Of a DNA stretch of 64,000 nt, positions 1-64,000 are shown one piece after another; position 1 is the first letter of the stretch; each line of letters opens with the position of its first letter. Made by a program: the position numbers and the translations under genes. The DNA comes from Pseudofrankia coriaricola (GTDB lineage Bacteria > Actinomycetota > Actinomycetes > Frankiales > Frankiaceae), in NCBI RefSeq assembly GCF_001854805.1, contig NZ_MBLO01000005.1, positions 1 through 64,000 of the forward strand. Reading direction: 5' to 3'. The notes beneath the pieces were generated by a model that had not been told where the DNA came from, did not search any database, and was given only the letters and a program-made list of their open reading frames with translations.

Positions 1-528
1 GTCATCGTCGGTTCGCAGGATGGCGCTTTTCGACCAGCGGGTGCCGGTGACGACGACGATGTTGACCTGCTCACCCGCGACGGGTGCACCGGTCGCCGCC
101 GCCGCGTGCACCGTGAAGGTCACCTGGTCGTTTGGCCTGATCGCCGTCTTGTCGGGCGTGATGGTCAGGGCTGTGAACTGCTGCGTCGGATTCGCGACCT
201 CCGCTGCCAGCGCCACGCCGGCGGGCGCGTCCGTCGGAGCCGGCTGGTTGCCAAGCATGGAGGCGCCGAGCATGGAGGCCTGCATGATCGGGTCAGCGGC
301 GGGCTGGCTGTCGCCGGGGGTGTCGGAGGTGGCCGCGGCGAAGCCCGTCATCGACGTCGCCAACGTTCCGCCGGCCAGGAGGACGACGGTGGCTGCCCGA
401 CGCCGAGGCTCGGTCGCCCGGCGGCGCAGGGACTCCTTGGGCGCCTCGTCCGGCCCCGATTCGGTGCCCGGGTCGCGCCTGGGCCACCTTTCGTCAAGGG
501 ACCGCCGACCGCCGACCCGAGCAGGCAC
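1..528 (-). CDS. Secreted/anchored protein with Ig-like domain, C-terminus off window
   Basis: The gene runs leftward off the window, so only about the first 176 residues are visible. The start is a GTG at 526-528 preceded by a strong GGAGGAGA ribosome site; it was chosen because this frame then stays open to the edge. The N-terminus is basic, with a hydrophobic segment at about residues 45-67, so it is a signal or anchor. A polar linker follows, then from about residue 105 a beta-rich stretch typical of bacterial Ig-like domains (TITPDKTAIRPNDQVTFTV). Actinobacterial proteins of this layout often end in an NlpC/P60 peptidase, but that end is not visible here. It is divergent from the blaI-like gene and has a BlaI-type palindrome about 60 bp upstream. 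Function is inferred only as envelope-related. Confidence 0.6.
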   Translation of the reverse strand, partial: MPARVGGRRSLDERWPRRDPGTESGPDEAPKESLRRRATEPRRRAATVVLLAGGTLATSMTGFAAATSDTPGDSQPAADPIMQASMLGASMLGNQPAPTDAPAGVALAAEVANPTQQFTALTITPDKTAIRPNDQVTFTVHAAAATGAPVAGEQVNIVVVTGTRWSKSAILRTDDD

Positions 529-584
529 CGTTTCTCCTCCCTCACCACGTCCTCAGACGCATCATCCGTAACAACTACGCCGGA

Positions 585-613
585 TAGTAGTAGTACTAGC
601 CCCTCTAGTAGAA
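585..613 (-). promoter_or_regulatory. Bipartite palindromic motif, candidate BlaI-family operator
   Basis: GTAGTACTAG at 590-599 contains the perfect palindrome TAGTACTA. It is followed after exactly 7 bases by AGTAGAA (607-613). TAGTAG half-sites flank it. TACTA/TAGTA half-sites are the usual target of BlaI/MecI regulators, and a BlaI gene lies 270 bp away. The same two blocks with the same 7-base spacing recur at 10261-10284. It sits in the promoter of the leftward gene ending at 528. Confidence 0.55.
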
Positions 614-882
614 AAAGGGGTCAAGGGTGTCGGCGCGTCGGCCGGCTGCCTCGACCCCGGCCGAGACTCGGGGCCGAGGCGAGTGAGACGAGGCTCGCGC
701 TCCCGGCGCCGATCTGGCGCAGGGCGGCTCGCCGCCCAGCGCATGTCCCAGCCCGACGACACGTGTTCGAAGGCGGGACTCTGTGACGCTGCCGGGCGCG
801 ACCGGCCGTCGAGCCGGCGGGGCGAGAGTCTCCTGCTACTAGGATGTTTCGTATTCGGCTGGCTAGAGGCGGTGAGGCGGTC

Positions 883-1314
883 ATGCGTGGGCTAGGCGCG
901 CTGGAGGCCGCAGTGATGGATCTGCTGTGGTCCGCGGGCGAGCCTCGGACCGTGCGGGCGGTCTTCGAGGAGCTCCAACAGCGGCGACGGATCGCCTACA
1001 CGACGGTGATGACCGTGATGGACAACCTGCACCGCAAGGGTTGGCTGCGCCGAGAACTGGTCGGCCGCGCGTATCTCTACGAGCCCGTGCGTTCCCAGGA
1101 GGAGCACAACGCGGAGCTGATGGGCGAGGCGCTCGCCGACAGCCTGGATCCCGCAACCACGCTGATCCATTTCGTCGAACGGATGTCGCCCGAGGAGGCC
1201 CGGCTGCTGAGCGACGCCCTTGCCAGGGCAACGCACGGGGCCGGTACCCAGGGCTCCCGGAACGACGCGAACCGGCCGGGCCAGCGGCAATTGCCGTCGG
1301 ATGGACAGACGTGA
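883..1314 (+). CDS. BlaI/MecI/CopY-family transcriptional repressor
   Basis: A 143-residue protein of the penicillinase-repressor family. The winged helix occupies about residues 1-75 (LEAAVMDLLWSAGE, then TTVMTVMDNLHRKGWL and the wing LVGRAYLYEP). A C-terminal dimerisation helix region (SPEEARLLSDAL) follows. Start: ATG 883 with GAGGCGG just upstream; an in-frame ATG at 844 lacks a ribosome site and would add a non-conserved leader. The stop overlaps the GTG start of the M56 gene (GTGA), so the two are translationally coupled. In the family the repressor is inactivated by cleavage triggered by the partner membrane peptidase. A CTACTAG half-site at 836-842 suggests autoregulation. The signal could be a beta-lactam, envelope stress or copper; the copper neighbours favour none of these decisively. 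Confidence 0.88.
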   Translation: MRGLGALEAAVMDLLWSAGEPRTVRAVFEELQQRRRIAYTTVMTVMDNLHRKGWLRRELVGRAYLYEPVRSQEEHNAELMGEALADSLDPATTLIHFVERMSPEEARLLSDALARATHGAGTQGSRNDANRPGQRQLPSDGQT

Positions 1315-2279
1315 TAGTTGCCGCGGTGCTGGTCACCTATGCGGTTGTGCTCGCCGTGGTGACCCCCCGGCTGCTACGTGGGGCAGCCTGGGCCGAGCGA
1401 GCCCCGCGGCTGGCGGTCTGCCTGTGGCAGGCACTGTCGCTGTCAGTGCTGGCCGCCGCCGGGCTGGCCGGGCTGGCGCTGGCAGTTCCGTCGGTACCTC
1501 TCAGCACCGATCTCGCTGAGATGCTGCAGGCCTGTGTGGTGTCGCTGCGGGACTCGTACGCCACCCCCAGCAGCGCGAGCGTCGCGGGAAGCGGACTGGC
1601 GGTGGTCGCGGCCCTGCTCATCCGGGTCGCCTTCTGCGCGACGGCCGGGCTGATACGGAGCGCGCGTGCCCGTCGAGAGCACGCGCTGAAACTCGCGATT
1701 CTCGCGCGGCCGGCGCCCACGCTCGGAGCGGTCGTCCTCGCCCACGAGACCGCCGCCGCTTACTGCCTACCCGGCCGCAACCAGCGAATCGTGCTCACGA
1801 CCGCGGCGCTGGACGCGCTTGGCGAACGGGAGCTGGCGGCGGTGCTCGCGCATGAGCGCGCGCATCTGGTGGGCCGCCATCACCTGGCCTTGGCCGGCGC
1901 CGACGTCCTGGTCAGGGCGTTCCCCGCTGCGCCGCTGTTCACCGTCGCCCGGCGCGAGATCGGCCGGTTGCTGGAGCTGGCTGCCGACGACGCCGCGTCC
2001 CGCCGGCACACCCGCCTGTCGATCGCTACCGCGCTCGCCGTCTTGGCCGCTGGCGGCGGCGAGGGGGTAGGCCTGGCCGCGGGCGGACCGACGGCGCTGG
2101 GACGCGTCCATCGCCTGCTGGCACCGGCCAACCCACTCGGCCTCGTCCGGACAATGGCCGGCGGAACCCTCGCGGTGGTGCTGCTCCTCGTCCCGATCGC
2201 GATCGCCGCGGGACCACTGCTGGGCCTCGGCCACACCCTCTACTGCCCCCTACCGGCCGTCCCACCGCCCGCTAGCTGA
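1311..2279 (+). CDS. M56-family membrane metallopeptidase (BlaR1-like)
   Basis: A 322-residue integral membrane protein. The zinc site HExxH is visible as H181-E-R-A-H185 within LAHERAHLVGRHH. A downstream acidic stretch (ELAADDAASRR) matches the third-ligand region of M56 peptidases. Hydrophobic segments lie near residues 5-20, 38-60, 95-115 and 280-300. The start is the GTG at 1311 overlapping the repressor stop, so the pair forms a classic blaI-blaR1-type operon. It lacks the large C-terminal penicillin-binding sensor domain of true BlaR1, as is usual for the short actinobacterial M56 proteins. Its likely role is to degrade or trigger degradation of the repressor; the stimulus is not evident. 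Confidence 0.87.
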   Translation: MIVAAVLVTYAVVLAVVTPRLLRGAAWAERAPRLAVCLWQALSLSVLAAAGLAGLALAVPSVPLSTDLAEMLQACVVSLRDSYATPSSASVAGSGLAVVAALLIRVAFCATAGLIRSARARREHALKLAILARPAPTLGAVVLAHETAAAYCLPGRNQRIVLTTAALDALGERELAAVLAHERAHLVGRHHLALAGADVLVRAFPAAPLFTVARREIGRLLELAADDAASRRHTRLSIATALAVLAAGGGEGVGLAAGGPTALGRVHRLLAPANPLGLVRTMAGGTLAVVLLLVPIAIAAGPLLGLGHTLYCPLPAVPPPAS

Positions 2280-2320
2280 TCTTCACCGGTCATCCTCTGA
2301 CGGCCGGCCGCGGCCCGTCG

Positions 2321-4861
2321 TCACGGCACGGGGGTCGCGGTGGGCCGCGCTTCGGCGACGGGCTGCGTGTCCGCCGCCTTGGTCAACGAGCGGGGGAGGC
2401 GTAGCCGCTTGAGGAGGAGGGCGTTGACGGCGACGAGGAAGCTGGATCCGGACATGGACAGCGCGGCAATCTCGGGACGGAGAACCAGCCCGATGCCAGG
2501 CTCGAAGACGCCGGCGGCGATCGGCAGGGCGATGGCGTTGTAGCCGACGGCCCAGCCGAGGTTCTGGCGCATCTTGCGCAGGGTGCCGCGGCCGATCAGC
2601 AACGCGGCGGGGACGTCGATCGGGTCTGAGCGCATGAGGACGACGTCGGCGGTCTCGATCGCGACGTCGGTGCCGGCGCCGATCGCGATGCCGAGGTCGG
2701 CCTGGGCGAGGGCGGGGGCGTCGTTGACCCCGTCGCCGACCATGGCGACCCGCCGGCCGGCGCGCTGTAGCTCGGTGACCTTGGCGGCCTTGTCACCGGG
2801 GAGTACCTCGGCGATGACGGTGTCGATGCCAAGCCCGTCCGCGATCCGCCGGGCGGTGGCCTGGTTGTCGCCGGTGAGCATGACGACCTCGACTCCCGCC
2901 GCGCGCAGGGCAGCGACCGCCGCCGCCGAGGTCGGGCGTGGAGCGTCCGCGAGGCCGATCACCGCTGCCGGTTGTGCATCGACCGCGACGAGCACGGCCG
3001 TCTGTCCGTCAGCGGCGAGCGCGGCGCGCCGCTCGGCGAGGGCGCCCAGCTCGACTCCTTCGGCCTCCATCAGCCGTGGGGTGCCGACGGCGACCCGGTG
3101 TCCATCGACGGTAGCCACCGCGCCCTGCCCAGGAACGTTGATAAATTCGGCCGCCCTGGCCGGCCGCAGGCTGAAAGCGTCCGCATGCCGGACGACGGCC
3201 GCGGCGAGCGGATGCTCGGACTCCCGCTCCACCGCCGCGACCAGCTGCAACAGCTCGGCTTCGTCGACACCGTCGGCGACGAGCACGTCGGTGACGGCCG
3301 GCTCGCCCTTGGTCAGCGTGCCGGTCTTGTCCACCACGACCGTGGTGATCCGAGCAGCCATCTCCAGCGCGCCCGCGTTCTTGAACAGGATCCCGCGCCG
3401 GGCGCCGAGGCCCGTCCCGACCATGATCGCGGTCGGAGTGGCCAGGCCGAGTGCGTCCGGGCAAGTGATCACAACGACGGTGATGGCGAACAGTACCGCC
3501 TCCTGCGCTGGCCGATGGGTGGCGAACAGCCACACCAGCAGCGTGGCGAGCCCGCCGGCCAACGCCACCAGAACCAGCCAGAACGCAGCCCGGTCTGCGA
3601 GACGTTGGCCCGGCGCCTTGCTGTTCTGGGCCTCCTGCACGAGCGCGACGATCTGCGCGAGCGCCGTGTCCGCGCCGACCTTCGTCGCCTGGATCCGCAG
3701 GGCGCCGGTGGTGTTGAGCGTCGCGCCGATCACGGGTGAGCCCGGCTGCTTGTGGACGGGCAGGCTCTCGCCGGTGACCATCGACTCGTCGACGTCGGAC
3801 TCACCGGCCTCGACCACCCCGTCCACGGCGATCTTCCCACCTGGGCGGACGAGCAGCAGATCGCCGACGACGACCTCGCTGGTCGGGATCTCGACCGTCG
3901 CTCCGTCCCGCACGACCAGGGCCTTCTCGGGCGCCAGTTCGAGCAGGGTACGGATCGCGTCGTTCGCGCCGCCGCGGGCGCGCATCTCGAACCAGTGGCC
4001 CAGCAGCACGAACGCCGCCAGCACACTGGCCGCCTCGTAGAACACGTCACCGCCGCCGGTCAGCGTGACCACGGCCGAGTAGATCCAGCCGGTGCCGATC
4101 GCGACGGCGACCAGCACCATCATGTCCAGCGTGCGGGCGCGCAGCGCCCTGACCGCGCCGTCGAAGAAGATCCACGACGCCCAGAAGACGACCGGCAGAC
4201 TCAGTACCAGCTGGAACACGTCGTCGCGCATCCCGAACGGCGCCGGTACGTGGAACCCGAGCACGTCGCGCCCGATCGCCGACCACAGCAGGATCGGCAC
4301 CGAGAACACCGCCGCGACCAGGAATCGGTCGCGCATGTCGGCGACCATCGCCGACATCGACATCCCGCCGTGCCCGCCGTGACCCATCGCCTCGTGCGGC
4401 GACGCGACCCGTTCCCCCGGTCCCGTATGCCCGCCGTGCGCCACGGGTGTCACGGGTGTCACAGGCATCACCTGGGCGCCGACGTGCGCGGCGTGCACCC
4501 CATGGTCGTCATGCGTTGCTGGATGCGCCTCCCGGGGCACGGGCTCGGCCAGCGGGTCGCAGACGTGGCGCGGCACCGACTGCCCAGCGCAGTGATATCC
4601 GCAGTCACGGACCCAGCCGGCGAGCTCGGCCGCCGACGTCAGCCCCGGGTCGAACCGCACGAGCGCGGTCTGCGCGGTCGGGTTCGCCGCGACCTCGATG
4701 ACACCGGGCCGCCGGCTGAGTACGGCCTCCACCCGGGCCTGCTCGGTCGCGCAGCGCATCCCGGAGACCTCAAGAACCGCCGTCGCGAGGGCCGGCGGCG
4801 ATCCCTCTGAGCGCGGATTCTGAGCGGTACGCGGGTGTGGGTGGCGGTCCTGCCCGTCCAT
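2321..4861 (-). CDS. Heavy-metal (copper-type) P1B ATPase
   Basis: 846 residues. Order: an HMA-like domain (about 27-90), a His/Met-rich linker (about 110-176, [10 protein letters not shown]), transmembrane helices, the actuator loop TGES, the membrane motif C467-P-D, the phosphorylation motif D511KTGTLT, SEHP, TGDN and GDGVNDAPA, then YN and MSGSS in the last helices. The start ATG at 4861 has AAGGAG upstream. The YN and MSxSS residues and the Met/His linker indicate copper export. Two features are unusual. The membrane motif is CPD rather than CPC or CPH, a variant seen in actinobacterial homologues. The N-terminal HMA has GMRCATEQ, so the second cysteine of CxxC is missing. A CsoR-like operator lies about 107 bp upstream. 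It follows the ABC permease on the same strand. Confidence 0.92.
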
Positions 4862-4965
4862 GCTCGGCTCCTTATCCCCTCGCGGTGGAGGCTCGGCCTC
4901 GCTGCTGCCCGCCGCGGACCGGCCGCGCCGCCCCAGCAAGGACGGGCCATGCCGCCACAATCCGA

Positions 4966-6627
4966 CTATACCCCCATGGGGTATTTGCCCGGCGTCGTCG
5001 CGTGCCCGATCGGTGCCACCCCGCCGTGTGTGGGCCCAGGGTCGCCCGTCCGGGGAACGCGGGCGCGCGGGCGGCCGGGCGCGACGGCATGGTGGAACAC
5101 CGCGCCTGCCAGGACGGCCAGTGCCACGAGCCAGGCCAGGGAGATCAGCAACGGGATGGTCTCGTCGAACGTCGGGGTGAGCGCACCGTCGAGCATGATC
5201 CGGTCCGGACCGTAGCCGGGTAGGGCGTGGGCCCAGAGAGGTGGCTCGTCGCGCAACATCGGGCTCTGGCTGATACCGAGGTCGAGGAACGGCATCAGGA
5301 AGGCGATGAAGACGCCGGCGACCCGGCCGAACAGGGGCCCGATGATGACGCCGAGCAGTGCGTAGGTGACCGCGACGAGCAGGTTCGCGACGATGTAGAC
5401 GTCCCACTGGCGCGGGCTGGTCACGGTGGCGGTGATGGCGAGGGAGACGGCCGTGGCGACTAGGGCGGCGACGCCGACGGTGGTGAGGCGGCTGGCGAGC
5501 AGCGCGGGGACACGGTAGCCCGCCCGCGCGAGCCGCCGGTCGGCGACGCGGGAGTCGAGGACCAGGAACAGGCCGGCCAGCGCGGCCAGGGACGCGACCG
5601 CGATCGGCGCCATGGTCGCGCCGTGGACCTTGGGCATCGAGAACGTCCGCACTGTGCTCCGGCCGGCCTCGACGACGGTCATGGAGATCGGCCGGTTCGG
5701 GGTGGCGGCGTCGGCCAGCAGGATGAACACGGTCGGCACGACGACGAGCAGCACCCACAGCACGGGGATACGTCGGCAGTCCCGGAAACCCATCCGCAGC
5801 CCGGCGGCCAGCTGGTCGCCGACGGACCCGGGCCGGTGGCCAGGGCGTCGGCGGCCGGCGATGCGGCTGGCGGCCGTGACGACGGTGAACGCCACGGCGA
5901 GGGCGCCTGCCGTCCAGATAAGCGCGATACCAAGGTCGCCGATCCGTCCGCTGTGCCCGGAGGGCAGGTCGACCATCCACAACGTCAGGAAATGGGTCGG
6001 AAGGACGCGGGTGGCCAGCCGGTCCGCGGCGCCCATCGCCGGGCCGAAGAACACGTCGACGATCCAGACGAACAGGATCAGCACCATCCCGTTCACCGGG
6101 CTGTGCACGATCGCGCCGATGACGGCACCGATCGCGAGGTAGATCACCGCGAACATCAGCGTTCCCGCGATCGTGCGGCCGGGGTTGTCGACACCGGCCC
6201 GAAGCAGCAGGGCGACCAGCGCCGTCGCGGCCGCGAGCAGCGCCAGCACCAGCCCGCTGGCGAGCCTCGCCGCGACCAGCCGCGCCGGCGCGAGGCCCGC
6301 GAGCACCAGGCGCCGGTCAGCCGCGTGCGCCGCGCGGGTCTGGAAGTACATGGCGACGGCGGTGAGGAACCCGGCGGCCCAGCCGGCCGTCGCCGTCTGC
6401 ACCGCCAGCCCGCCAGGCCCGCCGAGCAGCTTGGCGGCATCGCCGAGGGATCCGGCCACGACGACCACAAACACAGTCGGGACCAGGACGAGCATCGGCA
6501 GGTTCACCGGGTTGCGGGTGTAGTCGGCCAGGAACCTGCGCACGAACAGCGCCAGACCGCTGACACCGACGGGATCGCCCGGGACCCGAGCGGGCTCGGC
6601 GTCTGGCATGAACCGCCTGGTGGTCAT
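4966..6627 (-). CDS. ABC-2-type transporter permease (duplicated two-half protein)
   Basis: A 553-residue polytopic membrane protein made of two similar halves. Each begins with a soluble lead-in, a hydrophobic stretch of the [16 protein letters not shown] / [18 protein letters not shown] kind, and then about five further helices. This suggests an internal duplication giving a complete membrane domain in one chain. The ATG start at 6627 overlaps the stop of the ATPase gene (ATGA), so it is coupled to it and they form one exporter. The substrate is unknown. Location between the P1B ATPase and an operator suggests a stress or metal link, but there is no direct evidence. Its last codons lie inside the CsoR-like operator. 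Confidence 0.85.
4968..4984 (-). promoter_or_regulatory. CsoR-like copper operator
   Basis: A 17-bp inverted repeat, ATACCCC-CAT-GGGGTAT, has perfect 7-base arms. It matches the known CsoR/RcnR-family operator style (TACCCC...GGGGTA). It lies about 107 bp upstream of the P1B ATPase start and overlaps the last codons of the ABC permease, so it also encodes that protein's C-terminal PMGV. No csoR gene is present in this window. Confidence 0.75.
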
Positions 6628-7409
6628 CGTGACCCCCTCACGTCGTCCTCCCGGCCGACAGCGTCGCCACGGCGCCGGGTCGCGTCGTCGCGCGGCACGT
6701 TGTCGCCGTCACGTGTTTGGGTGACGCCGTCGCGCAGCCCGACGATGCGGTCGAAGCGTTCCTCGTCGGCCACGAAATGGCTGATAACCAGCACGCTTCG
6801 ACCGGCGGCGCGGCGGTCGGCCACCAGCCGCCAGAACCGCTGATAGGTGTCCCAGTCGAAACCGGCATAGGGCTCGTCGAGCAGCAGCACCTCCGGATCG
6901 GCCAACAGCGCGAGCCCGAGGTTCAGTTTCGCCTTGGTACCCCCGGACAACTGGTCCGCACGGGTTCCCGCGTAGCGGGCGAAACCCAGCTCCTCATACA
7001 ACATCTGGCGCGACTTTCGCGCTGCCTCGGTCGTCATTCCGTAGGCATGCCCGAACAGCTCGAAATGCTCCTCGCAGGTGAGCCGTTCATACAGCACAGG
7101 TTCCTGCGGGCAGTACCCGAGCCGGCCAGATCTAGTGATGACGCCCGCGTCCGCGGCCAGCTCCCCGACCAGAATCTTCATCAACGTGCTCTTGCCGAAT
7201 CCGTTCTCCCCGACGAGCCCCACGACCTCACCAGGCCGCAGCGTCAGATCCACCCCGCGCAGCACCGGGTGAACCCGCCGCAGCGGCCACATCCCACGCC
7301 GGAACGACTTCTCGATACCGGCCGCCACCAACACCGGCTCCCCGACGCCGGCCGCGCCCCCAGACCTGTCCACCTGCCCCGCGTCCACCGCGAGCGTCGA
7401 CTCGGTCAT
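6624..7409 (-). CDS. ABC transporter ATP-binding protein
   Basis: 261 residues from ATG 7409 (an ATG four codons earlier at 7421 is possible). Walker A is GENGFGKST, with F replacing the usual A. The Q-loop is YCPQEP, the signature LSGGTKAKL, Walker B LLLDEP, and the switch His is in VISHF. It pairs with the downstream permease through a 4-bp overlap. The C-terminus is an arginine/aspartate-rich tail with no domain. The reading frame upstream is open without a stop into the MFS remnant, so a longer fused product is formally possible. A separate start is more likely, because the ATPase domain begins normally after the ATG. Confidence 0.88.
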   Translation of the reverse strand: MTESTLAVDAGQVDRSGGAAGVGEPVLVAAGIEKSFRRGMWPLRRVHPVLRGVDLTLRPGEVVGLVGENGFGKSTLMKILVGELAADAGVITRSGRLGYCPQEPVLYERLTCEEHFELFGHAYGMTTEAARKSRQMLYEELGFARYAGTRADQLSGGTKAKLNLGLALLADPEVLLLDEPYAGFDWDTYQRFWRLVADRRAAGRSVLVISHFVADEERFDRIVGLRDGVTQTRDGDNVPRDDATRRRGDAVGREDDVRGSR

Positions 7410-7421
7410 GATCCATCCCAT

Positions 7422-8220
7422 CCCTTCCGGCCGGAGGCGACGAGCACATTCGGGACCGGCGGGGACCGGTCGGCGGGAGACGCGTTTCGCCTCGTGCGCG
7501 GAAGCGTGCAACGACGCTGTCCTTCTCGGTGGACGAGGGTGACGGCGACCGGACCAGTGCACGAGGCCGACCGCGATGCCGAGGGCGATCAGCAGGCCGC
7601 CGGCCAGCATGAAATGGGAGGTAGGTCGCCAGGCGAGCAGGCTGACCCCGACGAGCGGGCCGACGAACTGGCCGGCGCTGTTCGCCGCGCTCTTCATCCC
7701 AAGGGCGGCGCCCGCGCGGTCGCCCCTATCGGTCGACACCAGGACCGACAGGCTCGGGGTGATGAACGCGGACCCCGCGGCGAGCAGCGCGACGATCCCG
7801 AGCACGGCGGCGAACGTGCGGGCCGTGACGAGGACGGCGATGCCCACACCCAGGACCGCCAGACCGCCGGCGACCTGGACGGTCGGTGACACGAACTTCG
7901 ACAGCACCCCGGCCGCGACAACCTGCAGGACAGCCATCACCAGCCCGCAGACCATGAACACGGCACTGGCCGAGGCGGGGCCGAGACCCAGCCGGCTTTG
8001 CCCGTAGAGCACGAACGTGCCCTCGAACAGCGCGGGGCCCGAGGACGAAGCCACGACCAGGCCGAGCAGCCAGCGCAGTCCCAGACCCTGCCGCCAGCGG
8101 TGCGTATCGTGCGTGAACTCGACGTCCTGGTCGAGATGTCGGGATTCGGGCAGGCCACGCACCGACGCGAGCAGCACGACCAGGGCCAGCAGCCCGGCGA
8201 CGAGAAACGGCAGGGTCGCC
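7422..8220 (-). pseudogene. MFS transporter, C-terminal half only
   Basis: The minus-strand frame encodes about six hydrophobic segments of the second half of a major-facilitator protein (for example GMKSAANSAGQFVGPLVG and the preceding AAGSAFITPSLSVLV). The N-terminal six helices are missing. At about 8220 the sequence switches abruptly to the C-terminal part of an NlpC/P60 gene on the other strand. The frame also runs into the ABC ATPase frame with no stop. It is best read as a rearrangement remnant that keeps coding character; export of a drug or small molecule would have been the original role. Confidence 0.7.
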
Positions 8221-8510
8221 CTGTCAACCCGCAGTACAGCTTCGACTGCTCCGGGCTGGTGCAGTACGTCTACAAGCAGCTCGGCAAGTCGCTGCCCCGC
8301 ACCACCGACCAGCAGGTCGCGGCCACAGTCCGGATCTCGCGCGGCTCCGAACAGCCCGGTGACCTCATCTTCTTCGGCGAGCCGGGGTCGATCTACCACG
8401 AGGGCATCTACGCCGGCGACGGCCAGATCTGGGTCGCGCCCAAGAGCGGCGACGTGGTGAAGCTCGAACCCATCTGGACGTCGTCCTACTACGTCGGCCG
8501 GGTTCCGTAA
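8221..8510 (+). pseudogene. NlpC/P60 (C40) endopeptidase, C-terminal fragment
   Basis: About 95 codons of the peptidoglycan-peptidase domain. The catalytic cysteine is in FDCSGLVQYVYKQLGK, the family PGDLIFFG follows, and the catalytic His is in YHEGIYAG. The stop is TAA at 8508-8510. There is no start codon or export signal; the N-terminal half is missing and the fragment abuts the truncated MFS gene. A perfect hairpin terminator follows 12 bp later, so the 3' end of the original transcription unit is intact. It may be a relative of the Ig-like secreted protein at the left edge. Confidence 0.75.
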
Positions 8511-8521
8511 CCCCACGGACG

Positions 8522-8562
8522 GCGGCCCGCGGGCGGGACATCCCCTCCCGCCCGCGGGCCGC
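8522..8562 (+). terminator. Strong hairpin terminator
   Basis: GCGGCCCGCGGGCGGGA (8522-8538) and its exact reverse complement (8546-8562) form a 17-bp perfect stem with a 7-base loop, just after the NlpC/P60 stop. There is no U tract, as is common in actinomycetes. Confidence 0.8.
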
Positions 8563-8610
8563 TGGCTAGCGTGCCGGCCCTCAGACGGTTCCCGCAGGAC
8601 CGCTACCAGG

Positions 8611-9336
8611 TCAGCGAGTAACTGCTAGCCGTCCTGTCCACGTGGCGGCCGTGTTCCTGGCGGTCACCGCGCCGTCAGGAGTCGTCGCGGGCGTAACCGC
8701 CGCGACCATGGGCATGTTCGTGTCCTGTCCCATTGGGGTGGCCGTGGGAGACGGCGCCGACGTCCGACTCTTGAGTGTCTCGGCGGCGCTGGCCGTCGAC
8801 CGGGTGACGAGCACGGTCGGCGGACCCGCGGGACCGTCGCCCGTCGACGGGTTGACCCGGGTAGGCCGCCGTCCGTCTTCTCCCCGATCAGGGGCAGCGC
8901 GGTGGCGGCGGGGGACGAACGCCGGAGTGGATGCGGCGTAGGTGGACCAGCGTTCGCCGAACCGCGTGGCGACTTCGCGCTCCTCGCTGCGGGCGAGCCG
9001 GGCGTAGACGGCAACCAAGATCGGAAACATGGCCAGGGTAGGGATCGTCGGCCACTGCAGCAGGAATCCGATCATTACGAGCAGGAGGCCGTCGTACTGG
9101 GGATGCCGGACCCGGGCATAGGGGCCGGTGGTGGCCAGCTTGTCGGTGCGCGCGGCCTCGTGCAGCACCCGCCAGGCGGCGGCGATCAGCCAGAAGCCGG
9201 CGCCGATGAAGACGTAGCTGGCCAGATGGAACGGGCTCAGGTGTGGGTCGCCCTTCCAGCCGATCAGGTCGTTCCACAGGTGCCCACCGGCATGGGTGTC
9301 GCGCAGGAGCGGGAACCTCGACCCCAGCCAGCCCGA
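8611..9336 (-). pseudogene. Isoprenylcysteine carboxyl methyltransferase-family protein, 5' truncated
   Basis: The minus-strand frame encodes the C-terminal core of the ICMT/PEMT-like membrane methyltransferases: a transmembrane segment (SYVFIGAGFWLIAAAW), then the hallmark GPYARVRHPQYDGLL and another hydrophobic stretch. A TAG sits immediately upstream at 9337-9339, and no ATG or GTG is available before the conserved core. The usual N-terminal helices are therefore absent. The last 80 or so codons are low-complexity and probably read-through beyond the original end. I read it as a decayed gene. An internal GTG at 9168 would give only a partial domain. Confidence 0.6.
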
Positions 9337-9510
9337 CTATGCCGGGCACCTGGGCATGGGGCGGTGACCGCTCGGCCCGGTGCCGCTAGGCCGAACAGCC
9401 CCTGCGCGCCCGTGCGGAAGGGAGCACCGTCGAAGGAGAAGGGATCGCGCATGGGGGCCGGCCGGAACCGCCGCCCAGTCCCAGCCCGATCACTGCGGGA
9501 GGTGGCTGTG

Positions 9511-9816
9511 ATGATGTATGGGTACGACCACGACATGAGTGGCTGGGGCTGGTTCGCCATGTCCGTCGGCATGCTGCTGTTCTGGGCTGTGCTCATCACC
9601 GGCGCGGTCCTGCTGGTACGCGCTCTGATCCGCTCCGACGAGCGGAACCGCCCCTCGACGCGACCGCCCACCGAGCCGCCGGCTACCCATGGACCGGCTC
9701 GTCTGTCGCCCGAGCAGGTGCTGGCCGACCGCTTCGCTCGCGGCGAGATCGATGAGCAGGAGTTCCGTGCCCGGCTGGCTGCTCTCCACGAGGCCGACCA
9801 CCTCGCCAAGCGCTGA
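9511..9816 (+). CDS. Small membrane protein with C-terminal SHOCT domain
   Basis: 101 residues. A short Tyr/Met/Trp-rich N-terminus (MMYGYDHDMSGWGW) is followed by one transmembrane helix (about 17-40). A polar linker leads to a SHOCT motif at about 68-95 (SPEQVLADRFARGEIDEQEF). GGAGGTGG lies at a good distance before ATG 9511. SHOCT is a short oligomerisation helix pair found at the ends of many actinobacterial proteins. Function is unknown; similar small proteins often accompany copper or multicopper-oxidase genes, which fits this neighbourhood. It is convergent with the next small membrane protein. Confidence 0.82.
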   Translation: MMYGYDHDMSGWGWFAMSVGMLLFWAVLITGAVLLVRALIRSDERNRPSTRPPTEPPATHGPARLSPEQVLADRFARGEIDEQEFRARLAALHEADHLAKR

Positions 9817-9874
9817 CGAGCGCGGCGGTATCCGTGGCCCGTGGGAACGCCGGCTTCGCGCCGCCTGTCGCCGG

Positions 9875-10189
9875 CTACTGGCGTTGGCCGGCGGCGACCG
9901 CGCCAGCGAAGAAGAGCGCTGCCGCGATCGGGTAGCCGGCGACGAGGTCGACCAGGCCTGAGGGCTGGCCGCCGAACACCTCCCAGCGCGCCAGCAGGTG
10001 CGCCAGGGCGACGACGGCACCGACGGCCATCAGGACCTGGCCCGCACGGATGATCCGCCGCCTGCGGCGATATCGCGCACGCCGCTCGGTCGCCTTGCGT
10101 TCCGCCGCTGTCAGTCCACCACCCGTCCGCGCCGCCTTGACCGTGCGAGGTTCTTCGGCTTCTCCGGGACCACAGATGCCCAGAGACAT
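9875..10189 (-). CDS. Small two-helix membrane protein, unknown function
   Basis: 104 residues if started at ATG 10189; an in-frame start at 10252 is possible but leaves almost no leader. An arginine-rich stretch (about 33-47, ERRARYRRRRR) is followed by two hydrophobic helices. No known family is recognised. The promoter carries the same bipartite BlaI-type motif as the leftward gene at the window start (10261-10284). It may thus be a member of that regulon. It lies downstream of, and on the same strand as, the multicopper oxidase. Confidence 0.55.
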   Translation of the reverse strand: MSLGICGPGEAEEPRTVKAARTGGGLTAAERKATERRARYRRRRRIIRAGQVLMAVGAVVALAHLLARWEVFGGQPSGLVDLVAGYPIAAALFFAGAVAAGQRQ

Positions 10190-10260
10190 CGTCGGACCAC
10201 CCCCACCGAGACGAGGGCCAGCACAGCGGCCGACAAGCCGCGGTGGGCCCACACCAGGCC

Positions 10261-10284
10261 GTAGTACTAGAAGCGAAAGTAGAA
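10261..10284 (-). promoter_or_regulatory. Second copy of the GTAGTACTAG-N7-AGTAGAA motif
   Basis: The 10-base block GTAGTACTAG at 10261-10270 and AGTAGAA at 10278-10284 are identical, with identical spacing, to those at 590-613. The motif is placed about 70 bp upstream of the small membrane protein start. It is a candidate BlaI-family operator. Confidence 0.55.
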
Positions 10285-10349
10285 CTGCGCGAGGAGGCCG
10301 ACGGCTTGGCGGGCCGGGAGCGGCCCGCCGAGCCGAGGTCGGGCTGGTG

Positions 10350-11957
10350 TCAGGTGACGTAGGACAGGATGGTCATCATGCCGGCCGCCGCGTGGTAGGC
10401 GTTGTGGCAGTGGATCATCCACTGGCCCGGGTTGTCGGCGTCGAACTCGACTGCGACCGTGCCCATCGGCGGGACCAGCACGGTGTCCTTGCGGACCCCG
10501 TTCGAGGTCGGCGCGAGCACCGCGAAGGTGTGCCCGTGCAGGTGCATCGGATGGGCCATCATCGTGGCGTTCTGGAACACCAGCCGGATCCGCTGGCCCT
10601 GGTGGACCCGCAGCTCGGACGGGTGGTTGGCGGCCGGGTCGCCGGCGGAGTCGTCGAAGGACCTACCGTTGATCGTCCACCGGTAGTCGGTCGGGTCCGC
10701 GCCCAGGCGCAGCGTGATCACCTGGTCGGGCTCGCGGGCGGGCAGGGCGTCGGCGGCGGTGGGGTGGAGGTCCGCGTAGGTCAGCAGCCGGCCGTTCAGC
10801 TCCGCCGGCCGGTCGGCCGGGTTCGGTATCGGGCCGGCGGCCGTGCGCAGCACCGCCATCGCGATGCCGTCCTTGCCCTCCGGCGCCGCCATCAGCGGGA
10901 AGACCCCGGTCCCGGCGGTGATCTCCACGTCGTAGCGCTCGCCCATCGCGACCATCAGCGTGTCGACGTCCACCGGCCGCACCGGCCGTCCGTCGGCCGC
11001 GACGACCGTGAGCCGGTGCCCGCCGACACCGAACCGGAACACCGTGTCCGAGCCGGCGTTGACCAGCCGCAGCCGAATCCGCTGCCCCGGCTGCGCAGAC
11101 AGCACATAGGGCTGCTCCGGCAGCCGGCCGTTGACCAGGTAGGCCGGGTAGGCGACATCACCGGTGTCTGCTCCGAGCGGGCCCATCCCGCCGCCGCCCA
11201 TGTTCATCCCGGGCATCCCGCCCGAGCCGCCAGCTCCTCCCATGCCGGCCATGCCCGCCATACCCCTGGCCTGCAGGTCCTCGAGGACCTGGTCGGGTGA
11301 TCGGCCCAGGCCGTCGGTCCAGTCATCGACCATGAGCACGGCGTCCGTGTCGTCGTCACGCGGCGCCGTCGAGTCCTCGACCACGAGCGGCGCGTACAGA
11401 CCGGTGTCGAGCTGGGTCCCGACGTGGCTGTGGAAGAAGTAGGTGCCCGGGGTCGACGGCACGGTGAAGTCGTACGTGAACGACCCGCCCGGCGGGATCG
11501 CCGAGCCGGAGGCCCCAGGCGCGCCGTCCATGTCGTTGCGCAGCTCCAGGCCATGCCAGTGCAGCGACGTCTCCACCGGAAGCTGGTTACGCAACGTCAG
11601 ACGCAGCCGGTCACCCACCTGGACCCGCAGCTCCGGGCCGGGCACGGTGCCGTCCAGCGTCCAGGTGGTCACGGTCTTTCCGCCGAGGTCGATCTTTGCG
11701 GGGCGGGCGGTGATGGTCCTGGTCACGGTGCGGCCGCTGGCCGGCCGGGCCCGCTCGGTGGCAAGGACGGCCGCTGAGGACGGCGCCACCAGTTGGCCAC
11801 CGGTGTCGTCGCCACCGCGGGCCAGACGGGTGACGACACCGGCGGTCACCGCGGCGAGCGCGACGACGGCGACGAGGACGACGACGAGCACCCGGCGGCC
11901 GCGACGTCCTGGCGCGCCGGCGACAGCCCCCGACGGGGCTGAAAGTTGGGAAGACAT
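10350..11957 (-). CDS. Multicopper oxidase (CueO/laccase type)
   Basis: 535 residues with an N-terminal hydrophobic anchor (about 23-42) after a basic start. All four copper-ligand motifs are present: H133-W-H135-G, H176-S-H178, HPMHLHGH, and the C-terminal HCHNAYHAAAGM. The last ends in Met, as expected for the axial ligand of the type-1 copper. A Gly/Met-rich insertion near residues 225-255 (MAGMAGMGG, MPGMNMGGGGM) resembles the methionine-rich copper-binding region of CueO. It probably oxidises Cu(I) or phenolics outside the membrane for copper tolerance. Start: ATG 11957 with GGAG upstream; an upstream ATG at 12011 lacks one. Confidence 0.93.
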   Translation of the reverse strand: MSSQLSAPSGAVAGAPGRRGRRVLVVVLVAVVALAAVTAGVVTRLARGGDDTGGQLVAPSSAAVLATERARPASGRTVTRTITARPAKIDLGGKTVTTWTLDGTVPGPELRVQVGDRLRLTLRNQLPVETSLHWHGLELRNDMDGAPGASGSAIPPGGSFTYDFTVPSTPGTYFFHSHVGTQLDTGLYAPLVVEDSTAPRDDDTDAVLMVDDWTDGLGRSPDQVLEDLQARGMAGMAGMGGAGGSGGMPGMNMGGGGMGPLGADTGDVAYPAYLVNGRLPEQPYVLSAQPGQRIRLRLVNAGSDTVFRFGVGGHRLTVVAADGRPVRPVDVDTLMVAMGERYDVEITAGTGVFPLMAAPEGKDGIAMAVLRTAAGPIPNPADRPAELNGRLLTYADLHPTAADALPAREPDQVITLRLGADPTDYRWTINGRSFDDSAGDPAANHPSELRVHQGQRIRLVFQNATMMAHPMHLHGHTFAVLAPTSNGVRKDTVLVPPMGTVAVEFDADNPGQWMIHCHNAYHAAAGMMTILSYVT

Positions 11958-12061
11958 GCAGGTTCTCCAGACGAGGAAACCCGGGCACGACCGGACAACG
12001 GACCGGTCCAAGCACCTGCCCGGGCGAACGGATCAGGGCATCGAGAAGCCGAGAACCGCTT

Positions 12062-12676
12062 CTACGTCCGCAGAACACACAGCCGCGCGAGCGCGGCGGC
12101 CGGCCGCGGCGGCCGGTCGGCGGCCCAGCCCGCGCGCATGCCCGGCGACATCAGGCCACCGACCTGCCCCGCGGGCCCTCGCCCGATCCGCCGCAGGAAC
12201 GGCACAGCCAGCGACAGCGCGACCAGCGTCAACACCGCCAGGCACATCACGCCACCGACGTGGCCGGGCATCCCGCCCGCGCCCGTCTCGCCCGGCGCCG
12301 CCGCAGCGGCCATCGCCGACGCCGCCAGACCCGTGGCCAGGTTCCCGTCGGCGGGCCGCGCCATGGCCGCGCCCGTCATCGATGCCGCCTCGTCGATGGA
12401 GAGGTGGCCTGGCATCGTCACGGCGGACACGCCACCGCCACCCGCGGTCATGGCAGAGTGCCCGGCCATCGCCGGGGCCAGGCCGGCGTGCATCACGACC
12501 AGGGCAAGCAGCAGCGCCGCGACCGCGAGCCCGCTCGCTAGCGCCCCAAGCGACGCAGGCCAGCCGGTCCAGCCTGACACGTGCTCCCGCGTCAGCGGGC
12601 CCGCCCCGGGTGAACCATCCGGGACAGCGGTGGCTGGCGCCGCGAGCATCGTGGTCGGCTCCCCCTCCGTCGACAT
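12062..12676 (-). CDS. Met/His-containing membrane protein, probably copper-related
   Basis: About 204 residues with a hydrophobic helix near 45-65 and another near 150-175 (VGGVMCLAVLTLVALSLAVPFL). The region between is rich in Ala, Met and Gly, with scattered His. It resembles small Met/His membrane proteins often encoded beside copper genes, but I cannot name a family with certainty. It lies upstream of the multicopper oxidase on the same strand with a gap of about 100 bp. The start is uncertain: ATG 12676, or TTG 12697 with a poorly spaced AAGG. Confidence 0.5.
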   Translation of the reverse strand: MSTEGEPTTMLAAPATAVPDGSPGAGPLTREHVSGWTGWPASLGALASGLAVAALLLALVVMHAGLAPAMAGHSAMTAGGGGVSAVTMPGHLSIDEAASMTGAAMARPADGNLATGLAASAMAAAAAPGETGAGGMPGHVGGVMCLAVLTLVALSLAVPFLRRIGRGPAGQVGGLMSPGMRAGWAADRPPRPAAALARLCVLRT

Positions 12677-12816
12677 CGATGATAGTGCCGTTATCAACCT
12701 TCAGGTGATCCGAGAAGGTCCCGTATCGCCATGACCAATGGGGCAGGCCCAGGACGTGGTGCGTGACTCGGGCTCCGCCGGGCGTCCGGAAAGGATGCCG
12801 GTAAGAATGGCGGCTG

Positions 12817-13020
12817 GTGAGCCTGCCCCGTCGCATATCCAGCGCGCGGGTCCTCGCGTGGGCGCGGACCTTGCTGCTGGTCGGCGTGGTGTTGCTCGGC
12901 CTCATGCTGATGCATGGCGGCTTGTCCATCGAGCGGAGTCCTACGCCCGCTGCCGGCGCGGCCATTGCCACACATCCGGTCGCGCGCCTCGCCACTGACA
13001 TGGCCGCATCGACGGACCGG
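12817..13020 (+). pseudogene. Short membrane protein fragment joined to kdpD remnant
   Basis: A GTG start (MSLPRRISSARVLAWARTLL) leads into one transmembrane helix with a LMLMHGGL motif. This is similar in style to the start of the neighbouring Met/His membrane protein. At about 13020 the coding signal changes frame and becomes the membrane part of KdpD. The protein therefore appears truncated by the junction. Confidence 0.4.
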
Positions 13021-13735
13021 ACCGCTCGTCGGCGGGCTCTACCCGGCCGTGGTCACCGCGGTGGGAGCGGGCCTGCTCGCTGACTGGTTCTTCACCCCGC
13101 CCGTGCATTCGCTGTTCGTCCGCGGCCCGCTCAACGTCGTCGCGCTCACCGTCTTCCTCGTCGTCGCGCTCGCCGTCAGCGGCGTCGTGGAGGCCTCGGC
13201 CCGCTACGTCGGCGAGGCCGCCCGGGCCCGCGCCGAGGCGGCGATGCTCACTACGCTGTCCGGAAGCCTCATCGCCGGCCAGGTGGCGCTGCCAGTACTG
13301 CTCGACCGCGTCCGGGAGAGCTTCGCCGTCGAGTCGGTGACCCTCCTCCAACGCGGCGAGACAGGCGTCGCCCCCTCCCGCGACACCTGGGCTCTGGTCG
13401 GATTCCGCGGATTCCCGCCGTGCCTGGACCCGGACGACGCGGACACCGTCGTGCCCATCAGCCGGGACCTCACCCTGGCGCTGCGCGGCAGGGTCCTGCC
13501 CGCCTCCGACCGAAGCGTGCTGGCTGCCTTTCGCCGCGCAGGCCGCCGTCGCGCTCGAGCACCGCAGGCTCTCGACGAAGGCGGAGGAGGCGGCCGCCGC
13601 CGCGGCCACCGACCGCACCCGCACGGCGCTGCTCACATCTGTCGCCCCGATCACCCCGGCGGGAACCCATCTCGCACCGGCACGGCAGACCACGCCCTCC
13701 CGGCGTTCCTGCCACCGAGGCCTCGACGATAGTGC
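13018..13735 (+). pseudogene. kdpD sensor-kinase remnant (membrane plus GAF part)
   Basis: One frame encodes the second half of the four-helix DUF4118 membrane module (GLYPAVVTAVGAGLLADWFF). A coiled linker and GAF-like domain follow (SVTLLQRGETG, DADTVVPI). An extra T near 13530 (GCCTTTCGCC for the expected GCCTTCGCC) shifts the frame. The continuation AVALEHRRLSTKAEE lies in another frame. The histidine box after RTALL is degenerate (no SHDLRTP). The N-terminal KdpD domain, the kinase core and any kdpE are absent. This is a dead fragment of a potassium/turgor two-component sensor. Confidence 0.75.
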
Positions 13736-13975
13736 CCGCAACGACCTCCTGGCCGGCCTGATCTTGCAGCGGCTCTGTCCACCTCCCGCCCGCGGTGGCC
13801 CGTCCGCGTACTCCGGCCGGCGCAGCGAGCCGATCACGGCGCGCCGCGGCCAGGTCCCGTTTCTCGGAGGCCAGCACGTCGAGGACCTGGCCGTCGCATC
13901 GGCCCAGCTCACAGACCCAGGCCGACTTTTCGCACCCCACAGGGCTGATGGGATGGCCAGTCGTCGGCCGTCTGG
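13736..13975. other. Gap with no firm gene
   Basis: A minus-strand frame starting with a GTG overlapping the MerR-like stop (13979) is open here, but it has no recognisable domain and runs through the kdpD remnant antisense. I see no convincing gene. Confidence 0.3.
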
Positions 13976-14356
13976 TCACCCGGGCGCGGACCCACGGCGG
14001 CCAGTGGGGTCACGCTTTTCCAGGGCGGCCACCCTGGCCTCAAGGTCGTCGATCCGATGCTGGAGCAGCTCGACCAGCGCCTCCTCGCCGAGGCGCTTCT
14101 CCCACTTCCGGCGCAGCCGCGGGGACTCGCCAGCCCGCGCCGCGACCATCGCCAGCGGTACCAGGCGCTGCGGACCGTGTGGGCCGTCGACCAGACGAGA
14201 GGGGATGAGATCCCCGCGGTACCAGGTCCGCAACGCGGCACGGGACACGCCGGTCCTGGCGGCGGCCTCCTGGAGGGTCACCCAGTCGGAGTCCTCCAGT
14301 CGGGAAGCGAGTTCTCGCTCGACGTCCCACTGATCCAGACGATCGTCCCAGTTCAC
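13976..14356 (-). CDS. MerR-like helix-turn-helix protein
   Basis: 126 residues. An HTH of the MerR/excisionase type lies at about 25-75 (VTLQEAAARTGVSRAALRTW, then a wing with PHGPQRLV). A C-terminal helix with a heptad pattern follows (LVELLQHRIDDLEARVAALE), probably a dimerising coiled coil. There are no cysteine metal ligands. It is divergent from the Clp N-domain gene across about 70 bp that contains an AT-rich stretch (TATTATTAGCATGGTATTG), so it is likely the regulator of both. This is reminiscent of HspR-type control of chaperones, but it is not HspR itself. Confidence 0.75.
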   Translation of the reverse strand: MNWDDRLDQWDVERELASRLEDSDWVTLQEAAARTGVSRAALRTWYRGDLIPSRLVDGPHGPQRLVPLAMVAARAGESPRLRRKWEKRLGEEALVELLQHRIDDLEARVAALEKRDPTGRRGSAPG

Positions 14357-14427
14357 GGCTACCTCCTCATCGAGCCTATTATTAGCATGGTATTGACCGG
14401 GTTAGAAGGCGGGCCGATGCTGGCCTC

Positions 14428-15555
14428 ATGTTCGAGCGATTCACCACTCAAGCCCGCCACGTCGTCGTCCTCGCCCAGGAGGAGGCCCGTGGACTCGATC
14501 ACAACTACATCGGCACCGAACACGTCCTGCTCGGGCTGCTTGGCGAGACCGACGGCATCGCCGCGCGCGCCCTCGCCGAGATCGACCTGCCGATCGACAT
14601 GACCCGGGCACGCGTCGTCGCGGCCGTCGGACGGGGCAAGAAGCCCCTGCAGGGCCACATCCCGTTCACTCCCCGGGCCAAGAAGGTCCTGGAGAAGTCA
14701 CTACGGGAGGCGCTCGGCCTGCGGCACAACTACATCGGGACCGAACACGTCCTGCTCGGCCTGCTGGAGCTCAACGAGGGTCTGGCCGCGCGCATGCTGA
14801 GCGAGTGGAAGGTGGACAGCCGGGAGCTGCGCGCGCGAGTTCTCGCGCTCATCGCCGCGGACGGGGCCGACAGAGCGACCGGACGGCGGCGGCACGGTGC
14901 GCTCGCCGATGTCGACAGCGGCGTCCTCGGCATCGAGGAGGAAGAGCCGCGCCGCACCGCGGCGGCGATGGCCAGCATCTCGGGTGCGGGCGGCTATGCC
15001 GGTCATGACCCGGTCGGCTCGCACCACCTGTTGTTGGCCCTGCTCAGTGATCCCGCCAGTGCGGCGACCAGGACGCTGACGGGCCTCGGCCTCGACCTCT
15101 CGGCCGCCCGCGACGCCCTGCTCCGCGCCGAGCTGACTGGCACGTCGGACGAGCTGCCGGAAATAGCCGGGCGCCGCGGGATGTCGCTGCGCCTGACCGA
15201 CGCCGCTGTCGTGGTCGAGGCCACCGATCGCCGGCTGCTGGGCCTGGCTCGCCTCGCCTTCGGCGCGTTGAGCGGCCGCCGTGCCTCCCCGGACCCCGGA
15301 CCGGTGGCCGATGCCGACGCCGACGCCGGCGCTTCCTCGGACACCGAAGGTGAACCCGCCGCCGAGCCGTTGCTCAGCGGTGCGGATGCCGTCGCCGGCA
15401 GCCTGTCCGCCGTGTGGAAGGCATTGGAGGCCAGCCTGGAGGACATCCGCTCCCGCGCCGCGGCGGCGGGACGACCACACGCCTCGTCAGACGGCACCGA
15501 CGAGACGACCACCGCGCAGCCCGACGACGAGCAGCCCGCGCAGCCACTGGCGTAG
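14428..15555 (+). CDS. Clp N-domain protein without ATPase domain
   Basis: 375 residues. Two clear Clp_N repeats lie at about 3-60 and 75-130; each contains the near-identical HNYIGTEHVLLGLL. A third, diverged repeat (about 185-235, GSHHLLLALLSDP) follows, then an acidic Ala/Asp-rich tail. The AAA+ modules of ClpC are absent and the length does not allow them. The protein may act as a substrate-recognition or adaptor mimic of the ClpC N-domain. This is inference. Start: ATG 14428. The gene is divergent from the MerR-like gene. Confidence 0.85.
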   Translation: MFERFTTQARHVVVLAQEEARGLDHNYIGTEHVLLGLLGETDGIAARALAEIDLPIDMTRARVVAAVGRGKKPLQGHIPFTPRAKKVLEKSLREALGLRHNYIGTEHVLLGLLELNEGLAARMLSEWKVDSRELRARVLALIAADGADRATGRRRHGALADVDSGVLGIEEEEPRRTAAAMASISGAGGYAGHDPVGSHHLLLALLSDPASAATRTLTGLGLDLSAARDALLRAELTGTSDELPEIAGRRGMSLRLTDAAVVVEATDRRLLGLARLAFGALSGRRASPDPGPVADADADAGASSDTEGEPAAEPLLSGADAVAGSLSAVWKALEASLEDIRSRAAAAGRPHASSDGTDETTTAQPDDEQPAQPLA

Positions 15556-15753
15556 CGGGGCAGGCTCCACTCGGCCCACACCGACACCAGCGACGTCATC
15601 GGCCAAGCCCTCCAGGGCGGTGGCCGCTGTCCAGGGGAGCGGAATCCTGGCGCCCCGGTAGCGGTAACGGGTGACCGTCACGGTGGCCGGGTTGAACAGG
15701 CTGATCCCGTTCTGCGTTTTCTGCAACGAGATCATCATCGCGTGGATCTTCAT
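15487..15753 (-). CDS. Possible small hypothetical protein
   Basis: An 88-codon frame with good GC3 and a less biased N-terminus (MKIHAMMISLQKTQNGISLF). No family is recognised. It overlaps the 3' end of the Clp N-domain gene and its start lies beside a hairpin, so it may be spurious. Confidence 0.25.
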   Translation of the reverse strand: MKIHAMMISLQKTQNGISLFNPATVTVTRYRYRGARIPLPWTAATALEGLADDVAGVGVGRVEPAPLRQWLRGLLVVGLRGGRLVGAV

Positions 15754-15774
15754 CTGGCTAGCCGAAGATCCACG
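15741..15774. terminator. Hairpin between convergent genes
   Basis: CGTGGATCTTC (15741-15751) pairs perfectly with GAAGATCCACG (15764-15774) over a 12-base loop. The site lies between the Clp N-domain gene and the convergent epoxide hydrolase gene, so it could stop transcription in both directions. Confidence 0.6.
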
Positions 15775-15783
15775 GGAAGCTCC

Positions 15784-16896
15784 CTAGCGCAGAGGCCGGA
15801 AGAATGCCCGTACGTCATCCACGAAGATGTCCGGCACCTCCATCGCGGGGAAGTGCCCGCCGCGGGGGAGTTCGGTCCAGTGCACGATGTTGAAGAATCG
15901 CTCGGCGTGCGGCCGGAGCGACCGGACCAGTTCTCCCGGGTAATTGGCCACTCCGGTTGGCACGGAGACCCGTCGCTGCGGCACCATCGTCTCCGGGGCC
16001 TGGCGTCGCTCCCAGTACAGACGGGCCGACGACGCTCCGGTGAGGTTCACCCAGTAGACCATCACGTTGGTCAGCATCTGGTCCTTGGTGAGGACAAAGC
16101 TGCCGCCGGACTGGTCGGTCCATTCGTAAAACTTCTCGATGATCCAGGCCGCCAGCCCGGCCGGCGAGTCGTCGAGCAGGTAACCGATCGCCTGTGGTCT
16201 GGTCCCCTGAATCGCGTCGTAGCCGCCGCCAGCGCGTCCCATCCGCCGCGCCCACGCTGTTGGGGGAGCGGCCGCCTCGCCGCTGGGCGGCGGCACGTTC
16301 ATCAGGTTGACGTGCAAGCCAAGGACGCGTTCCGGGCGCAACTCAGCCATGTTGTAGGAGACGATCGCGCCCCAGTCCCCGCCCTGGACGCCGTAGCGCT
16401 GGTAGCCGAGCCGGTCGGCGATCTCACCGAAGGCGGCGGCGATCCGCCGGGGGTTCCAGCCCGCCTCCGTGGTCGGGCCGGAGAACCCGTAACCGGGCAG
16501 CGAGGGCACCACTAGGTGGAACGCATCGGCAGGGTCAGCCGGATCGGACAGCGGGTCGATCACGTCGAGGAACTCGACTACGGAACCAGGCCAGCCGTGG
16601 GTCAGGAACAACGGGACGGCCGTCTTGTGACGCGACCGAATGTGCAGGAAGTGGAAACGCTGGCCCTCGACCGTCGTAATGAACTGCTCGTAGCGGTTCA
16701 GGCGGGCTTCGTGGACCCGCCAGTCATAGGAGTCCAGCCAGTAGCGGATGATCCTCTGGAGTACCTCCAGGGGGATGCCCTGCTCCCAGCCGATGCCCGG
16801 TATCTCGTTCGGAAGCCGCGTCCGCCGCAGACGCTCGGCCAGGTCGGTGAGCACGTCGGCCGGCACGTCGACCCGGAACGGATCTAGCTCTGTCAC
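15784..16896 (-). CDS. Epoxide hydrolase (EHN plus alpha/beta hydrolase)
   Basis: 370 residues. The N-terminal EHN segment (about 1-110) covers the cap-supporting region. It is followed by the oxyanion motif H100-G-W-P-G, SLPGYGFS, and the nucleophile motif GGD174WGA. The C-terminal catalytic His is in RGGHFPAMEVPD. The family opens epoxides to diols through an aspartyl ester. Start: GTG at 16896, where the conserved domain begins; no better ribosome site is visible, so the exact start is uncertain. It lies near the haloalkane dehalogenase, and the two could act in sequence on halohydrin or epoxide intermediates. That is only suggestive. Confidence 0.87.
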   Translation of the reverse strand: MTELDPFRVDVPADVLTDLAERLRRTRLPNEIPGIGWEQGIPLEVLQRIIRYWLDSYDWRVHEARLNRYEQFITTVEGQRFHFLHIRSRHKTAVPLFLTHGWPGSVVEFLDVIDPLSDPADPADAFHLVVPSLPGYGFSGPTTEAGWNPRRIAAAFGEIADRLGYQRYGVQGGDWGAIVSYNMAELRPERVLGLHVNLMNVPPPSGEAAAPPTAWARRMGRAGGGYDAIQGTRPQAIGYLLDDSPAGLAAWIIEKFYEWTDQSGGSFVLTKDQMLTNVMVYWVNLTGASSARLYWERRQAPETMVPQRRVSVPTGVANYPGELVRSLRPHAERFFNIVHWTELPRGGHFPAMEVPDIFVDDVRAFFRPLR

Positions 16897-16925
16897 TCTC
16901 GCGATGTTACCGAAGATGGCTGAGT

Positions 16926-17110
16926 TCAGGTCTCGCGCAGGATCTGGTAGAGGATGGCTTCTGTGTCGGCTGGCGGGGGCGCCTCGGTGACCAGGCGGTT
17001 CAGGATGTTCCAGTTCAGCCGCGCGGCGGGCTTGCTCAGGTACACGGCGGTGGCGTGCTGTTCGAGGTCGGCCACGTCGCGGAGCTCGTCTTCCGCGAGC
17101 TGACAGGGAG
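16926..17110 (-). pseudogene. C-terminal fragment of an unidentified protein
   Basis: A frame ending at 16926 gives a protein-like stretch (AVYLSKPAARLNWNILNRLV, then TEAILYQILRET) with good codon use but no start. The preceding 220 bp are not coherent coding. I could not assign a family. It is probably the tail of a broken gene; the remainder of 16897-17326 holds nothing else I can support. Confidence 0.35.
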
Positions 17111-17326
17111 GGCCGCGCGAGGCGCGCGGAGGCGCCGTGTCCACGGTATGCGTGGCCGGGGGTGGGGCGTGACCGGCAGAGCGGCCCTGGTCGCGCATGC
17201 CTACGTGACCGGTGTCCTCGCGCCCCGGCACGTGGCCACCCGCGCCGGCCACCAGTGGTGGCAGGCACGCTGCCGCGACGATCTCGGCGGTCTGCCGGGT
17301 CCGTTCTTGGAAACCGCCATAACCGC

Positions 17327-18193
17327 TCACCCAGCTGCTCGCAGGTCGTGCTTGTCCAGCCAGGAAGCGATGGCGGTGGCGATCGCTTCGGGCTGGTCCT
17401 CCGGGGTCTGGTGGCCGGAGGCAAGATCGTGCCCGGCGATGTCGAGACTGGCGATGTTGGCGGCGCACCAGTCGACGAGCTCCGGGCCCATCATCGCGCC
17501 GAAGAGGGGCTGGAACGTGATCAGCAGCTTGGGCACGTCGGTACTGGCCGCGAGCCAGTCGTCGTAGCGGTCGACCCTGGCCACGACGTCGGCCGGCTCC
17601 CCGTCCAGCGGCATCGATCGTGCCCAGCGCAGCAGCGGCCGGCGGCTGGCGAGCGTGGGATACGGCTTGCGATAGGTTTCGAAGTCCTCATCGGTGAGCC
17701 GGGCGACCATGGTGGGCAATGCCTCGATGAACGCGTTCTGGTCCAGCATCATCGTCTCGCCCATCCCGGGAGTCTTGATCGACCGGAACAGCTCGCGGCC
17801 GGCCTCGGGGAATTCCTGCCACGACATCGGCTTCACGATGGTCTCGGTGAACGCGATGCCCCGCACGCGGCCGGGATGGCGTGCGGCCCAGTCGAAGGCG
17901 AGCGCCCCGCCCCAGTCATGGCCGACCAGTACGACGTCGTCGAGACCGAGCGCGTCGAACCAGGCGTCCAGATAGTGGGCGTGATCGTCGAAGGTGTAGT
18001 CGATGTCCGGCTTGCCCGAGTCACCCATGCCGATCAGGTCCGGCGCCAGTCGTCTGCCTGGGTCGCCGACGGCCGACATGATGTGCCGCCACCCGTACGA
18101 CGACGTGGGATTGCCGTGCAGGAAGACGATCGGCGCCCCGGTGCCGGCCTCACGATAGAAGATCGTCGAGTCGAGAACATTCTTGGTAGGCAT
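17327..18193 (-). CDS. Haloalkane dehalogenase
   Basis: 288 residues with the alpha/beta hydrolase pattern of DhaA/LinB-like enzymes. HGN28PTSS supplies the halide-stabilising Asn, the nucleophile motif is GHD93W94GGALAF (Asp and the second halide-binding Trp), and the catalytic His lies in the C-terminal SGHQTPEDQP. It hydrolyses carbon-halogen bonds to alcohol plus halide. ATG 18193 has AAAGGAA upstream; the 72-codon upstream extension lacks homology. It follows the PPOX-class gene by 32 bp and is probably the third gene of the NmrA-PPOX operon. Confidence 0.9.
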   Translation of the reverse strand: MPTKNVLDSTIFYREAGTGAPIVFLHGNPTSSYGWRHIMSAVGDPGRRLAPDLIGMGDSGKPDIDYTFDDHAHYLDAWFDALGLDDVVLVGHDWGGALAFDWAARHPGRVRGIAFTETIVKPMSWQEFPEAGRELFRSIKTPGMGETMMLDQNAFIEALPTMVARLTDEDFETYRKPYPTLASRRPLLRWARSMPLDGEPADVVARVDRYDDWLAASTDVPKLLITFQPLFGAMMGPELVDWCAANIASLDIAGHDLASGHQTPEDQPEAIATAIASWLDKHDLRAAG

Positions 18194-18225
18194 GAGAGAT
18201 TCCTTTTGTCGCGTTGAGTGGAACG

Positions 18226-18630
18226 TCAGATGTTGAGGCTCGTCACCCGGTCCATCGCGATCTCGATCACGACTCGCCCTGGCGGATTGGGTGGCGGGGA
18301 CTGGTAGCGCCCGGTGTAGCGGCGCACCCCCTCGGCCACCCGGCGGGGATCGTCGGACACCGTGGCCGTGCCTTCGATCGTGATCCAGCGAAAACCCGCC
18401 ACCTGACAAAGAGCGGCGCGGCCACCTGGGTTTGCGGTCAGGTTCCTGGCCTTGCGCGAGGCGGCGACGGTCATCACCCTCGCCAGCCCCGCGTCGTCGT
18501 CCCAGGTGAAACGCACCACCACCACATGAGGAGAGCCGTCGGGCCGGACAGTCGTCAGCGTCGCGACGTTCGCCTCGGCCAGGAAATCCTCGGCCGAGGC
18601 CAACAACCGCTTCGCCTTCGCGCGGGTCAC
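18226..18630 (-). CDS. PPOX-class (F420/FMN-dependent) oxidoreductase
   Basis: 134 residues of the pyridoxamine-phosphate-oxidase-like split beta-barrel: ATLTTVRPDGSPHVVVVRF, NLTANPGGRAALCQV, and a C-terminal DRVTSLNI. Actinobacterial members commonly use F420. The GTG start at 18630 overlaps the NmrA stop (GTGA), so it is coupled. The substrate is unknown; reduction of unsaturated or aromatic metabolites is typical of the family. Confidence 0.82.
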   Translation of the reverse strand: MTRAKAKRLLASAEDFLAEANVATLTTVRPDGSPHVVVVRFTWDDDAGLARVMTVAASRKARNLTANPGGRAALCQVAGFRWITIEGTATVSDDPRRVAEGVRRYTGRYQSPPPNPPGRVVIEIAMDRVTSLNI

Positions 18631-19454
18631 TTGAAGGCCGCGATGTTGCGCGCCGCCCATTCGGAGAAGGTGCGGGCCGGGCGGCGAAGGACCTGCTCGA
18701 CGTCAGGGCTCACCTGCTGCTCCTCGGCCGAAGGCAGGCCCAGGATGTCGAGAGTGCTTTCCACGACCGGCTCGGGCATGAACCGCAGCATCTGGGCCCG
18801 AGCCTCCTCGCGGCTCTGCTCGGCGAACCGCACCGGCTCGCCCAGTGCGGCCTCGATCGCCGCGGCCTGCTGCCGGGGTGAGACCGGCGCCGGCCCGGTC
18901 AGAGTGTAGGTATTGCCTACGTGACGGGCGTCGCGCAGCGCGACCGCGGCGACTTCGGCGATGTCAGCCGGATCGATGCCCGGTATCGCGACATCGCCGA
19001 ACGGCGCGGCAACCATCCGTTGCGTACGGACCATTTTGGCCCACTGGAGCGCGTTGGAGTAAAAGCCACTCGGCCGCAGCATTGTCCATTCCAGACTCGA
19101 CTGCTGAACGGCCTTTTCCAGGTTCGAGGGATGGCGCCCGGTGACGACGCCTTGGGAGGACAGCAAGACGACCCGCCGAACGTCGGCGGCTCGCGCGACT
19201 TCGAGGACGTCGCCGAGGTTGCCGCCGGCCCCCATGAACTCGCCAGAGGTCAGCAGGAACAGCGCCTCAGCCCCGTCGAGGGCAGGTTTGAGGTTCTCCG
19301 GTTCGAGCAGGTCGGCCTGCTGAAACGCCACCTCCGCGGGCACATCCTGGGCAGCGATCCGTCGAGCGACCGCTGTCACCTCTTCGCCGGCGGTGACCAG
19401 GGCCTCCACCAGCGGCCGTCCCACGTTGCCCGTCGCTCCGGTTACCACGATCAT
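18627..19454 (-). CDS. NmrA/atypical SDR NAD(P)-binding protein
   Basis: 275 residues beginning with a Rossmann motif VTGATGNVGRPLVEAL. It then has RVVLLSSQG and LRPSGFYSNALQ, typical of NmrA-like/NAD(P)H:quinone reductase-type proteins. ATG 19454 is preceded by GGGAG. It is divergent from the HxlR regulator; NmrA-HxlR pairs are common and usually respond to electrophiles or redox state. It is the first gene of the NmrA-PPOX-dehalogenase run. Confidence 0.85.
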   Translation of the reverse strand: MIVVTGATGNVGRPLVEALVTAGEEVTAVARRIAAQDVPAEVAFQQADLLEPENLKPALDGAEALFLLTSGEFMGAGGNLGDVLEVARAADVRRVVLLSSQGVVTGRHPSNLEKAVQQSSLEWTMLRPSGFYSNALQWAKMVRTQRMVAAPFGDVAIPGIDPADIAEVAAVALRDARHVGNTYTLTGPAPVSPRQQAAAIEAALGEPVRFAEQSREEARAQMLRFMPEPVVESTLDILGLPSAEEQQVSPDVEQVLRRPARTFSEWAARNIAAFK

Positions 19455-19514
19455 GTTCGCTCCCAAATCCGAGTTCGTTTTCCTGACTCGGCCAAGCTAC
19501 GACCGGGGAGCTGG

Positions 19515-19524
19515 TAGGTACCTA
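19515..19524. promoter_or_regulatory. Palindrome in NmrA/HxlR divergent promoter
   Basis: TAGGTACCTA is a perfect 10-bp palindrome in the 80-bp divergent region, immediately before the GAGGAA ribosome site of the HxlR gene. It is a candidate HxlR operator. Confidence 0.4.
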
Positions 19525-19534
19525 GAGGAAAGTA

Positions 19535-20500
19535 TTGGGGAACAGTGTGGAAGTGACCGAGCTCACCGAGGTCGATCCGGAGCAGGCATGCCCGATCGCG
19601 CCCGTGGTCGACATCGTGTTCAGCCGTTGGACCACCCCGATCCTGTGGGTGCTCAACGAGTTCGGGCGGCAGCGATTCGTGGAGCTGTCGCGCCGCCTCA
19701 CCACGATCACGCCCAAGGTGCTGACCCAGCGGCTACGGCAAATGGAACGCGACGGGCTCGTCGAGCGCACCTACTACCCCGAGGTCCCACCGCGGGTGGA
19801 GTACGAGATCAACGAACTGGGCCGCAGTCTGGCACCGCTGTTCGCGGCGCTCTCGGAGTGGTATGGCCAAGAACGTTGGCAACCGGGAAGCGACGAGGTG
19901 GCGACCGCACCGTTAACGTTCGCCGCTCGTGGTTACAAGCCTGTCGGCGCGGGGGGACGAGGGCAGCGCCGCCGCACCAGCGACCGGGGTCTGGCCGTCA
20001 GCGGGGGGACCGGTAGCCGCCGAATTCTTGCCGAAGCAGGCCCGCGTCAGTGCTTGACCGGCGCGGCTAACCTGCGGTGTGTGCACCCGTTGCTGCGCAT
20101 GCTGGTTGGCATTGGCTCGGGCCGGTTACCCGAGCAACTGCGCGCCGAACTCGCCGCCGAAGGGCTGGTCCTGTTGGAGGAGGGGTTGACCGGGTCGGTC
20201 ACGTACCGCCGTTACCGGGCTCCGGGCGAGTGGACGTCGTGGAGCAAGGAGGCCGCCTCCGGCGCCATCGCGGTCACGGCCGGGCGCCTGGTGGTCTGGG
20301 CCGGCCGGATGAAACACATCGACGTGCCACATGCCCATCCGATCCGCTCCACGATCAAGGTGGTCGCCGACCGGCCGGACCGGATCTGCTTCGCCTATGA
20401 CGCTGGGACAACCAATCCGTCCCGGTCCGGCCAGGTGGAAGTCCGGCTGCGCACGGCGCAAGCCAGCCGAGTCGCCCACCTCCTGACCGCCGGCAGGTGA
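19535..20500 (+). CDS. HxlR-family regulator with fused C-terminal PH-like domain
   Basis: 321 residues in one open frame. Residues about 15-115 are an HxlR winged helix: the conserved cysteine CPIAPVV, FSRWTTPILWVLNEFG, and LTQRLRQMERDGLVER. A low-complexity linker (about 125-180) leads into a second unit beginning near GTG 20080 (VHPLLRMLVGIGSGRLPEQL). That unit resembles stand-alone PH-like proteins of about 140 residues in actinomycetes. Either the HxlR stop was lost, creating a fusion, or two genes overlap without a stop. Start: TTG 19535 with GAGGAA upstream; GTGs at 19547 or 19553 are alternatives. It is likely the regulator of the divergent NmrA operon. Confidence 0.75.
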   Translation: MGNSVEVTELTEVDPEQACPIAPVVDIVFSRWTTPILWVLNEFGRQRFVELSRRLTTITPKVLTQRLRQMERDGLVERTYYPEVPPRVEYEINELGRSLAPLFAALSEWYGQERWQPGSDEVATAPLTFAARGYKPVGAGGRGQRRRTSDRGLAVSGGTGSRRILAEAGPRQCLTGAANLRCVHPLLRMLVGIGSGRLPEQLRAELAAEGLVLLEEGLTGSVTYRRYRAPGEWTSWSKEAASGAIAVTAGRLVVWAGRMKHIDVPHAHPIRSTIKVVADRPDRICFAYDAGTTNPSRSGQVEVRLRTAQASRVAHLLTAGR

Positions 20501-20560
20501 GCGAGCCACCCCCGGGTGTCCCGGGCGTCGGGCCGCCCCACCAGGGGCGCTGGACGACTA

Positions 20561-20665
20561 AAATGTCCCAAGTCAGGTTGTAGTGCCACAGCGCGCCGGG
20601 CCGGTCGGTGGCGGCGTGGTTGTCGCAGAGGTAGGCCGCGGCGGCGTTGACGGCGTCCTTTGTTG
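20561..20665 (-). pseudogene. Fragment of a lytic-transglycosylase-like protein
   Basis: A minus-strand frame gives KDAVNAAAAYLCDN then RPGALWHYNLTWD. This strongly resembles the C-terminal end of the lysozyme-like transglycosylase domain. There is no start, upstream domain or ribosome site; only about 34 codons remain. The rest of 20501-20825 has no gene. Confidence 0.5.
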
Positions 20666-20825
20666 GCTGACATCAGGTTTGCCACGCTTGGCTTTAGCTC
20701 AGCTGGTGGATGGTGGATGGTGGAACGAGCAGCGCCTCGGCCACGGCCGGTCGGACTGGTGGACCGCTTCGCGCGCCCGGTCCCGCGTGGCATCTCGACA
20801 CACGGCCGATCGTGGACGGGATCGT

Positions 20826-21575
20826 TCACGGCAGGTACCGGGCCCAGTCGTAGGAGACGAGTGCGTGGAAGGGCGCGGCCAGGAGGGGCTCGACGCCGGC
20901 ATCGCTCCACCGCTTCTCCAGCAAGGGCCGCAAGTCCTCGGCCACGGCCACCGGGTCGTCGTCGAGGAAGCAGTAGCTGATCCGCAGTCCGGCGTTGTTC
21001 CTCGTCGTGTACGGCGGTTGCATCGGCAGCGCGCCGCCCCACCACACGCCGCCGACGCCCGGGACGTCGGCCAGGGGCGCCGGCGAGGCGTCGCCGCGCT
21101 CGACGAGCATGTACACGCCTCTCACCGGCCACCATGGCAGCACGTCGGCGCCGACCTTGATCCGGGACGCCGCGACGGTGCCGTCGAGGCGGTAGACGGC
21201 CCGTTCCACCAGCGGGAGGAGGTAGGGCGTCCGGCCGGCATCGATCATGGCGACGTTCAGGTCGTTGAAAGCCGGCAATCCGGCCACGTCGGTGAACAGA
21301 TACGTCATGACGTGGTCGGTGGCGTCGTAGCGCCCGTCGCCGGCCGCTCGGGCCGCTCGGCAGGTTGGCGTCGAGACCAGGCGAAAGGACGCCCGCAGGG
21401 ACGGGAGCCGATGCTGCTCGGGGCGATGATCGAGCGAGTGCCACGCCAGGTAGTCGGCATCGCGGCCCTCAGGGTGGCGCGCCGACATCGACACGTAGAT
21501 CGTGGTCACATCGGTTCGACCGGTGGCGAGCATCGCCGGGACGTCGTCCGACGGGGTGCCGACGAGGGCGGACAT
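20826..21575 (-). CDS. EthD-like/dimeric alpha-beta barrel protein (paralogue A)
   Basis: 249 residues, clearly paralogous over its full length to the gene at 21871-22611. Shared stretches include ATGRTD(V/I)TTI, ARHP-(E/D)G, WH(S/T)LDHRPEQ, DHVMTY, GADVLPW and ISYCFLDDDP / ITYCFLDDDP. The WHxLDHRPEQ element resembles EthD/dimeric alpha-beta barrel proteins, which often act in ring or polyketide chemistry; the reaction is unknown. ATG 21575 has AGAGGAAG upstream. It is divergent from paralogue B across an operator-bearing region. Confidence 0.75.
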   Translation of the reverse strand: MSALVGTPSDDVPAMLATGRTDVTTIYVSMSARHPEGRDADYLAWHSLDHRPEQHRLPSLRASFRLVSTPTCRAARAAGDGRYDATDHVMTYLFTDVAGLPAFNDLNVAMIDAGRTPYLLPLVERAVYRLDGTVAASRIKVGADVLPWWPVRGVYMLVERGDASPAPLADVPGVGGVWWGGALPMQPPYTTRNNAGLRISYCFLDDDPVAVAEDLRPLLEKRWSDAGVEPLLAAPFHALVSYDWARYLP

Positions 21576-21770
21576 GGGCGACTTCCTCTCGTGGTCAGGG
21601 CGGGTGCGGCGCGGCGTCGGGGCCGAGCACGACGGGAGCCTCGGCGGCGAACCACGGCCGCGGACCCGACGCCGAGCCCGCCTCGGCGCCGGCCGGTCCG
21701 CTGCCCCCGACTTCGGTGGCCTCGTCCGAGGGGGGCCGACGAGCGCTGCCATGGCCGCTATCCTCGCCGC

Positions 21771-21813
21771 TACATCAAGTCCTTGACAACCCATTACATC
21801 AAGTCCTTGATAA
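21771..21813. promoter_or_regulatory. Two tandem CAAGTCCTTGA palindromes (candidate MarR operator)
   Basis: The 16-mer TACATCAAGTCCTTGA occurs at 21771-21786 and again at 21795-21810; the second continues as TAA. Each contains the inverted repeat TCAAG-TC-CTTGA. It lies in the divergent promoter of the two EthD-like genes. Related sites are at 28892-28919 and 29104-29121, and a MarR gene is at 23649-24197. Confidence 0.6.
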
Positions 21814-21870
21814 TCGATACTCTGCGCGGAGGTACCGAGTGGGGACACGGCGCAAGAGACGGAGATCATC

Positions 21871-22611
21871 GTGCTCGACGGAGTCGGCATACCGTCGGAC
21901 GACGTCCCGGAGATCCTCGCCACCGGACGGACGGACATCACCACCATTTTCGTGTCGATGGCGGCGCGCCACCCCGACGGCGGCGACGCCGACTACCTCG
22001 AGTGGCACACCTTGGATCATCGGCCTGAGCAGCAGCGGCTGCCGACCCTGCGCGCGTCGCTCCGGCTCGTGTCGACGCCCAACTGCCGGGCCGCCCGCGC
22101 GGCGAGCCACGCCGGCTACGACGGCGCCGACCATGTGATGACGTACTTCTTCGCCGACATCGTGGGATTGGAGGAGTTCAACGACCTCTCCGTCGCGCTG
22201 CGGAACGCGGGGCGGACGCCGTTCGTGCTGCCGCCGGTGCAACGCGGCGTCTACACCGTCGAAGCCACAGCCGCGGCCCCACGGATCAGGGCTGGAGCCG
22301 ATGTGCTGCCCTGGCGGCCGGTCACGGGCGTTTACGTGCTGCTGGAGCAGGGCACGGCACCGACCCACGCGCTCGTCGAGATTCCGGGCGTGGCCGGCAT
22401 CTGGTCGGCGACGTCTACGCCGACGGCGTTCTCGACCGCCGCGGCCGGCCAGCAGATCACCTACTGCTTCCTCGACGACGACCCGGTTGACACGGCGGCG
22501 CGGCTGCGTCCCGTGCTCGAACGGCGTTGGGAGACAGCGGCGGTCTCACGGCTGCTGGCTGGCCCTTTCTACCCGGTCGTTCCGTACGCGTGGGACCGGT
22601 ACCTTCCCTGA
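21871..22611 (+). CDS. EthD-like/dimeric alpha-beta barrel protein (paralogue B)
   Basis: 246 residues, the divergent partner and full-length paralogue of the gene at 20826-21575. The same WHTLDHRPEQ, DHVMTYFFAD and FLDDDP elements are present. GTG start with GGAG about 7 bases upstream. It is followed 19 bp later by the LLM oxidoreductase, so the two are probably co-transcribed. The two paralogues may form a heteromer or act on related substrates; neither is proven. Confidence 0.75.
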   Translation: MLDGVGIPSDDVPEILATGRTDITTIFVSMAARHPDGGDADYLEWHTLDHRPEQQRLPTLRASLRLVSTPNCRAARAASHAGYDGADHVMTYFFADIVGLEEFNDLSVALRNAGRTPFVLPPVQRGVYTVEATAAAPRIRAGADVLPWRPVTGVYVLLEQGTAPTHALVEIPGVAGIWSATSTPTAFSTAAAGQQITYCFLDDDPVDTAARLRPVLERRWETAAVSRLLAGPFYPVVPYAWDRYLP

Positions 22612-22630
22612 TGGCGAGAAGGAGGACGAG

Positions 22631-23587
22631 ATGCGCATCGGCCTGATGGTCGGCTCGGACAAGGAACGTTCGCGCGCCGACCGGTTGGCTGGGCTGGTGG
22701 CCGACGTACAGGACGCCGAGCGTGCCGGGTTCACCTCCATGTGGATTCCCCAGATCCCCGGCTACCTCGACGCGATGACGGCGATCGCGCTCGCCGGCCA
22801 CGTGACCGAACGCATCGAGCTCGGCACGGCGGTCGTGCCCCTGCAGACGCGTCACCCGATCCCGATGGCGCAGCAGGTCCTCACCACTCAGGCCGCGTGC
22901 GGGGGGCGGTTCACGCTCGGCCTCGGACCGTCGCATCACTGGATCGTCCAGGACCAGCTCGGCCTGCCCTACGAGCGGCCGGCCGCGCTGATCCGGGACT
23001 ACCTCGCCGTGCTGAACCAGGCCTTCACCGGACCCGGCCCGGTCGACGTCGAGAACGACACCTACCACGTGCACAGCCCGTTCGATGTCGTCGACCCCGT
23101 CCCGATGCCGGTCGTCATCTCGGCGCTCGGCCCGGTCATGCTCCGTATCGCCGGCGAGCAAGCGTCCGGGACCGTCCTCTGGATGGCCGACGAGCGGGCC
23201 ATCGCCGGCCACATCGCCCCGCGTATCACCAAAGCGGCCTCCGGGGCGGGGCGGGGTGCGCCGCGCATCATCGCGGGCGTACCCGTCGCGCTGTGCCTCA
23301 ACAGCGAGGTCGACAACGCACGGGCCTTTGCGAGCGAGGTACTCGGCCACGCCGACATCTCACCGAACTACGTGCGCCTGCTTGAACACGGGGAAGCCGA
23401 GGGCGTGGGCGACACCATGGCCGCCGGGGACGAGTCGGCCATCGTGGCGCGGCTGAAGCGCTACCGCGACGCCGGCGTCACCGACTTCGCCGCGCGAATA
23501 GTGCCGCTCGGCGCCGACCCGGCCACCCGCCTGCGGTCACGGGTCCGGACCCAGGAGTTCCTCGCCACGCTGGGCCCGGAACTCTGA
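22631..23587 (+). CDS. LLM-class F420-dependent oxidoreductase
   Basis: 318 residues of the luciferase-like TIM barrel: MRIGLMVGSDKE, AGFTSMWIPQ, IELGTAVVPLQTRHPIPMAQ and GRFTLGLGPSHH are family hallmarks of F420-dependent actinobacterial members. It probably reduces or oxidises a ketone, alcohol or unsaturated intermediate with F420. ATG 22631 has a strong GAAGGAGG. It is co-directional with the EthD-like paralogue B. A decayed relative lies at 48165-48440. Confidence 0.88.
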   Translation: MRIGLMVGSDKERSRADRLAGLVADVQDAERAGFTSMWIPQIPGYLDAMTAIALAGHVTERIELGTAVVPLQTRHPIPMAQQVLTTQAACGGRFTLGLGPSHHWIVQDQLGLPYERPAALIRDYLAVLNQAFTGPGPVDVENDTYHVHSPFDVVDPVPMPVVISALGPVMLRIAGEQASGTVLWMADERAIAGHIAPRITKAASGAGRGAPRIIAGVPVALCLNSEVDNARAFASEVLGHADISPNYVRLLEHGEAEGVGDTMAAGDESAIVARLKRYRDAGVTDFAARIVPLGADPATRLRSRVRTQEFLATLGPEL

Positions 23588-23648
23588 CCCCCCGCGTACG
23601 ACCGCCCGCCCACGGCGGAGTGGAGTTTCCGGCCGGGCCCGTTCAGGC

Positions 23649-24197
23649 TCAGTCCGCCGCGTCGCCGTTCGCCGCCGCATCGTCATCCGCCGCCGGGTCG
23701 CCGTCCGGCGGCATGCGGGCCGTCAGCCGCCGCAGGAGTTCCCGGAGCGTCTCCTGCTCGGCGGCGTCGAACACCTCGAGCAGCTTCTCCTCGCTCTTGA
23801 GGGCCTCATCGACACAGTCCGTGGTGACGCTCAAGCCCTTCTCCGTGAGGTAGGCGCGAAGGATCCTCCCGTGGTTCCTGTCGGGCTTTCGTTCGATCAA
23901 GCCCCGCCTCTCCAGCGTGGCCAGCGCCAGCTGGGATGCCTGCGGCGTGATGAGTAACCGCCGGGCCAGGTCCGCGCCGGACAGGCCGGGAGTCTCGGCC
24001 AAACGCCTGAGGACGCCGATCTGCTCCGACGTGACGCCGTAGCCGCGGATAGCGTCATTTACCGCTCGCCGGGTATAATGCGAGGCCTGCTTCAGGAGCC
24101 AGGTTATGTGATCATCGCTGTCCACGAGCATCAATGACCGGATCGGGCGCTGGATGCGGTCAGCGCGCATTCCCTGAATCGGCTTGTCGCCGAGCAT
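23649..24197 (-). CDS. MarR-family transcriptional regulator
   Basis: 182 residues. A winged helix of the MarR type lies at about 45-120: GVTSEQIGVLRRLAET, GADLARRLLITPQASQLALATLERRGLIER, and the wing DRNHGRILRAYLT. A low-complexity Asp/Ala tail follows. It is located at the centre of the genes whose promoters carry the CAAG-N2-CTTGATA palindrome, and is the natural candidate to bind it. The start is uncertain (ATG 24197, or internal ATGs at 24170 and 24131) because no clear ribosome site is visible. It is convergent with the LLM gene. Confidence 0.85.
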   Translation of the reverse strand: MLGDKPIQGMRADRIQRPIRSLMLVDSDDHITWLLKQASHYTRRAVNDAIRGYGVTSEQIGVLRRLAETPGLSGADLARRLLITPQASQLALATLERRGLIERKPDRNHGRILRAYLTEKGLSVTTDCVDEALKSEEKLLEVFDAAEQETLRELLRRLTARMPPDGDPAADDDAAANGDAAD

Positions 24198-24591
24198 GAC
24201 CGGGCGTGGAGAGGTCGAGCCTCAGGGCACTGCGTGGCCGAGCCCCGGCGGTCAATCACGATCACAGTGGTGCGGACCTCCCACTCGTGGCGCTCACGAG
24301 CGTTGATGCTGTCCCCGGTGGAGCGGCTTGGGGCTCACGCCGACCATATGCGAGGCCGACGCATTGAACACCCGCCACCGGACGGGTGTGTCCACACGAA
24401 CAGATGCCCAGGCCCGGCGCGCCGCGACGGTCACCCGGGTGCCCGGTGGATCCGTCGGGCGGTGACGGCGTCGGCGGACGGCAAACGGACCCGACCCGGC
24501 GCATGGCGGTCCAGACGACACGGCGCGGCGAAGCGGACGGTGCCGCCTACCGTCCACCGTGACTCGAACCGTCGGTCCGTCGGGGTCGCGA
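24198..24591. other. Gap without a supported gene
   Basis: Both strands have open frames, but none shows a domain, a ribosome site or a convincing start. It contains the promoter region of the MarR gene. Nothing else is seen. Confidence 0.4.
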
Positions 24592-25182
24592 TCAGCCGTG
24601 CGGAGCGGGGAGCGTGGGCGCGTCGACAGGCTCGGTCGGCGGGTCGGGTGCCAGTCCCGCGCCGTTGGTGACGACGGCGAAGCACAGATAGGCGCCGACG
24701 ACGAACAGCAGCTCGAGCAGTTCGGTGGCGGGGAGGTGCCCGCCCAGCTCCGTCCAGGTGGCGTCGTCGACGTCGTGGCGGTCGAGGAGTTGGTCGATCG
24801 CCGCGAGCACGGCGCGCTCGACGGGCGACCACACCTCGGCGTCGGCGCCGCGCGGGACGGCATGGACCTGTTCGACGGTGAGTCCGGCCTGCTGCCCCAT
24901 CCGGGTGTGCTGGGCCCACTCGTAGGCCGAGCGGGTGCGCCACGCCACTCGGAGGACAGTGAGCTCTCGAAGCCGCGGATCGAGGGTGGTCTGCCTGGCG
25001 AGCACCTCGTTGAAGGCGAGCCAGGCGTTGCCGAGCGGGAGATGGCGGGCCAGCAGGCCCAGCACGTTCGGCATCGGCCGTTCACCCGACGCGAAGACCT
25101 CGGGACGCCGCAGGTACGCCGGCAGCACGGCCCGAGCCTCATCGCCCCACGCCTCGACCGGCAGCGGCGTCAGACGGGTCAT
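24592..25182 (-). CDS. Carboxymuconolactone decarboxylase (CMD)-like protein
   Basis: 196 residues. The CMD/AhpD-like helical core is visible: LRELTVLRVAWRTRSAYEWA, HTRMGQQAGLT and LLELLFVVGAYLCFA. The AhpD CxxC is absent, so a peroxidase role is unlikely; a decarboxylase, lyase or isomerase-like role is possible. ATG 25182 overlaps the SDR stop (ATGA). It is the last gene of the five-gene Rieske operon. Confidence 0.8.
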   Translation of the reverse strand: MTRLTPLPVEAWGDEARAVLPAYLRRPEVFASGERPMPNVLGLLARHLPLGNAWLAFNEVLARQTTLDPRLRELTVLRVAWRTRSAYEWAQHTRMGQQAGLTVEQVHAVPRGADAEVWSPVERAVLAAIDQLLDRHDVDDATWTELGGHLPATELLELLFVVGAYLCFAVVTNGAGLAPDPPTEPVDAPTLPAPHG

Positions 25183-25937
25183 ATGACCGAGCCGCCGTTG
25201 ACGCCGAGGACCTGCCCGGTGATGAAACCCGCCTCCTCCGAGCAGAGGAACAGGCAGGCGGCGGCGATGTCGTCACTCGTTCCCAGCCGGCCGAGCGGGA
25301 TGGCCCGTGCCATGACCTCGTTGCTGGGCAGGTCGCCGAGGGACTGGGACCGGCGCGACATCGGCGTGTCGATACCGGATGGCGGGATGGTGTTCACCGT
25401 GATCCCGTAGGGCGCGAACTCACGGGCCAGCGACTTCGTCAGGGTGATGACGCCAGCCTTCGCCGCCGCGTAGTGCGCCATCCGGGGCGAGCCCCGCTGG
25501 GCGCTCGACGAGGAGACCGTCACGATCCGACCCCATCGGGCGTCGACCATGTCAGAGATCGCCGCCTGGACGCAGTGGAAGGTGCCGGTCAGGTTGACGG
25601 CGAGGATGCGCTGCCAGGACTCGACGGTGATCTCGGTGAAGGACGCGAATGCCGCCGCGCCCGCGCTCGTGACCAGAATCTCCACGGGCCCGAACTCGCT
25701 GCGTACCTTCGCGACCGCGTCGTCGACCGACGGCCGGTCAGCCACGTCGAGCCGGCATGCCAGGGCGTCGGCGCCGTCGCGGTGGAGCTCGGCGGCAAGG
25801 ACCTGTGCCGCGTCGCCGTCGAGGTCGAGCACCGCGACGCGGTGCCCACGCGCCGCGAGCTGTTGGCAGATCGAGCGGCCCATCCCCGAGGCGCCGCCGG
25901 TCACGACGGCGACGCGTTGCGTCTGCTGGTCAGCCAT
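25179..25937 (-). CDS. Short-chain dehydrogenase/reductase
   Basis: 252 residues of a classical SDR: TGGASGMG cofactor motif, catalytic Ser in VTVSSSSAQ, YxxxK in HYAAAKAGV, and a C-terminal GQVLGVNGGSVI. It oxidises or reduces a hydroxyl/carbonyl with NAD(P). The N-of-NNAG position reads TSAGAAA, an unusual variant of the structural motif. The start overlaps the preceding amidohydrolase by 8 bp. It is the fourth gene of the Rieske operon. Confidence 0.9.
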   Translation of the reverse strand: MADQQTQRVAVVTGGASGMGRSICQQLAARGHRVAVLDLDGDAAQVLAAELHRDGADALACRLDVADRPSVDDAVAKVRSEFGPVEILVTSAGAAAFASFTEITVESWQRILAVNLTGTFHCVQAAISDMVDARWGRIVTVSSSSAQRGSPRMAHYAAAKAGVITLTKSLAREFAPYGITVNTIPPSGIDTPMSRRSQSLGDLPSNEVMARAIPLGRLGTSDDIAAACLFLCSEEAGFITGQVLGVNGGSVI

Positions 25938-27174
25938 GTTTGTGGATACGGCCTTCCTTCATCACGAACCGGACGTCCCGCGTGGTGGTGATGTCCTCGG
26001 ACGGATCGCCGGGAACGGCGATGATGTCGGCGAGATAGCCGGCCGCGAGGCGGCCGAGCTCGCCGTCCATCTGGATGAGCTCGGCGCTCGTGACCGTCGC
26101 GGCGCGCAGCGCCTGGATCGGCGTCATGCCCCGGTCGACCAGGGCCACGAGCTCCCGGGCGTTCTGGCCGTGCGGGATCGCCGGCGCGTCGGTGCCGCAG
26201 GCGATCTTCACTCCGGCGGCGATGGCCTTGGGCAACATCGCCTGAGCCCGGGGGAACACTTCCGCGGCCTTCTTCCGCAGCTCGGGAGCGGCCCGCTCGA
26301 TGGCCATCGCCTCGGTGAGGTACGTCGTCGACACCAGGAACGTCCCGTGGTCGACCATCATCTGGATGGACTCCGCTGTGGCGAGGAAGCCGTGCTCGAT
26401 GCAGTCCACACCGGCCCGGATGCAGGCCTGGACGGCGGAGTCGCCGACCGCGTGGGCGGCGACTCGGATGCCGGCCCGGTGGGCCTCGTCCGTGATGGCC
26501 TCGAACTCCTGGTTGGAGTACTGCTGCGAACCCGGCGCCGTCGAGTGCGACATCACGCCGCCCGAAGCGGACACTTTGATCACTTTGGCGCCGTGGCGGA
26601 TCTGGTAGCGGACGCAGGTCCGTACCTCGTCCACACCGTTGGCGATGCCCTCGGCCACGCTCAGCGGCATGATCCCGGGCGCGAGCCGTTGGAACACGGT
26701 CGGATCGAGGTGACCGCCGTACGGTGTGACGGCATGCCCGGCCGGGATGATCCGCGGGCCCTCGAGCCAGCCCTGGTCGATGGCTCGCGCCAGTGCGACG
26801 TCGAGCATGTAGCCGCCGGTCTTGACCATCAGCCCGAGGTTGCGCACGGTCGTGAAGCCGGCCAGCAGAGTCGCGCGAGCGTTCACCGTGGCCCGCAGCG
26901 TGCGGTACACCGGGTCGTCCTGGACGCCGTGCATCGGGTTCGGCAGCCCTTCTGGACCGCCGGGACCGCCGATGAGCAGGTTCAGCTCCATGTCCATGAG
27001 CCCGGGCAGGAGCGTCACGTCGCCCAGGTCGACCTCGGTCGCCGCCGGCGGCGGCGCGGTGGGGTTGACCGCGACGATGCGGTTGCCCTCGACCACGATG
27101 ACAGCGGGTGACCGCACCTTTCCGGCGACGATGTCCACCCAGCGGTCGGCTCGAAGGACGATCGCGTCGCTCAC
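25930..27174 (-). CDS. Amidohydrolase-family protein lacking the HxH metal motif
   Basis: 414 residues of the imidazolonepropionase-like amidohydrolase group. An N-terminal beta-sandwich lead leads into LLPGLMDMELNLLIGG (about 56-70), where nearly all members have D-x-H-x-H; here the His pair is replaced by Glu and Asn. The later ligands remain: Lys in VIKVSASGG, His in AAHAVGD, His in CIEHG, and Asp in CGTDAP. It may be a mononuclear-metal subfamily that cleaves a cyclic amide, lactone or C-C bond. The GTG 27174 start overlaps the stop of the small upstream gene. Confidence 0.85.
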   Translation of the reverse strand: MSDAIVLRADRWVDIVAGKVRSPAVIVVEGNRIVAVNPTAPPPAATEVDLGDVTLLPGLMDMELNLLIGGPGGPEGLPNPMHGVQDDPVYRTLRATVNARATLLAGFTTVRNLGLMVKTGGYMLDVALARAIDQGWLEGPRIIPAGHAVTPYGGHLDPTVFQRLAPGIMPLSVAEGIANGVDEVRTCVRYQIRHGAKVIKVSASGGVMSHSTAPGSQQYSNQEFEAITDEAHRAGIRVAAHAVGDSAVQACIRAGVDCIEHGFLATAESIQMMVDHGTFLVSTTYLTEAMAIERAAPELRKKAAEVFPRAQAMLPKAIAAGVKIACGTDAPAIPHGQNARELVALVDRGMTPIQALRAATVTSAELIQMDGELGRLAAGYLADIIAVPGDPSEDITTTRDVRFVMKEGRIHKHG

Positions 27175-27512
27175 GGGACGGGGGCGACGAGGCAGTCGAT
27201 GTGTGCCGCGCCCGAGTCCGGGATGCGCTGCTGGTGCCAGCACTCGACCGGGAACGACACCATGATCATGGAGTACAGCATGTACAGCAGGTTGACGGCC
27301 TCTTCAGGCATGTCGTCGAGGGAGTACCGGTCGAGGTAGGTCATCGCCGCCTCGGCCCGCGGCGTGATGGCGTCGTAGTACGTCTGCATGTCGTCCATCG
27401 GGCTGGCGAGACGCTTGTCGTAACGCTCCGGCTCGGTCGGCAGGCACCAGTCGGCCACGAACGGCTCGAGGTCGGCGAACTCCCGCGGCAGCTTCGCGGT
27501 CACGTCGGTCAC
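27171..27512 (-). CDS. Small Rieske-associated protein of unknown function
   Basis: 113 residues, helical, rich in acidic and aromatic residues (DLEPFVADWCLPTEPERYDK, MPEEAVNLLYMLYSMIM). No known domain is recognised. It is too short for a hydroxylase beta subunit (about 160-180 residues). It is coupled by GTGA at both ends, between the Rieske subunit and the amidohydrolase, so it is stoichiometrically linked to them. An accessory or assembly role is possible; it is otherwise unknown. Confidence 0.75.
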   Translation of the reverse strand: MTDVTAKLPREFADLEPFVADWCLPTEPERYDKRLASPMDDMQTYYDAITPRAEAAMTYLDRYSLDDMPEEAVNLLYMLYSMIMVSFPVECWHQQRIPDSGAAHIDCLVAPVP

Positions 27513-28780
27513 GCCCCCACCCGGCCGCGCTGGTACTCGTCCAACCATTTCGCCGTCTCCTTGTGCAGGTGCCGGCACAGCACCTCCTGGTCGCCCAGCG
27601 GGAACCGGTCGACCACCCGGGACTCCATCATCGTCTGGGTCGCCTCCAGGGTGTTTGCGTCCTGTAGGCCGAACTCCTTGAACGTCAGCGCGGTGAGCTC
27701 GTGGGCGATCCGCTCACGTGGCGTCTTCGCCGGAACAAAATAGAGCGTTCCCTCGAAGACGTGGCTGTTGTACGACGTCGGCCAGTAGTGGTAGGTGAGG
27801 TACCAGCCCTGACCCCAGATCAGGATGGTGAAGTTCGGGAACAGCTGGAACGAATCAAGCCCCCACGGATCACACTTGGCGGGGTTCACACCGTCCGGCA
27901 GCTTGTCAACGCCGAGATCGGGGATGTCCCAGGGGCCGAACAGGCCGCTGCGGCAGATATCCTCTATCGGCTTGCGCATGTCCTGGTCCAGCTCCCACGC
28001 TCGGATCCCCGCCGTGCTCACCAGACGGTGCGGGCCGTCGATCCGGTAGTGCGGGGCTTCGAAACCCGCCTCCTGGGCGGCGTTGGAAAACTTCGCCGGC
28101 GACTGCCGCGCGTGCAGGACCGGTGCATGGTAAAATTCCTGGAAGGCGTCCATGTAGAGCTTCCAGTTCGCTTTGACCTCGGAGCGGTAGTGCCAGCGCT
28201 CGGTCATCTTGTCGAAGGGATAGCCCTCGATCGAGGTGACCATCGGGCCGAGGAACTCCCGCAACGGCTGCTCGGGCTCCTTGGCGAGGTTGACGAAGAT
28301 AAATCCTTCCCAGACGTCACAGTGAACGGGGACGAGGCCGTAGTCGTTCTTGTCGAGGTCGAAGAACTCGCCCTCCTGCTGCACAAAATTCAGTGCGCCG
28401 TCGAGGTCGTAGCGCCAGGCGTGGTACTTGCAGATGAACTGCCGGCAGGTGCCGCTCGTCTCCTCGCCGGGGAAGTCGTTCCACACCAGCTTGTTTCCCC
28501 GATGACGACAGATGTTATGGAACGCCGCGACCTGGCCGCTCCTGTCCCGCACCACGATGATCGACGTCTTGGCAACGTGGATCTCCTTGGTGAAATAGCT
28601 GCCGGTCCTCGGCAGCAGATCCACCCGCCCAACGTTGAGCCAGCCGCGCTTGAAGATCGCTTCCCGCTCGAGCTCGTATAACTCCGGCGAGATCGAGTCC
28701 TCGTACGACACCGGCTCGGTTCCGAGTTCCGGATAGTGCTCCGTCCAGCTGCCCTCGGACGGCTTGGGCCAACGAACCAC
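27509..28780 (-). CDS. Rieske non-heme iron oxygenase, alpha subunit
   Basis: 423 residues. The Rieske centre is C91-R-H93 and C117-K-Y-H120. The mononuclear iron ligands H218 and H223 are in EFYHAPVLHA, preceded by the bridging Asp in MDAFQEF. It activates oxygen to hydroxylate or demethylate an aromatic or steroid-like ring. GTG 28780 has GAGGAG upstream. It is the first gene of an operon with the 113-residue protein, amidohydrolase, SDR and CMD protein. Tandem CAAG-TA-CTTGATA palindromes lie 112-139 bp upstream. No reductase is in this operon; a ferredoxin occurs at 47762. Confidence 0.92.
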   Translation of the reverse strand: MVRWPKPSEGSWTEHYPELGTEPVSYEDSISPELYELEREAIFKRGWLNVGRVDLLPRTGSYFTKEIHVAKTSIIVVRDRSGQVAAFHNICRHRGNKLVWNDFPGEETSGTCRQFICKYHAWRYDLDGALNFVQQEGEFFDLDKNDYGLVPVHCDVWEGFIFVNLAKEPEQPLREFLGPMVTSIEGYPFDKMTERWHYRSEVKANWKLYMDAFQEFYHAPVLHARQSPAKFSNAAQEAGFEAPHYRIDGPHRLVSTAGIRAWELDQDMRKPIEDICRSGLFGPWDIPDLGVDKLPDGVNPAKCDPWGLDSFQLFPNFTILIWGQGWYLTYHYWPTSYNSHVFEGTLYFVPAKTPRERIAHELTALTFKEFGLQDANTLEATQTMMESRVVDRFPLGDQEVLCRHLHKETAKWLDEYQRGRVGA

Positions 28781-28891
28781 TGCCTACTCCTCTGCCACGG
28801 ATGACGGGACGGGTTCCGGGGGCGCCCCAGTGGAGTCCGGCCGTCCCCGGAACCCCCCGGGTCGAAGCTATACGCCCCCTTGGGCTATCCG

Positions 28892-28919
28892 CAAGTACTT
28901 GATATTAAGTACTTGATAT
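28892..28919 (-). promoter_or_regulatory. Tandem AAGTACTTGATAT sites (candidate MarR operator)
   Basis: AAGTACTTGATAT occurs at 28893-28905 and again at 28907-28919, 14 bp apart; the first contains the perfect palindrome CAAGTACTTG. It lies upstream of the Rieske operon. It matches the sites at 21771-21813 in the CAAG-N2-CTTGATA core. Confidence 0.65.
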
Positions 28920-29103
28920 GCAAGGCTGGCGACCTTAGGTACGTGGAAGACAACAGTCCGAACGGGGCGATCGTGGCGGTCCATCGGCATCTCTGGCTCC
29001 CACCGTGCCCGGTATGACACTCAAGGTGGTCATGACCGTCTCGTGGTCCCGACACGGCAAGGTCGCGGGCGCGGCGCCCTCGGTCGACGCGCCCTTGACG
29101 GGC

Positions 29104-29121
29104 ACATCAAGGCATTGATAA
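29104..29121 (+). promoter_or_regulatory. Single ACATCAAGGCATTGATAA site (candidate MarR operator)
   Basis: ACATCAAGGCATTGATAA differs in only two positions from ACATCAAGTCCTTGATAA at 21796-21813. It lies 57-74 bp upstream of the epimerase start. Confidence 0.55.
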
Positions 29122-29177
29122 CCCTTGCCGTGCTCTGACGACGTCGCACGAGGGTGCGCGGGAGACCGGAGGTCGTT

Positions 29178-30086
29178 GTGCTCGACGGCGAGAAGATCCT
29201 CATCACTGGCGCAACAGGGAAGATCGCCTTTCCGATCGCTCGTGCCCTGGCCGAGCGGAACGACGTCTGGGGCGCCGCGCGCATGAGCAAGCCAGGTGAT
29301 CGGGAAAGGCTGACGGCCGCGGGCATAATCCCGGTGCGGCTCGACGTGTCCACCGGTGACTTCTCGTCCCTTCCTGATGACTTCACCTACGTCTTTCACG
29401 CCGCTGTCGATACGGGTGCGGAGGGCTGGGGCCGCTGCCTCGAGACGAACGCCGAAAACTCCGGGAAACTGCTGTACCACTGCCGAAAGGCGAGGGGGTT
29501 CGTCTACTGTTCGACCGGCTCCGTCTACGGCTACCCAGGGCAGCGGCCGCTCACCGAGGCGGACGGGCCGGGCGTGCCGCTGCGGGCGAACTACAGCTTC
29601 TCGAAAATCGCCGGCGAGGCGGTGTGCACATGGGCCGCGAACCACTTCGGTATTCCATTGACGATCATCCGGATCTGCTCGACCTACGGCCCGGAAGGGG
29701 GCACGCCCGCCGATCGACTCGACGCGATACTGGCGGGCAAGCCGATCCTGCTGCACCCCGACAAACCCAACAACTACAACCCGATCTACGAAGACGACTA
29801 CGTCGAGCTGGGCATCCGAGCCATGGAGGTCGCCCGGACCCCGCCCGTCACCGTCAACTGGGCAGGCAGCGAGACGGTCAGCGTCGAGGACTACTGCGCG
29901 TACATGGGCGAGCTTGTCGGCGCCGAACCGATCTTCGAGTACACGCCCCGAGCCCACACCCCGCTCTGGCCCGACGTCGCCTACATGCACCAGGTGCTCG
30001 GCCGCACCAAGGTGGCGTGGCGAGATGGCTTTCGGCAAATGATCAAGGCTCGTCACCCCGAGCTGGTGCTGTCGGATGAGCGCTGA
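29178..30086 (+). CDS. NAD-dependent epimerase/dehydratase-like (extended SDR)
   Basis: 302 residues. Rossmann motif LITGATGKIAFPIA, catalytic region CSTGSVYGYPG, YSFSK providing the YxxxK motif, and RICSTYGPEG. This is an extended SDR of the UDP-sugar epimerase or 3-beta-hydroxysteroid dehydrogenase type. In this catabolic setting an alcohol dehydrogenase role is more likely than sugar chemistry, but that is inferred. GTG 29178 has GGAGG at 29168-29172; an upstream GTG at 29154 is less likely. The segment around the start (GTGCTCGACGG) is shared with the EthD-like gene at 21871, as is the upstream palindrome. Confidence 0.85.
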   Translation: MLDGEKILITGATGKIAFPIARALAERNDVWGAARMSKPGDRERLTAAGIIPVRLDVSTGDFSSLPDDFTYVFHAAVDTGAEGWGRCLETNAENSGKLLYHCRKARGFVYCSTGSVYGYPGQRPLTEADGPGVPLRANYSFSKIAGEAVCTWAANHFGIPLTIIRICSTYGPEGGTPADRLDAILAGKPILLHPDKPNNYNPIYEDDYVELGIRAMEVARTPPVTVNWAGSETVSVEDYCAYMGELVGAEPIFEYTPRAHTPLWPDVAYMHQVLGRTKVAWRDGFRQMIKARHPELVLSDER

Positions 30087-30198
30087 CGTAGGCGCGACGC
30101 GTCGAGGAGACCTACTTCGGCCTGCGCGAGATCAGATGGGAATCCATTTCGCGCTCGACCTCGTTGGCGACACGACCAAGCGGAGTTGATTGGTGCGG

Positions 30199-32382
30199 TC
30201 ACCCCGTGGGCTGGGCGGCTGCCTTGGCCTCGCGGCGGTGGCGGTGCAGGATCGGTTCGGTGTAGCCGTTCGGTTGCCGCGCCCCGTCGAAGATCAGTTC
30301 AGTCGCGCAGCGGAAGGCGACGCTGGCGTCGAGGTCCGGCGCCATCGGCCGGTAGTGTGCATCGCCGGCGTTCTGCTTGTCGACGATCGCCGCCATTCGC
30401 TCGAGGCTGGCGCGTACCTGCTCGGCGGTGACGACGCCGTGCCGCAGCCAGTTCGCCAGCAGCTGGCTCGAGATCCGCAGCGTGGCGCGGTCCTCCATCA
30501 GCGCGATGTCATGGATGTCGGGCACCTTCGAGCAGCCGATGCCTTGGTCGACCCAGCGCACCACGTAACCGAGGATCGACTGCACGTTGTTGTCGACCTC
30601 CTGCCGCCGGTCGCTCTCGCTCCAGGCCGCCGGGTCGCCGAGCGGGATGCGCAGGATCTCACCGGCGTCGGCGAAGGCTCGCCCGGCCAGCTCGCGCTGG
30701 CGGGCGGCCACGTCGACGCGGTGGTAGTGCAGCGCGTGCAGGGTGGCGGCGCTCGGGGAGGGGACCCAGGCGGCCGATGCGCCGGCCAGCGGCTGGGCGA
30801 TTTTCTCCGCCAGCATGTCGGCCATCAAGTCGGGCATCGCCCACATGCCCTTGCCGATCTGGGCGCGGCCCGGCAGCCCGGCGGCCAGCCCCGCGTCGAC
30901 GTTCTGGTCCTCGTAGACGGCGATCCAGCGCTGCTGCTTCATATCGGCCTTGCGCACCATCGGGCCGGCCTCGAAGGACGTGTGGATCTCATCGCCCGAC
31001 CGGTCGAGGAAGCCAGTGTTGATGAACACGACGCGCTCCCTGGCCGCCTCGATCGAGGCGGCCAGGTTCACCGTCGTGCGGCGCTCCTCGTCCATGATCC
31101 CGATCTTGATGGTGTTGGTGGGTAGGCCCAGCAGCTGCTCCACTCGCCCGAAAAGATCGACGGTGAAGGCCACCTCGGCGGCGCCGTGCATCTTCGGCTT
31201 CACGATGTAGATCGAGCCCGTGCGGCTGTTGCGTCGCGCCGCGTCCTCGCGCAGGCCGGGCAGCGCCGCCAATGAGGTGACGACCGCGTCGAGGATGCCC
31301 TCGAAGACCTCCTCGCCGTGGAGGTCGAGGATGGCGTCCGTCGTCATCAGGTGCCCGACGTTGCGCACGAGCAGAAGCGCCCGGCCGGGCAGCACGAGCC
31401 GGCCGCCGTCGGGGGTGGTGAACTCCCGGTCGGGCGACATCGCGCGGGTGAAGGACCTGCCGCCCTTGGTGACCTCCTCGCTGAGGTCACCCCGGTTCAG
31501 CGCGAGCCAGTTGCGGTAGCCCGCGACTTTGTCCTCGGCGTCGACCGTGGCGACGGAGTCCTCGAAATCTACGATCGTCGTGATCGCGGCCTCGACGAGG
31601 ACGTCCTGCACGCCGGCCGGGTCGCCGCCACCGATCGAGCCCTGCCGGTCCACGACGACCTCGATATGCAGGCCGTGGTGTACCAGCAGCACGCCGGACG
31701 GGGCGGCCGCATCGCCGGTGTACCCGCGTAGTGCCGAGGCGTCCACGAGGGCCGTCGCCGCACCGGAAGCCAGGGTGACGACCAGCTCGCCGTCGGCGAT
31801 CGCGTAGCCGACGGCGTCGCCGTGGCTGCCCTCGCGCAGCGGGACTGCCTCGTCGAGGAACTGCCGCGCATACGCGATGACCTTCGCGCCCCGCGCCGGG
31901 TTGTACTCGGCGGTTTGCTCGGCGCCGCCGTCGGTGCTGATGGCGTCCGTGCCGTACAGCGCGTCGTACAGCGAGCCCCACCGTGCGTTGGCGGCGTTGA
32001 GCGCGAAGCGCGCGTTGAGCACCGGCACGACCAGCTGCGGCCCGGCGGTCTTCGAGATCTCCTCGTCGACGCGATCGGTGGAGATTTCGAAGGGTTCTGG
32101 CCGCGGTCGCAGGTACCCGATCCCGACCAGGAAATCGTGGTACTCCCGCGGGTCGAGGTGGCCGCCGGTCCGGGCGCGGTGCCACTCGTCGATGGCCTCC
32201 TGAAGTCTGTCCCGCTCGGCGAGCAGCGCCCTGTTGGCCGGCGTCAGGGCCACGAGGATGTCCTCGACGCCAGCCCAGAACGCGGCCGGTTCCACCCCGG
32301 AGCCGGGTAGCGCGACCGCCTCGACGAAGTCGTGGAGGCTGGTGGCCACCTGCAACGTCCCCACCCGGGTCCGGTCGGTCAT
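30199..32382 (-). CDS. glcB: Malate synthase G
   Basis: 727 residues, the normal length for the G isoform. It condenses glyoxylate and acetyl-CoA to malate. Conserved stretches are present: [19 protein letters not shown] (metal and substrate region), [10 protein letters not shown]-type [43 protein letters not shown], and the C-terminal [17 protein letters not shown] 32382 has CAGGAGG. It stands alone on the minus strand between the epimerase and the SDR. It would allow growth on C2 units released by the surrounding catabolism. Confidence 0.95.
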
Positions 32383-32428
32383 GGTGTCGCCTCCTGGTCG
32401 GGTTGTTAGTGGCGGCGCAATGCCGGGA

Positions 32429-32458
32429 TCACGGTGAGGACGGCTCCGGTCGGGTCAT
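32429..32458 (-). pseudogene. 5' remnant of a P450 gene after the SDR
   Basis: Immediately overlapping the SDR stop (ATGA), the frame MTRPEPSSP then stops. The intact P450 gene at 35323-36582 begins MTRPDSIG and is likewise coupled by ATGA to an SDR 3' end. The shared ATGACC-GACCGGA string suggests this is the stub of the same ancestral SDR-P450 junction. Confidence 0.5.
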
Positions 32459-33237
32459 TTTGCTGCGTATCCTCCGTCGACGGGCAGCAGTACGCCTGTG
32501 ATGTTCGAGGCCCGGTCCGACACCAGGTATACCGCTGCCTCGGCGCAGTCCTCCGCCGTGATCGGCCGTCCCAGTGGATGGATCGACCCGACGTGCTTGG
32601 CGTACTGTTCGAGGGCGTCGGGTGGGACCTGTGTCCCGCCTGCCGCCGTAAAGTTGGTGGTGTACGGCATGCCGGAGGGGCAGATCGCGTTGACCCGGAT
32701 AGCGAAGGGTGCGCATTCGATGGCGACGCCGCGGGTCAGCTGGTGGACGCCGCCCTTTGTCGCTCCGTAGACCACGTCGCCCAGGCCGACCAGCCCGGCG
32801 ACCGAACCCGTGTTGAGAATGACACCGCCGTCGCCCTGCTTCTTGAACTGCGCCACCGCGTGCTTGCAGCCGAGGAACACTCCGCGCAGATTGACGGAGG
32901 TCAGGCGCTCGAAGTCCTCGACCGTGTGGTCCTCGATCGCCCTGCCGCGCCGCGGCGTCGGAATGCCGGCGTTGTTGAACATGACGTCGAGGCGGCCGAA
33001 CTGCTCGACGGCGGCGGCGACCGAGGCGGCGACATCCTGCTCGGACGCCACGTCGCACTCCTGGGCGACGGCGACGCCGCCAGCAGCCTCTACCTGGCGC
33101 ACGGTCTCCTTCGCCCACTGGAGTCGAAGGTCGGCGCAGACGACCAGCGCGCCCTCCTCGGCGAACCGCAAGGCCGAGGCGCGACCGACGCCCGACCCGG
33201 CGCCGGTGATCACCGCGCTTTTCCTCTCGAGTAACAC
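32455..33237 (-). CDS. Short-chain dehydrogenase/reductase
   Basis: 260 residues, classical SDR: TGAGSGVGRAS cofactor motif, NNAG in MFNNAGIP, Ser in NTGSVAG, YGATK catalytic Tyr/Lys, and a C-terminal GVLLPVDGGYAAK. It is NAD(P)-dependent alcohol oxidation or ketone reduction. Start: GTG 33237 with GGAG seven bases upstream; longer starts at 33243 or 33285 are possible. Its last 30 or so codons are almost duplicated at 36579-36672. Confidence 0.88.
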   Translation of the reverse strand: MLLERKSAVITGAGSGVGRASALRFAEEGALVVCADLRLQWAKETVRQVEAAGGVAVAQECDVASEQDVAASVAAAVEQFGRLDVMFNNAGIPTPRRGRAIEDHTVEDFERLTSVNLRGVFLGCKHAVAQFKKQGDGGVILNTGSVAGLVGLGDVVYGATKGGVHQLTRGVAIECAPFAIRVNAICPSGMPYTTNFTAAGGTQVPPDALEQYAKHVGSIHPLGRPITAEDCAEAAVYLVSDRASNITGVLLPVDGGYAAK

Positions 33238-33324
33238 CGTCACACTCCATCGTCTAACGAGAGCCGGATCGCGCTGGTCGGACACGCCTCTGCCGCAACG
33301 CGAATCGCGTTAATCGGCCGTTGC

Positions 33325-34812
33325 TCATTGGCTTTCTGTCGGCCAGGCTGTGGACTTTGTTTCGAGGTACTGGTCGAAGCCGACTTGTCCTTTGTGTCGT
33401 CCTATGCCGCTGGCCTTGTATCCGCCAAAGGGCATGTCCGGGCCGGACGCCGAGCCGCCGTTGACGTGGACGGTGCCTGTCCGGAGGCGGCGGGTCACCG
33501 CCAGTGCCCGTTCCAGCGATCCCGACATGACTGCGCCGGATAGGCCGTAGGAGCTGTTGTTGGCGATCCTGATGGCGTCTTCGTCGTCGTCGAACGGGAT
33601 CACCGCCAGGACGGGGCCGAAGATTTCTTCCTGGGCGATTGTCGTCGAGTTGTCGACGTCGACGAACAGTGTCGGTCTGACGAAGTACCCCTTGTCGAGT
33701 CCTTCGGGCCGGTCGGTGCCGCCGACGAGGAGCCGGGCTCCTTCGTCGATGCCCTTGCGGATGTAGCCGAGCACGCGTTCGCGTTGCTTCGCCGAGATGA
33801 CCGGGCCGGTGATGGTGTCCGGCTGCTGAGGGTCGCCGACCTTGACGTCGGCGTACATGGCCTCGAGAAGGGCGACGCCTTCGTCGTAGCGGGAGCGGGA
33901 GAGCAGCATCCGGGTGGGGATGGCGCAGCCCTGGCCGGCGTGGACGCACGCGGCGATGCCCATTCTCGTGGCGGTCTGCAGGTCGGCGTCGTCGAGCACG
34001 ATCGTCGCCGACTTGCCGCCCAGCTCGAGGAACAATCGCTTGAGGGTGGCCGCGCCCTTCTCCATGATTCGCTTGCCGACGGCCGTCGATCCGGTGAAGG
34101 CGATCATGTCGACTTTGGGGGAGAGGGTGAGTTCCTCGCCGACGAGGTGGTCCGATGCGGTGACGATGTTGACGACCCCGGGCGGGAGATCGGTGTGCTC
34201 GGCGATGAGGCGCCCGAGGCGGGTCGCGTGGAACGGGGTGTCCGGCGCCGGCTTGAGCACGACGGTGTTGCCGGTGGCGAGGGCCTGGCCGAGTCCGTGC
34301 AGTGTGATCTGGAGCGGGTAGTTCCACGGCACGACGACGCCGACGACGCCGATCGGCTCGCGCCAGATCCTGCGTGACGTCAGCTTTCCGCTTCGCGGGT
34401 CGACTTTGTCGCCGACGTCGGTCTCCCAGGGGTACTCGTCGATGAGCTTGGTCGGGTGGCGCAGCGCGCCGGCGAGCGGCGCGTCGAGTTGCTCGCCGTT
34501 GGTGGTCGCCCGCGGGCAGCCGACCTCTGCGATCAGCTCCTCGCGGAACTGTTCGCGTTCCGCCTCCAGCGCGTCCTGCAGCTGGGAGAGGCAGTGCTTG
34601 CGGAAGGCACGGTTCGTGGACCAGTCGGTCTCGTCGAAGGCCCGGCGGGCCGCGTCGACGGCGCGGTGCATGTCGACGGCGGACGCATTGGCGACCTGGC
34701 CGAGCACCTCCTCGGTCGCCGGGTTGACGTTGTCGAAGGTCCTGCCCGTGGCGGCCTCGACGAGTTTTCCGTCGACGAGCATTCTCGACTCGAACTGAGG
34801 CGTGTCAGCCAC
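33325..34812 (-). CDS. NAD(P)-dependent aldehyde dehydrogenase
   Basis: 495 residues of standard ALDH length. It has the oxyanion Asn164 in VPWN, FTGSTAVGK, the general base Glu263 in LELGGKSA, and catalytic Cys296 in GQGCAIPT. EEIFGPVLAV and the C-terminal GYKASGIGR are present. It oxidises an aldehyde to the acid, perhaps one made by the nearby P450 or SDR enzymes. ATG 34812. It is upstream of the SDR on the same strand with an 87-bp gap. Confidence 0.94.
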   Translation of the reverse strand: MADTPQFESRMLVDGKLVEAATGRTFDNVNPATEEVLGQVANASAVDMHRAVDAARRAFDETDWSTNRAFRKHCLSQLQDALEAEREQFREELIAEVGCPRATTNGEQLDAPLAGALRHPTKLIDEYPWETDVGDKVDPRSGKLTSRRIWREPIGVVGVVVPWNYPLQITLHGLGQALATGNTVVLKPAPDTPFHATRLGRLIAEHTDLPPGVVNIVTASDHLVGEELTLSPKVDMIAFTGSTAVGKRIMEKGAATLKRLFLELGGKSATIVLDDADLQTATRMGIAACVHAGQGCAIPTRMLLSRSRYDEGVALLEAMYADVKVGDPQQPDTITGPVISAKQRERVLGYIRKGIDEGARLLVGGTDRPEGLDKGYFVRPTLFVDVDNSTTIAQEEIFGPVLAVIPFDDDEDAIRIANNSSYGLSGAVMSGSLERALAVTRRLRTGTVHVNGGSASGPDMPFGGYKASGIGRHKGQVGFDQYLETKSTAWPTESQ

Positions 34813-34857
34813 GGTGCCCTGCTCCTTCCGTCCGGCGGGCCGCCGGCGAACCGCTGC

Positions 34858-35292
34858 TCACGAAGGGGTCAGCACGACGAGGGGGATGACTCGTTCCGTG
34901 CGTCGCTGGTAGACGTTGTAGTTGGGCCATTGGTCGGTCATGATCGCCCATAGTCGTGGTTTTTCCTGCTCGGTCGCGGTGCGGGCGGTCACCGCGAGGT
35001 GGTCGGCCCGTACCTGGATCTCGGCCTGGGGATTGGCGGCGAGATTGAGGTACCAGGCTGGGTGGCGGGGTGAGCCGCCGGTGGAGGCGATGACGAGGTA
35101 GTCGTCGCCGTCGCGCCCGAAGATGAGCGGGGTGGTCCGTGCCTCGCCGGTGCGCCGGCCGACCGTGGTGAGCAGCAATGTCGGGACGGCGTTCCAGAGG
35201 TAGCCGACCTCGCCGTCGGTCTCCTGGTAACGGCGGACGTGTTCCTCGCCGAGCAGGGTCCGGTCAGGAAGTTGGAAGTCGATCTCAGTCAC
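34858..35292 (-). CDS. Deazaflavin (F420)-dependent nitroreductase-family protein
   Basis: 144 residues of the Ddn/DUF385 type: LLTTVGRRTGEARTTPLIF, YLVIASTGGSPRHPAWYLN, ANPQAEIQV, and a C-terminal Tyr-rich YNVYQRRTERVIPLVVL. Members use F420H2 to reduce quinones or nitro groups, or to bind F420. GTG 35292 has GAGGAG upstream. It is in line between the P450 and the aldehyde dehydrogenase on the same strand. Confidence 0.9.
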   Translation of the reverse strand: MTEIDFQLPDRTLLGEEHVRRYQETDGEVGYLWNAVPTLLLTTVGRRTGEARTTPLIFGRDGDDYLVIASTGGSPRHPAWYLNLAANPQAEIQVRADHLAVTARTATEQEKPRLWAIMTDQWPNYNVYQRRTERVIPLVVLTPS

Positions 35293-35304
35293 GGGTCGCT
35301 CCTC

Positions 35305-35340
35305 TCAACCGAACAGCACGGGTCAACCGAACAGCACGGG
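35305..35340. repeat. 18-bp tandem duplication at the P450 3' end
   Basis: TCAACCGAACAGCACGGG at 35305-35322 is repeated exactly at 35323-35340. The unit includes the reverse complement of the P450 stop codon, so a second copy of its final codons lies just after the gene. Confidence 0.9.
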
Positions 35341-36582
35341 GATCGCTGTCGGGCCGCGGTGGTACATGCCGATGATGCGGGGTGGTTCGGCGCCGGTGTC
35401 GAGCCGAAGGTTCGGCAGCCTGTCGAGCAGGGCGCTGATGCCGGTGTACATCTCGGCTCGAGCGACGTGCATCCCCAGACACACGTGGGGTCCCCCGCCG
35501 AACCCGAGCGCCGGCTTGGGGGGGCGGGTCACCTCGAAGGAGTCAGGCCGTTCCCAGCGGCTGGGGTCCCGGCCGCCGGCGCCGAGCGCGAGGTGCAGCA
35601 CCGCGCCTTTGGGAAGGTGCGTGCCGTGGAAATCGATGCCCCTGGTCAGGAACCGGGAGAACATGGGATTGGTGGGCGTCCATCGCAACGACTCGTCGAT
35701 CGCGTTGCGTAGGAGCTGCGGGTCGGCGCGCACCGCGTCGAGAAGTTCGGGGCGCTGTAACAACGTGGTCAGGACGATGCCCATCTGTCGCCACGTCGTG
35801 CCCGATCCCGCCAGGAGGAGGAGCAACACCGCGAACGAATAGATCTCCGCGTCCGACAGCCGATGAGTGTTCCCATCGTCGTCTTGCACCTCGGCGTCGA
35901 CGAGGACGCTGATGAGGTCGTCCTCGCGAGCTTCCCGGCGGGCCGCGACGATCGGCGCCAGCAACGGGACGAGCTCGTCCGGTTTGCTCAGTGCCTCCCG
36001 GATCGCGATGGCCTGCTCAACCGCGACCCCGAAGCTGCCCGTGATCGTCAGTACCGGGACGGCCGCGGAGAAGTCGACGTTCAGGTCCGCGTAGCCGTCG
36101 TCGACGAACCAGTCGATCAGCGCGTGCACCGTCGTCTCGATCCACCGTTCGGTCCACCAGCGCATCCGCGGTGGCACGAACGAGGACTGAACCAGCCTCC
36201 GGTAACGGCGGTGCTGGGCGCCGGCCATGGAGAAGATGCTGTTCAGCGGAGCGAGCTGCCCGCCCTCGAGGTCGACCGCTACCGGCGAGGAAGCGAAGAC
36301 CTCCTGGTTCCGCAACGCCTCGTCGCAGGCCGCGAACGTGAACGCGGTGAAGTGCGGCCGGTCCTCGAACGGCAGCCCCTGGAACATCACCGGGCCGTGG
36401 TAACCGGTCAGCTCGTGCAATGTGCCGGGATGCACCGCTGCGCGCTCCCGGAGCTCGTGCCACCTCGGGTACGGATCTTCGGTGTAGCCCGCGACCGCCC
36501 CGACGTTCGCCTCGTTACGGAGGTCGAAGACCTCGCGCAAACGCGCGCGGTCGAGTAATCCGATACTGTCCGGTCTGGTCAT
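35323..36582 (-). CDS. Cytochrome P450
   Basis: 419 residues. Heme-thiolate motif FGGGPHVC368LG, E297-S-L-R300, and an I-helix AGSGTT at 258-263. The usual acid of the acid/alcohol pair (AGxD/ET) is Gly261 here, which is atypical and may alter proton delivery. It is a soluble class-I-type P450 without a fused reductase. ATG 36582 overlaps the stop of a truncated SDR fragment, showing that an SDR once preceded it. It probably hydroxylates a ring or alkyl intermediate of this cluster. Confidence 0.92.
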   Translation of the reverse strand: MTRPDSIGLLDRARLREVFDLRNEANVGAVAGYTEDPYPRWHELRERAAVHPGTLHELTGYHGPVMFQGLPFEDRPHFTAFTFAACDEALRNQEVFASSPVAVDLEGGQLAPLNSIFSMAGAQHRRYRRLVQSSFVPPRMRWWTERWIETTVHALIDWFVDDGYADLNVDFSAAVPVLTITGSFGVAVEQAIAIREALSKPDELVPLLAPIVAARREAREDDLISVLVDAEVQDDDGNTHRLSDAEIYSFAVLLLLLAGSGTTWRQMGIVLTTLLQRPELLDAVRADPQLLRNAIDESLRWTPTNPMFSRFLTRGIDFHGTHLPKGAVLHLALGAGGRDPSRWERPDSFEVTRPPKPALGFGGGPHVCLGMHVARAEMYTGISALLDRLPNLRLDTGAEPPRIIGMYHRGPTAIPVLFG

Positions 36583-36672
36583 TTCGCTACGTATCCTCCG
36601 TCGACGGGCAACAGCACGCCCGCGATGTTCGAGGCCCGATCCGACACCAGGTACACGGCCCCCTCGGCGACG
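36579..36672 (-). pseudogene. 3' fragment of an SDR gene
   Basis: The last 30 or so codons (AVYLVSDRASNI, GVLLPVDGGYVAK) closely match the end of the intact SDR at 32455-33237 at the DNA level, including the ATGA overlap with the downstream reading frame. Nothing upstream belongs to an SDR; the CoA-transferase gene begins its 3' end 14 bp away. It is a clear rearrangement scar. Confidence 0.85.
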
Positions 36673-36685
36673 TGACGTCGCGCTG

Positions 36686-37906
36686 TTACAGGATGGCCTT
36701 GTTGGCCTTGAGCTCCCCGATCTCGTCCCAGGTGAGGCCGAGTGCGAGGAGCACGGTCTCGGTGTGTTCGCCGTGTTCGGGGGCGCGGGTCGGTTCGCCT
36801 GGCTGCTCGTCGAACTGCACCGGTGCGGTGACCAGCGGGAGGGAGTGGCCGTTGCCGACGTCGACCTGGGCGAGGTAGCCGTTGGCCTGGACCTGGGGGT
36901 CGTCGGCCAGCTCGTGGGGCGGCTGGCTCGGTGCCCACTCTCCCTCGAACTCGGACAGCACGTGCCGCCACTCGTCGTAGGTGCGCTGGGCGAAGACGCC
37001 GTCGAGCCATTCGACGCACGCCTGGGCGTTGCGGCGGCGGGCGTCGATGTCGAGGAAGCGGGGGTCGCTCGCCATGTCGGGCTGGTCGATGGCGTGGCAC
37101 AGGTGGGGCCAGTAACGGTCGGGGGCGAGCATCTGCAGGACGATCACGCGGCCGTCGGCGGTGCGGTACGGAAGCATCAGCGGGTTCGAGGTCTCGTACC
37201 GGCTACGGACGCTCACGGGCGCCGTCGGGCCGTTGATGGCGGCGTTCATGACGTCCATCTGGACCTGCCACATGCCGGACGCGAGGAGCGAGGCGTCGAT
37301 CACCGATGGCTGGCCGGTCGCCGACCGACGGTACAGCGCGGTGCTGACGGCGCCGGCGATGACCAGCCCGCCGACCACGTCACCGAACGCCGGCCGGGGC
37401 GTCGCCGGCCAGGGGGCGTCGGGCGCGGTGAAGATCTGCTGCATGCCGCTGCGGGCCCAGTAGGCACCCGCGTCGTAGCCGCCCCGGCCGGCGTCAGGCC
37501 CCCGGGCACCGAACGCGGTGCCCCGCACGTAGATCACCGCGGGGTTGTCGGCCCGTACGTCGGCGACGTCGAGCTTCAGCCGGGCGAGAGTGTCGGCCCG
37601 CAGGTTGGTCACGAAGACGTCGCTCGCGGCGATGAGCTGGGACAGCAGCCGCCGGCCCGCCGGGTGCTTGACGTCCACCCCGACGGAGCGCTTGCCACGG
37701 TTCGTGGCCTGGAAGTGCACGTCGACGCCGTTCCACAGCTTGTGCATGCCGGCGGTGACCAGGCCCCGGTACGGGTCACCTGTCTCCGGGTGTTCGATCT
37801 TGATGACCTCGGCGCCCCATTCGGCGAGCACGGCCCCCGACATCGGGACGAACACGTGCGAGGCGACCTCGAGCACCCGCACCCCGGCGAGCGGGGCCGC
37901 GCTCAC
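36686..37906 (-). CDS. CaiB/BaiF-family (type III) CoA-transferase
   Basis: 406 residues. N-terminal GVRVLEVASHVFVPMSGAVL, EVIKIEHPETGDPYRG, and the catalytic-Asp region GYDAGAYWARSGM. A long C-terminal domain follows. It transfers CoA between acids, activating a substrate for beta-oxidation-like steps. The GTG 37906 start overlaps the amidohydrolase stop (GTGA). It is second in a two-gene operon downstream of AraC-type repeat A. Confidence 0.9.
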   Translation of the reverse strand: MSAAPLAGVRVLEVASHVFVPMSGAVLAEWGAEVIKIEHPETGDPYRGLVTAGMHKLWNGVDVHFQATNRGKRSVGVDVKHPAGRRLLSQLIAASDVFVTNLRADTLARLKLDVADVRADNPAVIYVRGTAFGARGPDAGRGGYDAGAYWARSGMQQIFTAPDAPWPATPRPAFGDVVGGLVIAGAVSTALYRRSATGQPSVIDASLLASGMWQVQMDVMNAAINGPTAPVSVRSRYETSNPLMLPYRTADGRVIVLQMLAPDRYWPHLCHAIDQPDMASDPRFLDIDARRRNAQACVEWLDGVFAQRTYDEWRHVLSEFEGEWAPSQPPHELADDPQVQANGYLAQVDVGNGHSLPLVTAPVQFDEQPGEPTRAPEHGEHTETVLLALGLTWDEIGELKANKAIL

Positions 37907-39189
37907 GCCGTGCTGGTCGGCTGGTGCGAGTGGGCGAACTGCCCCACTGTGGCCGCGTGCCAGTCCCGGGTGCCGCGGGAGACGATCGAGATGTCGTGGC
38001 CCGCGACTTCCCGCCGCAACGCTCCGGTCGTGCACTGCTCGCGCGGCCGGACGGAGAACGGGTCGAACGAGAACACCCGCATGGCATTCAGGTGGGTGAT
38101 CTTGTCGACCTGCGTGTCGGTCAGCCCGGCCACCGCCTCCGCCACGACCTCGGGGGACCGCGGCCAGGTGCTGTCGGAGTGCGGGTAGTCGCACTCCCAG
38201 GTCACCATGTCCTCGTTGAGCCAGTTGAGGTTGGCCAGGCCGAAGTCGTCGACGATGAAGCAGGTGACGACGTGGTCGCGGAAAATCTCGCTGGGCAGCC
38301 GACCACCGAGGTCGGGGCGGGTCCAGGCCTTGTGTTGCTTGTAGGTGTAGTCCGCCCGCTCGAGGAAGTACGGGATCCAGCCGATGCCGCCCTCGGACAG
38401 GGCCACCTTCAGGTTCTTGAACTTCTGGAAGATCGGTGACCACACGAGGTCGGTCGCCGTCGGGAAGGTCTTGATGGCCGCGCAGGTGATCTCGACGTTC
38501 ATCGGGGCGTCGGGCGCGGTGACCACACCGATCCCGCCCGACCCGATGTGCACGCACACGACCGTCTCGGTCTCCTGGCACGCCGCCCAGAACGGGTCCC
38601 AGTGTTCGCTGTGCAGCGACGGCAGCCCGAGGGCGTAGGGGTTCATCGAGAAGCTGACCGCGTGGGCGCCCTTGGCCGCGTTCCGGTGGATCTCCTTCGC
38701 CATCAGCTGCGGATCCCAGATGGGCGGGATCGAACAGGGGATGAACCGCTCGGGGTAGGAGGCGCACCAGCCGTCGAGGTGCCAGTCGTTGTAGGCCTTC
38801 AGGACGGCGAGGGCCAGGTCGGGATCCTGGTCGACGCGGCTCGCGAAGAACTGGCCACAGAACCGGGCCATCGACGGGAAGTTCAGGGAGGCGAGCACGC
38901 CGTTGGCGCTCATGTCCTTGACGCGTTCGTGGACGTCGTAGCAGCCCCGTCGCAGCTCCTCGAGCCGCGTCGGTTCCAGGCCGTACTCCTCGGGTGGGCG
39001 GCCGGCCACCGCGTTCAGCCCAGAACTGCGAGCCTCGCCTTCACCGAACACCCACTTGTCGCTCACCTCGTCCGAGACGAGCCGAGGCGCCCGGTCGGCG
39101 TACTTGGCCGGGATGTAGCCGTCGAACATGTCAGGTGGCTCGATCACATGGTCGTCCACGCTGATCAGGATTAAGTCGTCCTTGTTCAC
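37903..39189 (-). CDS. Amidohydrolase 2-family metal-dependent hydrolase/decarboxylase
   Basis: 428 residues of PF04909 (ACMSD/gamma-resorcylate decarboxylase-like). The metal motif is D12-D-H14-V-I-E17, with a later His in VCVHIGSG and a C-terminal Asp/His in WECDYPHSDS. It is a decarboxylase or ring-opening hydrolase for aromatic or cyclic acids. GTG 39189 has GGAGG. It is followed by the coupled CoA-transferase. Repeat copy A lies about 120 bp upstream in the same orientation. It is distantly related to the gene at 48686. Confidence 0.88.
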   Translation of the reverse strand: MNKDDLILISVDDHVIEPPDMFDGYIPAKYADRAPRLVSDEVSDKWVFGEGEARSSGLNAVAGRPPEEYGLEPTRLEELRRGCYDVHERVKDMSANGVLASLNFPSMARFCGQFFASRVDQDPDLALAVLKAYNDWHLDGWCASYPERFIPCSIPPIWDPQLMAKEIHRNAAKGAHAVSFSMNPYALGLPSLHSEHWDPFWAACQETETVVCVHIGSGGIGVVTAPDAPMNVEITCAAIKTFPTATDLVWSPIFQKFKNLKVALSEGGIGWIPYFLERADYTYKQHKAWTRPDLGGRLPSEIFRDHVVTCFIVDDFGLANLNWLNEDMVTWECDYPHSDSTWPRSPEVVAEAVAGLTDTQVDKITHLNAMRVFSFDPFSVRPREQCTTGALRREVAGHDISIVSRGTRDWHAATVGQFAHSHQPTSTA

Positions 39190-39307
39190 GCTGCCTCCGC
39201 TACGCCGCCACGACGACCCTCGACGTCCACAGGTCGGACGGCTCGATGGTCCGCATCGGTAGTCAGCTCCGGTGCGAGCGCCATCCTTGCCCGTCTGGGT
39301 CCGCCGA

Positions 39308-39388
39308 CGGTCTCCTGTCGGCTCATCATCGACGGCCGGGCCTTGGCCGTCTTTGCGCGCCCGGTCAAGTGCTTGCCCCTTTCGGCCA
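39308..39388 (-). repeat. Dispersed regulatory repeat, copy A
   Basis: On the minus strand the 81-bp unit begins TGGCCGAAAGGGGCAAGC and has a second TGACCG-type half 21 bp on. It then carries CAAAGACGGCCA and GTCGATGATGAGCCGACAGG. It lies upstream of and co-oriented with the amidohydrolase/CoA-transferase operon. It matches copies B, C and D. Confidence 0.8.
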
Positions 39389-39488
39389 GGCCGTAGCAGG
39401 TAGGCCGTTGGTGGGTTACGTCGAGCGCTGCGCGCGCCCACGTCGACGTCGGTGTGCTGTCTGGAGCCGGTTCGCCGCCTGAACGAGT

Positions 39489-40319
39489 TCAGCTGGCGCG
39501 GACGCGCTGGCGGTAGCCGGTGGGCGTCTCCCCGGTGTATTGGCCGAACGCGCGGGTGAAGGCGCTCACGCTCTGGAAGCCGACCGCGAGCGCGACGGTG
39601 ATGACGTTCTGGTTCTGGCCGTCCTGAGCGAGGAGAGCCATGGCCCTCAGCAGCCGGCTTTCCAGGAGGTACCGACGCCAGGACATGCCGGTCGCGGCGA
39701 GGAACGCCCGGCGCAGCGACCGGTCGGAGACCCCCACGGCGGCGCACAGCTGGGGTAAGGACACGTCGGTCAGGTGCTCGGTGGTGTACTTCATGGCCGC
39801 GGCCACGAGCGGGTCACCGGTGGTCGGCAGGCACAGCGGGGTCTCGTGGTCGAGCCATTCGACCACGAGGTAGGCGAGGGCTTCGAAGATGGCGTCCGCC
39901 ATCGGGTCGTTCGACGTCCGGCCGATCGGCCACCGCTTCGCGTAGTGGATCATCTCCCGGATCACCGGTGCGGCGGCGAGGATGCGGACCCGGTCGCCCG
40001 CCGACATGCCCATCACCGGGTCGAAGAAGACCGAGACGGCCTTGACGTGCGTCCACGTGCTGCAGTGGACGATCCCGGCGGGGATCCACACGGCCTGCTG
40101 GGGCGGGAGAAGGTAGCGCGCCGTCATTGTCTCCACCTCGGCGACGCCCTCGAACGCATACTCCAGCTGATGCAGGTCGTGCGAGTGCCAGCCGGTGACC
40201 ACCTCGTCCCCGACCTCCAGGGCGTAGGTGCCAGCTCGGACCACCGCGGGGTCGACACCCTCGCGCTGGAAGTTGGCCGAAATGGGCAAGATTCGGGTTC
40301 CCTCTGCGGCGACAGTCAT
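39489..40319 (-). CDS. AraC-family regulator (cupin plus double HTH)
   Basis: 276 residues. A cupin-like sensor lies at about 30-110 (GWHSHDLHQLEYAFEG, PPQQAVWIPAGIVHCSTW). The C-terminal AraC HTH pair is at about 175-270 (SLPQLCAAVGVSDRSLRRAF, then ALAVGFQSVSAFTRAFGQYTGETPTGYR). ATG 40319. Repeat copy B is directly upstream in the divergent region. An additional half-site, TGGCCGAAATGGGCAAG, lies inside its own coding sequence at 40274-40290. It is the obvious candidate to bind all four repeats and to regulate itself. Confidence 0.92.
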   Translation of the reverse strand: MTVAAEGTRILPISANFQREGVDPAVVRAGTYALEVGDEVVTGWHSHDLHQLEYAFEGVAEVETMTARYLLPPQQAVWIPAGIVHCSTWTHVKAVSVFFDPVMGMSAGDRVRILAAAPVIREMIHYAKRWPIGRTSNDPMADAIFEALAYLVVEWLDHETPLCLPTTGDPLVAAAMKYTTEHLTDVSLPQLCAAVGVSDRSLRRAFLAATGMSWRRYLLESRLLRAMALLAQDGQNQNVITVALAVGFQSVSAFTRAFGQYTGETPTGYRQRVRAS

Positions 40320-40358
40320 GGATGGACCGTAGTGCGGCGGTGGGAACGGGCACCAGTG

Positions 40359-40442
40359 TGGCCGGAATGGGCAAACACTTGGCCGAACCTGCAAAGACGG
40401 CCACGGTTCGACCCGTCGATGATGAGCCGACAGGGCACCGCC
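40359..40442 (+). repeat. Dispersed regulatory repeat, copy B
   Basis: TGGCCGGAATGGGCAAAC at 40359 and TGGCCGAACCTGCAAAG at 40380 form direct half-sites 21 bp apart. GACGGCCACGGTTCG and GTCGATGATGAGCCGACAGG follow. It sits between the AraC gene and the divergent SnoaL-like gene. Confidence 0.85.
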
Positions 40443-40505
40443 GAACCCGGTTCGCGGGCAGAGCGCCCGTAGGTAGACGACAAGATCGACGGAGAGCACC
40501 GCGCG

Positions 40506-41027
40506 ATGACGGACAGCGCAGGCGCCGAGCAGGCAGCGATCCGGCAGCTGCTCGACAAGCAGGCCATCCATGAGGCGATCATGCGGTACTGCCGCGGCGT
40601 CGACCGAGCTGATCCGGACCTCATCAGTTCCGCGTACCACCCCGACGCGGTCGACGACCACGGCCGCCAGTGCTACACGGGCGCAACTGTCGGTCGAGGC
40701 ATCGTCGACCTCGCCCGCTCGTGGAAGGTCTCGGCGCATCACGTCACGAACCAGCTCATCACCCTGCACGGCGACGAGACCGCGGGCTGCGAGACGTACT
40801 TCATGGCGTCGCAGATCATTGAGACTGAGGGCGACGAGCGCCTCCTGCTCGCGCTCGGGCGCTACGTCGACCGTTTCGAACGCCGCGAGGGCGAGTGGAA
40901 GATCGCGCATCGGCTTGTGATCGTCGAACTGACACACATCGTCGCGGCGGGGGATCCGCCGCCGCTGCCTTCCGGTCTCGGCTCCCGAGACCGGAATGAC
41001 CCTTCGTATGCGGCGCTCGAGCACTGA
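40506..41027 (+). CDS. SnoaL/NTF2-like protein
   Basis: 173 residues of the cone-shaped NTF2-like fold: DKQAIHEAIMRYCRGVDRAD, YHPDAVDDHG, and W-K-x-AHR in EGEWKIAHRLVIVE. The family includes hydratases, isomerases and ring-hydroxylase small subunits; the exact reaction is unknown. ATG 40506 with GGAGAG upstream. Copy B of the regulatory repeat ends about 63 bp before it. Confidence 0.85.
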   Translation: MTDSAGAEQAAIRQLLDKQAIHEAIMRYCRGVDRADPDLISSAYHPDAVDDHGRQCYTGATVGRGIVDLARSWKVSAHHVTNQLITLHGDETAGCETYFMASQIIETEGDERLLLALGRYVDRFERREGEWKIAHRLVIVELTHIVAAGDPPPLPSGLGSRDRNDPSYAALEH

Positions 41028-41457
41028 CGTTCGATGGCACACCTCCGCCCGCCGTCGTCCGATTCAGGCGAGCAGGACGAACTGCATCGGCTCGGCCACT
41101 GGAAGTGCCTCGAACAGCCGCTCGAGCTCGCGAACGAGGCGGCGACGCGATCGATCCCGGAATTCCATATCGTGTGCGGCTCGACGGTGCCTCTCCGCAT
41201 GGAGCGTGAACCGGACATGATGGCGAAAGCGCGTGCTGAAGCCGCCTGTGGGAGATCGATACAGGGCACCGGGGTGGCCGAAATGGGCAGGTACTTGGCC
41301 GGATCTGCAAAGACGGCCACGGTTCGGCCCGTCGATGATAAGCCGGCAGGGCACCGCCGGTGGACCCATGAGGGCTGTGGACGGCGCTGCGCCGGAGCAG
41401 GTTGCGACGTGCGCAGCCACACCACCGAGTCCTCCAGCCGCAGAAGGGGTACCAGCC
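41028..41457. other. Intergenic region carrying repeat C
   Basis: The second half contains repeat copy C and the promoter of the FAH gene. The first 200 bp have a minus-strand frame ending at 41064 (RRRLVRELERLFEALPVAEP) that looks coding but has no identifiable start or family. It may be the tail of a lost gene. Confidence 0.35.
41275..41357 (+). repeat. Dispersed regulatory repeat, copy C
   Basis: TGGCCGAAATGGGCAGG at 41275 and TGGCCGGATCTGCAAAG at 41296 are again 21 bp apart. They are followed by GACGGCCACGGTTCGGCC and GTCGATGATAAGCCGGCAGG. It is about 100 bp upstream of the FAH gene and nearly identical to copy B over its whole length. Confidence 0.85.
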
Positions 41458-42225
41458 ATGTTGCTTGGCCGCGCGCTGATCGGTGACACGTCGTGTTTCG
41501 GGGAGGTATTGGATGACCGATTCCACCTCCTGGTGGGCGATGTGTTCGGTGAGTACCGTCGAAGCGGGCAGTCGTTACCGTTGGCGGATGTCGTGCTCGG
41601 CGCGCCGCTGGCCGGTGTCCGGCTGATCGCTGTGATGGGCGGTTTCCTGGAACCGGGCACGTCACGCCCGCCGGGGGCCGAGCCGATGTGGGTGCCGAAG
41701 GCGTGCAACTTCGTCAGCGGTGACGGAGCCGAGATCCGGGTGCCCTCGGTGCTGCGCGGGCCAGTGAATGTGGAGGCGGAGCTCGCCGTCGTCGTCGGCC
41801 GCCCGCTTAGCGGCGCGTCACCGGCCGAGGCGGCCGCGGCCATCTTCGGCTGGAGCGTTTTCAACGACGTGACCGCCGCCGAGTACCTGGTGCCCGGCCT
41901 CTGGGCGACAGCCAAGTCGATCGATGGCTTCGCGTCGTGGGGTCCGTGGATCCGGCGCGACCTCACCGAGGAACGAGTCCTCCAGGGCCTCGCCATTACC
42001 GGGACCGTCAACGGCGTCAAGGTCCAGTCAGGCAACACCCGCCACTACAGGTTCGCTCCGAGCGAGATGTTGAGTCACGTCAGCCACCGGGTCAGCCTCC
42101 TTCCCGGTGACGTGGTGACCCTGGGCACGCCACTGCCGCCTCCGGTGGCCGCGGTCGGCGACCAGGTCGTGTGCGAGGTGGAAGAGGTCGGCGTGTTGAA
42201 CAACCACCTGGTCGCCGAGAGATGA
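41458..42225 (+). CDS. Fumarylacetoacetate hydrolase (FAH)-family protein
   Basis: 255 residues. The C-terminal FAH fold is visible: metal ligands Glu-x-Glu in NVEAELAVVVG, SVFNDVTAAEY, AKSIDGFASWGPWI, and LLPGDVVTLGTP. The family hydrolyses C-C bonds of diketo acids or acts as hydratase or decarboxylase in meta-cleavage pathways. ATG 41458 with AGAAGGGG. It is the first gene of the seven-gene FAH-E1-lipoyl-Rieske-FAD-ferredoxin operon. Confidence 0.88.
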   Translation: MLLGRALIGDTSCFGEVLDDRFHLLVGDVFGEYRRSGQSLPLADVVLGAPLAGVRLIAVMGGFLEPGTSRPPGAEPMWVPKACNFVSGDGAEIRVPSVLRGPVNVEAELAVVVGRPLSGASPAEAAAAIFGWSVFNDVTAAEYLVPGLWATAKSIDGFASWGPWIRRDLTEERVLQGLAITGTVNGVKVQSGNTRHYRFAPSEMLSHVSHRVSLLPGDVVTLGTPLPPPVAAVGDQVVCEVEEVGVLNNHLVAER

Positions 42226-42253
42226 GCGGGACCGGGTCCGAGGAGGACGGAAC

Positions 42254-43252
42254 GTGACGGCGGATCGAACGGTGGGCGTATCACCCGAGGTACAGCGCCG
42301 GCTGTACGAGCTGATGACGTTGATGAAGGCGGCTGACGACCGGTTGAGCAAGGGGATCGCGTCGGGTGAGCTGCAGTGCGTGTACTGGCCGCCTCGAGGC
42401 CAGGAGGCGATCGCCGCCGCGATGGGGGTATGCCTTCGGCGGGACGACCAGTTGGTCACGAACTACCGGGGGTTGCATGACCTGATCGGCAAGGGCGTGC
42501 CGCTGGTGGAGATCTACGGCGAGATGCTCGGTCGACAGACGGGGTCGAGCCGGGGCAAGGGCGGCACGATGCATATTGCCAACCCGGAATGCGGCGTGAT
42601 GCTGTCGACCGGGATCGTGGGAGCGGGGCCGCCGGTCGCGGTGGGGTTGGCTATGGCCGCCCAGCGCAAGGGCCTCGACCGGGTGACCGTGGCGAGTTTC
42701 GGTGACGGGGCCACGAACACCGGCTCGTTCCACGAGGCGGCGAACATGGCGGCGCTGTGGGATCTGCCGCTGGTGCTGCTCTGCCAGAACAACCAGTACG
42801 CCGAGATGACGCCGACCGAGCACACGATGAAGATCTCCCAGGTCGCGCATCGGGCGGGTGGGTACGGCCTGCCAGGTGTCCGTGTCGACGGCAACGATCC
42901 GCTCGCCGTCGTCGCCGCGTTGACCGAGGCCGTGGACCGAGGGAGGAGCGGGGGCGGCCCGACGCTACTGGAGTGCGTGACGTTCCGGTTCCGCGGCCAC
43001 TACTTCGGCGACCCGATGGCGTACATCCCGCCCGAGCGGTTGGCCGCCGCGTTGGAGGCCGACCCGATCCCGCGGTTCCGGTCGCGGCTGCGCCTGGCCG
43101 GGATCTGCAGTGAGGCCGACCTCGACGAGATCGAGGCGGCGGCGGTCACGGCGGTCGAGGAAGCACTGACCGCCGTCCTGACGGCGCCTGGCGCGCTGGT
43201 CGACGAGCTCGATCGCGATGTGTACGCCGACCCACGCAACTGCCCCGCCTAG
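42254..43252 (+). CDS. Thiamine-diphosphate-dependent dehydrogenase E1, alpha subunit
   Basis: 332 residues like the alpha chain of pyruvate, acetoin or branched-chain 2-oxoacid dehydrogenases. It has GQEAIAAAMG, YRGLHDLIGKG, RGKGGTMHI, and the thiamine-diphosphate motif GDGATNTGSFHEAANMAAL through NNQYA. GTG 42254. It works with the beta subunit and the lipoyl protein downstream. Oxidative decarboxylation or C-C cleavage of a 2-oxo or 1,2-dicarbonyl compound is likely; the substrate is unknown. Confidence 0.9.
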   Translation: MTADRTVGVSPEVQRRLYELMTLMKAADDRLSKGIASGELQCVYWPPRGQEAIAAAMGVCLRRDDQLVTNYRGLHDLIGKGVPLVEIYGEMLGRQTGSSRGKGGTMHIANPECGVMLSTGIVGAGPPVAVGLAMAAQRKGLDRVTVASFGDGATNTGSFHEAANMAALWDLPLVLLCQNNQYAEMTPTEHTMKISQVAHRAGGYGLPGVRVDGNDPLAVVAALTEAVDRGRSGGGPTLLECVTFRFRGHYFGDPMAYIPPERLAAALEADPIPRFRSRLRLAGICSEADLDEIEAAAVTAVEEALTAVLTAPGALVDELDRDVYADPRNCPA

Positions 43253-43373
43253 GTCCGCATATCCCGCCTGGCGTCGCTGAGAGAACACCTCGCGGGCCAC
43301 GCCGGGTTCACCATGAACGCACACTTGATTGGCTCATCGGACCCGCATAGAGGTGGACGTGGACGAGCGACGG

Positions 43374-44369
43374 ATGACGATGCGCGAGGCGTTGAACCTG
43401 GCGTTGGACCAGGCGCTGGCGCACGACGAACGCGTCTTCCTGCTGGGGGAGGACATCGCCGATCCCGGCGCCAGCGGGCCGACCAAGGGGCTGTCGACCA
43501 AGTACGGCACTGAGCGGGTGCTCGACACGCCGATCTCCGAGTCGGCGATCGTGGGTGCGGCGATTGGCGCCGCGATGGAGGGGTTCCGACCGGTCGCCGA
43601 AATCATGATCATGGATTTTATCGGCATCGCCGCCGACCAGATCATCAACAACGCGGCGAAGCTGCGGTTCATGACAGGGGGGCGGACGAGCGCACCCATT
43701 ACCGTCCGGACCCAGGTCTACGGCGGGATAGGGACCGGGGCGACGCACTCACAGTCGCTGGAAGCGTGGTTCATGCACGTCCCGGGCCTCAAGGTGATCG
43801 TGCCCTCGACGCCGCGAGACGGCAAAGGACTGCTTACATCGGCGATCTTCGACGACGACCCGTGCATCTTCGTGGAGACGATCCGGCTAGGGCCCCAGCG
43901 CGGGATGGTGCCGGTCGACCCTGGCTTCTCGATCCCGCTCGGCGAGGCGGACGTGAAGCGACCGGGTAGCGACGTCACGTTGATCAGCTACGGCCGGGGG
44001 GTGGTGGAGGCGCTCGGCGCGGCGACCCAGCTCGAGGCCGACGGCGTCAGCGCCGAGGTGCTCGACCTGCGCACCCTGGTCCCGCTCGACGTGGCGGCGA
44101 TGGTCGAGTCCGTGGGCCGCACGACGCGGGCAGTCGTCGTGCACGACGCGGTGCAGTTCGCCGGGCCGGGGGCGGAGATCGCCGCGATTCTGCAGCGGGA
44201 GCTGTTCGGCCGGCTTTCGGCACCGGTGGAGCGGGTGGGTGCCCGGTTCGTGCCGAATCCGGCGCCGCCGGCGCTGGAGTCACAGGTGTACCCGAGCGCC
44301 CAGCGCATTGTCGCGGCCGTTCGGCGGACGCTCGGGTTGGAATCGGCTAAGACGGGTGCACATGGCTGA
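43374..44369 (+). CDS. Thiamine-diphosphate-dependent dehydrogenase E1, beta subunit
   Basis: 331 residues from ATG 43374. Earlier in-frame starts (TTG 43329, GTG 43353 or 43359) are possible, and GAGGTGG at 43350 may serve one of them. Conserved: MREALNLALDQAL, LLGEDIAD, SESAIVGAAIGAAMEGFRP, DVTLISYGRGV, and EVLDLRTLVPLD. It is the partner of the alpha subunit. The stop overlaps the lipoyl gene start by 8 bp, so they are translationally coupled. Confidence 0.9.
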   Translation: MTMREALNLALDQALAHDERVFLLGEDIADPGASGPTKGLSTKYGTERVLDTPISESAIVGAAIGAAMEGFRPVAEIMIMDFIGIAADQIINNAAKLRFMTGGRTSAPITVRTQVYGGIGTGATHSQSLEAWFMHVPGLKVIVPSTPRDGKGLLTSAIFDDDPCIFVETIRLGPQRGMVPVDPGFSIPLGEADVKRPGSDVTLISYGRGVVEALGAATQLEADGVSAEVLDLRTLVPLDVAAMVESVGRTTRAVVVHDAVQFAGPGAEIAAILQRELFGRLSAPVERVGARFVPNPAPPALESQVYPSAQRIVAAVRRTLGLESAKTGAHG

Positions 44370-44604
44370 ATTCACCATTCGTATTCCACGGGTGTCGGTC
44401 GCGATCTCGGAGGCGGAGCTCATCGACCTGCTCGTGGCCGAAGGAGCGCACGTCCAGCAGGGCGAACCGCTGTTCATTATAGCCACCGACAAGGCCGAGA
44501 CCGAGGTCGAAGCCGGCGCGTCCGGCACGGTGCACTGGACCGGCACCCTCGAGACGGTCTATGAGATCGGTGCCGAAATCGGGGAGATCCGCCCGGCGGG
44601 CTGA
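44362..44604 (+). CDS. Stand-alone lipoyl/biotinyl domain protein
   Basis: 80 residues, exactly one lipoyl-type domain. The acceptor lysine is K44 in ATDKAETEVEA, and GEPLFIIATDK is typical. There is no peripheral-subunit-binding domain or acyltransferase core, which in ordinary complexes are on the same E2 chain. The ATG overlaps the E1-beta stop. It may shuttle the acyl or reduced lipoyl group to an enzyme encoded elsewhere or to a different partner. Confidence 0.9.
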   Translation: MAEFTIRIPRVSVAISEAELIDLLVAEGAHVQQGEPLFIIATDKAETEVEAGASGTVHWTGTLETVYEIGAEIGEIRPAG

Positions 44605-44659
44605 CCCCGGCCCGAAAACCCCGCACGGGAAATCCCCGCACGGAAGGAGGTTGACGTTC

Positions 44660-46000
44660 ATGGCTCTCACTGACGACCGCCGGCCCGTCGCCGCCGGTCA
44701 TGTCCCGTTCGCGATGCGCGACCTTTTACATGTACCTCGCGAGCGTTACTACGACCGAGGGTTCTACGAGCTCGAAAGGGAGTACCTGTGGCCGCGCGTC
44801 TGGCAGATGGCGTGCCGTCTGGAGGAGATCCCGCGGCCTGGGGACTTCGTCGAGTACGAGATCTGCGACCAGTCGATTTTGTTGGTGCGCCAGCCTGACC
44901 GGTCGGTCAAGGCGTTCCACAACACCTGCCGTCATCGGGCCACCCAGCTGTGCAAGGGCTCCGGACGGCTCGGCGGGCAGATTGTCTGTCCTTTCCACGG
45001 CTGGCGCTGGAACCTCGACGGCAGCAACTCGTTCGTGTACGGTGCCGAGGGGTTCGCGTCGGAGAGCCTGCGCCCCGACGACATCCGGCTGCAGGAGTGC
45101 AAGGTCGACACCTGGGGCGCCTGCGTCTGGGTCAACATGGACCCGGACGCCCGCCCGTTGCGGGAGGCGCTGGCCCCGGCAGCGGGGCTGCTGGACGACG
45201 TCTGCGTCGAGAACATGCGGGTGTGGTGGTGGAAGGAAACCGTCCTCAACGCGAACTGGAAGATTGCCCAGGAAGCGTTCCACGAGGGCTACCACGTGAT
45301 GGGAACCCACCCACAGCTGACCTTCGGGCTGGGTGACGACTACCCGGTCGGGAACGTCGAGTACACCGCGTTCGAGAACGGCCATGGCCGTTTCCGGGGC
45401 CGGTTCGACCCGACCGCGGGCGGCGTCTCCCAGGGCCGGGGCAGCGAGGCGTTCCTGGAGCGGTCGCGGATCCTGTGGGAAGGCCAGGACGCGATGACCC
45501 TCGAACGGGACCTGCACGTCTTCCGGGGAATGAAGAACCGGGTCCCACCCGGCGAGGACTTCCCGACCGCGGCGATCAGGGCGTTGTTCGACTACGCCGA
45601 AGGCGCCGGCATCCCGCTGCGCCCCACGCCGGAAGGCATGCGGCTGTGGGGCGGCGAGGTGTTCATGTTCCCGAACTTCATCATGATTCCCCAGTTCGGC
45701 AACGCGCTGTCCTACCGGGTCCGCCCCTACAACGACGACCCCGAGTGGTGCCGCTTCGAGGTGTGGTCGCTCACCATGTACCCCGAGGGCGACGAGCCTG
45801 GCCGCGCGGAACTGAAGGGTCGCTTCGCCTCCGACGACGCCGAGAACTGGGGCCAGATCCCGCGCCAGGACTTCAGCAACATCGCGGGCCAGCAACGCGG
45901 CCTCCATTCGCGTAGCTACCGCGAACACCGCCTCGCCACGGAGTGGGAACAGCTCATCAGCAACATGCACACCGAACTCGACCGGTACCTCGCTGGCTGA
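44660..46000 (+). CDS. Rieske non-heme iron oxygenase, alpha subunit
   Basis: 446 residues. Rieske centre C90-R-H92 and C110-P-F-H113. Iron ligands H212 and H217 lie in EGYHVMGTHP. ATG 44660 follows GGAAGGAGG. It is distinct from the Rieske protein at 27509 (different spacing and C-terminus). It lies in the FAH-E1-lipoyl operon with an FAD dehydrogenase and a ferredoxin downstream; the ferredoxin could donate its electrons. Confidence 0.92.
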   Translation: MALTDDRRPVAAGHVPFAMRDLLHVPRERYYDRGFYELEREYLWPRVWQMACRLEEIPRPGDFVEYEICDQSILLVRQPDRSVKAFHNTCRHRATQLCKGSGRLGGQIVCPFHGWRWNLDGSNSFVYGAEGFASESLRPDDIRLQECKVDTWGACVWVNMDPDARPLREALAPAAGLLDDVCVENMRVWWWKETVLNANWKIAQEAFHEGYHVMGTHPQLTFGLGDDYPVGNVEYTAFENGHGRFRGRFDPTAGGVSQGRGSEAFLERSRILWEGQDAMTLERDLHVFRGMKNRVPPGEDFPTAAIRALFDYAEGAGIPLRPTPEGMRLWGGEVFMFPNFIMIPQFGNALSYRVRPYNDDPEWCRFEVWSLTMYPEGDEPGRAELKGRFASDDAENWGQIPRQDFSNIAGQQRGLHSRSYREHRLATEWEQLISNMHTELDRYLAG

Positions 46001-46055
46001 GCCACCCCAAAAGAGCCACCGCAGGCGAAACCATCCACTCCATGGAGGGGGCACC

Positions 46056-47765
46056 GTGTCGAATTCGGACGCCAGCTACGACGACGCCAGCTACGACCAC
46101 GTCACCGACGTCGTCGTCGTGGGATCGGGCGGCGGCCTGTGCGGCGCCGCGACCGCGGCGGCCAGCGGGTTGGAGACGCTTCTCATCGAGAAGCAGCCAA
46201 TGCTCGGCGGCTCGACGGCGATGTCGGGGGGCGTCCTGTGGCTTCCGAACAACCCGCTCATGCAGGCCGAAGGGGTTCCCGACTCCCTCGAGGACGCGTT
46301 GGCGTACTTCGACTCCGTGGTCGGGGACGTCGGCCCGGCGTCGTCGAAGGAACGCCGGGTCGCCTACGTCACCGAAGGCGACACCATGGTCCGCTTTCTC
46401 CAGGACCTGGGCATGCGGTTCGAACGGTGCGAGGGCTACAGCGACTACTACGCCGACGTGGCGGACGTCCATGGCGGCAAGGCCCGCGGGCGCTCGATCG
46501 AACCCGCGGTGACCGATGGTAAACAGCTCGGACCGTGGTTCGACAAGCTGATGCCGGGGATGACGATCGCGCTCGGGATCGTCGTCATGACGCGTGAGGC
46601 GTCCGGGCTGCAAATGGTCAAGCGGCGACCGAAAGCCATGCGTACGGCCGTGCGCGTCGGGGTGCGGACGGCCGTCGGCCGGCTGCGGCGCCAGACCCGG
46701 CTGGCCAACGGCGGGGCACTGGTGGCCCAGACCCTGAAGGTCGCACTCGCCGCCGGGGCGTCGGTCTGGACAAACACCGGGCTGGTCGACCTGATCGTGG
46801 AGGACGGCCGGGTGGCCGGCGTCGTCGCCGACCGGGACGGACAGTCCGTCCGTATCCGCGCCCGCCGCGCCGTGCTGCTGAGCTCGGGCGGCTTCGGCCG
46901 CAACGCCGAGATGCGCAAGCGGTACTCGAAACAGCCGAACGACGGAGCATGGACGATCGCCAATCCGGGAGACACCGGCGAGGCGATCGAAGCCGCCATG
47001 GGGGCTGGCGCCGCCGTCGACTTCATGGACGAGGCCTTGTGGATCCCGGCCTCAGTCCAACCGAACGGCCGTCCGAGCATGCATAACGGCGAGCGGTGCA
47101 AGCCGGGTTCGATCATTGTAGACCGCGCCGGCCGCCGGTACTTCAACGAGGCGGTCTCGTACATGGAGGCCGGCCGGCAGATGTACGCGCACAACGTCGA
47201 CGGCGATGCCATCCCCAGCTGGCTCATCATGGACTCCCGCCACCGCAGCCGCTACCTGTTCGCCTTCCGCCCCGACACCCCCGAGGAATGGCTCACCAGC
47301 GGCTACATGAAGAAGGCCGACACACTGGAGGAAATCGCCCAGCTGTGCGGCATCGACCCCACCGGGCTGGTAGCCACCATTGCACGGTTCAACACGTTCG
47401 CGAAGCAGGGCACCGACCCCGACTTCCACCGAGGCGAAGGCGCCCACGAACGGTACCAAGGCGACTACGCCAACAAGCCCAACGCGTCGCTGGGACCCGT
47501 CGAGAAACCGCCGTTCTACGCGGTAGAGCTCTACCCGGGTGACGTCGGCACCAGCGGCGGCCTCCTGTGCGACGAGCACGCCCGGGTGCTCGACACCAAC
47601 CACGACCCGATCCCCGGCCTCTACGCCGCCGGGAACTGCACCGCGTCGGTCATGGGCCGCACCTACCTCGGCGCAGGCGCCAGCATCGGCAACAGCTTCG
47701 TGTTCTCCTACATTGGCATGAAACACGCCGCGCTCGTCGCCTCCGGGGACCGGGCGGTGACGTGA
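46056..47765 (+). CDS. FAD-binding dehydrogenase (3-ketosteroid-delta1-dehydrogenase-like)
   Basis: 569 residues of the fumarate-reductase/KstD flavoprotein family. N-terminal VVVGSGGGLCGAATAAA, EKQPMLGGSTAMSGGVLW, ARRAVLLSSGGFGRN, and C-terminal GDVGTSGGLLCDEHARVLD with GLYAAGNCTASVMG. It introduces a ring double bond, or reduces one. GTG 46056. A short tandem SYDDASYD lies near the start. Its stop overlaps the ferredoxin start. Confidence 0.9.
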   Translation: MSNSDASYDDASYDHVTDVVVVGSGGGLCGAATAAASGLETLLIEKQPMLGGSTAMSGGVLWLPNNPLMQAEGVPDSLEDALAYFDSVVGDVGPASSKERRVAYVTEGDTMVRFLQDLGMRFERCEGYSDYYADVADVHGGKARGRSIEPAVTDGKQLGPWFDKLMPGMTIALGIVVMTREASGLQMVKRRPKAMRTAVRVGVRTAVGRLRRQTRLANGGALVAQTLKVALAAGASVWTNTGLVDLIVEDGRVAGVVADRDGQSVRIRARRAVLLSSGGFGRNAEMRKRYSKQPNDGAWTIANPGDTGEAIEAAMGAGAAVDFMDEALWIPASVQPNGRPSMHNGERCKPGSIIVDRAGRRYFNEAVSYMEAGRQMYAHNVDGDAIPSWLIMDSRHRSRYLFAFRPDTPEEWLTSGYMKKADTLEEIAQLCGIDPTGLVATIARFNTFAKQGTDPDFHRGEGAHERYQGDYANKPNASLGPVEKPPFYAVELYPGDVGTSGGLLCDEHARVLDTNHDPIPGLYAAGNCTASVMGRTYLGAGASIGNSFVFSYIGMKHAALVASGDRAVT

Positions 47766-48157
47766 CCGAACAGCAGGGCGGGCGGCGCCGGGGGCCGGTG
47801 GTGCACGTCGACCCCATCGGTGCCGACCTCGAGCTCGAGCCCGGAGAGACGATCATCGAGGGCGCGTGGCGCCTCGGGTACCACTGGCCCACCGTGTGTT
47901 ACGGCCAGGCGAGGTGCACGGTGTGCCACGTCGAGGTACTTCGTGGCGCCGAGCACCTGACGCCCGCCGACGACGAGGAACAGGACGCCCTCGAACACCA
48001 GCTTCCGGGCGCGCATCGTCGTGATCTCACCCGGCTTCGGCTTGCCTGCCGGGCGCGCGCAACCGGCGACGTCGCCGTCCGCAAGAACGGCGTACGACCC
48101 GGCCAGGCATTGCCGGCCAGCCAGTCCGTCCACGTCGTCAACGAGCCTAGGAACTGA
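47762..48157 (+). CDS. Plant-type 2Fe-2S ferredoxin
   Basis: 131 residues. Cluster ligands C46, C52, C55 and C96 (C-x5-C-x2-C ... C), in PTVCYGQARCTVC and LACRA. A C-x5-C spacing is slightly longer than the C-x4-C of chloroplast ferredoxins but is known in bacterial ones. GTG 47762 overlaps the flavoprotein stop. It is probably the electron carrier for the Rieske oxygenase(s) and possibly the P450. Confidence 0.88.
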   Translation: MTEQQGGRRRGPVVHVDPIGADLELEPGETIIEGAWRLGYHWPTVCYGQARCTVCHVEVLRGAEHLTPADDEEQDALEHQLPGAHRRDLTRLRLACRARATGDVAVRKNGVRPGQALPASQSVHVVNEPRN

Positions 48158-48164
48158 GCTATGG

Positions 48165-48440
48165 ACAGCCTCCCGTTGGCCGGTGGGTCGGGGGTGGGTC
48201 TCCATCTGCCGGCACCTCGCCGGCCGGGGGCACCAAACCGCCGTGGTCGACGTCGATGGCTCGACCGCATGGCGGACTGCGCAGGAACCACGGTGAGCGC
48301 GTCGAAGTGACCCCGGGTCTGCGGCATCCACATCGAGGTGAACCCGCCTGCTCGGCCGCCGGGGCATCGGCAATAAACCCGACGCCCCGTTCCTGGTACA
48401 GCCGGTCCTTGTCTGAGCCGGTCGCGAGGCCAATTCGCAT
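48165..48440 (-). pseudogene. LLM F420-dependent oxidoreductase remnant
   Basis: On the minus strand, MRIGLATGSDKDR at 48440 matches the start of the intact LLM enzyme at 22631 (MRIGLMVGSDKE). The homology then continues in a second frame as GFTSMWMPQTRGHFDALTVV, and fades. At least one frameshift and loss of about 70 percent of the gene have occurred. It lies antisense beside the ferredoxin gene. Confidence 0.75.
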
Positions 48441-48580
48441 CCATTGCCCCCACAGATCACGGGAGCGATCGAAAATCGCGAACGGAATACCTGTCGCAGG
48501 CCCCGCCGGTGTGCTGCCCGAGCCCGGGACCCGGCGTCCCACGTACCCATTGGACACCACCGACGCGCCGTCCCGGACTT

Positions 48581-48663
48581 TGGCCGCTATGGGCAAGGAC
48601 TTGACCGAATGCGAAAAGACGGCCACGGTTCGGCCGTCGATGATGAGCCGGGAAGGGCACCGT
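48581..48663 (+). repeat. Dispersed regulatory repeat, copy D
   Basis: TGGCCGCTATGGGCAAGG at 48581 and TGACCGAATGCGAAAAG at 48602 are 21 bp apart. GACGGCCACGGTTCGG and GTCGATGATGAGCCGGGAAG follow. It ends 23 bp before the amidohydrolase start and is the most diverged of the four copies. Confidence 0.8.
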
Positions 48664-48685
48664 CGTTGAAACTGGGAGGTCAAGG

Positions 48686-49873
48686 ATGACGGCAGCACCG
48701 GAGCTGATTATCGATTCGGACAGCCATATCACGGAGCCGCCGGACGTGTGGACCGCTCGGGTTCCGGCGAAGTACCGGCAGGACGTGCCGCACGTGGTGC
48801 GGCAGGGCACGGCGGACACGTGGGTGCTCAACGGCGAGCGGTTGGCGCCGGTGGGGGCGACGGCTCCGGCTGGCTGGCCGACGTTCCCGCCCGAGTACCC
48901 GCAGACCTACGAGGACTGCCATCCCGGGGCGTACCAGGCCGACGCCCGGCTGCGGTACATGGACGGCGCGGGTATCTGGGCGCAGGTGCTCTACCCGAAC
49001 GTCGGTGGCTTCGGCAGCGAGAACTTCCTGAAGCTGAAGGACGACGTGCTGAAGCTGCTGTGCGTGACGGCGTACAACGACTTCCTCCTCGAGTGGTCCT
49101 CGGCCGACCTGCGCCGGTTGCTGCCGGTGGTGGCCACGCCGTTCTGGGACATCGAGGCGACCGTGCGGGAGATCGAGCGGTGCGTCCCGCTCGGGGCACG
49201 GGGAATCCTGTTCACGGGTGAGCCGCAGCGCTACGGGCTACCGGTGCTCGGGTCGCCGCACTGGAACCCGCTGTGGGAGGTCGCCCGGGCGGCCGACCTG
49301 CCGATCCATTTCCACATCGGCAGCGCCGGGGACACGTTGGAGCTGTCGACCCCGGAGCGCTATGCCCAGCACGGGGTGGAAGGGGCTCAGGCGTACTGCG
49401 CGGTGAGCCTGTTCATGAAGAACGGCGTCCAGTGCTCGGACCTGATCACCTCGGGTGTGCTGTCCCGCTACCCGGAGCTGAAGTTCGTGTCGGTGGAGAG
49501 CGGCATCGGCTGGCTGCCGTTCATGCTCGAGGCCACCGACTACAGCTGGCTCGGGGCGTTCCGGCCTGGCCGGGAGCGCCAACCGGGCGACGTCCTGCCC
49601 TCGGAGCTGTTCCGCCAGAGCGTCTACGTCACCTACTGGTTCGAGTCGGTGGCGCCCAAGCACTTCCTCGACCTGCTGCCGGTCGACAACGTCCTGTTCG
49701 AGACCGACTTCCCGCACACCACCTGCCTGTTCGGGAACATCCAGGAGACCATCTCCTCCGGGCTCGGGCATGTCGAGGCCGGGGTACGGCGGAAGATCCT
49801 CTGGGAGAACGCCACACGGTTGTACCGGATCGAGGAGCCGTCTGCGGCGTGGCTGGCGACGGCGGGAACGTGA
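48686..49873 (+). CDS. Amidohydrolase 2-family metal-dependent hydrolase/decarboxylase
   Basis: 395 residues. Metal motif D12-S-H14-I-T-E17, His in IHFHIGSAG, and a C-terminal Asp in LFETDFPHTT. It is a homologue of the protein at 37903, with the same YIPAKY/VPAKY-type N-terminus. ATG 48686 with GGGAGG. Like that gene it carries a copy of the repeat upstream. Probable decarboxylation or hydrolytic cleavage of a cyclic intermediate. It is followed by an alpha/beta hydrolase. Confidence 0.88.
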   Translation: MTAAPELIIDSDSHITEPPDVWTARVPAKYRQDVPHVVRQGTADTWVLNGERLAPVGATAPAGWPTFPPEYPQTYEDCHPGAYQADARLRYMDGAGIWAQVLYPNVGGFGSENFLKLKDDVLKLLCVTAYNDFLLEWSSADLRRLLPVVATPFWDIEATVREIERCVPLGARGILFTGEPQRYGLPVLGSPHWNPLWEVARAADLPIHFHIGSAGDTLELSTPERYAQHGVEGAQAYCAVSLFMKNGVQCSDLITSGVLSRYPELKFVSVESGIGWLPFMLEATDYSWLGAFRPGRERQPGDVLPSELFRQSVYVTYWFESVAPKHFLDLLPVDNVLFETDFPHTTCLFGNIQETISSGLGHVEAGVRRKILWENATRLYRIEEPSAAWLATAGT

Positions 49874-49930
49874 CCGACGTGACCACTCGCACCATATTCG
49901 TCGTCGCCCCACCGCCACCGACGGCTCACC

Positions 49931-49966
49931 CGAACAGGAAGGACGACACGAACAGGAAGGACGACA
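49931..49966 (+). repeat. 18-bp tandem duplication containing the ribosome site
   Basis: CGAACAGGAAGGACGACA at 49931-49948 is repeated exactly at 49949-49966, directly before the TTG start of the alpha/beta hydrolase. Each copy contains the GGAAGG ribosome-binding sequence. Confidence 0.9.
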
Positions 49967-49967
49967 G

Positions 49968-50696
49968 TTGCGCTTCGTACTTGTTCATGGGGGATTCCAC
50001 GGTGCATGGTGCTGGGAGCGGCTCGTGCCAGAACTCGGGAAGCGAGGTCACGCCGCGCTAGCTGTCGATCTTCCCGGCCATGGCAAGCGAGTCGACGAGG
50101 ATGCCACTCTCGCCGGTTACCGGGACGCGGTCGTTGAAGTGATCGAATCCGGTGACGTGCTGGTCGGCCACTCGATGGGTGGCTTTGTCACCAGCCTGGC
50201 AGCTGATGCGACGGTCGACCTGGTCCGCCATGTCGTGTACCTCGCCGCTGGGCTGCCCGTGGAAGGAAAGCCCATGCAGGCCTCGGGAGCTGGCAGCCTG
50301 TTGGGCGCCAGCGCCATTATCGAGCTCACCGAAGACGGTCGTTTACAGTTCCGCTCCGCCGAGGCAGCCATCGACTTCTTCTTTCACGACTGCTCGCCGC
50401 AGGTCGCCCAATGGGCCTACAGCATGCTGACACCGCAGCCACTGTCGGTCTTCGCGGAACCTATCTCTATCCCGCGTTTTTGGGAAGCCGAGCTACCGCG
50501 CAGCCTCATCCTCTGCCGGCTGGACCACGCAGGCGGGCCTGAAACCGCGGTCCGAGAGACGATTGCTAGGCTAGGTGTCGATCCCTTGTGGATTGACACC
50601 TCTCATTCCCCCTTTCTCAGCCAGCCCGCCCGCTGCGCTGAACTGAGCCTGGAAGCAACGAACCGGCCACCGATCGGTCCGCTCCGCCCCAGGTGA
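49968..50696 (+). CDS. Alpha/beta-fold hydrolase
   Basis: 242 residues. It starts directly with the beta-strand (M)RFVLVHGGFHGAWCW, with the nucleophile Ser69 in VGHSMGG. The acid region is SLILCRLDHAG and the His is in DTSHSPFLSQP. It resembles small esterases of the methylesterase/hydroxynitrile-lyase-like group (HGGxHGAWCW). TTG 49968 was chosen because GGAAGG is seven bases upstream and the fold begins there. It is downstream of the amidohydrolase with a gap of about 95 bp. Confidence 0.85.
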   Translation: MRFVLVHGGFHGAWCWERLVPELGKRGHAALAVDLPGHGKRVDEDATLAGYRDAVVEVIESGDVLVGHSMGGFVTSLAADATVDLVRHVVYLAAGLPVEGKPMQASGAGSLLGASAIIELTEDGRLQFRSAEAAIDFFFHDCSPQVAQWAYSMLTPQPLSVFAEPISIPRFWEAELPRSLILCRLDHAGGPETAVRETIARLGVDPLWIDTSHSPFLSQPARCAELSLEATNRPPIGPLRPR

Positions 50697-50956
50697 GCTA
50701 GCCGGGGACCCTCCCGGGTGATCTGGCAGGAAGCGAGGGCAGTCGGGGGTGCGGGCTCAAGTCGACTCCCAGCCTGAGTAGTCCGTAGCCAGCAACTTTG
50801 CCGGCGCCCTGGCCCGGTCACCGACGAATGGACCGAACATCATTTCGATCATCTCTCGCCGGTGTTCGCCCGCGAGCTCCACCCCACGCTGGCCCGAGCT
50901 CGCTCGCGATGCCCGGTCGTCGGAGCGCGGAAGACAGACCCGAGCGGGTCCCCCCG
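50697..50956. other. Intergenic region between convergent genes
   Basis: No coding signal or hairpin of note is seen between the alpha/beta hydrolase and the MetE-like gene. Confidence 0.5.
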
Positions 50957-52030
50957 CTACAGCTCGTTGCCCCAGATGTACCGCGCGACGATCTCGACCC
51001 GCTGCAGCTTGGCGCGGGCCGCCGCGACCGTGGGCGGGTTCGCCAGCGCGTGGAAGCCACCGTTCGTCGAGATCGCGATGTCGTCGACGTCCATGACAGC
51101 GGCCGCTTCGTCGATCCGTCCGACGAGTTCCTCCACCGGCTCGAGCGCCTCCGCGCCGATGTCGACGATCCCCAGGGCCACCACCAGGCCGGCGGGCAGC
51201 TGCCCCAACGGGAACCGCTCGGCGGGCGCGGCGGGGTACTCAACGCACAGCCGACCGAACGGCTGGCGGTCGAGGAACGACGCGACCGTCGCCGGGTCGT
51301 GCGCGCCGTCGGCGGCGCCGGCGGTGGTGATGTCCAATCCGACGCGGAACTCCGGGGGGGCCTGCAGTCCGGCGAGTACCTGTGCGTCGGCCTCGAGCAT
51401 CCGGCTCATCGCGGACGCGAGGTCGATGCCGAGGCTGGCCGCGCGCGCCCTTCCCGGCTCGGTGAGCAGGAAGGCGTAGGCGGGATTGCGCAGCTGGACG
51501 TAACGCACCCCGTCGCCGGCGAGCGCCGCGATCTCGTCGCGCAGGATGCGGGCGAACTCGCCCCCGGCGACCGCCACATCGCCGCTGGTCGCCGTCAACT
51601 CGGCGAGGTACCCGGGTGAGGGCAGGGCGAGCATGGCCGGACGGTCGGTTGCGGACAGGACGAAGTCGATCTCGTGCTTGGTGAGCCGGCCCCGTTCGAC
51701 CGGGCGGTCAAGCAGGGCGCGCACCTCCGGCGCGTTCTGAACACCCACCAGCCGCGCGAGTGCTCCCCCGGGCCCGGCCACGCCGAATCCACCGATCCCG
51801 TCGTAGATCACCGACAGGTGGTTGCCGCGGCGGAGTTCGCCGTCGCTGAGCGCCGACAGACCCAGACGCCGCTGCATCCGCAGCACGTCGATGACGGCAG
51901 CGTCTTCGGCCGCGCGTAAGGCGTCAACGTCGGCGGCCCCGCCGGCCGTCGCCGCCCGGGCGGCGAGCAGCTCGGGCGGCGGCACGAGGCTCGCGTGATG
52001 GTCGATGTGGTATTTGAAGTCGTCAGCCAT
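50957..52030 (-). CDS. MetE-like (methionine-synthase-family) protein lacking zinc ligands
   Basis: 357 residues resembling the catalytic C-terminal barrel of cobalamin-independent methionine synthase and its short catabolic relatives (epoxyalkane:CoM transferase type). Recognisable parts are LSDGELRRGN, YVQLRNPAYAF, and the C-terminal ISTNGGFHALANP. The expected His-x-Cys region reads VGLDITTAG, and the last Cys position (SPQCGF in the relative at 63514) is STNGGF. The metal site therefore seems lost. It may have a different chemistry or substrate. The ATG overlaps the end of the GlcG-like gene by 8 bp. It is the last gene of a five-gene operon. Confidence 0.75.
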   Translation of the reverse strand: MADDFKYHIDHHASLVPPPELLAARAATAGGAADVDALRAAEDAAVIDVLRMQRRLGLSALSDGELRRGNHLSVIYDGIGGFGVAGPGGALARLVGVQNAPEVRALLDRPVERGRLTKHEIDFVLSATDRPAMLALPSPGYLAELTATSGDVAVAGGEFARILRDEIAALAGDGVRYVQLRNPAYAFLLTEPGRARAASLGIDLASAMSRMLEADAQVLAGLQAPPEFRVGLDITTAGAADGAHDPATVASFLDRQPFGRLCVEYPAAPAERFPLGQLPAGLVVALGIVDIGAEALEPVEELVGRIDEAAAVMDVDDIAISTNGGFHALANPPTVAAARAKLQRVEIVARYIWGNEL

Positions 52031-52477
52031 GGTTGCTCGTCTCCTTGACGGCGCCGGCCCAGGCGGGGGAGTCGGTGGAGAAACCGGCCGCCGCCACGAT
52101 GGCCTCACAGATCTGCTGGTCTTCGTCCGGGCTGCCGCCGGAGATGCCGACGCCACCGAGGATGGTTCCGGCGCGCTTGAGGGTGAAGCCGCCCTTCGTG
52201 GCGACGATGGGGTGCTGGCCCATCCGTCCGACCTGCGTGAAGAGGTCCGGGTCGGACTGGCTCCAGTTCTCCGGCAGCGCGCTGGGCCGCTGCATGACGG
52301 CGGCCGAGTACGCCTTCGACAGGGCGATGCTCGGCGTCATCGGCCGGCTCCGTCCATACGCTCGGTCGGGACGATGAAGTCGTCGTAGTCGACGACCGCG
52401 ATACTCAACGCCTTGCCGGGCGTGAAGGCGTGGGCGCCGTCGACGAGCGTTCTGGCGTCGCTGAACGCGAGAGTCAT
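52023..52477 (-). pseudogene. GlcG/HbpS-family protein split by a frameshift
   Basis: Two adjacent frames together give a normal-length protein. Frame one is MTLAFSDARTLVDGAHAF ... VPTERMDGAGR from ATG 52477. Frame two is MTPSIALSKAYSAAVMQRPS ... GGVGISGGSPDEDQQICEA. They meet at about 52338-52340, where CGATGACG gives a TGA stop in one frame and an ATG in the next. One missing base explains the split. Either it is inactive, or translation is coupled into two chains. The family binds heme or cobalamin-like ligands, or has an unknown role beside glycolate genes. Confidence 0.7.
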
Positions 52478-53277
52478 GCCGACGCTCCCGCGGCCGCCAA
52501 CTCGTCGCAATACACCCGGGTCAAAAAGCGGTCCAGCGCGGCGTTGAACAAAATGGGGGCCTCCCAGTACATGGAGTGCGGCGCCTTCGCGACGAGGTCC
52601 AGGGTCGAGCCCGTCACCAGGGCCGCGGCGGCGCGGACGGTGTCCGGGCGCAGGACGGCGTCGTTCTCGCCGGCGAGGAAACAGATGGGGATACGAGAAC
52701 CGACCACGTCGTCCACCGTCGGGCCGTCGGTGTTGAGGTTGCGCAGGTCCGCCATCTTCGCGGTGTTGAACGTGCCCATCTGCTGGAACAGAAACGTCTT
52801 GGCCTTCTCGTCGGCGCGGAAGCGTGGCGTGAGCAGCCGGTCGAGCACCGGGATCTTCTCCGCCGTGGACCGGTCCGCGCGCACCCGCGCCGCCAGGTCG
52901 GGATGGTCGATGCCGCCCAGGGAATGGGCCAGAATGACCCCAGCCGCCCGCCCCGGCCGCCGCAGGGCGGCCTTCAGCGCGGCCGCGGCCCCGATCGACT
53001 GGCCGACCAGCACCGCGCGGTCGATCTCGGCCGCCGTGAGGACAGCGAGGATGTCGTCGGGAAAGATCCGGCTGTCGAAGGTGTCCATTGTCGAGTCGGA
53101 GCGGCCGAACCCGCGCAGGTCAAGCGTCAGGACGGTGAAGCGGTCCCGCAGGTGCGGCACCTGCTGCCACCAGGCGGCGTGGTGGCCGCCTGAGCCGTGC
53201 ACGAACAGGACGGCGGGGCCGGTGCCGTGCGTCTCGTAATAAATCCGCGCGCCGTCCGCCGAGGTTGCGTAGGACAT
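52474..53277 (-). CDS. Alpha/beta-fold hydrolase
   Basis: 267 residues. Oxyanion region FVHGSGGHHAAWW, LDLRGFGRSD, nucleophile Ser94 in VGQSIGAAAA, acid in LAGENDAV, and His in KAPHSMYWEAP. It resembles meta-cleavage or 3-oxoadipate enol-lactone-type hydrolases. ATG 53277 is 3 bp from the VOC stop; its stop overlaps the GlcG start (ATGA). It is the third position in the operon. Confidence 0.88.
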   Translation of the reverse strand: MSYATSADGARIYYETHGTGPAVLFVHGSGGHHAAWWQQVPHLRDRFTVLTLDLRGFGRSDSTMDTFDSRIFPDDILAVLTAAEIDRAVLVGQSIGAAAALKAALRRPGRAAGVILAHSLGGIDHPDLAARVRADRSTAEKIPVLDRLLTPRFRADEKAKTFLFQQMGTFNTAKMADLRNLNTDGPTVDDVVGSRIPICFLAGENDAVLRPDTVRAAAALVTGSTLDLVAKAPHSMYWEAPILFNAALDRFLTRVYCDELAAAGASA

Positions 53278-53280
53278 CGG

Positions 53281-53709
53281 TCACGCCCCTCGGCCGGCCG
53301 GGACGGCGGCGCTCCGGCCGGCGCCGGCCGGAGCGCCCGCGCTGGACCGGTTGCCGTGGTAGACGAGCTCGATCATGGTGTGGTCGGGGTCGTGGATATA
53401 GCAGAACTTGGAGTTGTTCTCGGGCCGCTCGATGGTTCGGGTGTGCCGGACGCCGAGCTCGTTCAGGTGCGTGAGGAAGCCGTCCCAGTCCTCGACCTCG
53501 ACAGCGAAGTGATAGGGCGACATGCGGTCCATTTCTTCGATCGGCGTGAAATGCAGGTCGAAGTTGCCCCGCGTCATCAGCAGGACCTTGGTGTTGCTTT
53601 TTGGGGTGACCGCCTTCAGGCCGAAGACCTTCGAATACCACTCCCTCGTGCGGTCCGGGTTGGTAGTCGGGAAATTGACGTGATGGATGTAGGCGGGGCG
53701 GTTGCTCAT
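53281..53709 (-). CDS. VOC-family protein (glyoxalase/extradiol-dioxygenase-like)
   Basis: 142 residues. Two beta-alpha-beta-beta-beta modules with likely metal ligands: His in YIHHVNFPT, His in SPYHFAVEVEDW, and Glu in DPDHTMIELVYH. The family includes ring-cleaving dioxygenases, glyoxalases and epimerases. ATG 53709 overlaps the stop of the FAH remnant (ATGA). It is followed by the hydrolase, so a ring-cleavage-then-hydrolysis order is possible. Confidence 0.87.
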   Translation of the reverse strand: MSNRPAYIHHVNFPTTNPDRTREWYSKVFGLKAVTPKSNTKVLLMTRGNFDLHFTPIEEMDRMSPYHFAVEVEDWDGFLTHLNELGVRHTRTIERPENNSKFCYIHDPDHTMIELVYHGNRSSAGAPAGAGRSAAVPAGRGA

Positions 53710-53975
53710 CGTTGCTCCTCGGCCGGTTGCTCCTCGGCCGCCGGGGGCGGCTCTTCCTGTTCCACTGGGTTGCTCAGCGTTCCGATGCCGGTGACCGTCA
53801 CGCTCAGGGTCGTGCCGGGCTTCATGTCGACGACCGCGTCCGTACCCATCCACAGCACGTCGCCCGGGCGCAAGGTGATGTAACTAGGGCGGGTACCGCC
53901 GCGACGTTGTACACGCACAGCTGTGTCGGCGTCCGCAACTCCCCGACGACCAGTCGTGGCACCGCCTTTGGTGGC
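53706..53975 (-). pseudogene. FAH-family hydrolase, truncated and frameshifted 3' end
   Basis: The last part, YITLRPGDVLWMGTDAVVD and ITGIGTLSNP-like TVTGIGTLSNP, is the C-terminal signature of FAH hydrolases. Upstream, VVGELRTPTQLCVYNVAAVP continues it in another frame, so there is a small indel near 53890. The N-terminal two thirds are gone. Its stop still overlaps the VOC start. The original operon therefore began with this hydrolase. Confidence 0.7.
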
Positions 53976-54190
53976 ATCGGCTACCGACCGTCCTCTCGAA
54001 TCCTCGACCTGCCGGGCGGACCGGCCCGACCGGAGACCAGTCCGATCGTAGGAGGCCAACGGAGTTGGCGACCCGCGAAAAATCGCAAGCTAAGGTGTAC
54101 GGGCTCGGTGTCATTTCCGCCCGTCGCGGGCAGGTCCGATGAGCAAGGATGGACCCGATTCAGCACCGTGGTTCCGGGCGGAGGACATCG

Positions 54191-54482
54191 ATGACATTCG
54201 TCGTGGTCGCGCACTACCGAGCGGCTCCGGGCACCGAGAGGCGCGTCGCCGAATCGCTGCGCCAGATGGTCGAGCCCCGCCGCCAGGAGCCGGGCAATCG
54301 GGCCTACAACGTCTGCCGGCCGCCGGCCGACCCGACAGTGCTCGCGATCTAGGAGGAGTACCTCGACGAGGCCGCCTTCCGCGCACACGGCGTCCGACCA
54401 CTTCGCCCGGTGGTTACGCGCGGGAAACCTGCCACACCTCCAGGAGCGCCACCGTCACGACCTGGTGCCATTGGACGAGTGA
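54191..54482 (+). pseudogene. Antibiotic-biosynthesis-monooxygenase (ABM)-like gene, broken
   Basis: ATG 54191 opens with MTFVVVAHYRAAPGTERRV and EPGNRAYNVCR, typical of ABM dimeric alpha-beta barrel proteins. After LAI a TAG stands where the family has Tyr (…IYEEYLDE). The next residues, EEYLDEAAFRAH, continue in frame, and then a shift leads to SDHFARWLRAGNLP and a natural stop at 54482. One nonsense change and one frameshift explain it. It is upstream of the first demethylase homologue. Confidence 0.8.
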
Positions 54483-54589
54483 CTCCCGAGTCACCGCTGG
54501 ACGTGACCCGGACACTGATCGCGACCGGGGAAATCTCGCGCGCGCCCGTCCGCCGACCATCTCATGAACTGAGCATAGGAGCCATCGTC

Positions 54590-55969
54590 ATGGAGTCCTC
54601 AGGCACGGACGCGATGAAGAGTTTTGATCGCACGCCATACGCACCGTACGACCCCGATGTTGACTTATACGTCTACAGCCGCATCAATCTCGGTATCGGT
54701 ACCATCGTCCCCTTGGAGTACAGCGACTGGCGTGTCGAGGCGATGTCGTGGAAAGAGGCGTGTTATCTCCACACCGGTCTGAACCCGGCCTTTTCCTACC
54801 GGACCACGGGACCTGACGCGATCAAGCTGTGGTCCGACATCTGTGTCAATGGCATGGACCCGTTCCCCGTCGGATCGCTCAAGCACGGGATCATGTGCGG
54901 CGAGGACGGGCTGATCCTGGTTCATGGCGTCCTGATGAGACTCGACGAGGAAGACTTCGTCATGCATTACCGCGCGCCGTACGCCGAGTACATGCTCGAG
55001 AAGGGCGACTACGACGCGAAGGGCGAATACATTCGCGACGAGTTCATCTTCCAGATGGGCGGCCCGCGCTCGCTCGAGGTCCTCGAGAACGCGACCGGAG
55101 AGTGCCTGCATGACATCCGCTTCGGCCGTCATCGGCCGAGCCAGATCGATGGCCACGATGTCCGGATCCTCCGGATGGGAATGGCAGGCACCCTCGGCTA
55201 CGAGGTCCACGGCAAGACCGAGCGGGTCATCGACGTCTACAACGCCATCATGACGGCCGGTGAACCCTACGGGATCAGGAAGCTCGGTCGCATCGGCTAT
55301 GCGATGAATCACACCGAGAACGGATTCCCGCAGTCGTTCGTCGACTTCCCCGGCGCGCTGGCCACGGACAAGGGGTTCATGGAGTGGATGGACGGGAAGG
55401 GGCCGCGCCGGTCGCCGGCCCGGTTGCTGGGAAGCCTTGGCCCGGGCGTCGAGAAGCGCTACCGCACTCCCGTCGAGGTCGGCTGGGAAAAGATGATCAG
55501 GTTTAACCACGACTTCGTCGGCCGCAAGGCCCTGGAGCGGGAGGTAGCCAGCCCGCGCCGCACGATGGTCACGCTGATCTGGAACCCGGAAGACATCTTG
55601 GACATCTATCGCTCTCAGTACGAGCCGGGTGAGCACTACCTGCCGATGGACGACCCCATCAGCCTCACCCAGAAGGGGGGGCGCTCCGCTCACTACGCGG
55701 ATCAGACGCTGGCCGACGGCAAGCTCGTCGGCATCAGCACGGGGCGGATGTACAGCTACTACTACCGAGAGATGATGTCCCTCTGCTCGATCGACGTCGA
55801 GCACAGCAAGCTGGGGGCGGAGGTTACCGTCCTCTGGGGAGACCCTGGTGCTCGGCAGAAGGAGATTCGCGCGACCGTCTCGCGGTTCCCGTACATGAAC
55901 GAGAATCGCAATGAGACTGTCGACGTGAGCGAGATTCCCTGCCAGATCAGCAAGAACGAGGGAAAGTGA
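54590..55969 (+). CDS. GcvT-fold THF-dependent O-demethylase homologue 1 (LigM/DesA-like)
   Basis: 459 residues, longer than glycine-cleavage T protein (about 365) and close to LigM/DesA (about 460-470). LigM-like blocks are INLGIGTIVPLEYSDW, LWSDICVNGMDPFPVGSLKH, MGGPRSLEVLENATGECLHD, LRMGMAGTLGYEVHG, FNHDFVGRKALE and VTVLWGDPGARQKEIRATVS. The family moves a methyl from a methoxy-aromatic (vanillate, syringate, dicamba) or DMSP to tetrahydrofolate. ATG 54590 with AGGAG. It is plus-strand and convergent with folP. The substrate is unknown. Confidence 0.88.
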   Translation: MESSGTDAMKSFDRTPYAPYDPDVDLYVYSRINLGIGTIVPLEYSDWRVEAMSWKEACYLHTGLNPAFSYRTTGPDAIKLWSDICVNGMDPFPVGSLKHGIMCGEDGLILVHGVLMRLDEEDFVMHYRAPYAEYMLEKGDYDAKGEYIRDEFIFQMGGPRSLEVLENATGECLHDIRFGRHRPSQIDGHDVRILRMGMAGTLGYEVHGKTERVIDVYNAIMTAGEPYGIRKLGRIGYAMNHTENGFPQSFVDFPGALATDKGFMEWMDGKGPRRSPARLLGSLGPGVEKRYRTPVEVGWEKMIRFNHDFVGRKALEREVASPRRTMVTLIWNPEDILDIYRSQYEPGEHYLPMDDPISLTQKGGRSAHYADQTLADGKLVGISTGRMYSYYYREMMSLCSIDVEHSKLGAEVTVLWGDPGARQKEIRATVSRFPYMNENRNETVDVSEIPCQISKNEGK

Positions 55970-56171
55970 GTCTGCCGGAGCTCTACGTAGGCGGTGTCGC
56001 CCCACCAGGCAAAACGCGATCAGGCACGGCTCCTGGCTGGCCGGCGCGTTTGTGATTTGACCGATTGGTCCTTGGGTGGCCCTGACGGGGCCGGCGGCGT
56101 GTCGCTGTCGCCGACCGGTCGTGGAATGCGCCCCTCCTGGGCCTGCGCTCTCGTTATCCCCCACGCGACCG
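55970..56171. other. Convergent intergenic region
   Basis: It separates demethylase homologue 1 from the folP paralogue. No gene or convincing hairpin was found. Confidence 0.5.
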
Positions 56172-57110
56172 TCAGCCCGTGACCCGACCCCGCGACGTAT
56201 CCCAGGCCGCGGCGACGCGCACGGCATCCAAGCTCGCCGGAACGTCGTGTACTCGGACGCAGTAGGCTCCGGCGGCGGCGGCGAGCGCCGAGATGGCGGC
56301 GCTCGCCGCGTCCCGGGCGGCCGGTGGCGTGGCTCCCGCGTCGCCGTCACCGAGCACAGCGCCGATGAACGATTTTCTGGACGCGCCGACGAGTACCGGG
56401 AAGCCGAGGCCCCGCAGTTCGTCGAGATGTGCCATGAGCGTCCAGTTGTGCGCGGCTTGTTTGGCGAAGCCGAGCCCGGGGTCGAGCAGGATCTGGCCCT
56501 GGTCGACCCCACCGGCGGTCAGCTCGTCGACGCGACGCCGCATCTCCGCCGCCACCTCCGCGACGACGTCTTCATAGACGGCGTGGTAATTCATCTCCCT
56601 GCTCGGAGCCCGCCAGTGCATCGCGACGTACGGCACGCCGGCCGCGGCGACGGTCGGGGCCATCATGGGGTCGGCCAATCCACCGCTGACGTCATTGACC
56701 ATGCGCGCGCCGGCGTCCAGGGCGGCCTGGGCGACGGCGGCATGCATCGTGTCGATGCTCACGAGCACACCGGCGCACGCAAGTTCGCGGACTACCGGCA
56801 GCACCCGCGCCAGCTCCTCGCCCGTGGGTACCGGCAGCGCTCCCGGCCTGGTGGATTCACCGCCCACGTCGACGATGTCGGCGCCGTCCGCGGCCAGAGC
56901 CAGACCGTGGTCTATCGCGCCAGCGATGTCGAAGTAGGCACCGCCGTCGGAGAACGAGTCCGGCGTCACGTTAAGGATACCCATGACCAGACAGCGATCC
57001 CGCCTCGGCAGTCCGGCGAGCCATGGACGAGGATTCGGGCAGGTAAGAGGCGCCGATTCCGCCGGTTGTGCGGTGCCGTCGTGTTGCCGGGAACGGGCGG
57101 CGGCTCTCAT
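56172..57110 (-). CDS. Dihydropteroate synthase (FolP) paralogue
   Basis: 312 residues. True FolP signatures: VMGILNVTPDSFSDGG, VDVGGESTRPGA, ARMVNDVSGG, ILLDPGLGFAKQ and VLVGASRKSFIG. It joins p-aminobenzoate to the pterin in folate synthesis. ATG 57110 overlaps the folD stop. Genomes usually have another folP in the main folate operon, so this copy probably boosts the folate pool for the demethylases or is a specialised pterin-binding enzyme. That is inference. Confidence 0.88.
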   Translation of the reverse strand: MRAAARSRQHDGTAQPAESAPLTCPNPRPWLAGLPRRDRCLVMGILNVTPDSFSDGGAYFDIAGAIDHGLALAADGADIVDVGGESTRPGALPVPTGEELARVLPVVRELACAGVLVSIDTMHAAVAQAALDAGARMVNDVSGGLADPMMAPTVAAAGVPYVAMHWRAPSREMNYHAVYEDVVAEVAAEMRRRVDELTAGGVDQGQILLDPGLGFAKQAAHNWTLMAHLDELRGLGFPVLVGASRKSFIGAVLGDGDAGATPPAARDAASAAISALAAAAGAYCVRVHDVPASLDAVRVAAAWDTSRGRVTG

Positions 57111-57988
57111 GATGATGCGCGGGCGTGGCGCCGCTCGTGCGGAGCGGTCGCCCACCGGGCCGCTCGTAGCGTGTTGACCATGAGCATGGCGATCGTCATG
57201 GGCCCGACGCCGCCCGGTACCGGAGTGATCCGGCCGGCGATGCCGTCGAGTTCGGTGAACCGGACGTCGCCGGAGAGGCCGGATTGTGTCTTGTGGATGC
57301 CGACGTCGATGACTGTGGCCCCGGGCGTGACGTGCTCGGCGCCGATGAGCCCGGGCACCCCGGCGGCGGTGACGATGATGTCGGCCGTTCTGGTGATGGA
57401 TGCGAGGTCCACCGTCTTCGAGTGAGCGGTTGTGACCGTCGCGTCACGCCGCAGGAGCAACTGCGCCATGGGCAGCCCGACCAGCTCGGATCGCCCGACC
57501 ACTACCGCGTGGGAGCCCGGGATTGCCACCGACTCCGCGTCGAGCAGTTCGATCACGCCGCTGGGGGTGCATGGGCGCAGGCCGTCTTCGCCGCGGGCAA
57601 GCAGCCCGGCGTTCGCGGTGGTCAGCCCGTCGACGTCCTTACCGGCGGGAATCCGGTTGATGAGCGCTGAGCTGTCGAGCCCTTTCGGCAACGGAAGTTG
57701 CAGCAGGATGCCCGAGACTCCAGGATCGGCCGCCAGTTCGTCGATGACAGCGGCGACTTCGTCCTGCGTCGCCTGCCGTGGAAGGGACCTGTGCAGGTCG
57801 CGCATCCCCGCCTCCCGGATCGCGCGTCGCTTGTTCGCCACGTACACCGCGCTTGCGGGATCGTCACCGACAAGAATCGTCGCAAGGCCTGGAGCGCTTC
57901 CGGAGGCGCCGAAGACGGAGGCGACCTCCTCGGCCACCGTCGACCGGATCCGCTGCGCGATCTTTTTGCCGTCGATTATTGTCGTCAT
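57107..57988 (-). CDS. folD: Methylene-THF dehydrogenase/methenyl-THF cyclohydrolase
   Basis: 293 residues. The catalytic Lys53 is in YVANKRRA, QLPLPKGLD is present, and the NADP-binding region runs VVVGRSELVGLPMAQLL. PVPGGVGPMTIAMLM completes the family pattern. It interconverts methylene-, methenyl- and formyl-THF. ATG 57988. It lies between purU and folP in one operon, matching the known folD-purU pairing in THF-dependent demethylation clusters. Confidence 0.93.
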   Translation of the reverse strand: MTTIIDGKKIAQRIRSTVAEEVASVFGASGSAPGLATILVGDDPASAVYVANKRRAIREAGMRDLHRSLPRQATQDEVAAVIDELAADPGVSGILLQLPLPKGLDSSALINRIPAGKDVDGLTTANAGLLARGEDGLRPCTPSGVIELLDAESVAIPGSHAVVVGRSELVGLPMAQLLLRRDATVTTAHSKTVDLASITRTADIIVTAAGVPGLIGAEHVTPGATVIDVGIHKTQSGLSGDVRFTELDGIAGRITPVPGGVGPMTIAMLMVNTLRAARWATAPHERRHARASS

Positions 57989-58052
57989 CGTTGTAAACTC
58001 CTTCCGTGCATGTCCTCAGTAGTTGGTGGCGACCGGCTCCCCGCCACCGTCG

Positions 58053-58958
<906 letters not shown>

Positions 58959-59256
58959 TTCAGCTCTCCTTCCGGAAGTCGGCGACCCACTCCGACGTGG
59001 TTTTAAGGTCGCCGAACGGGTAAAAGTGCATCTTGAGGTCGCCGTGACGATGTGGGTCCTCTAACAGGAGGGCCGCGGCTGGGACCGCGCGGACGGAAGT
59101 CATCGTGCACCTCGATTGGCATCGTTTTCCGTGGTGCGCCGGCGAAGGCGCGCACCAACACGAGTTCTTCGTCATTGATGCCGCACGCGCGGTCGTGGTG
59201 GCGGACTACGGGCGGCTGGGGAAAACGTATCGCCAGCCTCGGCTGGCGACACGGTC
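58959..59256 (-). other. Leader/gap before purU
   Basis: Between demethylase homologue 2 and purU there are about 300 bp. A minus-strand frame ending at 58960 (LKMHFYPFGDLKTTSEWVAD) might be a tiny coding tail, possibly a 23-residue peptide from an internal ATG. No family or ribosome site decides it. It could be a degraded gene or a long leader. Confidence 0.3.
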
Positions 59257-60591
59257 TCAGGTGCTCCGCCGGTACTGCGTGCGCGCGTGCTCGTCGAAGG
59301 GCGTGGGCTGCACGGTGGCGCGAATGCGCGGGAAGCCGAGGTCGGCGTCGGGAGCCGTCCCCGGTCCCGGGTGCTCGCCCCACACGACGGTCACCTCCGT
59401 CCCCGGCCTGGCATATTCCTTGTTGATCAGTGCCAACGAAAGGATCGTTCCCACCGGGTCGATGGTGGCCGTTTGGTACGTTATGCCCGCGAAAACGGGG
59501 CCGGCCTCCACCCGGTGCCGAGCATAGGTGAGCTGGAATCCCGGGTCCACCCCGATGACCTTGTGTACGTCCTCGACGTCGAAGACGAGCGTGACCTTCG
59601 TACGCTTGACGTTCCCCTTCGCCTTCTCCAGCGCGGCCCGACCAATGAAATCGTGGTTGAACGAGATCGACTTGCCGTAGCCCAACTCGTAAGGCGAGCA
59701 GTAATAGTCCTCGATGTCCTCCGAGAAAAAGCTTCCACTGAGCGGCCGCTGTCCTTCGATGGAGTACAGGCTGAGGTACATCCGGTAGTCGAACAAGTCC
59801 GGGTCGGTGTAGATCGCCGGCACCGGCGACGGAATCCAGCCGCTTTCAACGCTCGTCGTGGCATAGGCAAGCGCGCCGACGTGGACGAGGCCCAGCGGCT
59901 CGCCGGCACCCATAAGTGCCTCCTTCACCGCCGCCGCGTCCCGCCATTCTCCGATGAACTCGTAGCCGGCCTGTCCCGACATGTTGTGGCGCAGGGCGCG
60001 GAGATTCCTCCCGTCCAGGGAGACGGGGATCGAGTGGAAGAACTTGGCTGGGGGCAGCGGCCCCCCGAACGCGCGCTCGACGAGATCACTCGCCAGCGGC
60101 CCCTGGATCTGGTAACGAAAGAGCTTCGGGTCGCCGTCCTTCCGAAAAGCGGTCGATGGATCGGTGAAGAACGATACATCGTACCCGCCCCTCTCCGCGT
60201 GGTACTTGACCCAGCTCTGCGCGGCCGGTATCCCGCTCAACGTGTACTTCTCGTCCGCCTCGCGCATCAGGATACCGTCCGTGACAATGTTACCGTCATT
60301 CGTCACGGGAATGAACTGCTTCGCCTGGCCGACCGCGAACGACTCGTAGTTGTTCGCGCTCACCGCCGCGAGCAGCCGAGTGGCGTCGGGACCCTCGACG
60401 AACGTGTCGAACATGTGATGGGAGAGGTCCGAGATCGATACGGCTACGTGCCACGCGGCCTGCTCCCGACGCCAGCCGGCGTACTCAGGCTCGATTACCT
60501 CCGGGGTCCATGGCGCGGCATTTGGCTTCCACAGCAGCTTCACCGCCGATCCCGCCCGGTCGAGGGCATCCTGAAGACTAGGTCCGGCCAC
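59257..60591 (-). CDS. GcvT-fold THF-dependent O-demethylase homologue 2
   Basis: 444 residues, same family but the most diverged of the three: LSHHMFDTFVEGPDATRLLA, NNYESFAVGQAKQFIPVTND, LRHNMSGQAGYEFIG, YELGYGKSISFNHDFIGRAALE, and GTEVTVVWGEHP with a C-terminal RIRATVQPTPF. The methyl acceptor is presumably THF; the donor is unknown. ATG 60591. Its promoter region carries the twin LacI-type operators and is divergent from the lacI-like gene. It is likely the head of the purU-folD-folP operon, although a 300-bp gap intervenes. Confidence 0.88.
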   Translation of the reverse strand: MAGPSLQDALDRAGSAVKLLWKPNAAPWTPEVIEPEYAGWRREQAAWHVAVSISDLSHHMFDTFVEGPDATRLLAAVSANNYESFAVGQAKQFIPVTNDGNIVTDGILMREADEKYTLSGIPAAQSWVKYHAERGGYDVSFFTDPSTAFRKDGDPKLFRYQIQGPLASDLVERAFGGPLPPAKFFHSIPVSLDGRNLRALRHNMSGQAGYEFIGEWRDAAAVKEALMGAGEPLGLVHVGALAYATTSVESGWIPSPVPAIYTDPDLFDYRMYLSLYSIEGQRPLSGSFFSEDIEDYYCSPYELGYGKSISFNHDFIGRAALEKAKGNVKRTKVTLVFDVEDVHKVIGVDPGFQLTYARHRVEAGPVFAGITYQTATIDPVGTILSLALINKEYARPGTEVTVVWGEHPGPGTAPDADLGFPRIRATVQPTPFDEHARTQYRRST

Positions 60592-60637
60592 GACACATTC
60601 CTCTCGCTGCTGAACACCTGGCGTGACAGAGGGCTTA

Positions 60638-60676
60638 CTAAATCGTTCTAGTTGCGAATGTGCTAAATCGTTCTAG
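60638..60676. promoter_or_regulatory. Twin LacI-type operators
   Basis: CTAAATCGTTCTAG occurs at 60638-60651 and again at 60663-60676, 25 bp apart. Each fits the palindrome CTAnAnCGnTnTAG with the central CG that LacI-family proteins prefer. They lie between the divergent demethylase homologue 2 and the LacI-like gene. Confidence 0.75.
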
Positions 60677-60831
60677 CGAAATAGACTAACAGACGACTCC
60701 CACCGTGGCGAGAGTGAGCCGCCAATCACGGGCGGCTACTATTGACGAAGGACCAGGCGCCGACCCGGCCGCCTACACTTGCGGGCGTGCCCGGTCCCGG
60801 GACCGCCGAGACGAATCCAATCCGGAGCGTG

Positions 60832-61761
60832 ATGGTGAGTGGCACAGGACGGGTGACGCTGAGCGATGTGGCCGCGGCGAGTGGCGTCTCGCGTGCCACC
60901 GCGAGCTTCGTACTCAACGACGACCCGAACCAGACGATCTCGCCCGCCACGCAGGAGCGGGTACGACGAGCCGCGCGCGACCTCGGCTACGTCCCGCACG
61001 GGATCGCCCGGGCGCTGCGCGAGGGGACCTCCCGGATCGTCGTCCTCAACGTCGGCTCCGGTCTCGAGGGCAACTACTCCCGCAGCTACATCCGAGGCCT
61101 CGACGACGAACTCGCCGCGCACGACCATGTCCTGCTCGTCCGGCACGGGCACACCACGCCGCACTCGATCCAGCAGGTGCTCAGCGCGATCGTTCCCCGC
61201 GCCGTCCTGCGGCTCGCCGAGGCATACCTCGCCGGCCATGAGCTCGACGAAGGCGACTGGAAGGACGGCTTCGCCGCGAACGCCGCCATGCAGATCCGCT
61301 ACCTCGCCGACCGCGGCCACACCCGCCTCGCCTTCGCATTGCCGGACAACGACTCCCCGCTGATCGAGATGCGCCTGTTCTTCGCCCGCGAAACCACCAG
61401 GACGCTGGGGCTTCTCCCGCCGAGGCCCTTCGTCGTACCCGGGCCACGCGCGGCCGGCGCCGAGGCCGTTCAGGCCTTTCTCGCCGCTCACAGCACCGTG
61501 ACCGCGGTCGCCGCCTTTGACGACGACGTCGCTGTCCGCATCCTGACCGCCCTCCACGACCTCCGGCTCAGCGCGCCCGGCGACCTGGCCGTCATTGGAT
61601 TCGACGACACCGAATACGGCAGCCTGGCCACCCCCGCGCTCACGACCGTCCACATCGACGCCGAAGCCCACGGACGCCTCGCCGCCCGCACCGCCCTCGG
61701 ACTCGACGCCACCGGCTTGGCCCCCGCACCAGGACGGGTGATCGTGCGCGACTCAGCGTGA
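60832..61761 (+). CDS. LacI-family transcriptional regulator
   Basis: 309 residues from ATG 60832; the frame is open from TTG 60742, and GTG 60838 is also possible after GGAG. The HTH is VTLSDVAAASGVSRATASFVLN at about residues 6-27, split here from the hinge region GYVPHGIARALREG. The periplasmic-binding-like core includes VIGFDDTEYGSLATPALTTV. The ligand is probably a pathway intermediate rather than a sugar, given the context. It is divergent from demethylase homologue 2 over the twin operators, hence probably autoregulated. Confidence 0.9.
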   Translation: MVSGTGRVTLSDVAAASGVSRATASFVLNDDPNQTISPATQERVRRAARDLGYVPHGIARALREGTSRIVVLNVGSGLEGNYSRSYIRGLDDELAAHDHVLLVRHGHTTPHSIQQVLSAIVPRAVLRLAEAYLAGHELDEGDWKDGFAANAAMQIRYLADRGHTRLAFALPDNDSPLIEMRLFFARETTRTLGLLPPRPFVVPGPRAAGAEAVQAFLAAHSTVTAVAAFDDDVAVRILTALHDLRLSAPGDLAVIGFDDTEYGSLATPALTTVHIDAEAHGRLAARTALGLDATGLAPAPGRVIVRDSA

Positions 61762-61849
61762 GAAGCACAGGTCAGCCCGCGCCCGGCCGCGGCATTCATT
61801 CGACTGACCCGAGCGACGCGGGCCAGCCGATGAACGTTGACCATGTCCG

Positions 61850-63211
61850 TCACAACTCGGTCACGTCGATCCGACGGTGGTCCGGCTTGAACGGAAGCGC
61901 GGCAACCGTCGCCCGGATCTCTCGCTGTGGGGTTCCCGGCCTACCCCAGACGACGACCACCTCCGTACCGGGCGCCGCCTGCTGGCGGTCGATGACACAT
62001 AGCGAGATCGTTGAGCGCAGGTGCATGCTCAGCGCGCGACCGGTGGACACGCCGACCGGGCTCCCGGACGCAAGGACCTGGTCAAAACTGGGGCCGAGCC
62101 GGCGAGGGATGTCCATCTGCTCCGAAACGTCGCCACCGCCCAACATCGACGTAAAAACGTTGATCACGTCCGTGTCGTTCCACACCAGGCCGGTCAACAC
62201 CCGTGCCGGGCCCCCGAACGCGGCATCCGCGACCAGCGCCTCCCGGCCGAGGAAGTCGTGACCTGACAACTTTCCCCGGGAACCCCAGCCGAGCTCGCCC
62301 GGCTTACGGAAATAGTCACTAAAACCGTTCGAGGGAACGAAGCTGCCACCGATCGCGCCGCGCCGGAACTGCCGTGGCGCCCCCGGCGTGACGACCGACG
62401 ACGGCATGTAGTCCAAACCGTTCGTCGCGATGCCGGCTTCGATGTGCTGCACGGGCTGGGCGCGGAAGCCGAGCTGGCGGATATCGAACTCCGCGCCGTC
62501 CGCCACGATGGCCGCCCAGACCTCGTTCGCGTCGTTCGCGGACCCGTGCACCTCATATCCAAGCTCACCCGAGATTCCTGTACGCAGCACCCGCACCGGA
62601 ATCCCATTGACTCGCGACCCGCGGCTCCGGTTGAATCCGATGTCACGCAGGCTGTCTCCGGTCACCTTCTCGAGCGCGAACAGCGACCGGGGCCCTTGCA
62701 CCCCGAAGATGAACTGATCCGGGCTGATGTCCGAAACCTCAGCGTCCCAGCTGCCGAGGCTGAATTGCCACAGCAGCCAGTCACCGCTACCCGCGGTGTA
62801 AACAAACTCCTCGTGGCCGAGCCGGCACAGAACTCCTTCGGAGGCCACCCGGCCGTTCTCGTCGAGCTGAACGTGATGCTTGACCTGCCCGATCTCAAAG
62901 CGGGACAAGTCGTTCATGCCGATCCAGCTGAGAAACTCGATGGCCTGCCGCCCCCGGATATTCACCTTGCTGAGTGAAGTCCAGTCGCCGATGTAACAGG
63001 AGTCGATGTGGGCCTGGCTTTCTTCGACCCAGTTCGTGTACTCCAGCGGAAGCAATATCTGCGCGAAACGGCCGAAGGTGCCACGCAGGTTTGCGCCGTC
63101 CTGGGCCGCGGCCGCCGGGCTGAACAGAGCCGGCCGCTCAGTGATGGATGGCGCGCCATCGAGCTTGAGCAGTTCCTCGTACGTATGGCGCCGCTGCGCG
63201 ACGATGTCCAT
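61850..63211 (-). CDS. GcvT-fold THF-dependent O-demethylase homologue 3 (LigM/DesA-like)
   Basis: 453 residues. Blocks shared with homologue 1 and LigM: FAQILLPLEYTNWVEES, CYIGDWTSLSKVNIRG, FEIGQVKHHVQLDENGRV, FGVQGPRSLFALEKVTGDSLRD, LRTGISGELGYEVHG, and VVVWGRPGTPQREIRATVA. This is the copy with the closest resemblance to LigM around the N-terminus. ATG 63211. It is on the minus strand, convergent with the lacI-like gene, and may be transcribed with the MetE-like gene further upstream. Confidence 0.88.
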   Translation of the reverse strand: MDIVAQRRHTYEELLKLDGAPSITERPALFSPAAAAQDGANLRGTFGRFAQILLPLEYTNWVEESQAHIDSCYIGDWTSLSKVNIRGRQAIEFLSWIGMNDLSRFEIGQVKHHVQLDENGRVASEGVLCRLGHEEFVYTAGSGDWLLWQFSLGSWDAEVSDISPDQFIFGVQGPRSLFALEKVTGDSLRDIGFNRSRGSRVNGIPVRVLRTGISGELGYEVHGSANDANEVWAAIVADGAEFDIRQLGFRAQPVQHIEAGIATNGLDYMPSSVVTPGAPRQFRRGAIGGSFVPSNGFSDYFRKPGELGWGSRGKLSGHDFLGREALVADAAFGGPARVLTGLVWNDTDVINVFTSMLGGGDVSEQMDIPRRLGPSFDQVLASGSPVGVSTGRALSMHLRSTISLCVIDRQQAAPGTEVVVVWGRPGTPQREIRATVAALPFKPDHRRIDVTEL

Positions 63212-63513
63212 CAGAACTCCGAGTCTAAGCCGTGGCGAACGTGCTGAGCGCCGCTTCGACCCAAGCGACGCTTCGTGGGCGCCACGACGCCGGAACGCCG
63301 CGACGCCGGGGCGGCGGCGAGACCGGCATCGCCGGTGTCAGCCGCCGGCCGCGACGCGGCGTCGCCCGATGCCCTGGCTGTGTCACGCCTGGCCTCACCG
63401 GCCAACGTGACCTCCGTACTTACCCGCATTTCGGTACCTCCACTGGAGCAGATGGAACGGTTTCCGCGAAGACCGCGGCTTCCAGGTACTTCTACCTCAT
63501 CGATAATGGCTGC
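63212..63513. other. Gap between demethylase homologue 3 and the MetE-like gene
   Basis: About 300 bp with short open frames on both strands that are Arg/Ala-rich and show no domain. It presumably contains the promoter of demethylase homologue 3. No operator like that at 60638 was seen. Confidence 0.4.
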
Positions 63514-64000
63514 CTATGCAACTTTGGTTTCGATTGAGCGTGGCCCACGAAGACGCTCATCATCGACGGTCAACAGGTTGCCGCTCTTGGTGGAGGCGAA
63601 GCCGCACTGCGGGCTGATCGCCAGTTGCTCGAGTGGCACGTACTGAACGGCCTCGTCGATCCGCCGGCGCAGATCGTCGATGGACTCCAGCCGCGGGTCC
63701 TTCGAGGACACGAGGCCCAGCACCACGGTCTTGCCCGGCACGAACCGCAACGGCTCGAACCCCCGGACCGGTCAGTGTCGTACTCCAGCAGGAAGCGATC
63801 GACCTCGACCTCGCCGAACACCCGCTCCGCGATCGGCTCGTAGCCGCCCTTCGCGGCCCATGCGCTGCGCATGTTCCCGTGGCAGAAGTGCATGGCGACC
63901 GTGACGTCGGGATTCTTCTCCCGGGCTGCCCGGATCAGCAAGTTGTCGGTATTGATCGTCCGCGTCATGTTGCCCGCCAGGTCGGTGACCCGGCGGAGCT
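63514..64000 (-). pseudogene. MetE-like methyltransferase, 5' end off window, frameshifted
   Basis: Two frames give one protein. The upstream part, INTDNLLIRAAREKNPDV then VAMHFCHGNMRSAW and FLLEYDTDRSG, runs to about 63760. The rest, GFEPLRFVPGKTVVLGLVSS ... LAISPQCGFASTKSGNLL, is in another frame. The switch is at a run of five C (63759-63763 on the plus strand), so it is either a true indel or a sequencing error. Zinc ligands His-x-Cys and the last Cys are kept. It belongs to the methionine-synthase family; a methyl-THF-consuming step would suit the demethylase island. Confidence 0.75.

Follow-up and report, generated by a model that had tools for sequence, protein, structure and literature searches.

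A probable illegitimate-recombination scar joining two truncated genes in a metal-resistance island of Pseudofrankia coriaricola

Two unrelated genes on opposite strands, each lacking its N-terminal part, meet at about position 8220 of the window, the 64,000-nucleotide stretch of Pseudofrankia coriaricola DNA analysed here. We conclude with good confidence that this junction is a genuine scar of illegitimate recombination, with pseudogene remnants on either side, in a decaying and partly foreign copper/metal-resistance island. We regard the scar as real but ordinary.

Alignments, Pfam matches and DNA breakpoints agree on the structure of the junction, which is as the original prediction described it. 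At ~8220 the remnant of an MFS gene (MFS') gives way to the remnant of an NlpC/P60 gene (NlpC'), and the two stand back to back. DNA similarity to MFS genes ends at ~8215–8219 and similarity to NlpC genes begins at 8231–8234. Between them, at 8220–8234 (no strand), lie ~11–15 bp that can be assigned to neither gene. The joint is an abrupt switch between unrelated sequences with no long shared homology, as is characteristic of illegitimate recombination.

MFS' (7533–8219, minus strand) is the C-terminal half of its gene, corresponding to residues 207–435 of the 445-amino-acid ortholog in G002, a genome that matches Frankia sp. DC12. The remnant is 69% identical to that protein at the amino acid level, with no stop in the alignment, and its C-terminus is nearly complete, the match stopping 10 residues short of the end of the G002 protein. 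Pfam MFS_1 is matched over profile positions 153–333 of 347. A functional MFS transporter requires both six-helix halves, and MFS' retains only the C-terminal one. Its pairwise dN/dS is estimated at 0.49. The gene is rare: at E 1e-30 it occurs in three of 35 genomes of the family, namely the window genome, G002 and G006 (which fits CN3), the three being grouped in one genus. No MFS match was present in the stretches retrieved from G004, G014 and G017, and a pattern-based scan of genome contigs, which may omit records close to the window's genome, returned 15 loci with identity of at most 54%.

NlpC' (~8224–8510, plus strand) preserves the last 95 codons of an NlpC/P60 gene, which make up the catalytic part from the FDCSGL motif on, with the stop codon. 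The NLPC_P60 Pfam match at 8223–8507 (plus strand) covers profile positions 13–91 of 105, and 90 residues align by tblastn with the NlpC C-termini of G002, G006, G004 and contig C35 of the window's own genome at 86–92% identity. Between the joint and the catalytic cysteine there is no ATG, GTG or TTG, and the in-frame starts farther upstream sit in the reversed MFS'. A functional NlpC/P60 peptidase needs a complete domain, an N-terminal half and a start, a combination that NlpC' does not possess. Directly behind it stands a strong GC-rich hairpin (8520–8564, no strand; –53 kcal/mol for a 71-nt stretch, z –6.34), within which DNA similarity to the relatives stops (8559); a scan for T-runs found no terminator-like site at this hairpin.

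NlpC' lacks its N-terminal half and any start of its own ahead of the catalytic cysteine, and only half of a transporter is left in MFS'; the two are therefore most likely dead remnants, and the event that produced them was probably fairly recent. Both frames remain open. Pairwise dN/dS of NlpC' against its relatives is estimated at 0.17–0.32; between the intact genes of G002 and C35 the corresponding part gives 0.08. Private codon changes in NlpC' number 4 synonymous and 5 non-synonymous, against 7 and 3 in G002, 11 and 1 in C35, 2 and 1 in G006, and 11 and 9 in G004 (Fisher p = 0.37, 0.046, 1.0 and 0.70, respectively). We considered whether an excess of amino acid change marks NlpC' as decaying and discarded the idea, none of the four comparisons remaining significant at 0.05 once corrected for multiple testing.

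The junction lies among genes of a metal-resistance cluster. Downstream of MFS', all on the minus strand, are an ABC transporter ATPase with its own ATG (6624–7409), its partner, an ABC-2 type permease (4966–6627), and, in the same cluster, a heavy-metal P-type ATPase with HMA and E1-E2 ATPase domains (2321–4867). Full-length frames are still open in the ABC ATPase and the permease. On the other side lies ICMT' (8611–9336, minus strand), an isoprenylcysteine/phospholipid methyltransferase-like gene without its first ~64 residues: the G006 protein aligns to it over 8878–9330, beginning 64 residues past the methionine, and its match to a Streptomyces protein begins at residue 65. N-terminal parts are missing, then, in three neighbouring genes, MFS', NlpC' and ICMT'. 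The original prediction offered a clean illegitimate recombination or an assembly chimera; recombination is the favoured part of that statement, while the single clean event does not hold, because at least one further truncated gene, ICMT', adjoins. An Rfam search of 6600–9900 gave no match, and a scan of 7380–9400 for promoters and terminators found nothing. A DUF4118 fragment at 12914–13729 (plus strand), matching profile positions 40–106 of 107 only, looks like another truncated gene of the same island; we take DUF4118 to be a KdpD-type sensor.

Streptomyces plasmids show what an unbroken version of this neighbourhood looks like. We read plasmid gene order from three records, and in two of them, pFRL3 of Streptomyces sp. 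FR1 and plasmid unnamed2 of S. longwoodensis NBC 00630, permease, ATPase and ICMT form an unbroken operon. In both, and in genome G273, the order is permease, ATPase, hyp1 (a hypothetical protein of ~104 residues), ICMT, hyp2, and DUF2933 and SHOCT genes, where present, accompany the operon near a heavy-metal P-type ATPase. The genes for ICMT, ATPase and permease also adjoin in G036, where hyp1 was not detected. The window shares with the Streptomyces plasmids the order and orientation of permease, ATPase and methyltransferase near a heavy-metal P-type ATPase. Unlike them, it carries the joined MFS' and NlpC' between ATPase and ICMT, its ICMT lacks ~64 N-terminal residues, and its SHOCT-domain gene (9511–9816, plus strand) is inverted relative to its place in the S. 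longwoodensis plasmid and in G273. Neither hyp1 nor hyp2 was found in the window; the best tblastn candidate for a hyp1 remnant between ATPase and ICMT (E 0.026) lies inside ICMT', and a DUF2933 match (E 0.007) falls within the permease gene, and we attribute it to chance. The third record, Rhodococcus jostii RHA1 pRHL3, has homologous permease and ATPase genes beside a heavy-metal P-type ATPase, as in the window, and its annotation shows no ICMT in this stretch. An MFS gene lies ~0.9 kb upstream of the ATPase; BLASTP gives no recognisable relationship between its product and MFS' (E 0.06).

The permease-ATPase-ICMT operon was probably acquired from outside the genus, since the permease is absent at E 1e-50 from the six genus mates listed (G001, G002, G004, G005, G006 and G007; a seventh, G003, is outside that listing). 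At the same threshold it occurs in nine of 296 genomes of the class, the window genome included. In Table 1 of PMC9680954, the HTG column, which we read as horizontally transferred genes, gives 1,287 for Frankia sp. BMG5.36, the strain that the window's assembly matches, 211 for CN3, 89 for DC12, 14 for EUN1h and 651 for another strain.

MFS', NlpC' and ICMT' are truncated copies of genes that in G002 and G006 are grouped near a CopA-type ATPase. Of all the relatives of MFS' found, those in the CopA-MFS-(ICMT)-NlpC cluster of these two genomes are the closest, and the cluster also holds near relatives of NlpC' and, in G006, of ICMT'. There MFS and NlpC are convergent and 2–4 kb apart, in contrast to the head-to-head joint of the window; G002 and G006 have no match to the ABC permease (E 1e-50), and their breakages differ from that of the window. 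G006 relative to G002 has lost 805 bp, with 35 bp in their place (L035, 11661–11695), and the N-terminal half of its MFS gene is gone. The ICMT of G002 is a stub with ~23 residues left (L034, 10924–10992). The window's own genome contains the cluster a second time, on contig C35. This copy aligns with G006 at 91–93% and lacks G006 L035 10237–13132 (2,896 bp), a deletion that fuses CopA to ICMT at ~16031–16036 (L009); the overlap at this joint is ~3 bp by eye, and the BLAST ends overlap by 6. Different breakages are therefore seen at four loci (window, C35, G006 and G002), two of them in genomes assembled into one and two contigs. A breakage hot spot, in which end joining recurs in the metal-resistance cluster of the genus, is a tentative and rather unlikely reading of this pattern compared with the ordinary decay of redundant genes.

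Could the joint be an artefact of assembly, two true loci, where MFS and NlpC are each intact, having been misjoined at 8220? The assembly is a draft of 280 contigs (11,203,906 bases), further copies of NlpC sit at the ends of contigs (the start of C35, the end of C77 and the start of C101), and the first bases of the window fall within an N-terminal piece of NlpC type. A misjoin should leave orphan N-terminal halves, but the assembly yielded none for MFS and no unattached one of this NlpC type. Searched with the full-length G002 MFS protein, the genome returned the window copy at 298 bits and six other places at 27–31% identity and below 35 bits. N-terminal halves of NlpC occur in six places, with the C-terminal half alongside in all six. 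That search missed the piece at the window start (1–528, minus strand), which is truncated where contig C5 begins. This piece is not the lost half of NlpC' but belongs to a second NlpC type, as it is 45% identical to the copy at C35:11624 (E 6e-34) and only 30% identical (E 0.10) to an N-terminal half of the right type. When 7900–8600 was searched against the assembly (40 of 280 first-look candidates scored), no DNA match from another locus crossed the joint, the nearest others starting at 8234. The neighbouring genes and related loci are also broken. Since neither the missing halves nor a second instance of the joint turned up, we consider a simple misjoin improbable and give the chimera only a small chance. 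Separately, because several of its genes lie at contig ends, the copy number of the NlpC/P60 family in the draft may be incomplete.

Two other readings take the joint as genuine. One is a new chimeric gene, with NlpC' translated from a start in the reversed MFS' (for example 8136 ATG, 8109 or 8100 GTG, 7998 TTG) or MFS' fused to the ATPase; the other is the insertion, between ATPase and ICMT, of a mobile element or cassette carrying the joined pair. The open frames of both remnants speak for a chimeric gene, and the MFS frame does run without a stop into the ABC ATPase, as originally predicted (stop to stop, 6624–8624), though its meaning as a fusion found no support. Open frames are cheap at 70% GC: 41 codons separate the end of MFS homology (7533) from the ATPase ATG (7409), and with 0.021 stops per codon expected from the composition, all of them would be free of stops with a probability of 0.42. 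Given this chance and the ATPase's own ATG, which a purine-rich stretch precedes, nothing calls for a fusion protein, and we rejected it; annotators should not call a 630-residue MFS-ABC fusion here. Neither an NlpC/P60 enzyme deprived of its N-terminal half nor one half of a transporter would be likely to work, and a crude scan of 7380–9400 turned up no sigma-70-like promoter, which says little for an actinobacterium. A chimeric gene is hardly credible on these grounds. The cassette is very improbable as well. Both fragments do occupy the ATPase-ICMT interval, but Pfam found no transposase or integrase domain in the 30 window proteins scanned (52 candidate ORFs listed), and the joined pair is absent both from the matches listed for 41 genomes (at most seven candidates scored in each) and from the plasmid matches. 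Among 72,556 plasmid records, 136 match part of 6600–9500, and none of them spans 80% of that interval at a single site.

We therefore return to a scar of illegitimate recombination and to how it might have formed. A double-strand break repaired by end joining without long homology would have linked MFS and NlpC, each at mid-gene, with loss of both N-terminal halves. Had the ancestral MFS and NlpC genes been divergent, one deletion would suffice. The head-to-head joint is not one deletion away from the arrangement in G002 and G006, because MFS and NlpC converge there; from that order, a tandem duplication or a circular intermediate plus further deletions would be needed. The order immediately preceding the joint was seen in none of the loci examined. 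End joining is available to this organism, as its genome encodes Ku (184.9 bits), and the short unassigned stretch of 11–15 bp at the joint fits such repair but does not prove it.

Pseudogene remnants formed by non-homologous end joining or illegitimate recombination are of a general bacterial kind. With these the window shares a sharp junction, truncated genes and the lack of long homology, and it has nothing distinctive beyond them. The finding carries little weight alone; it illustrates the erosion of a duplicated or imported metal-resistance cluster in a Ku-encoding actinobacterium.
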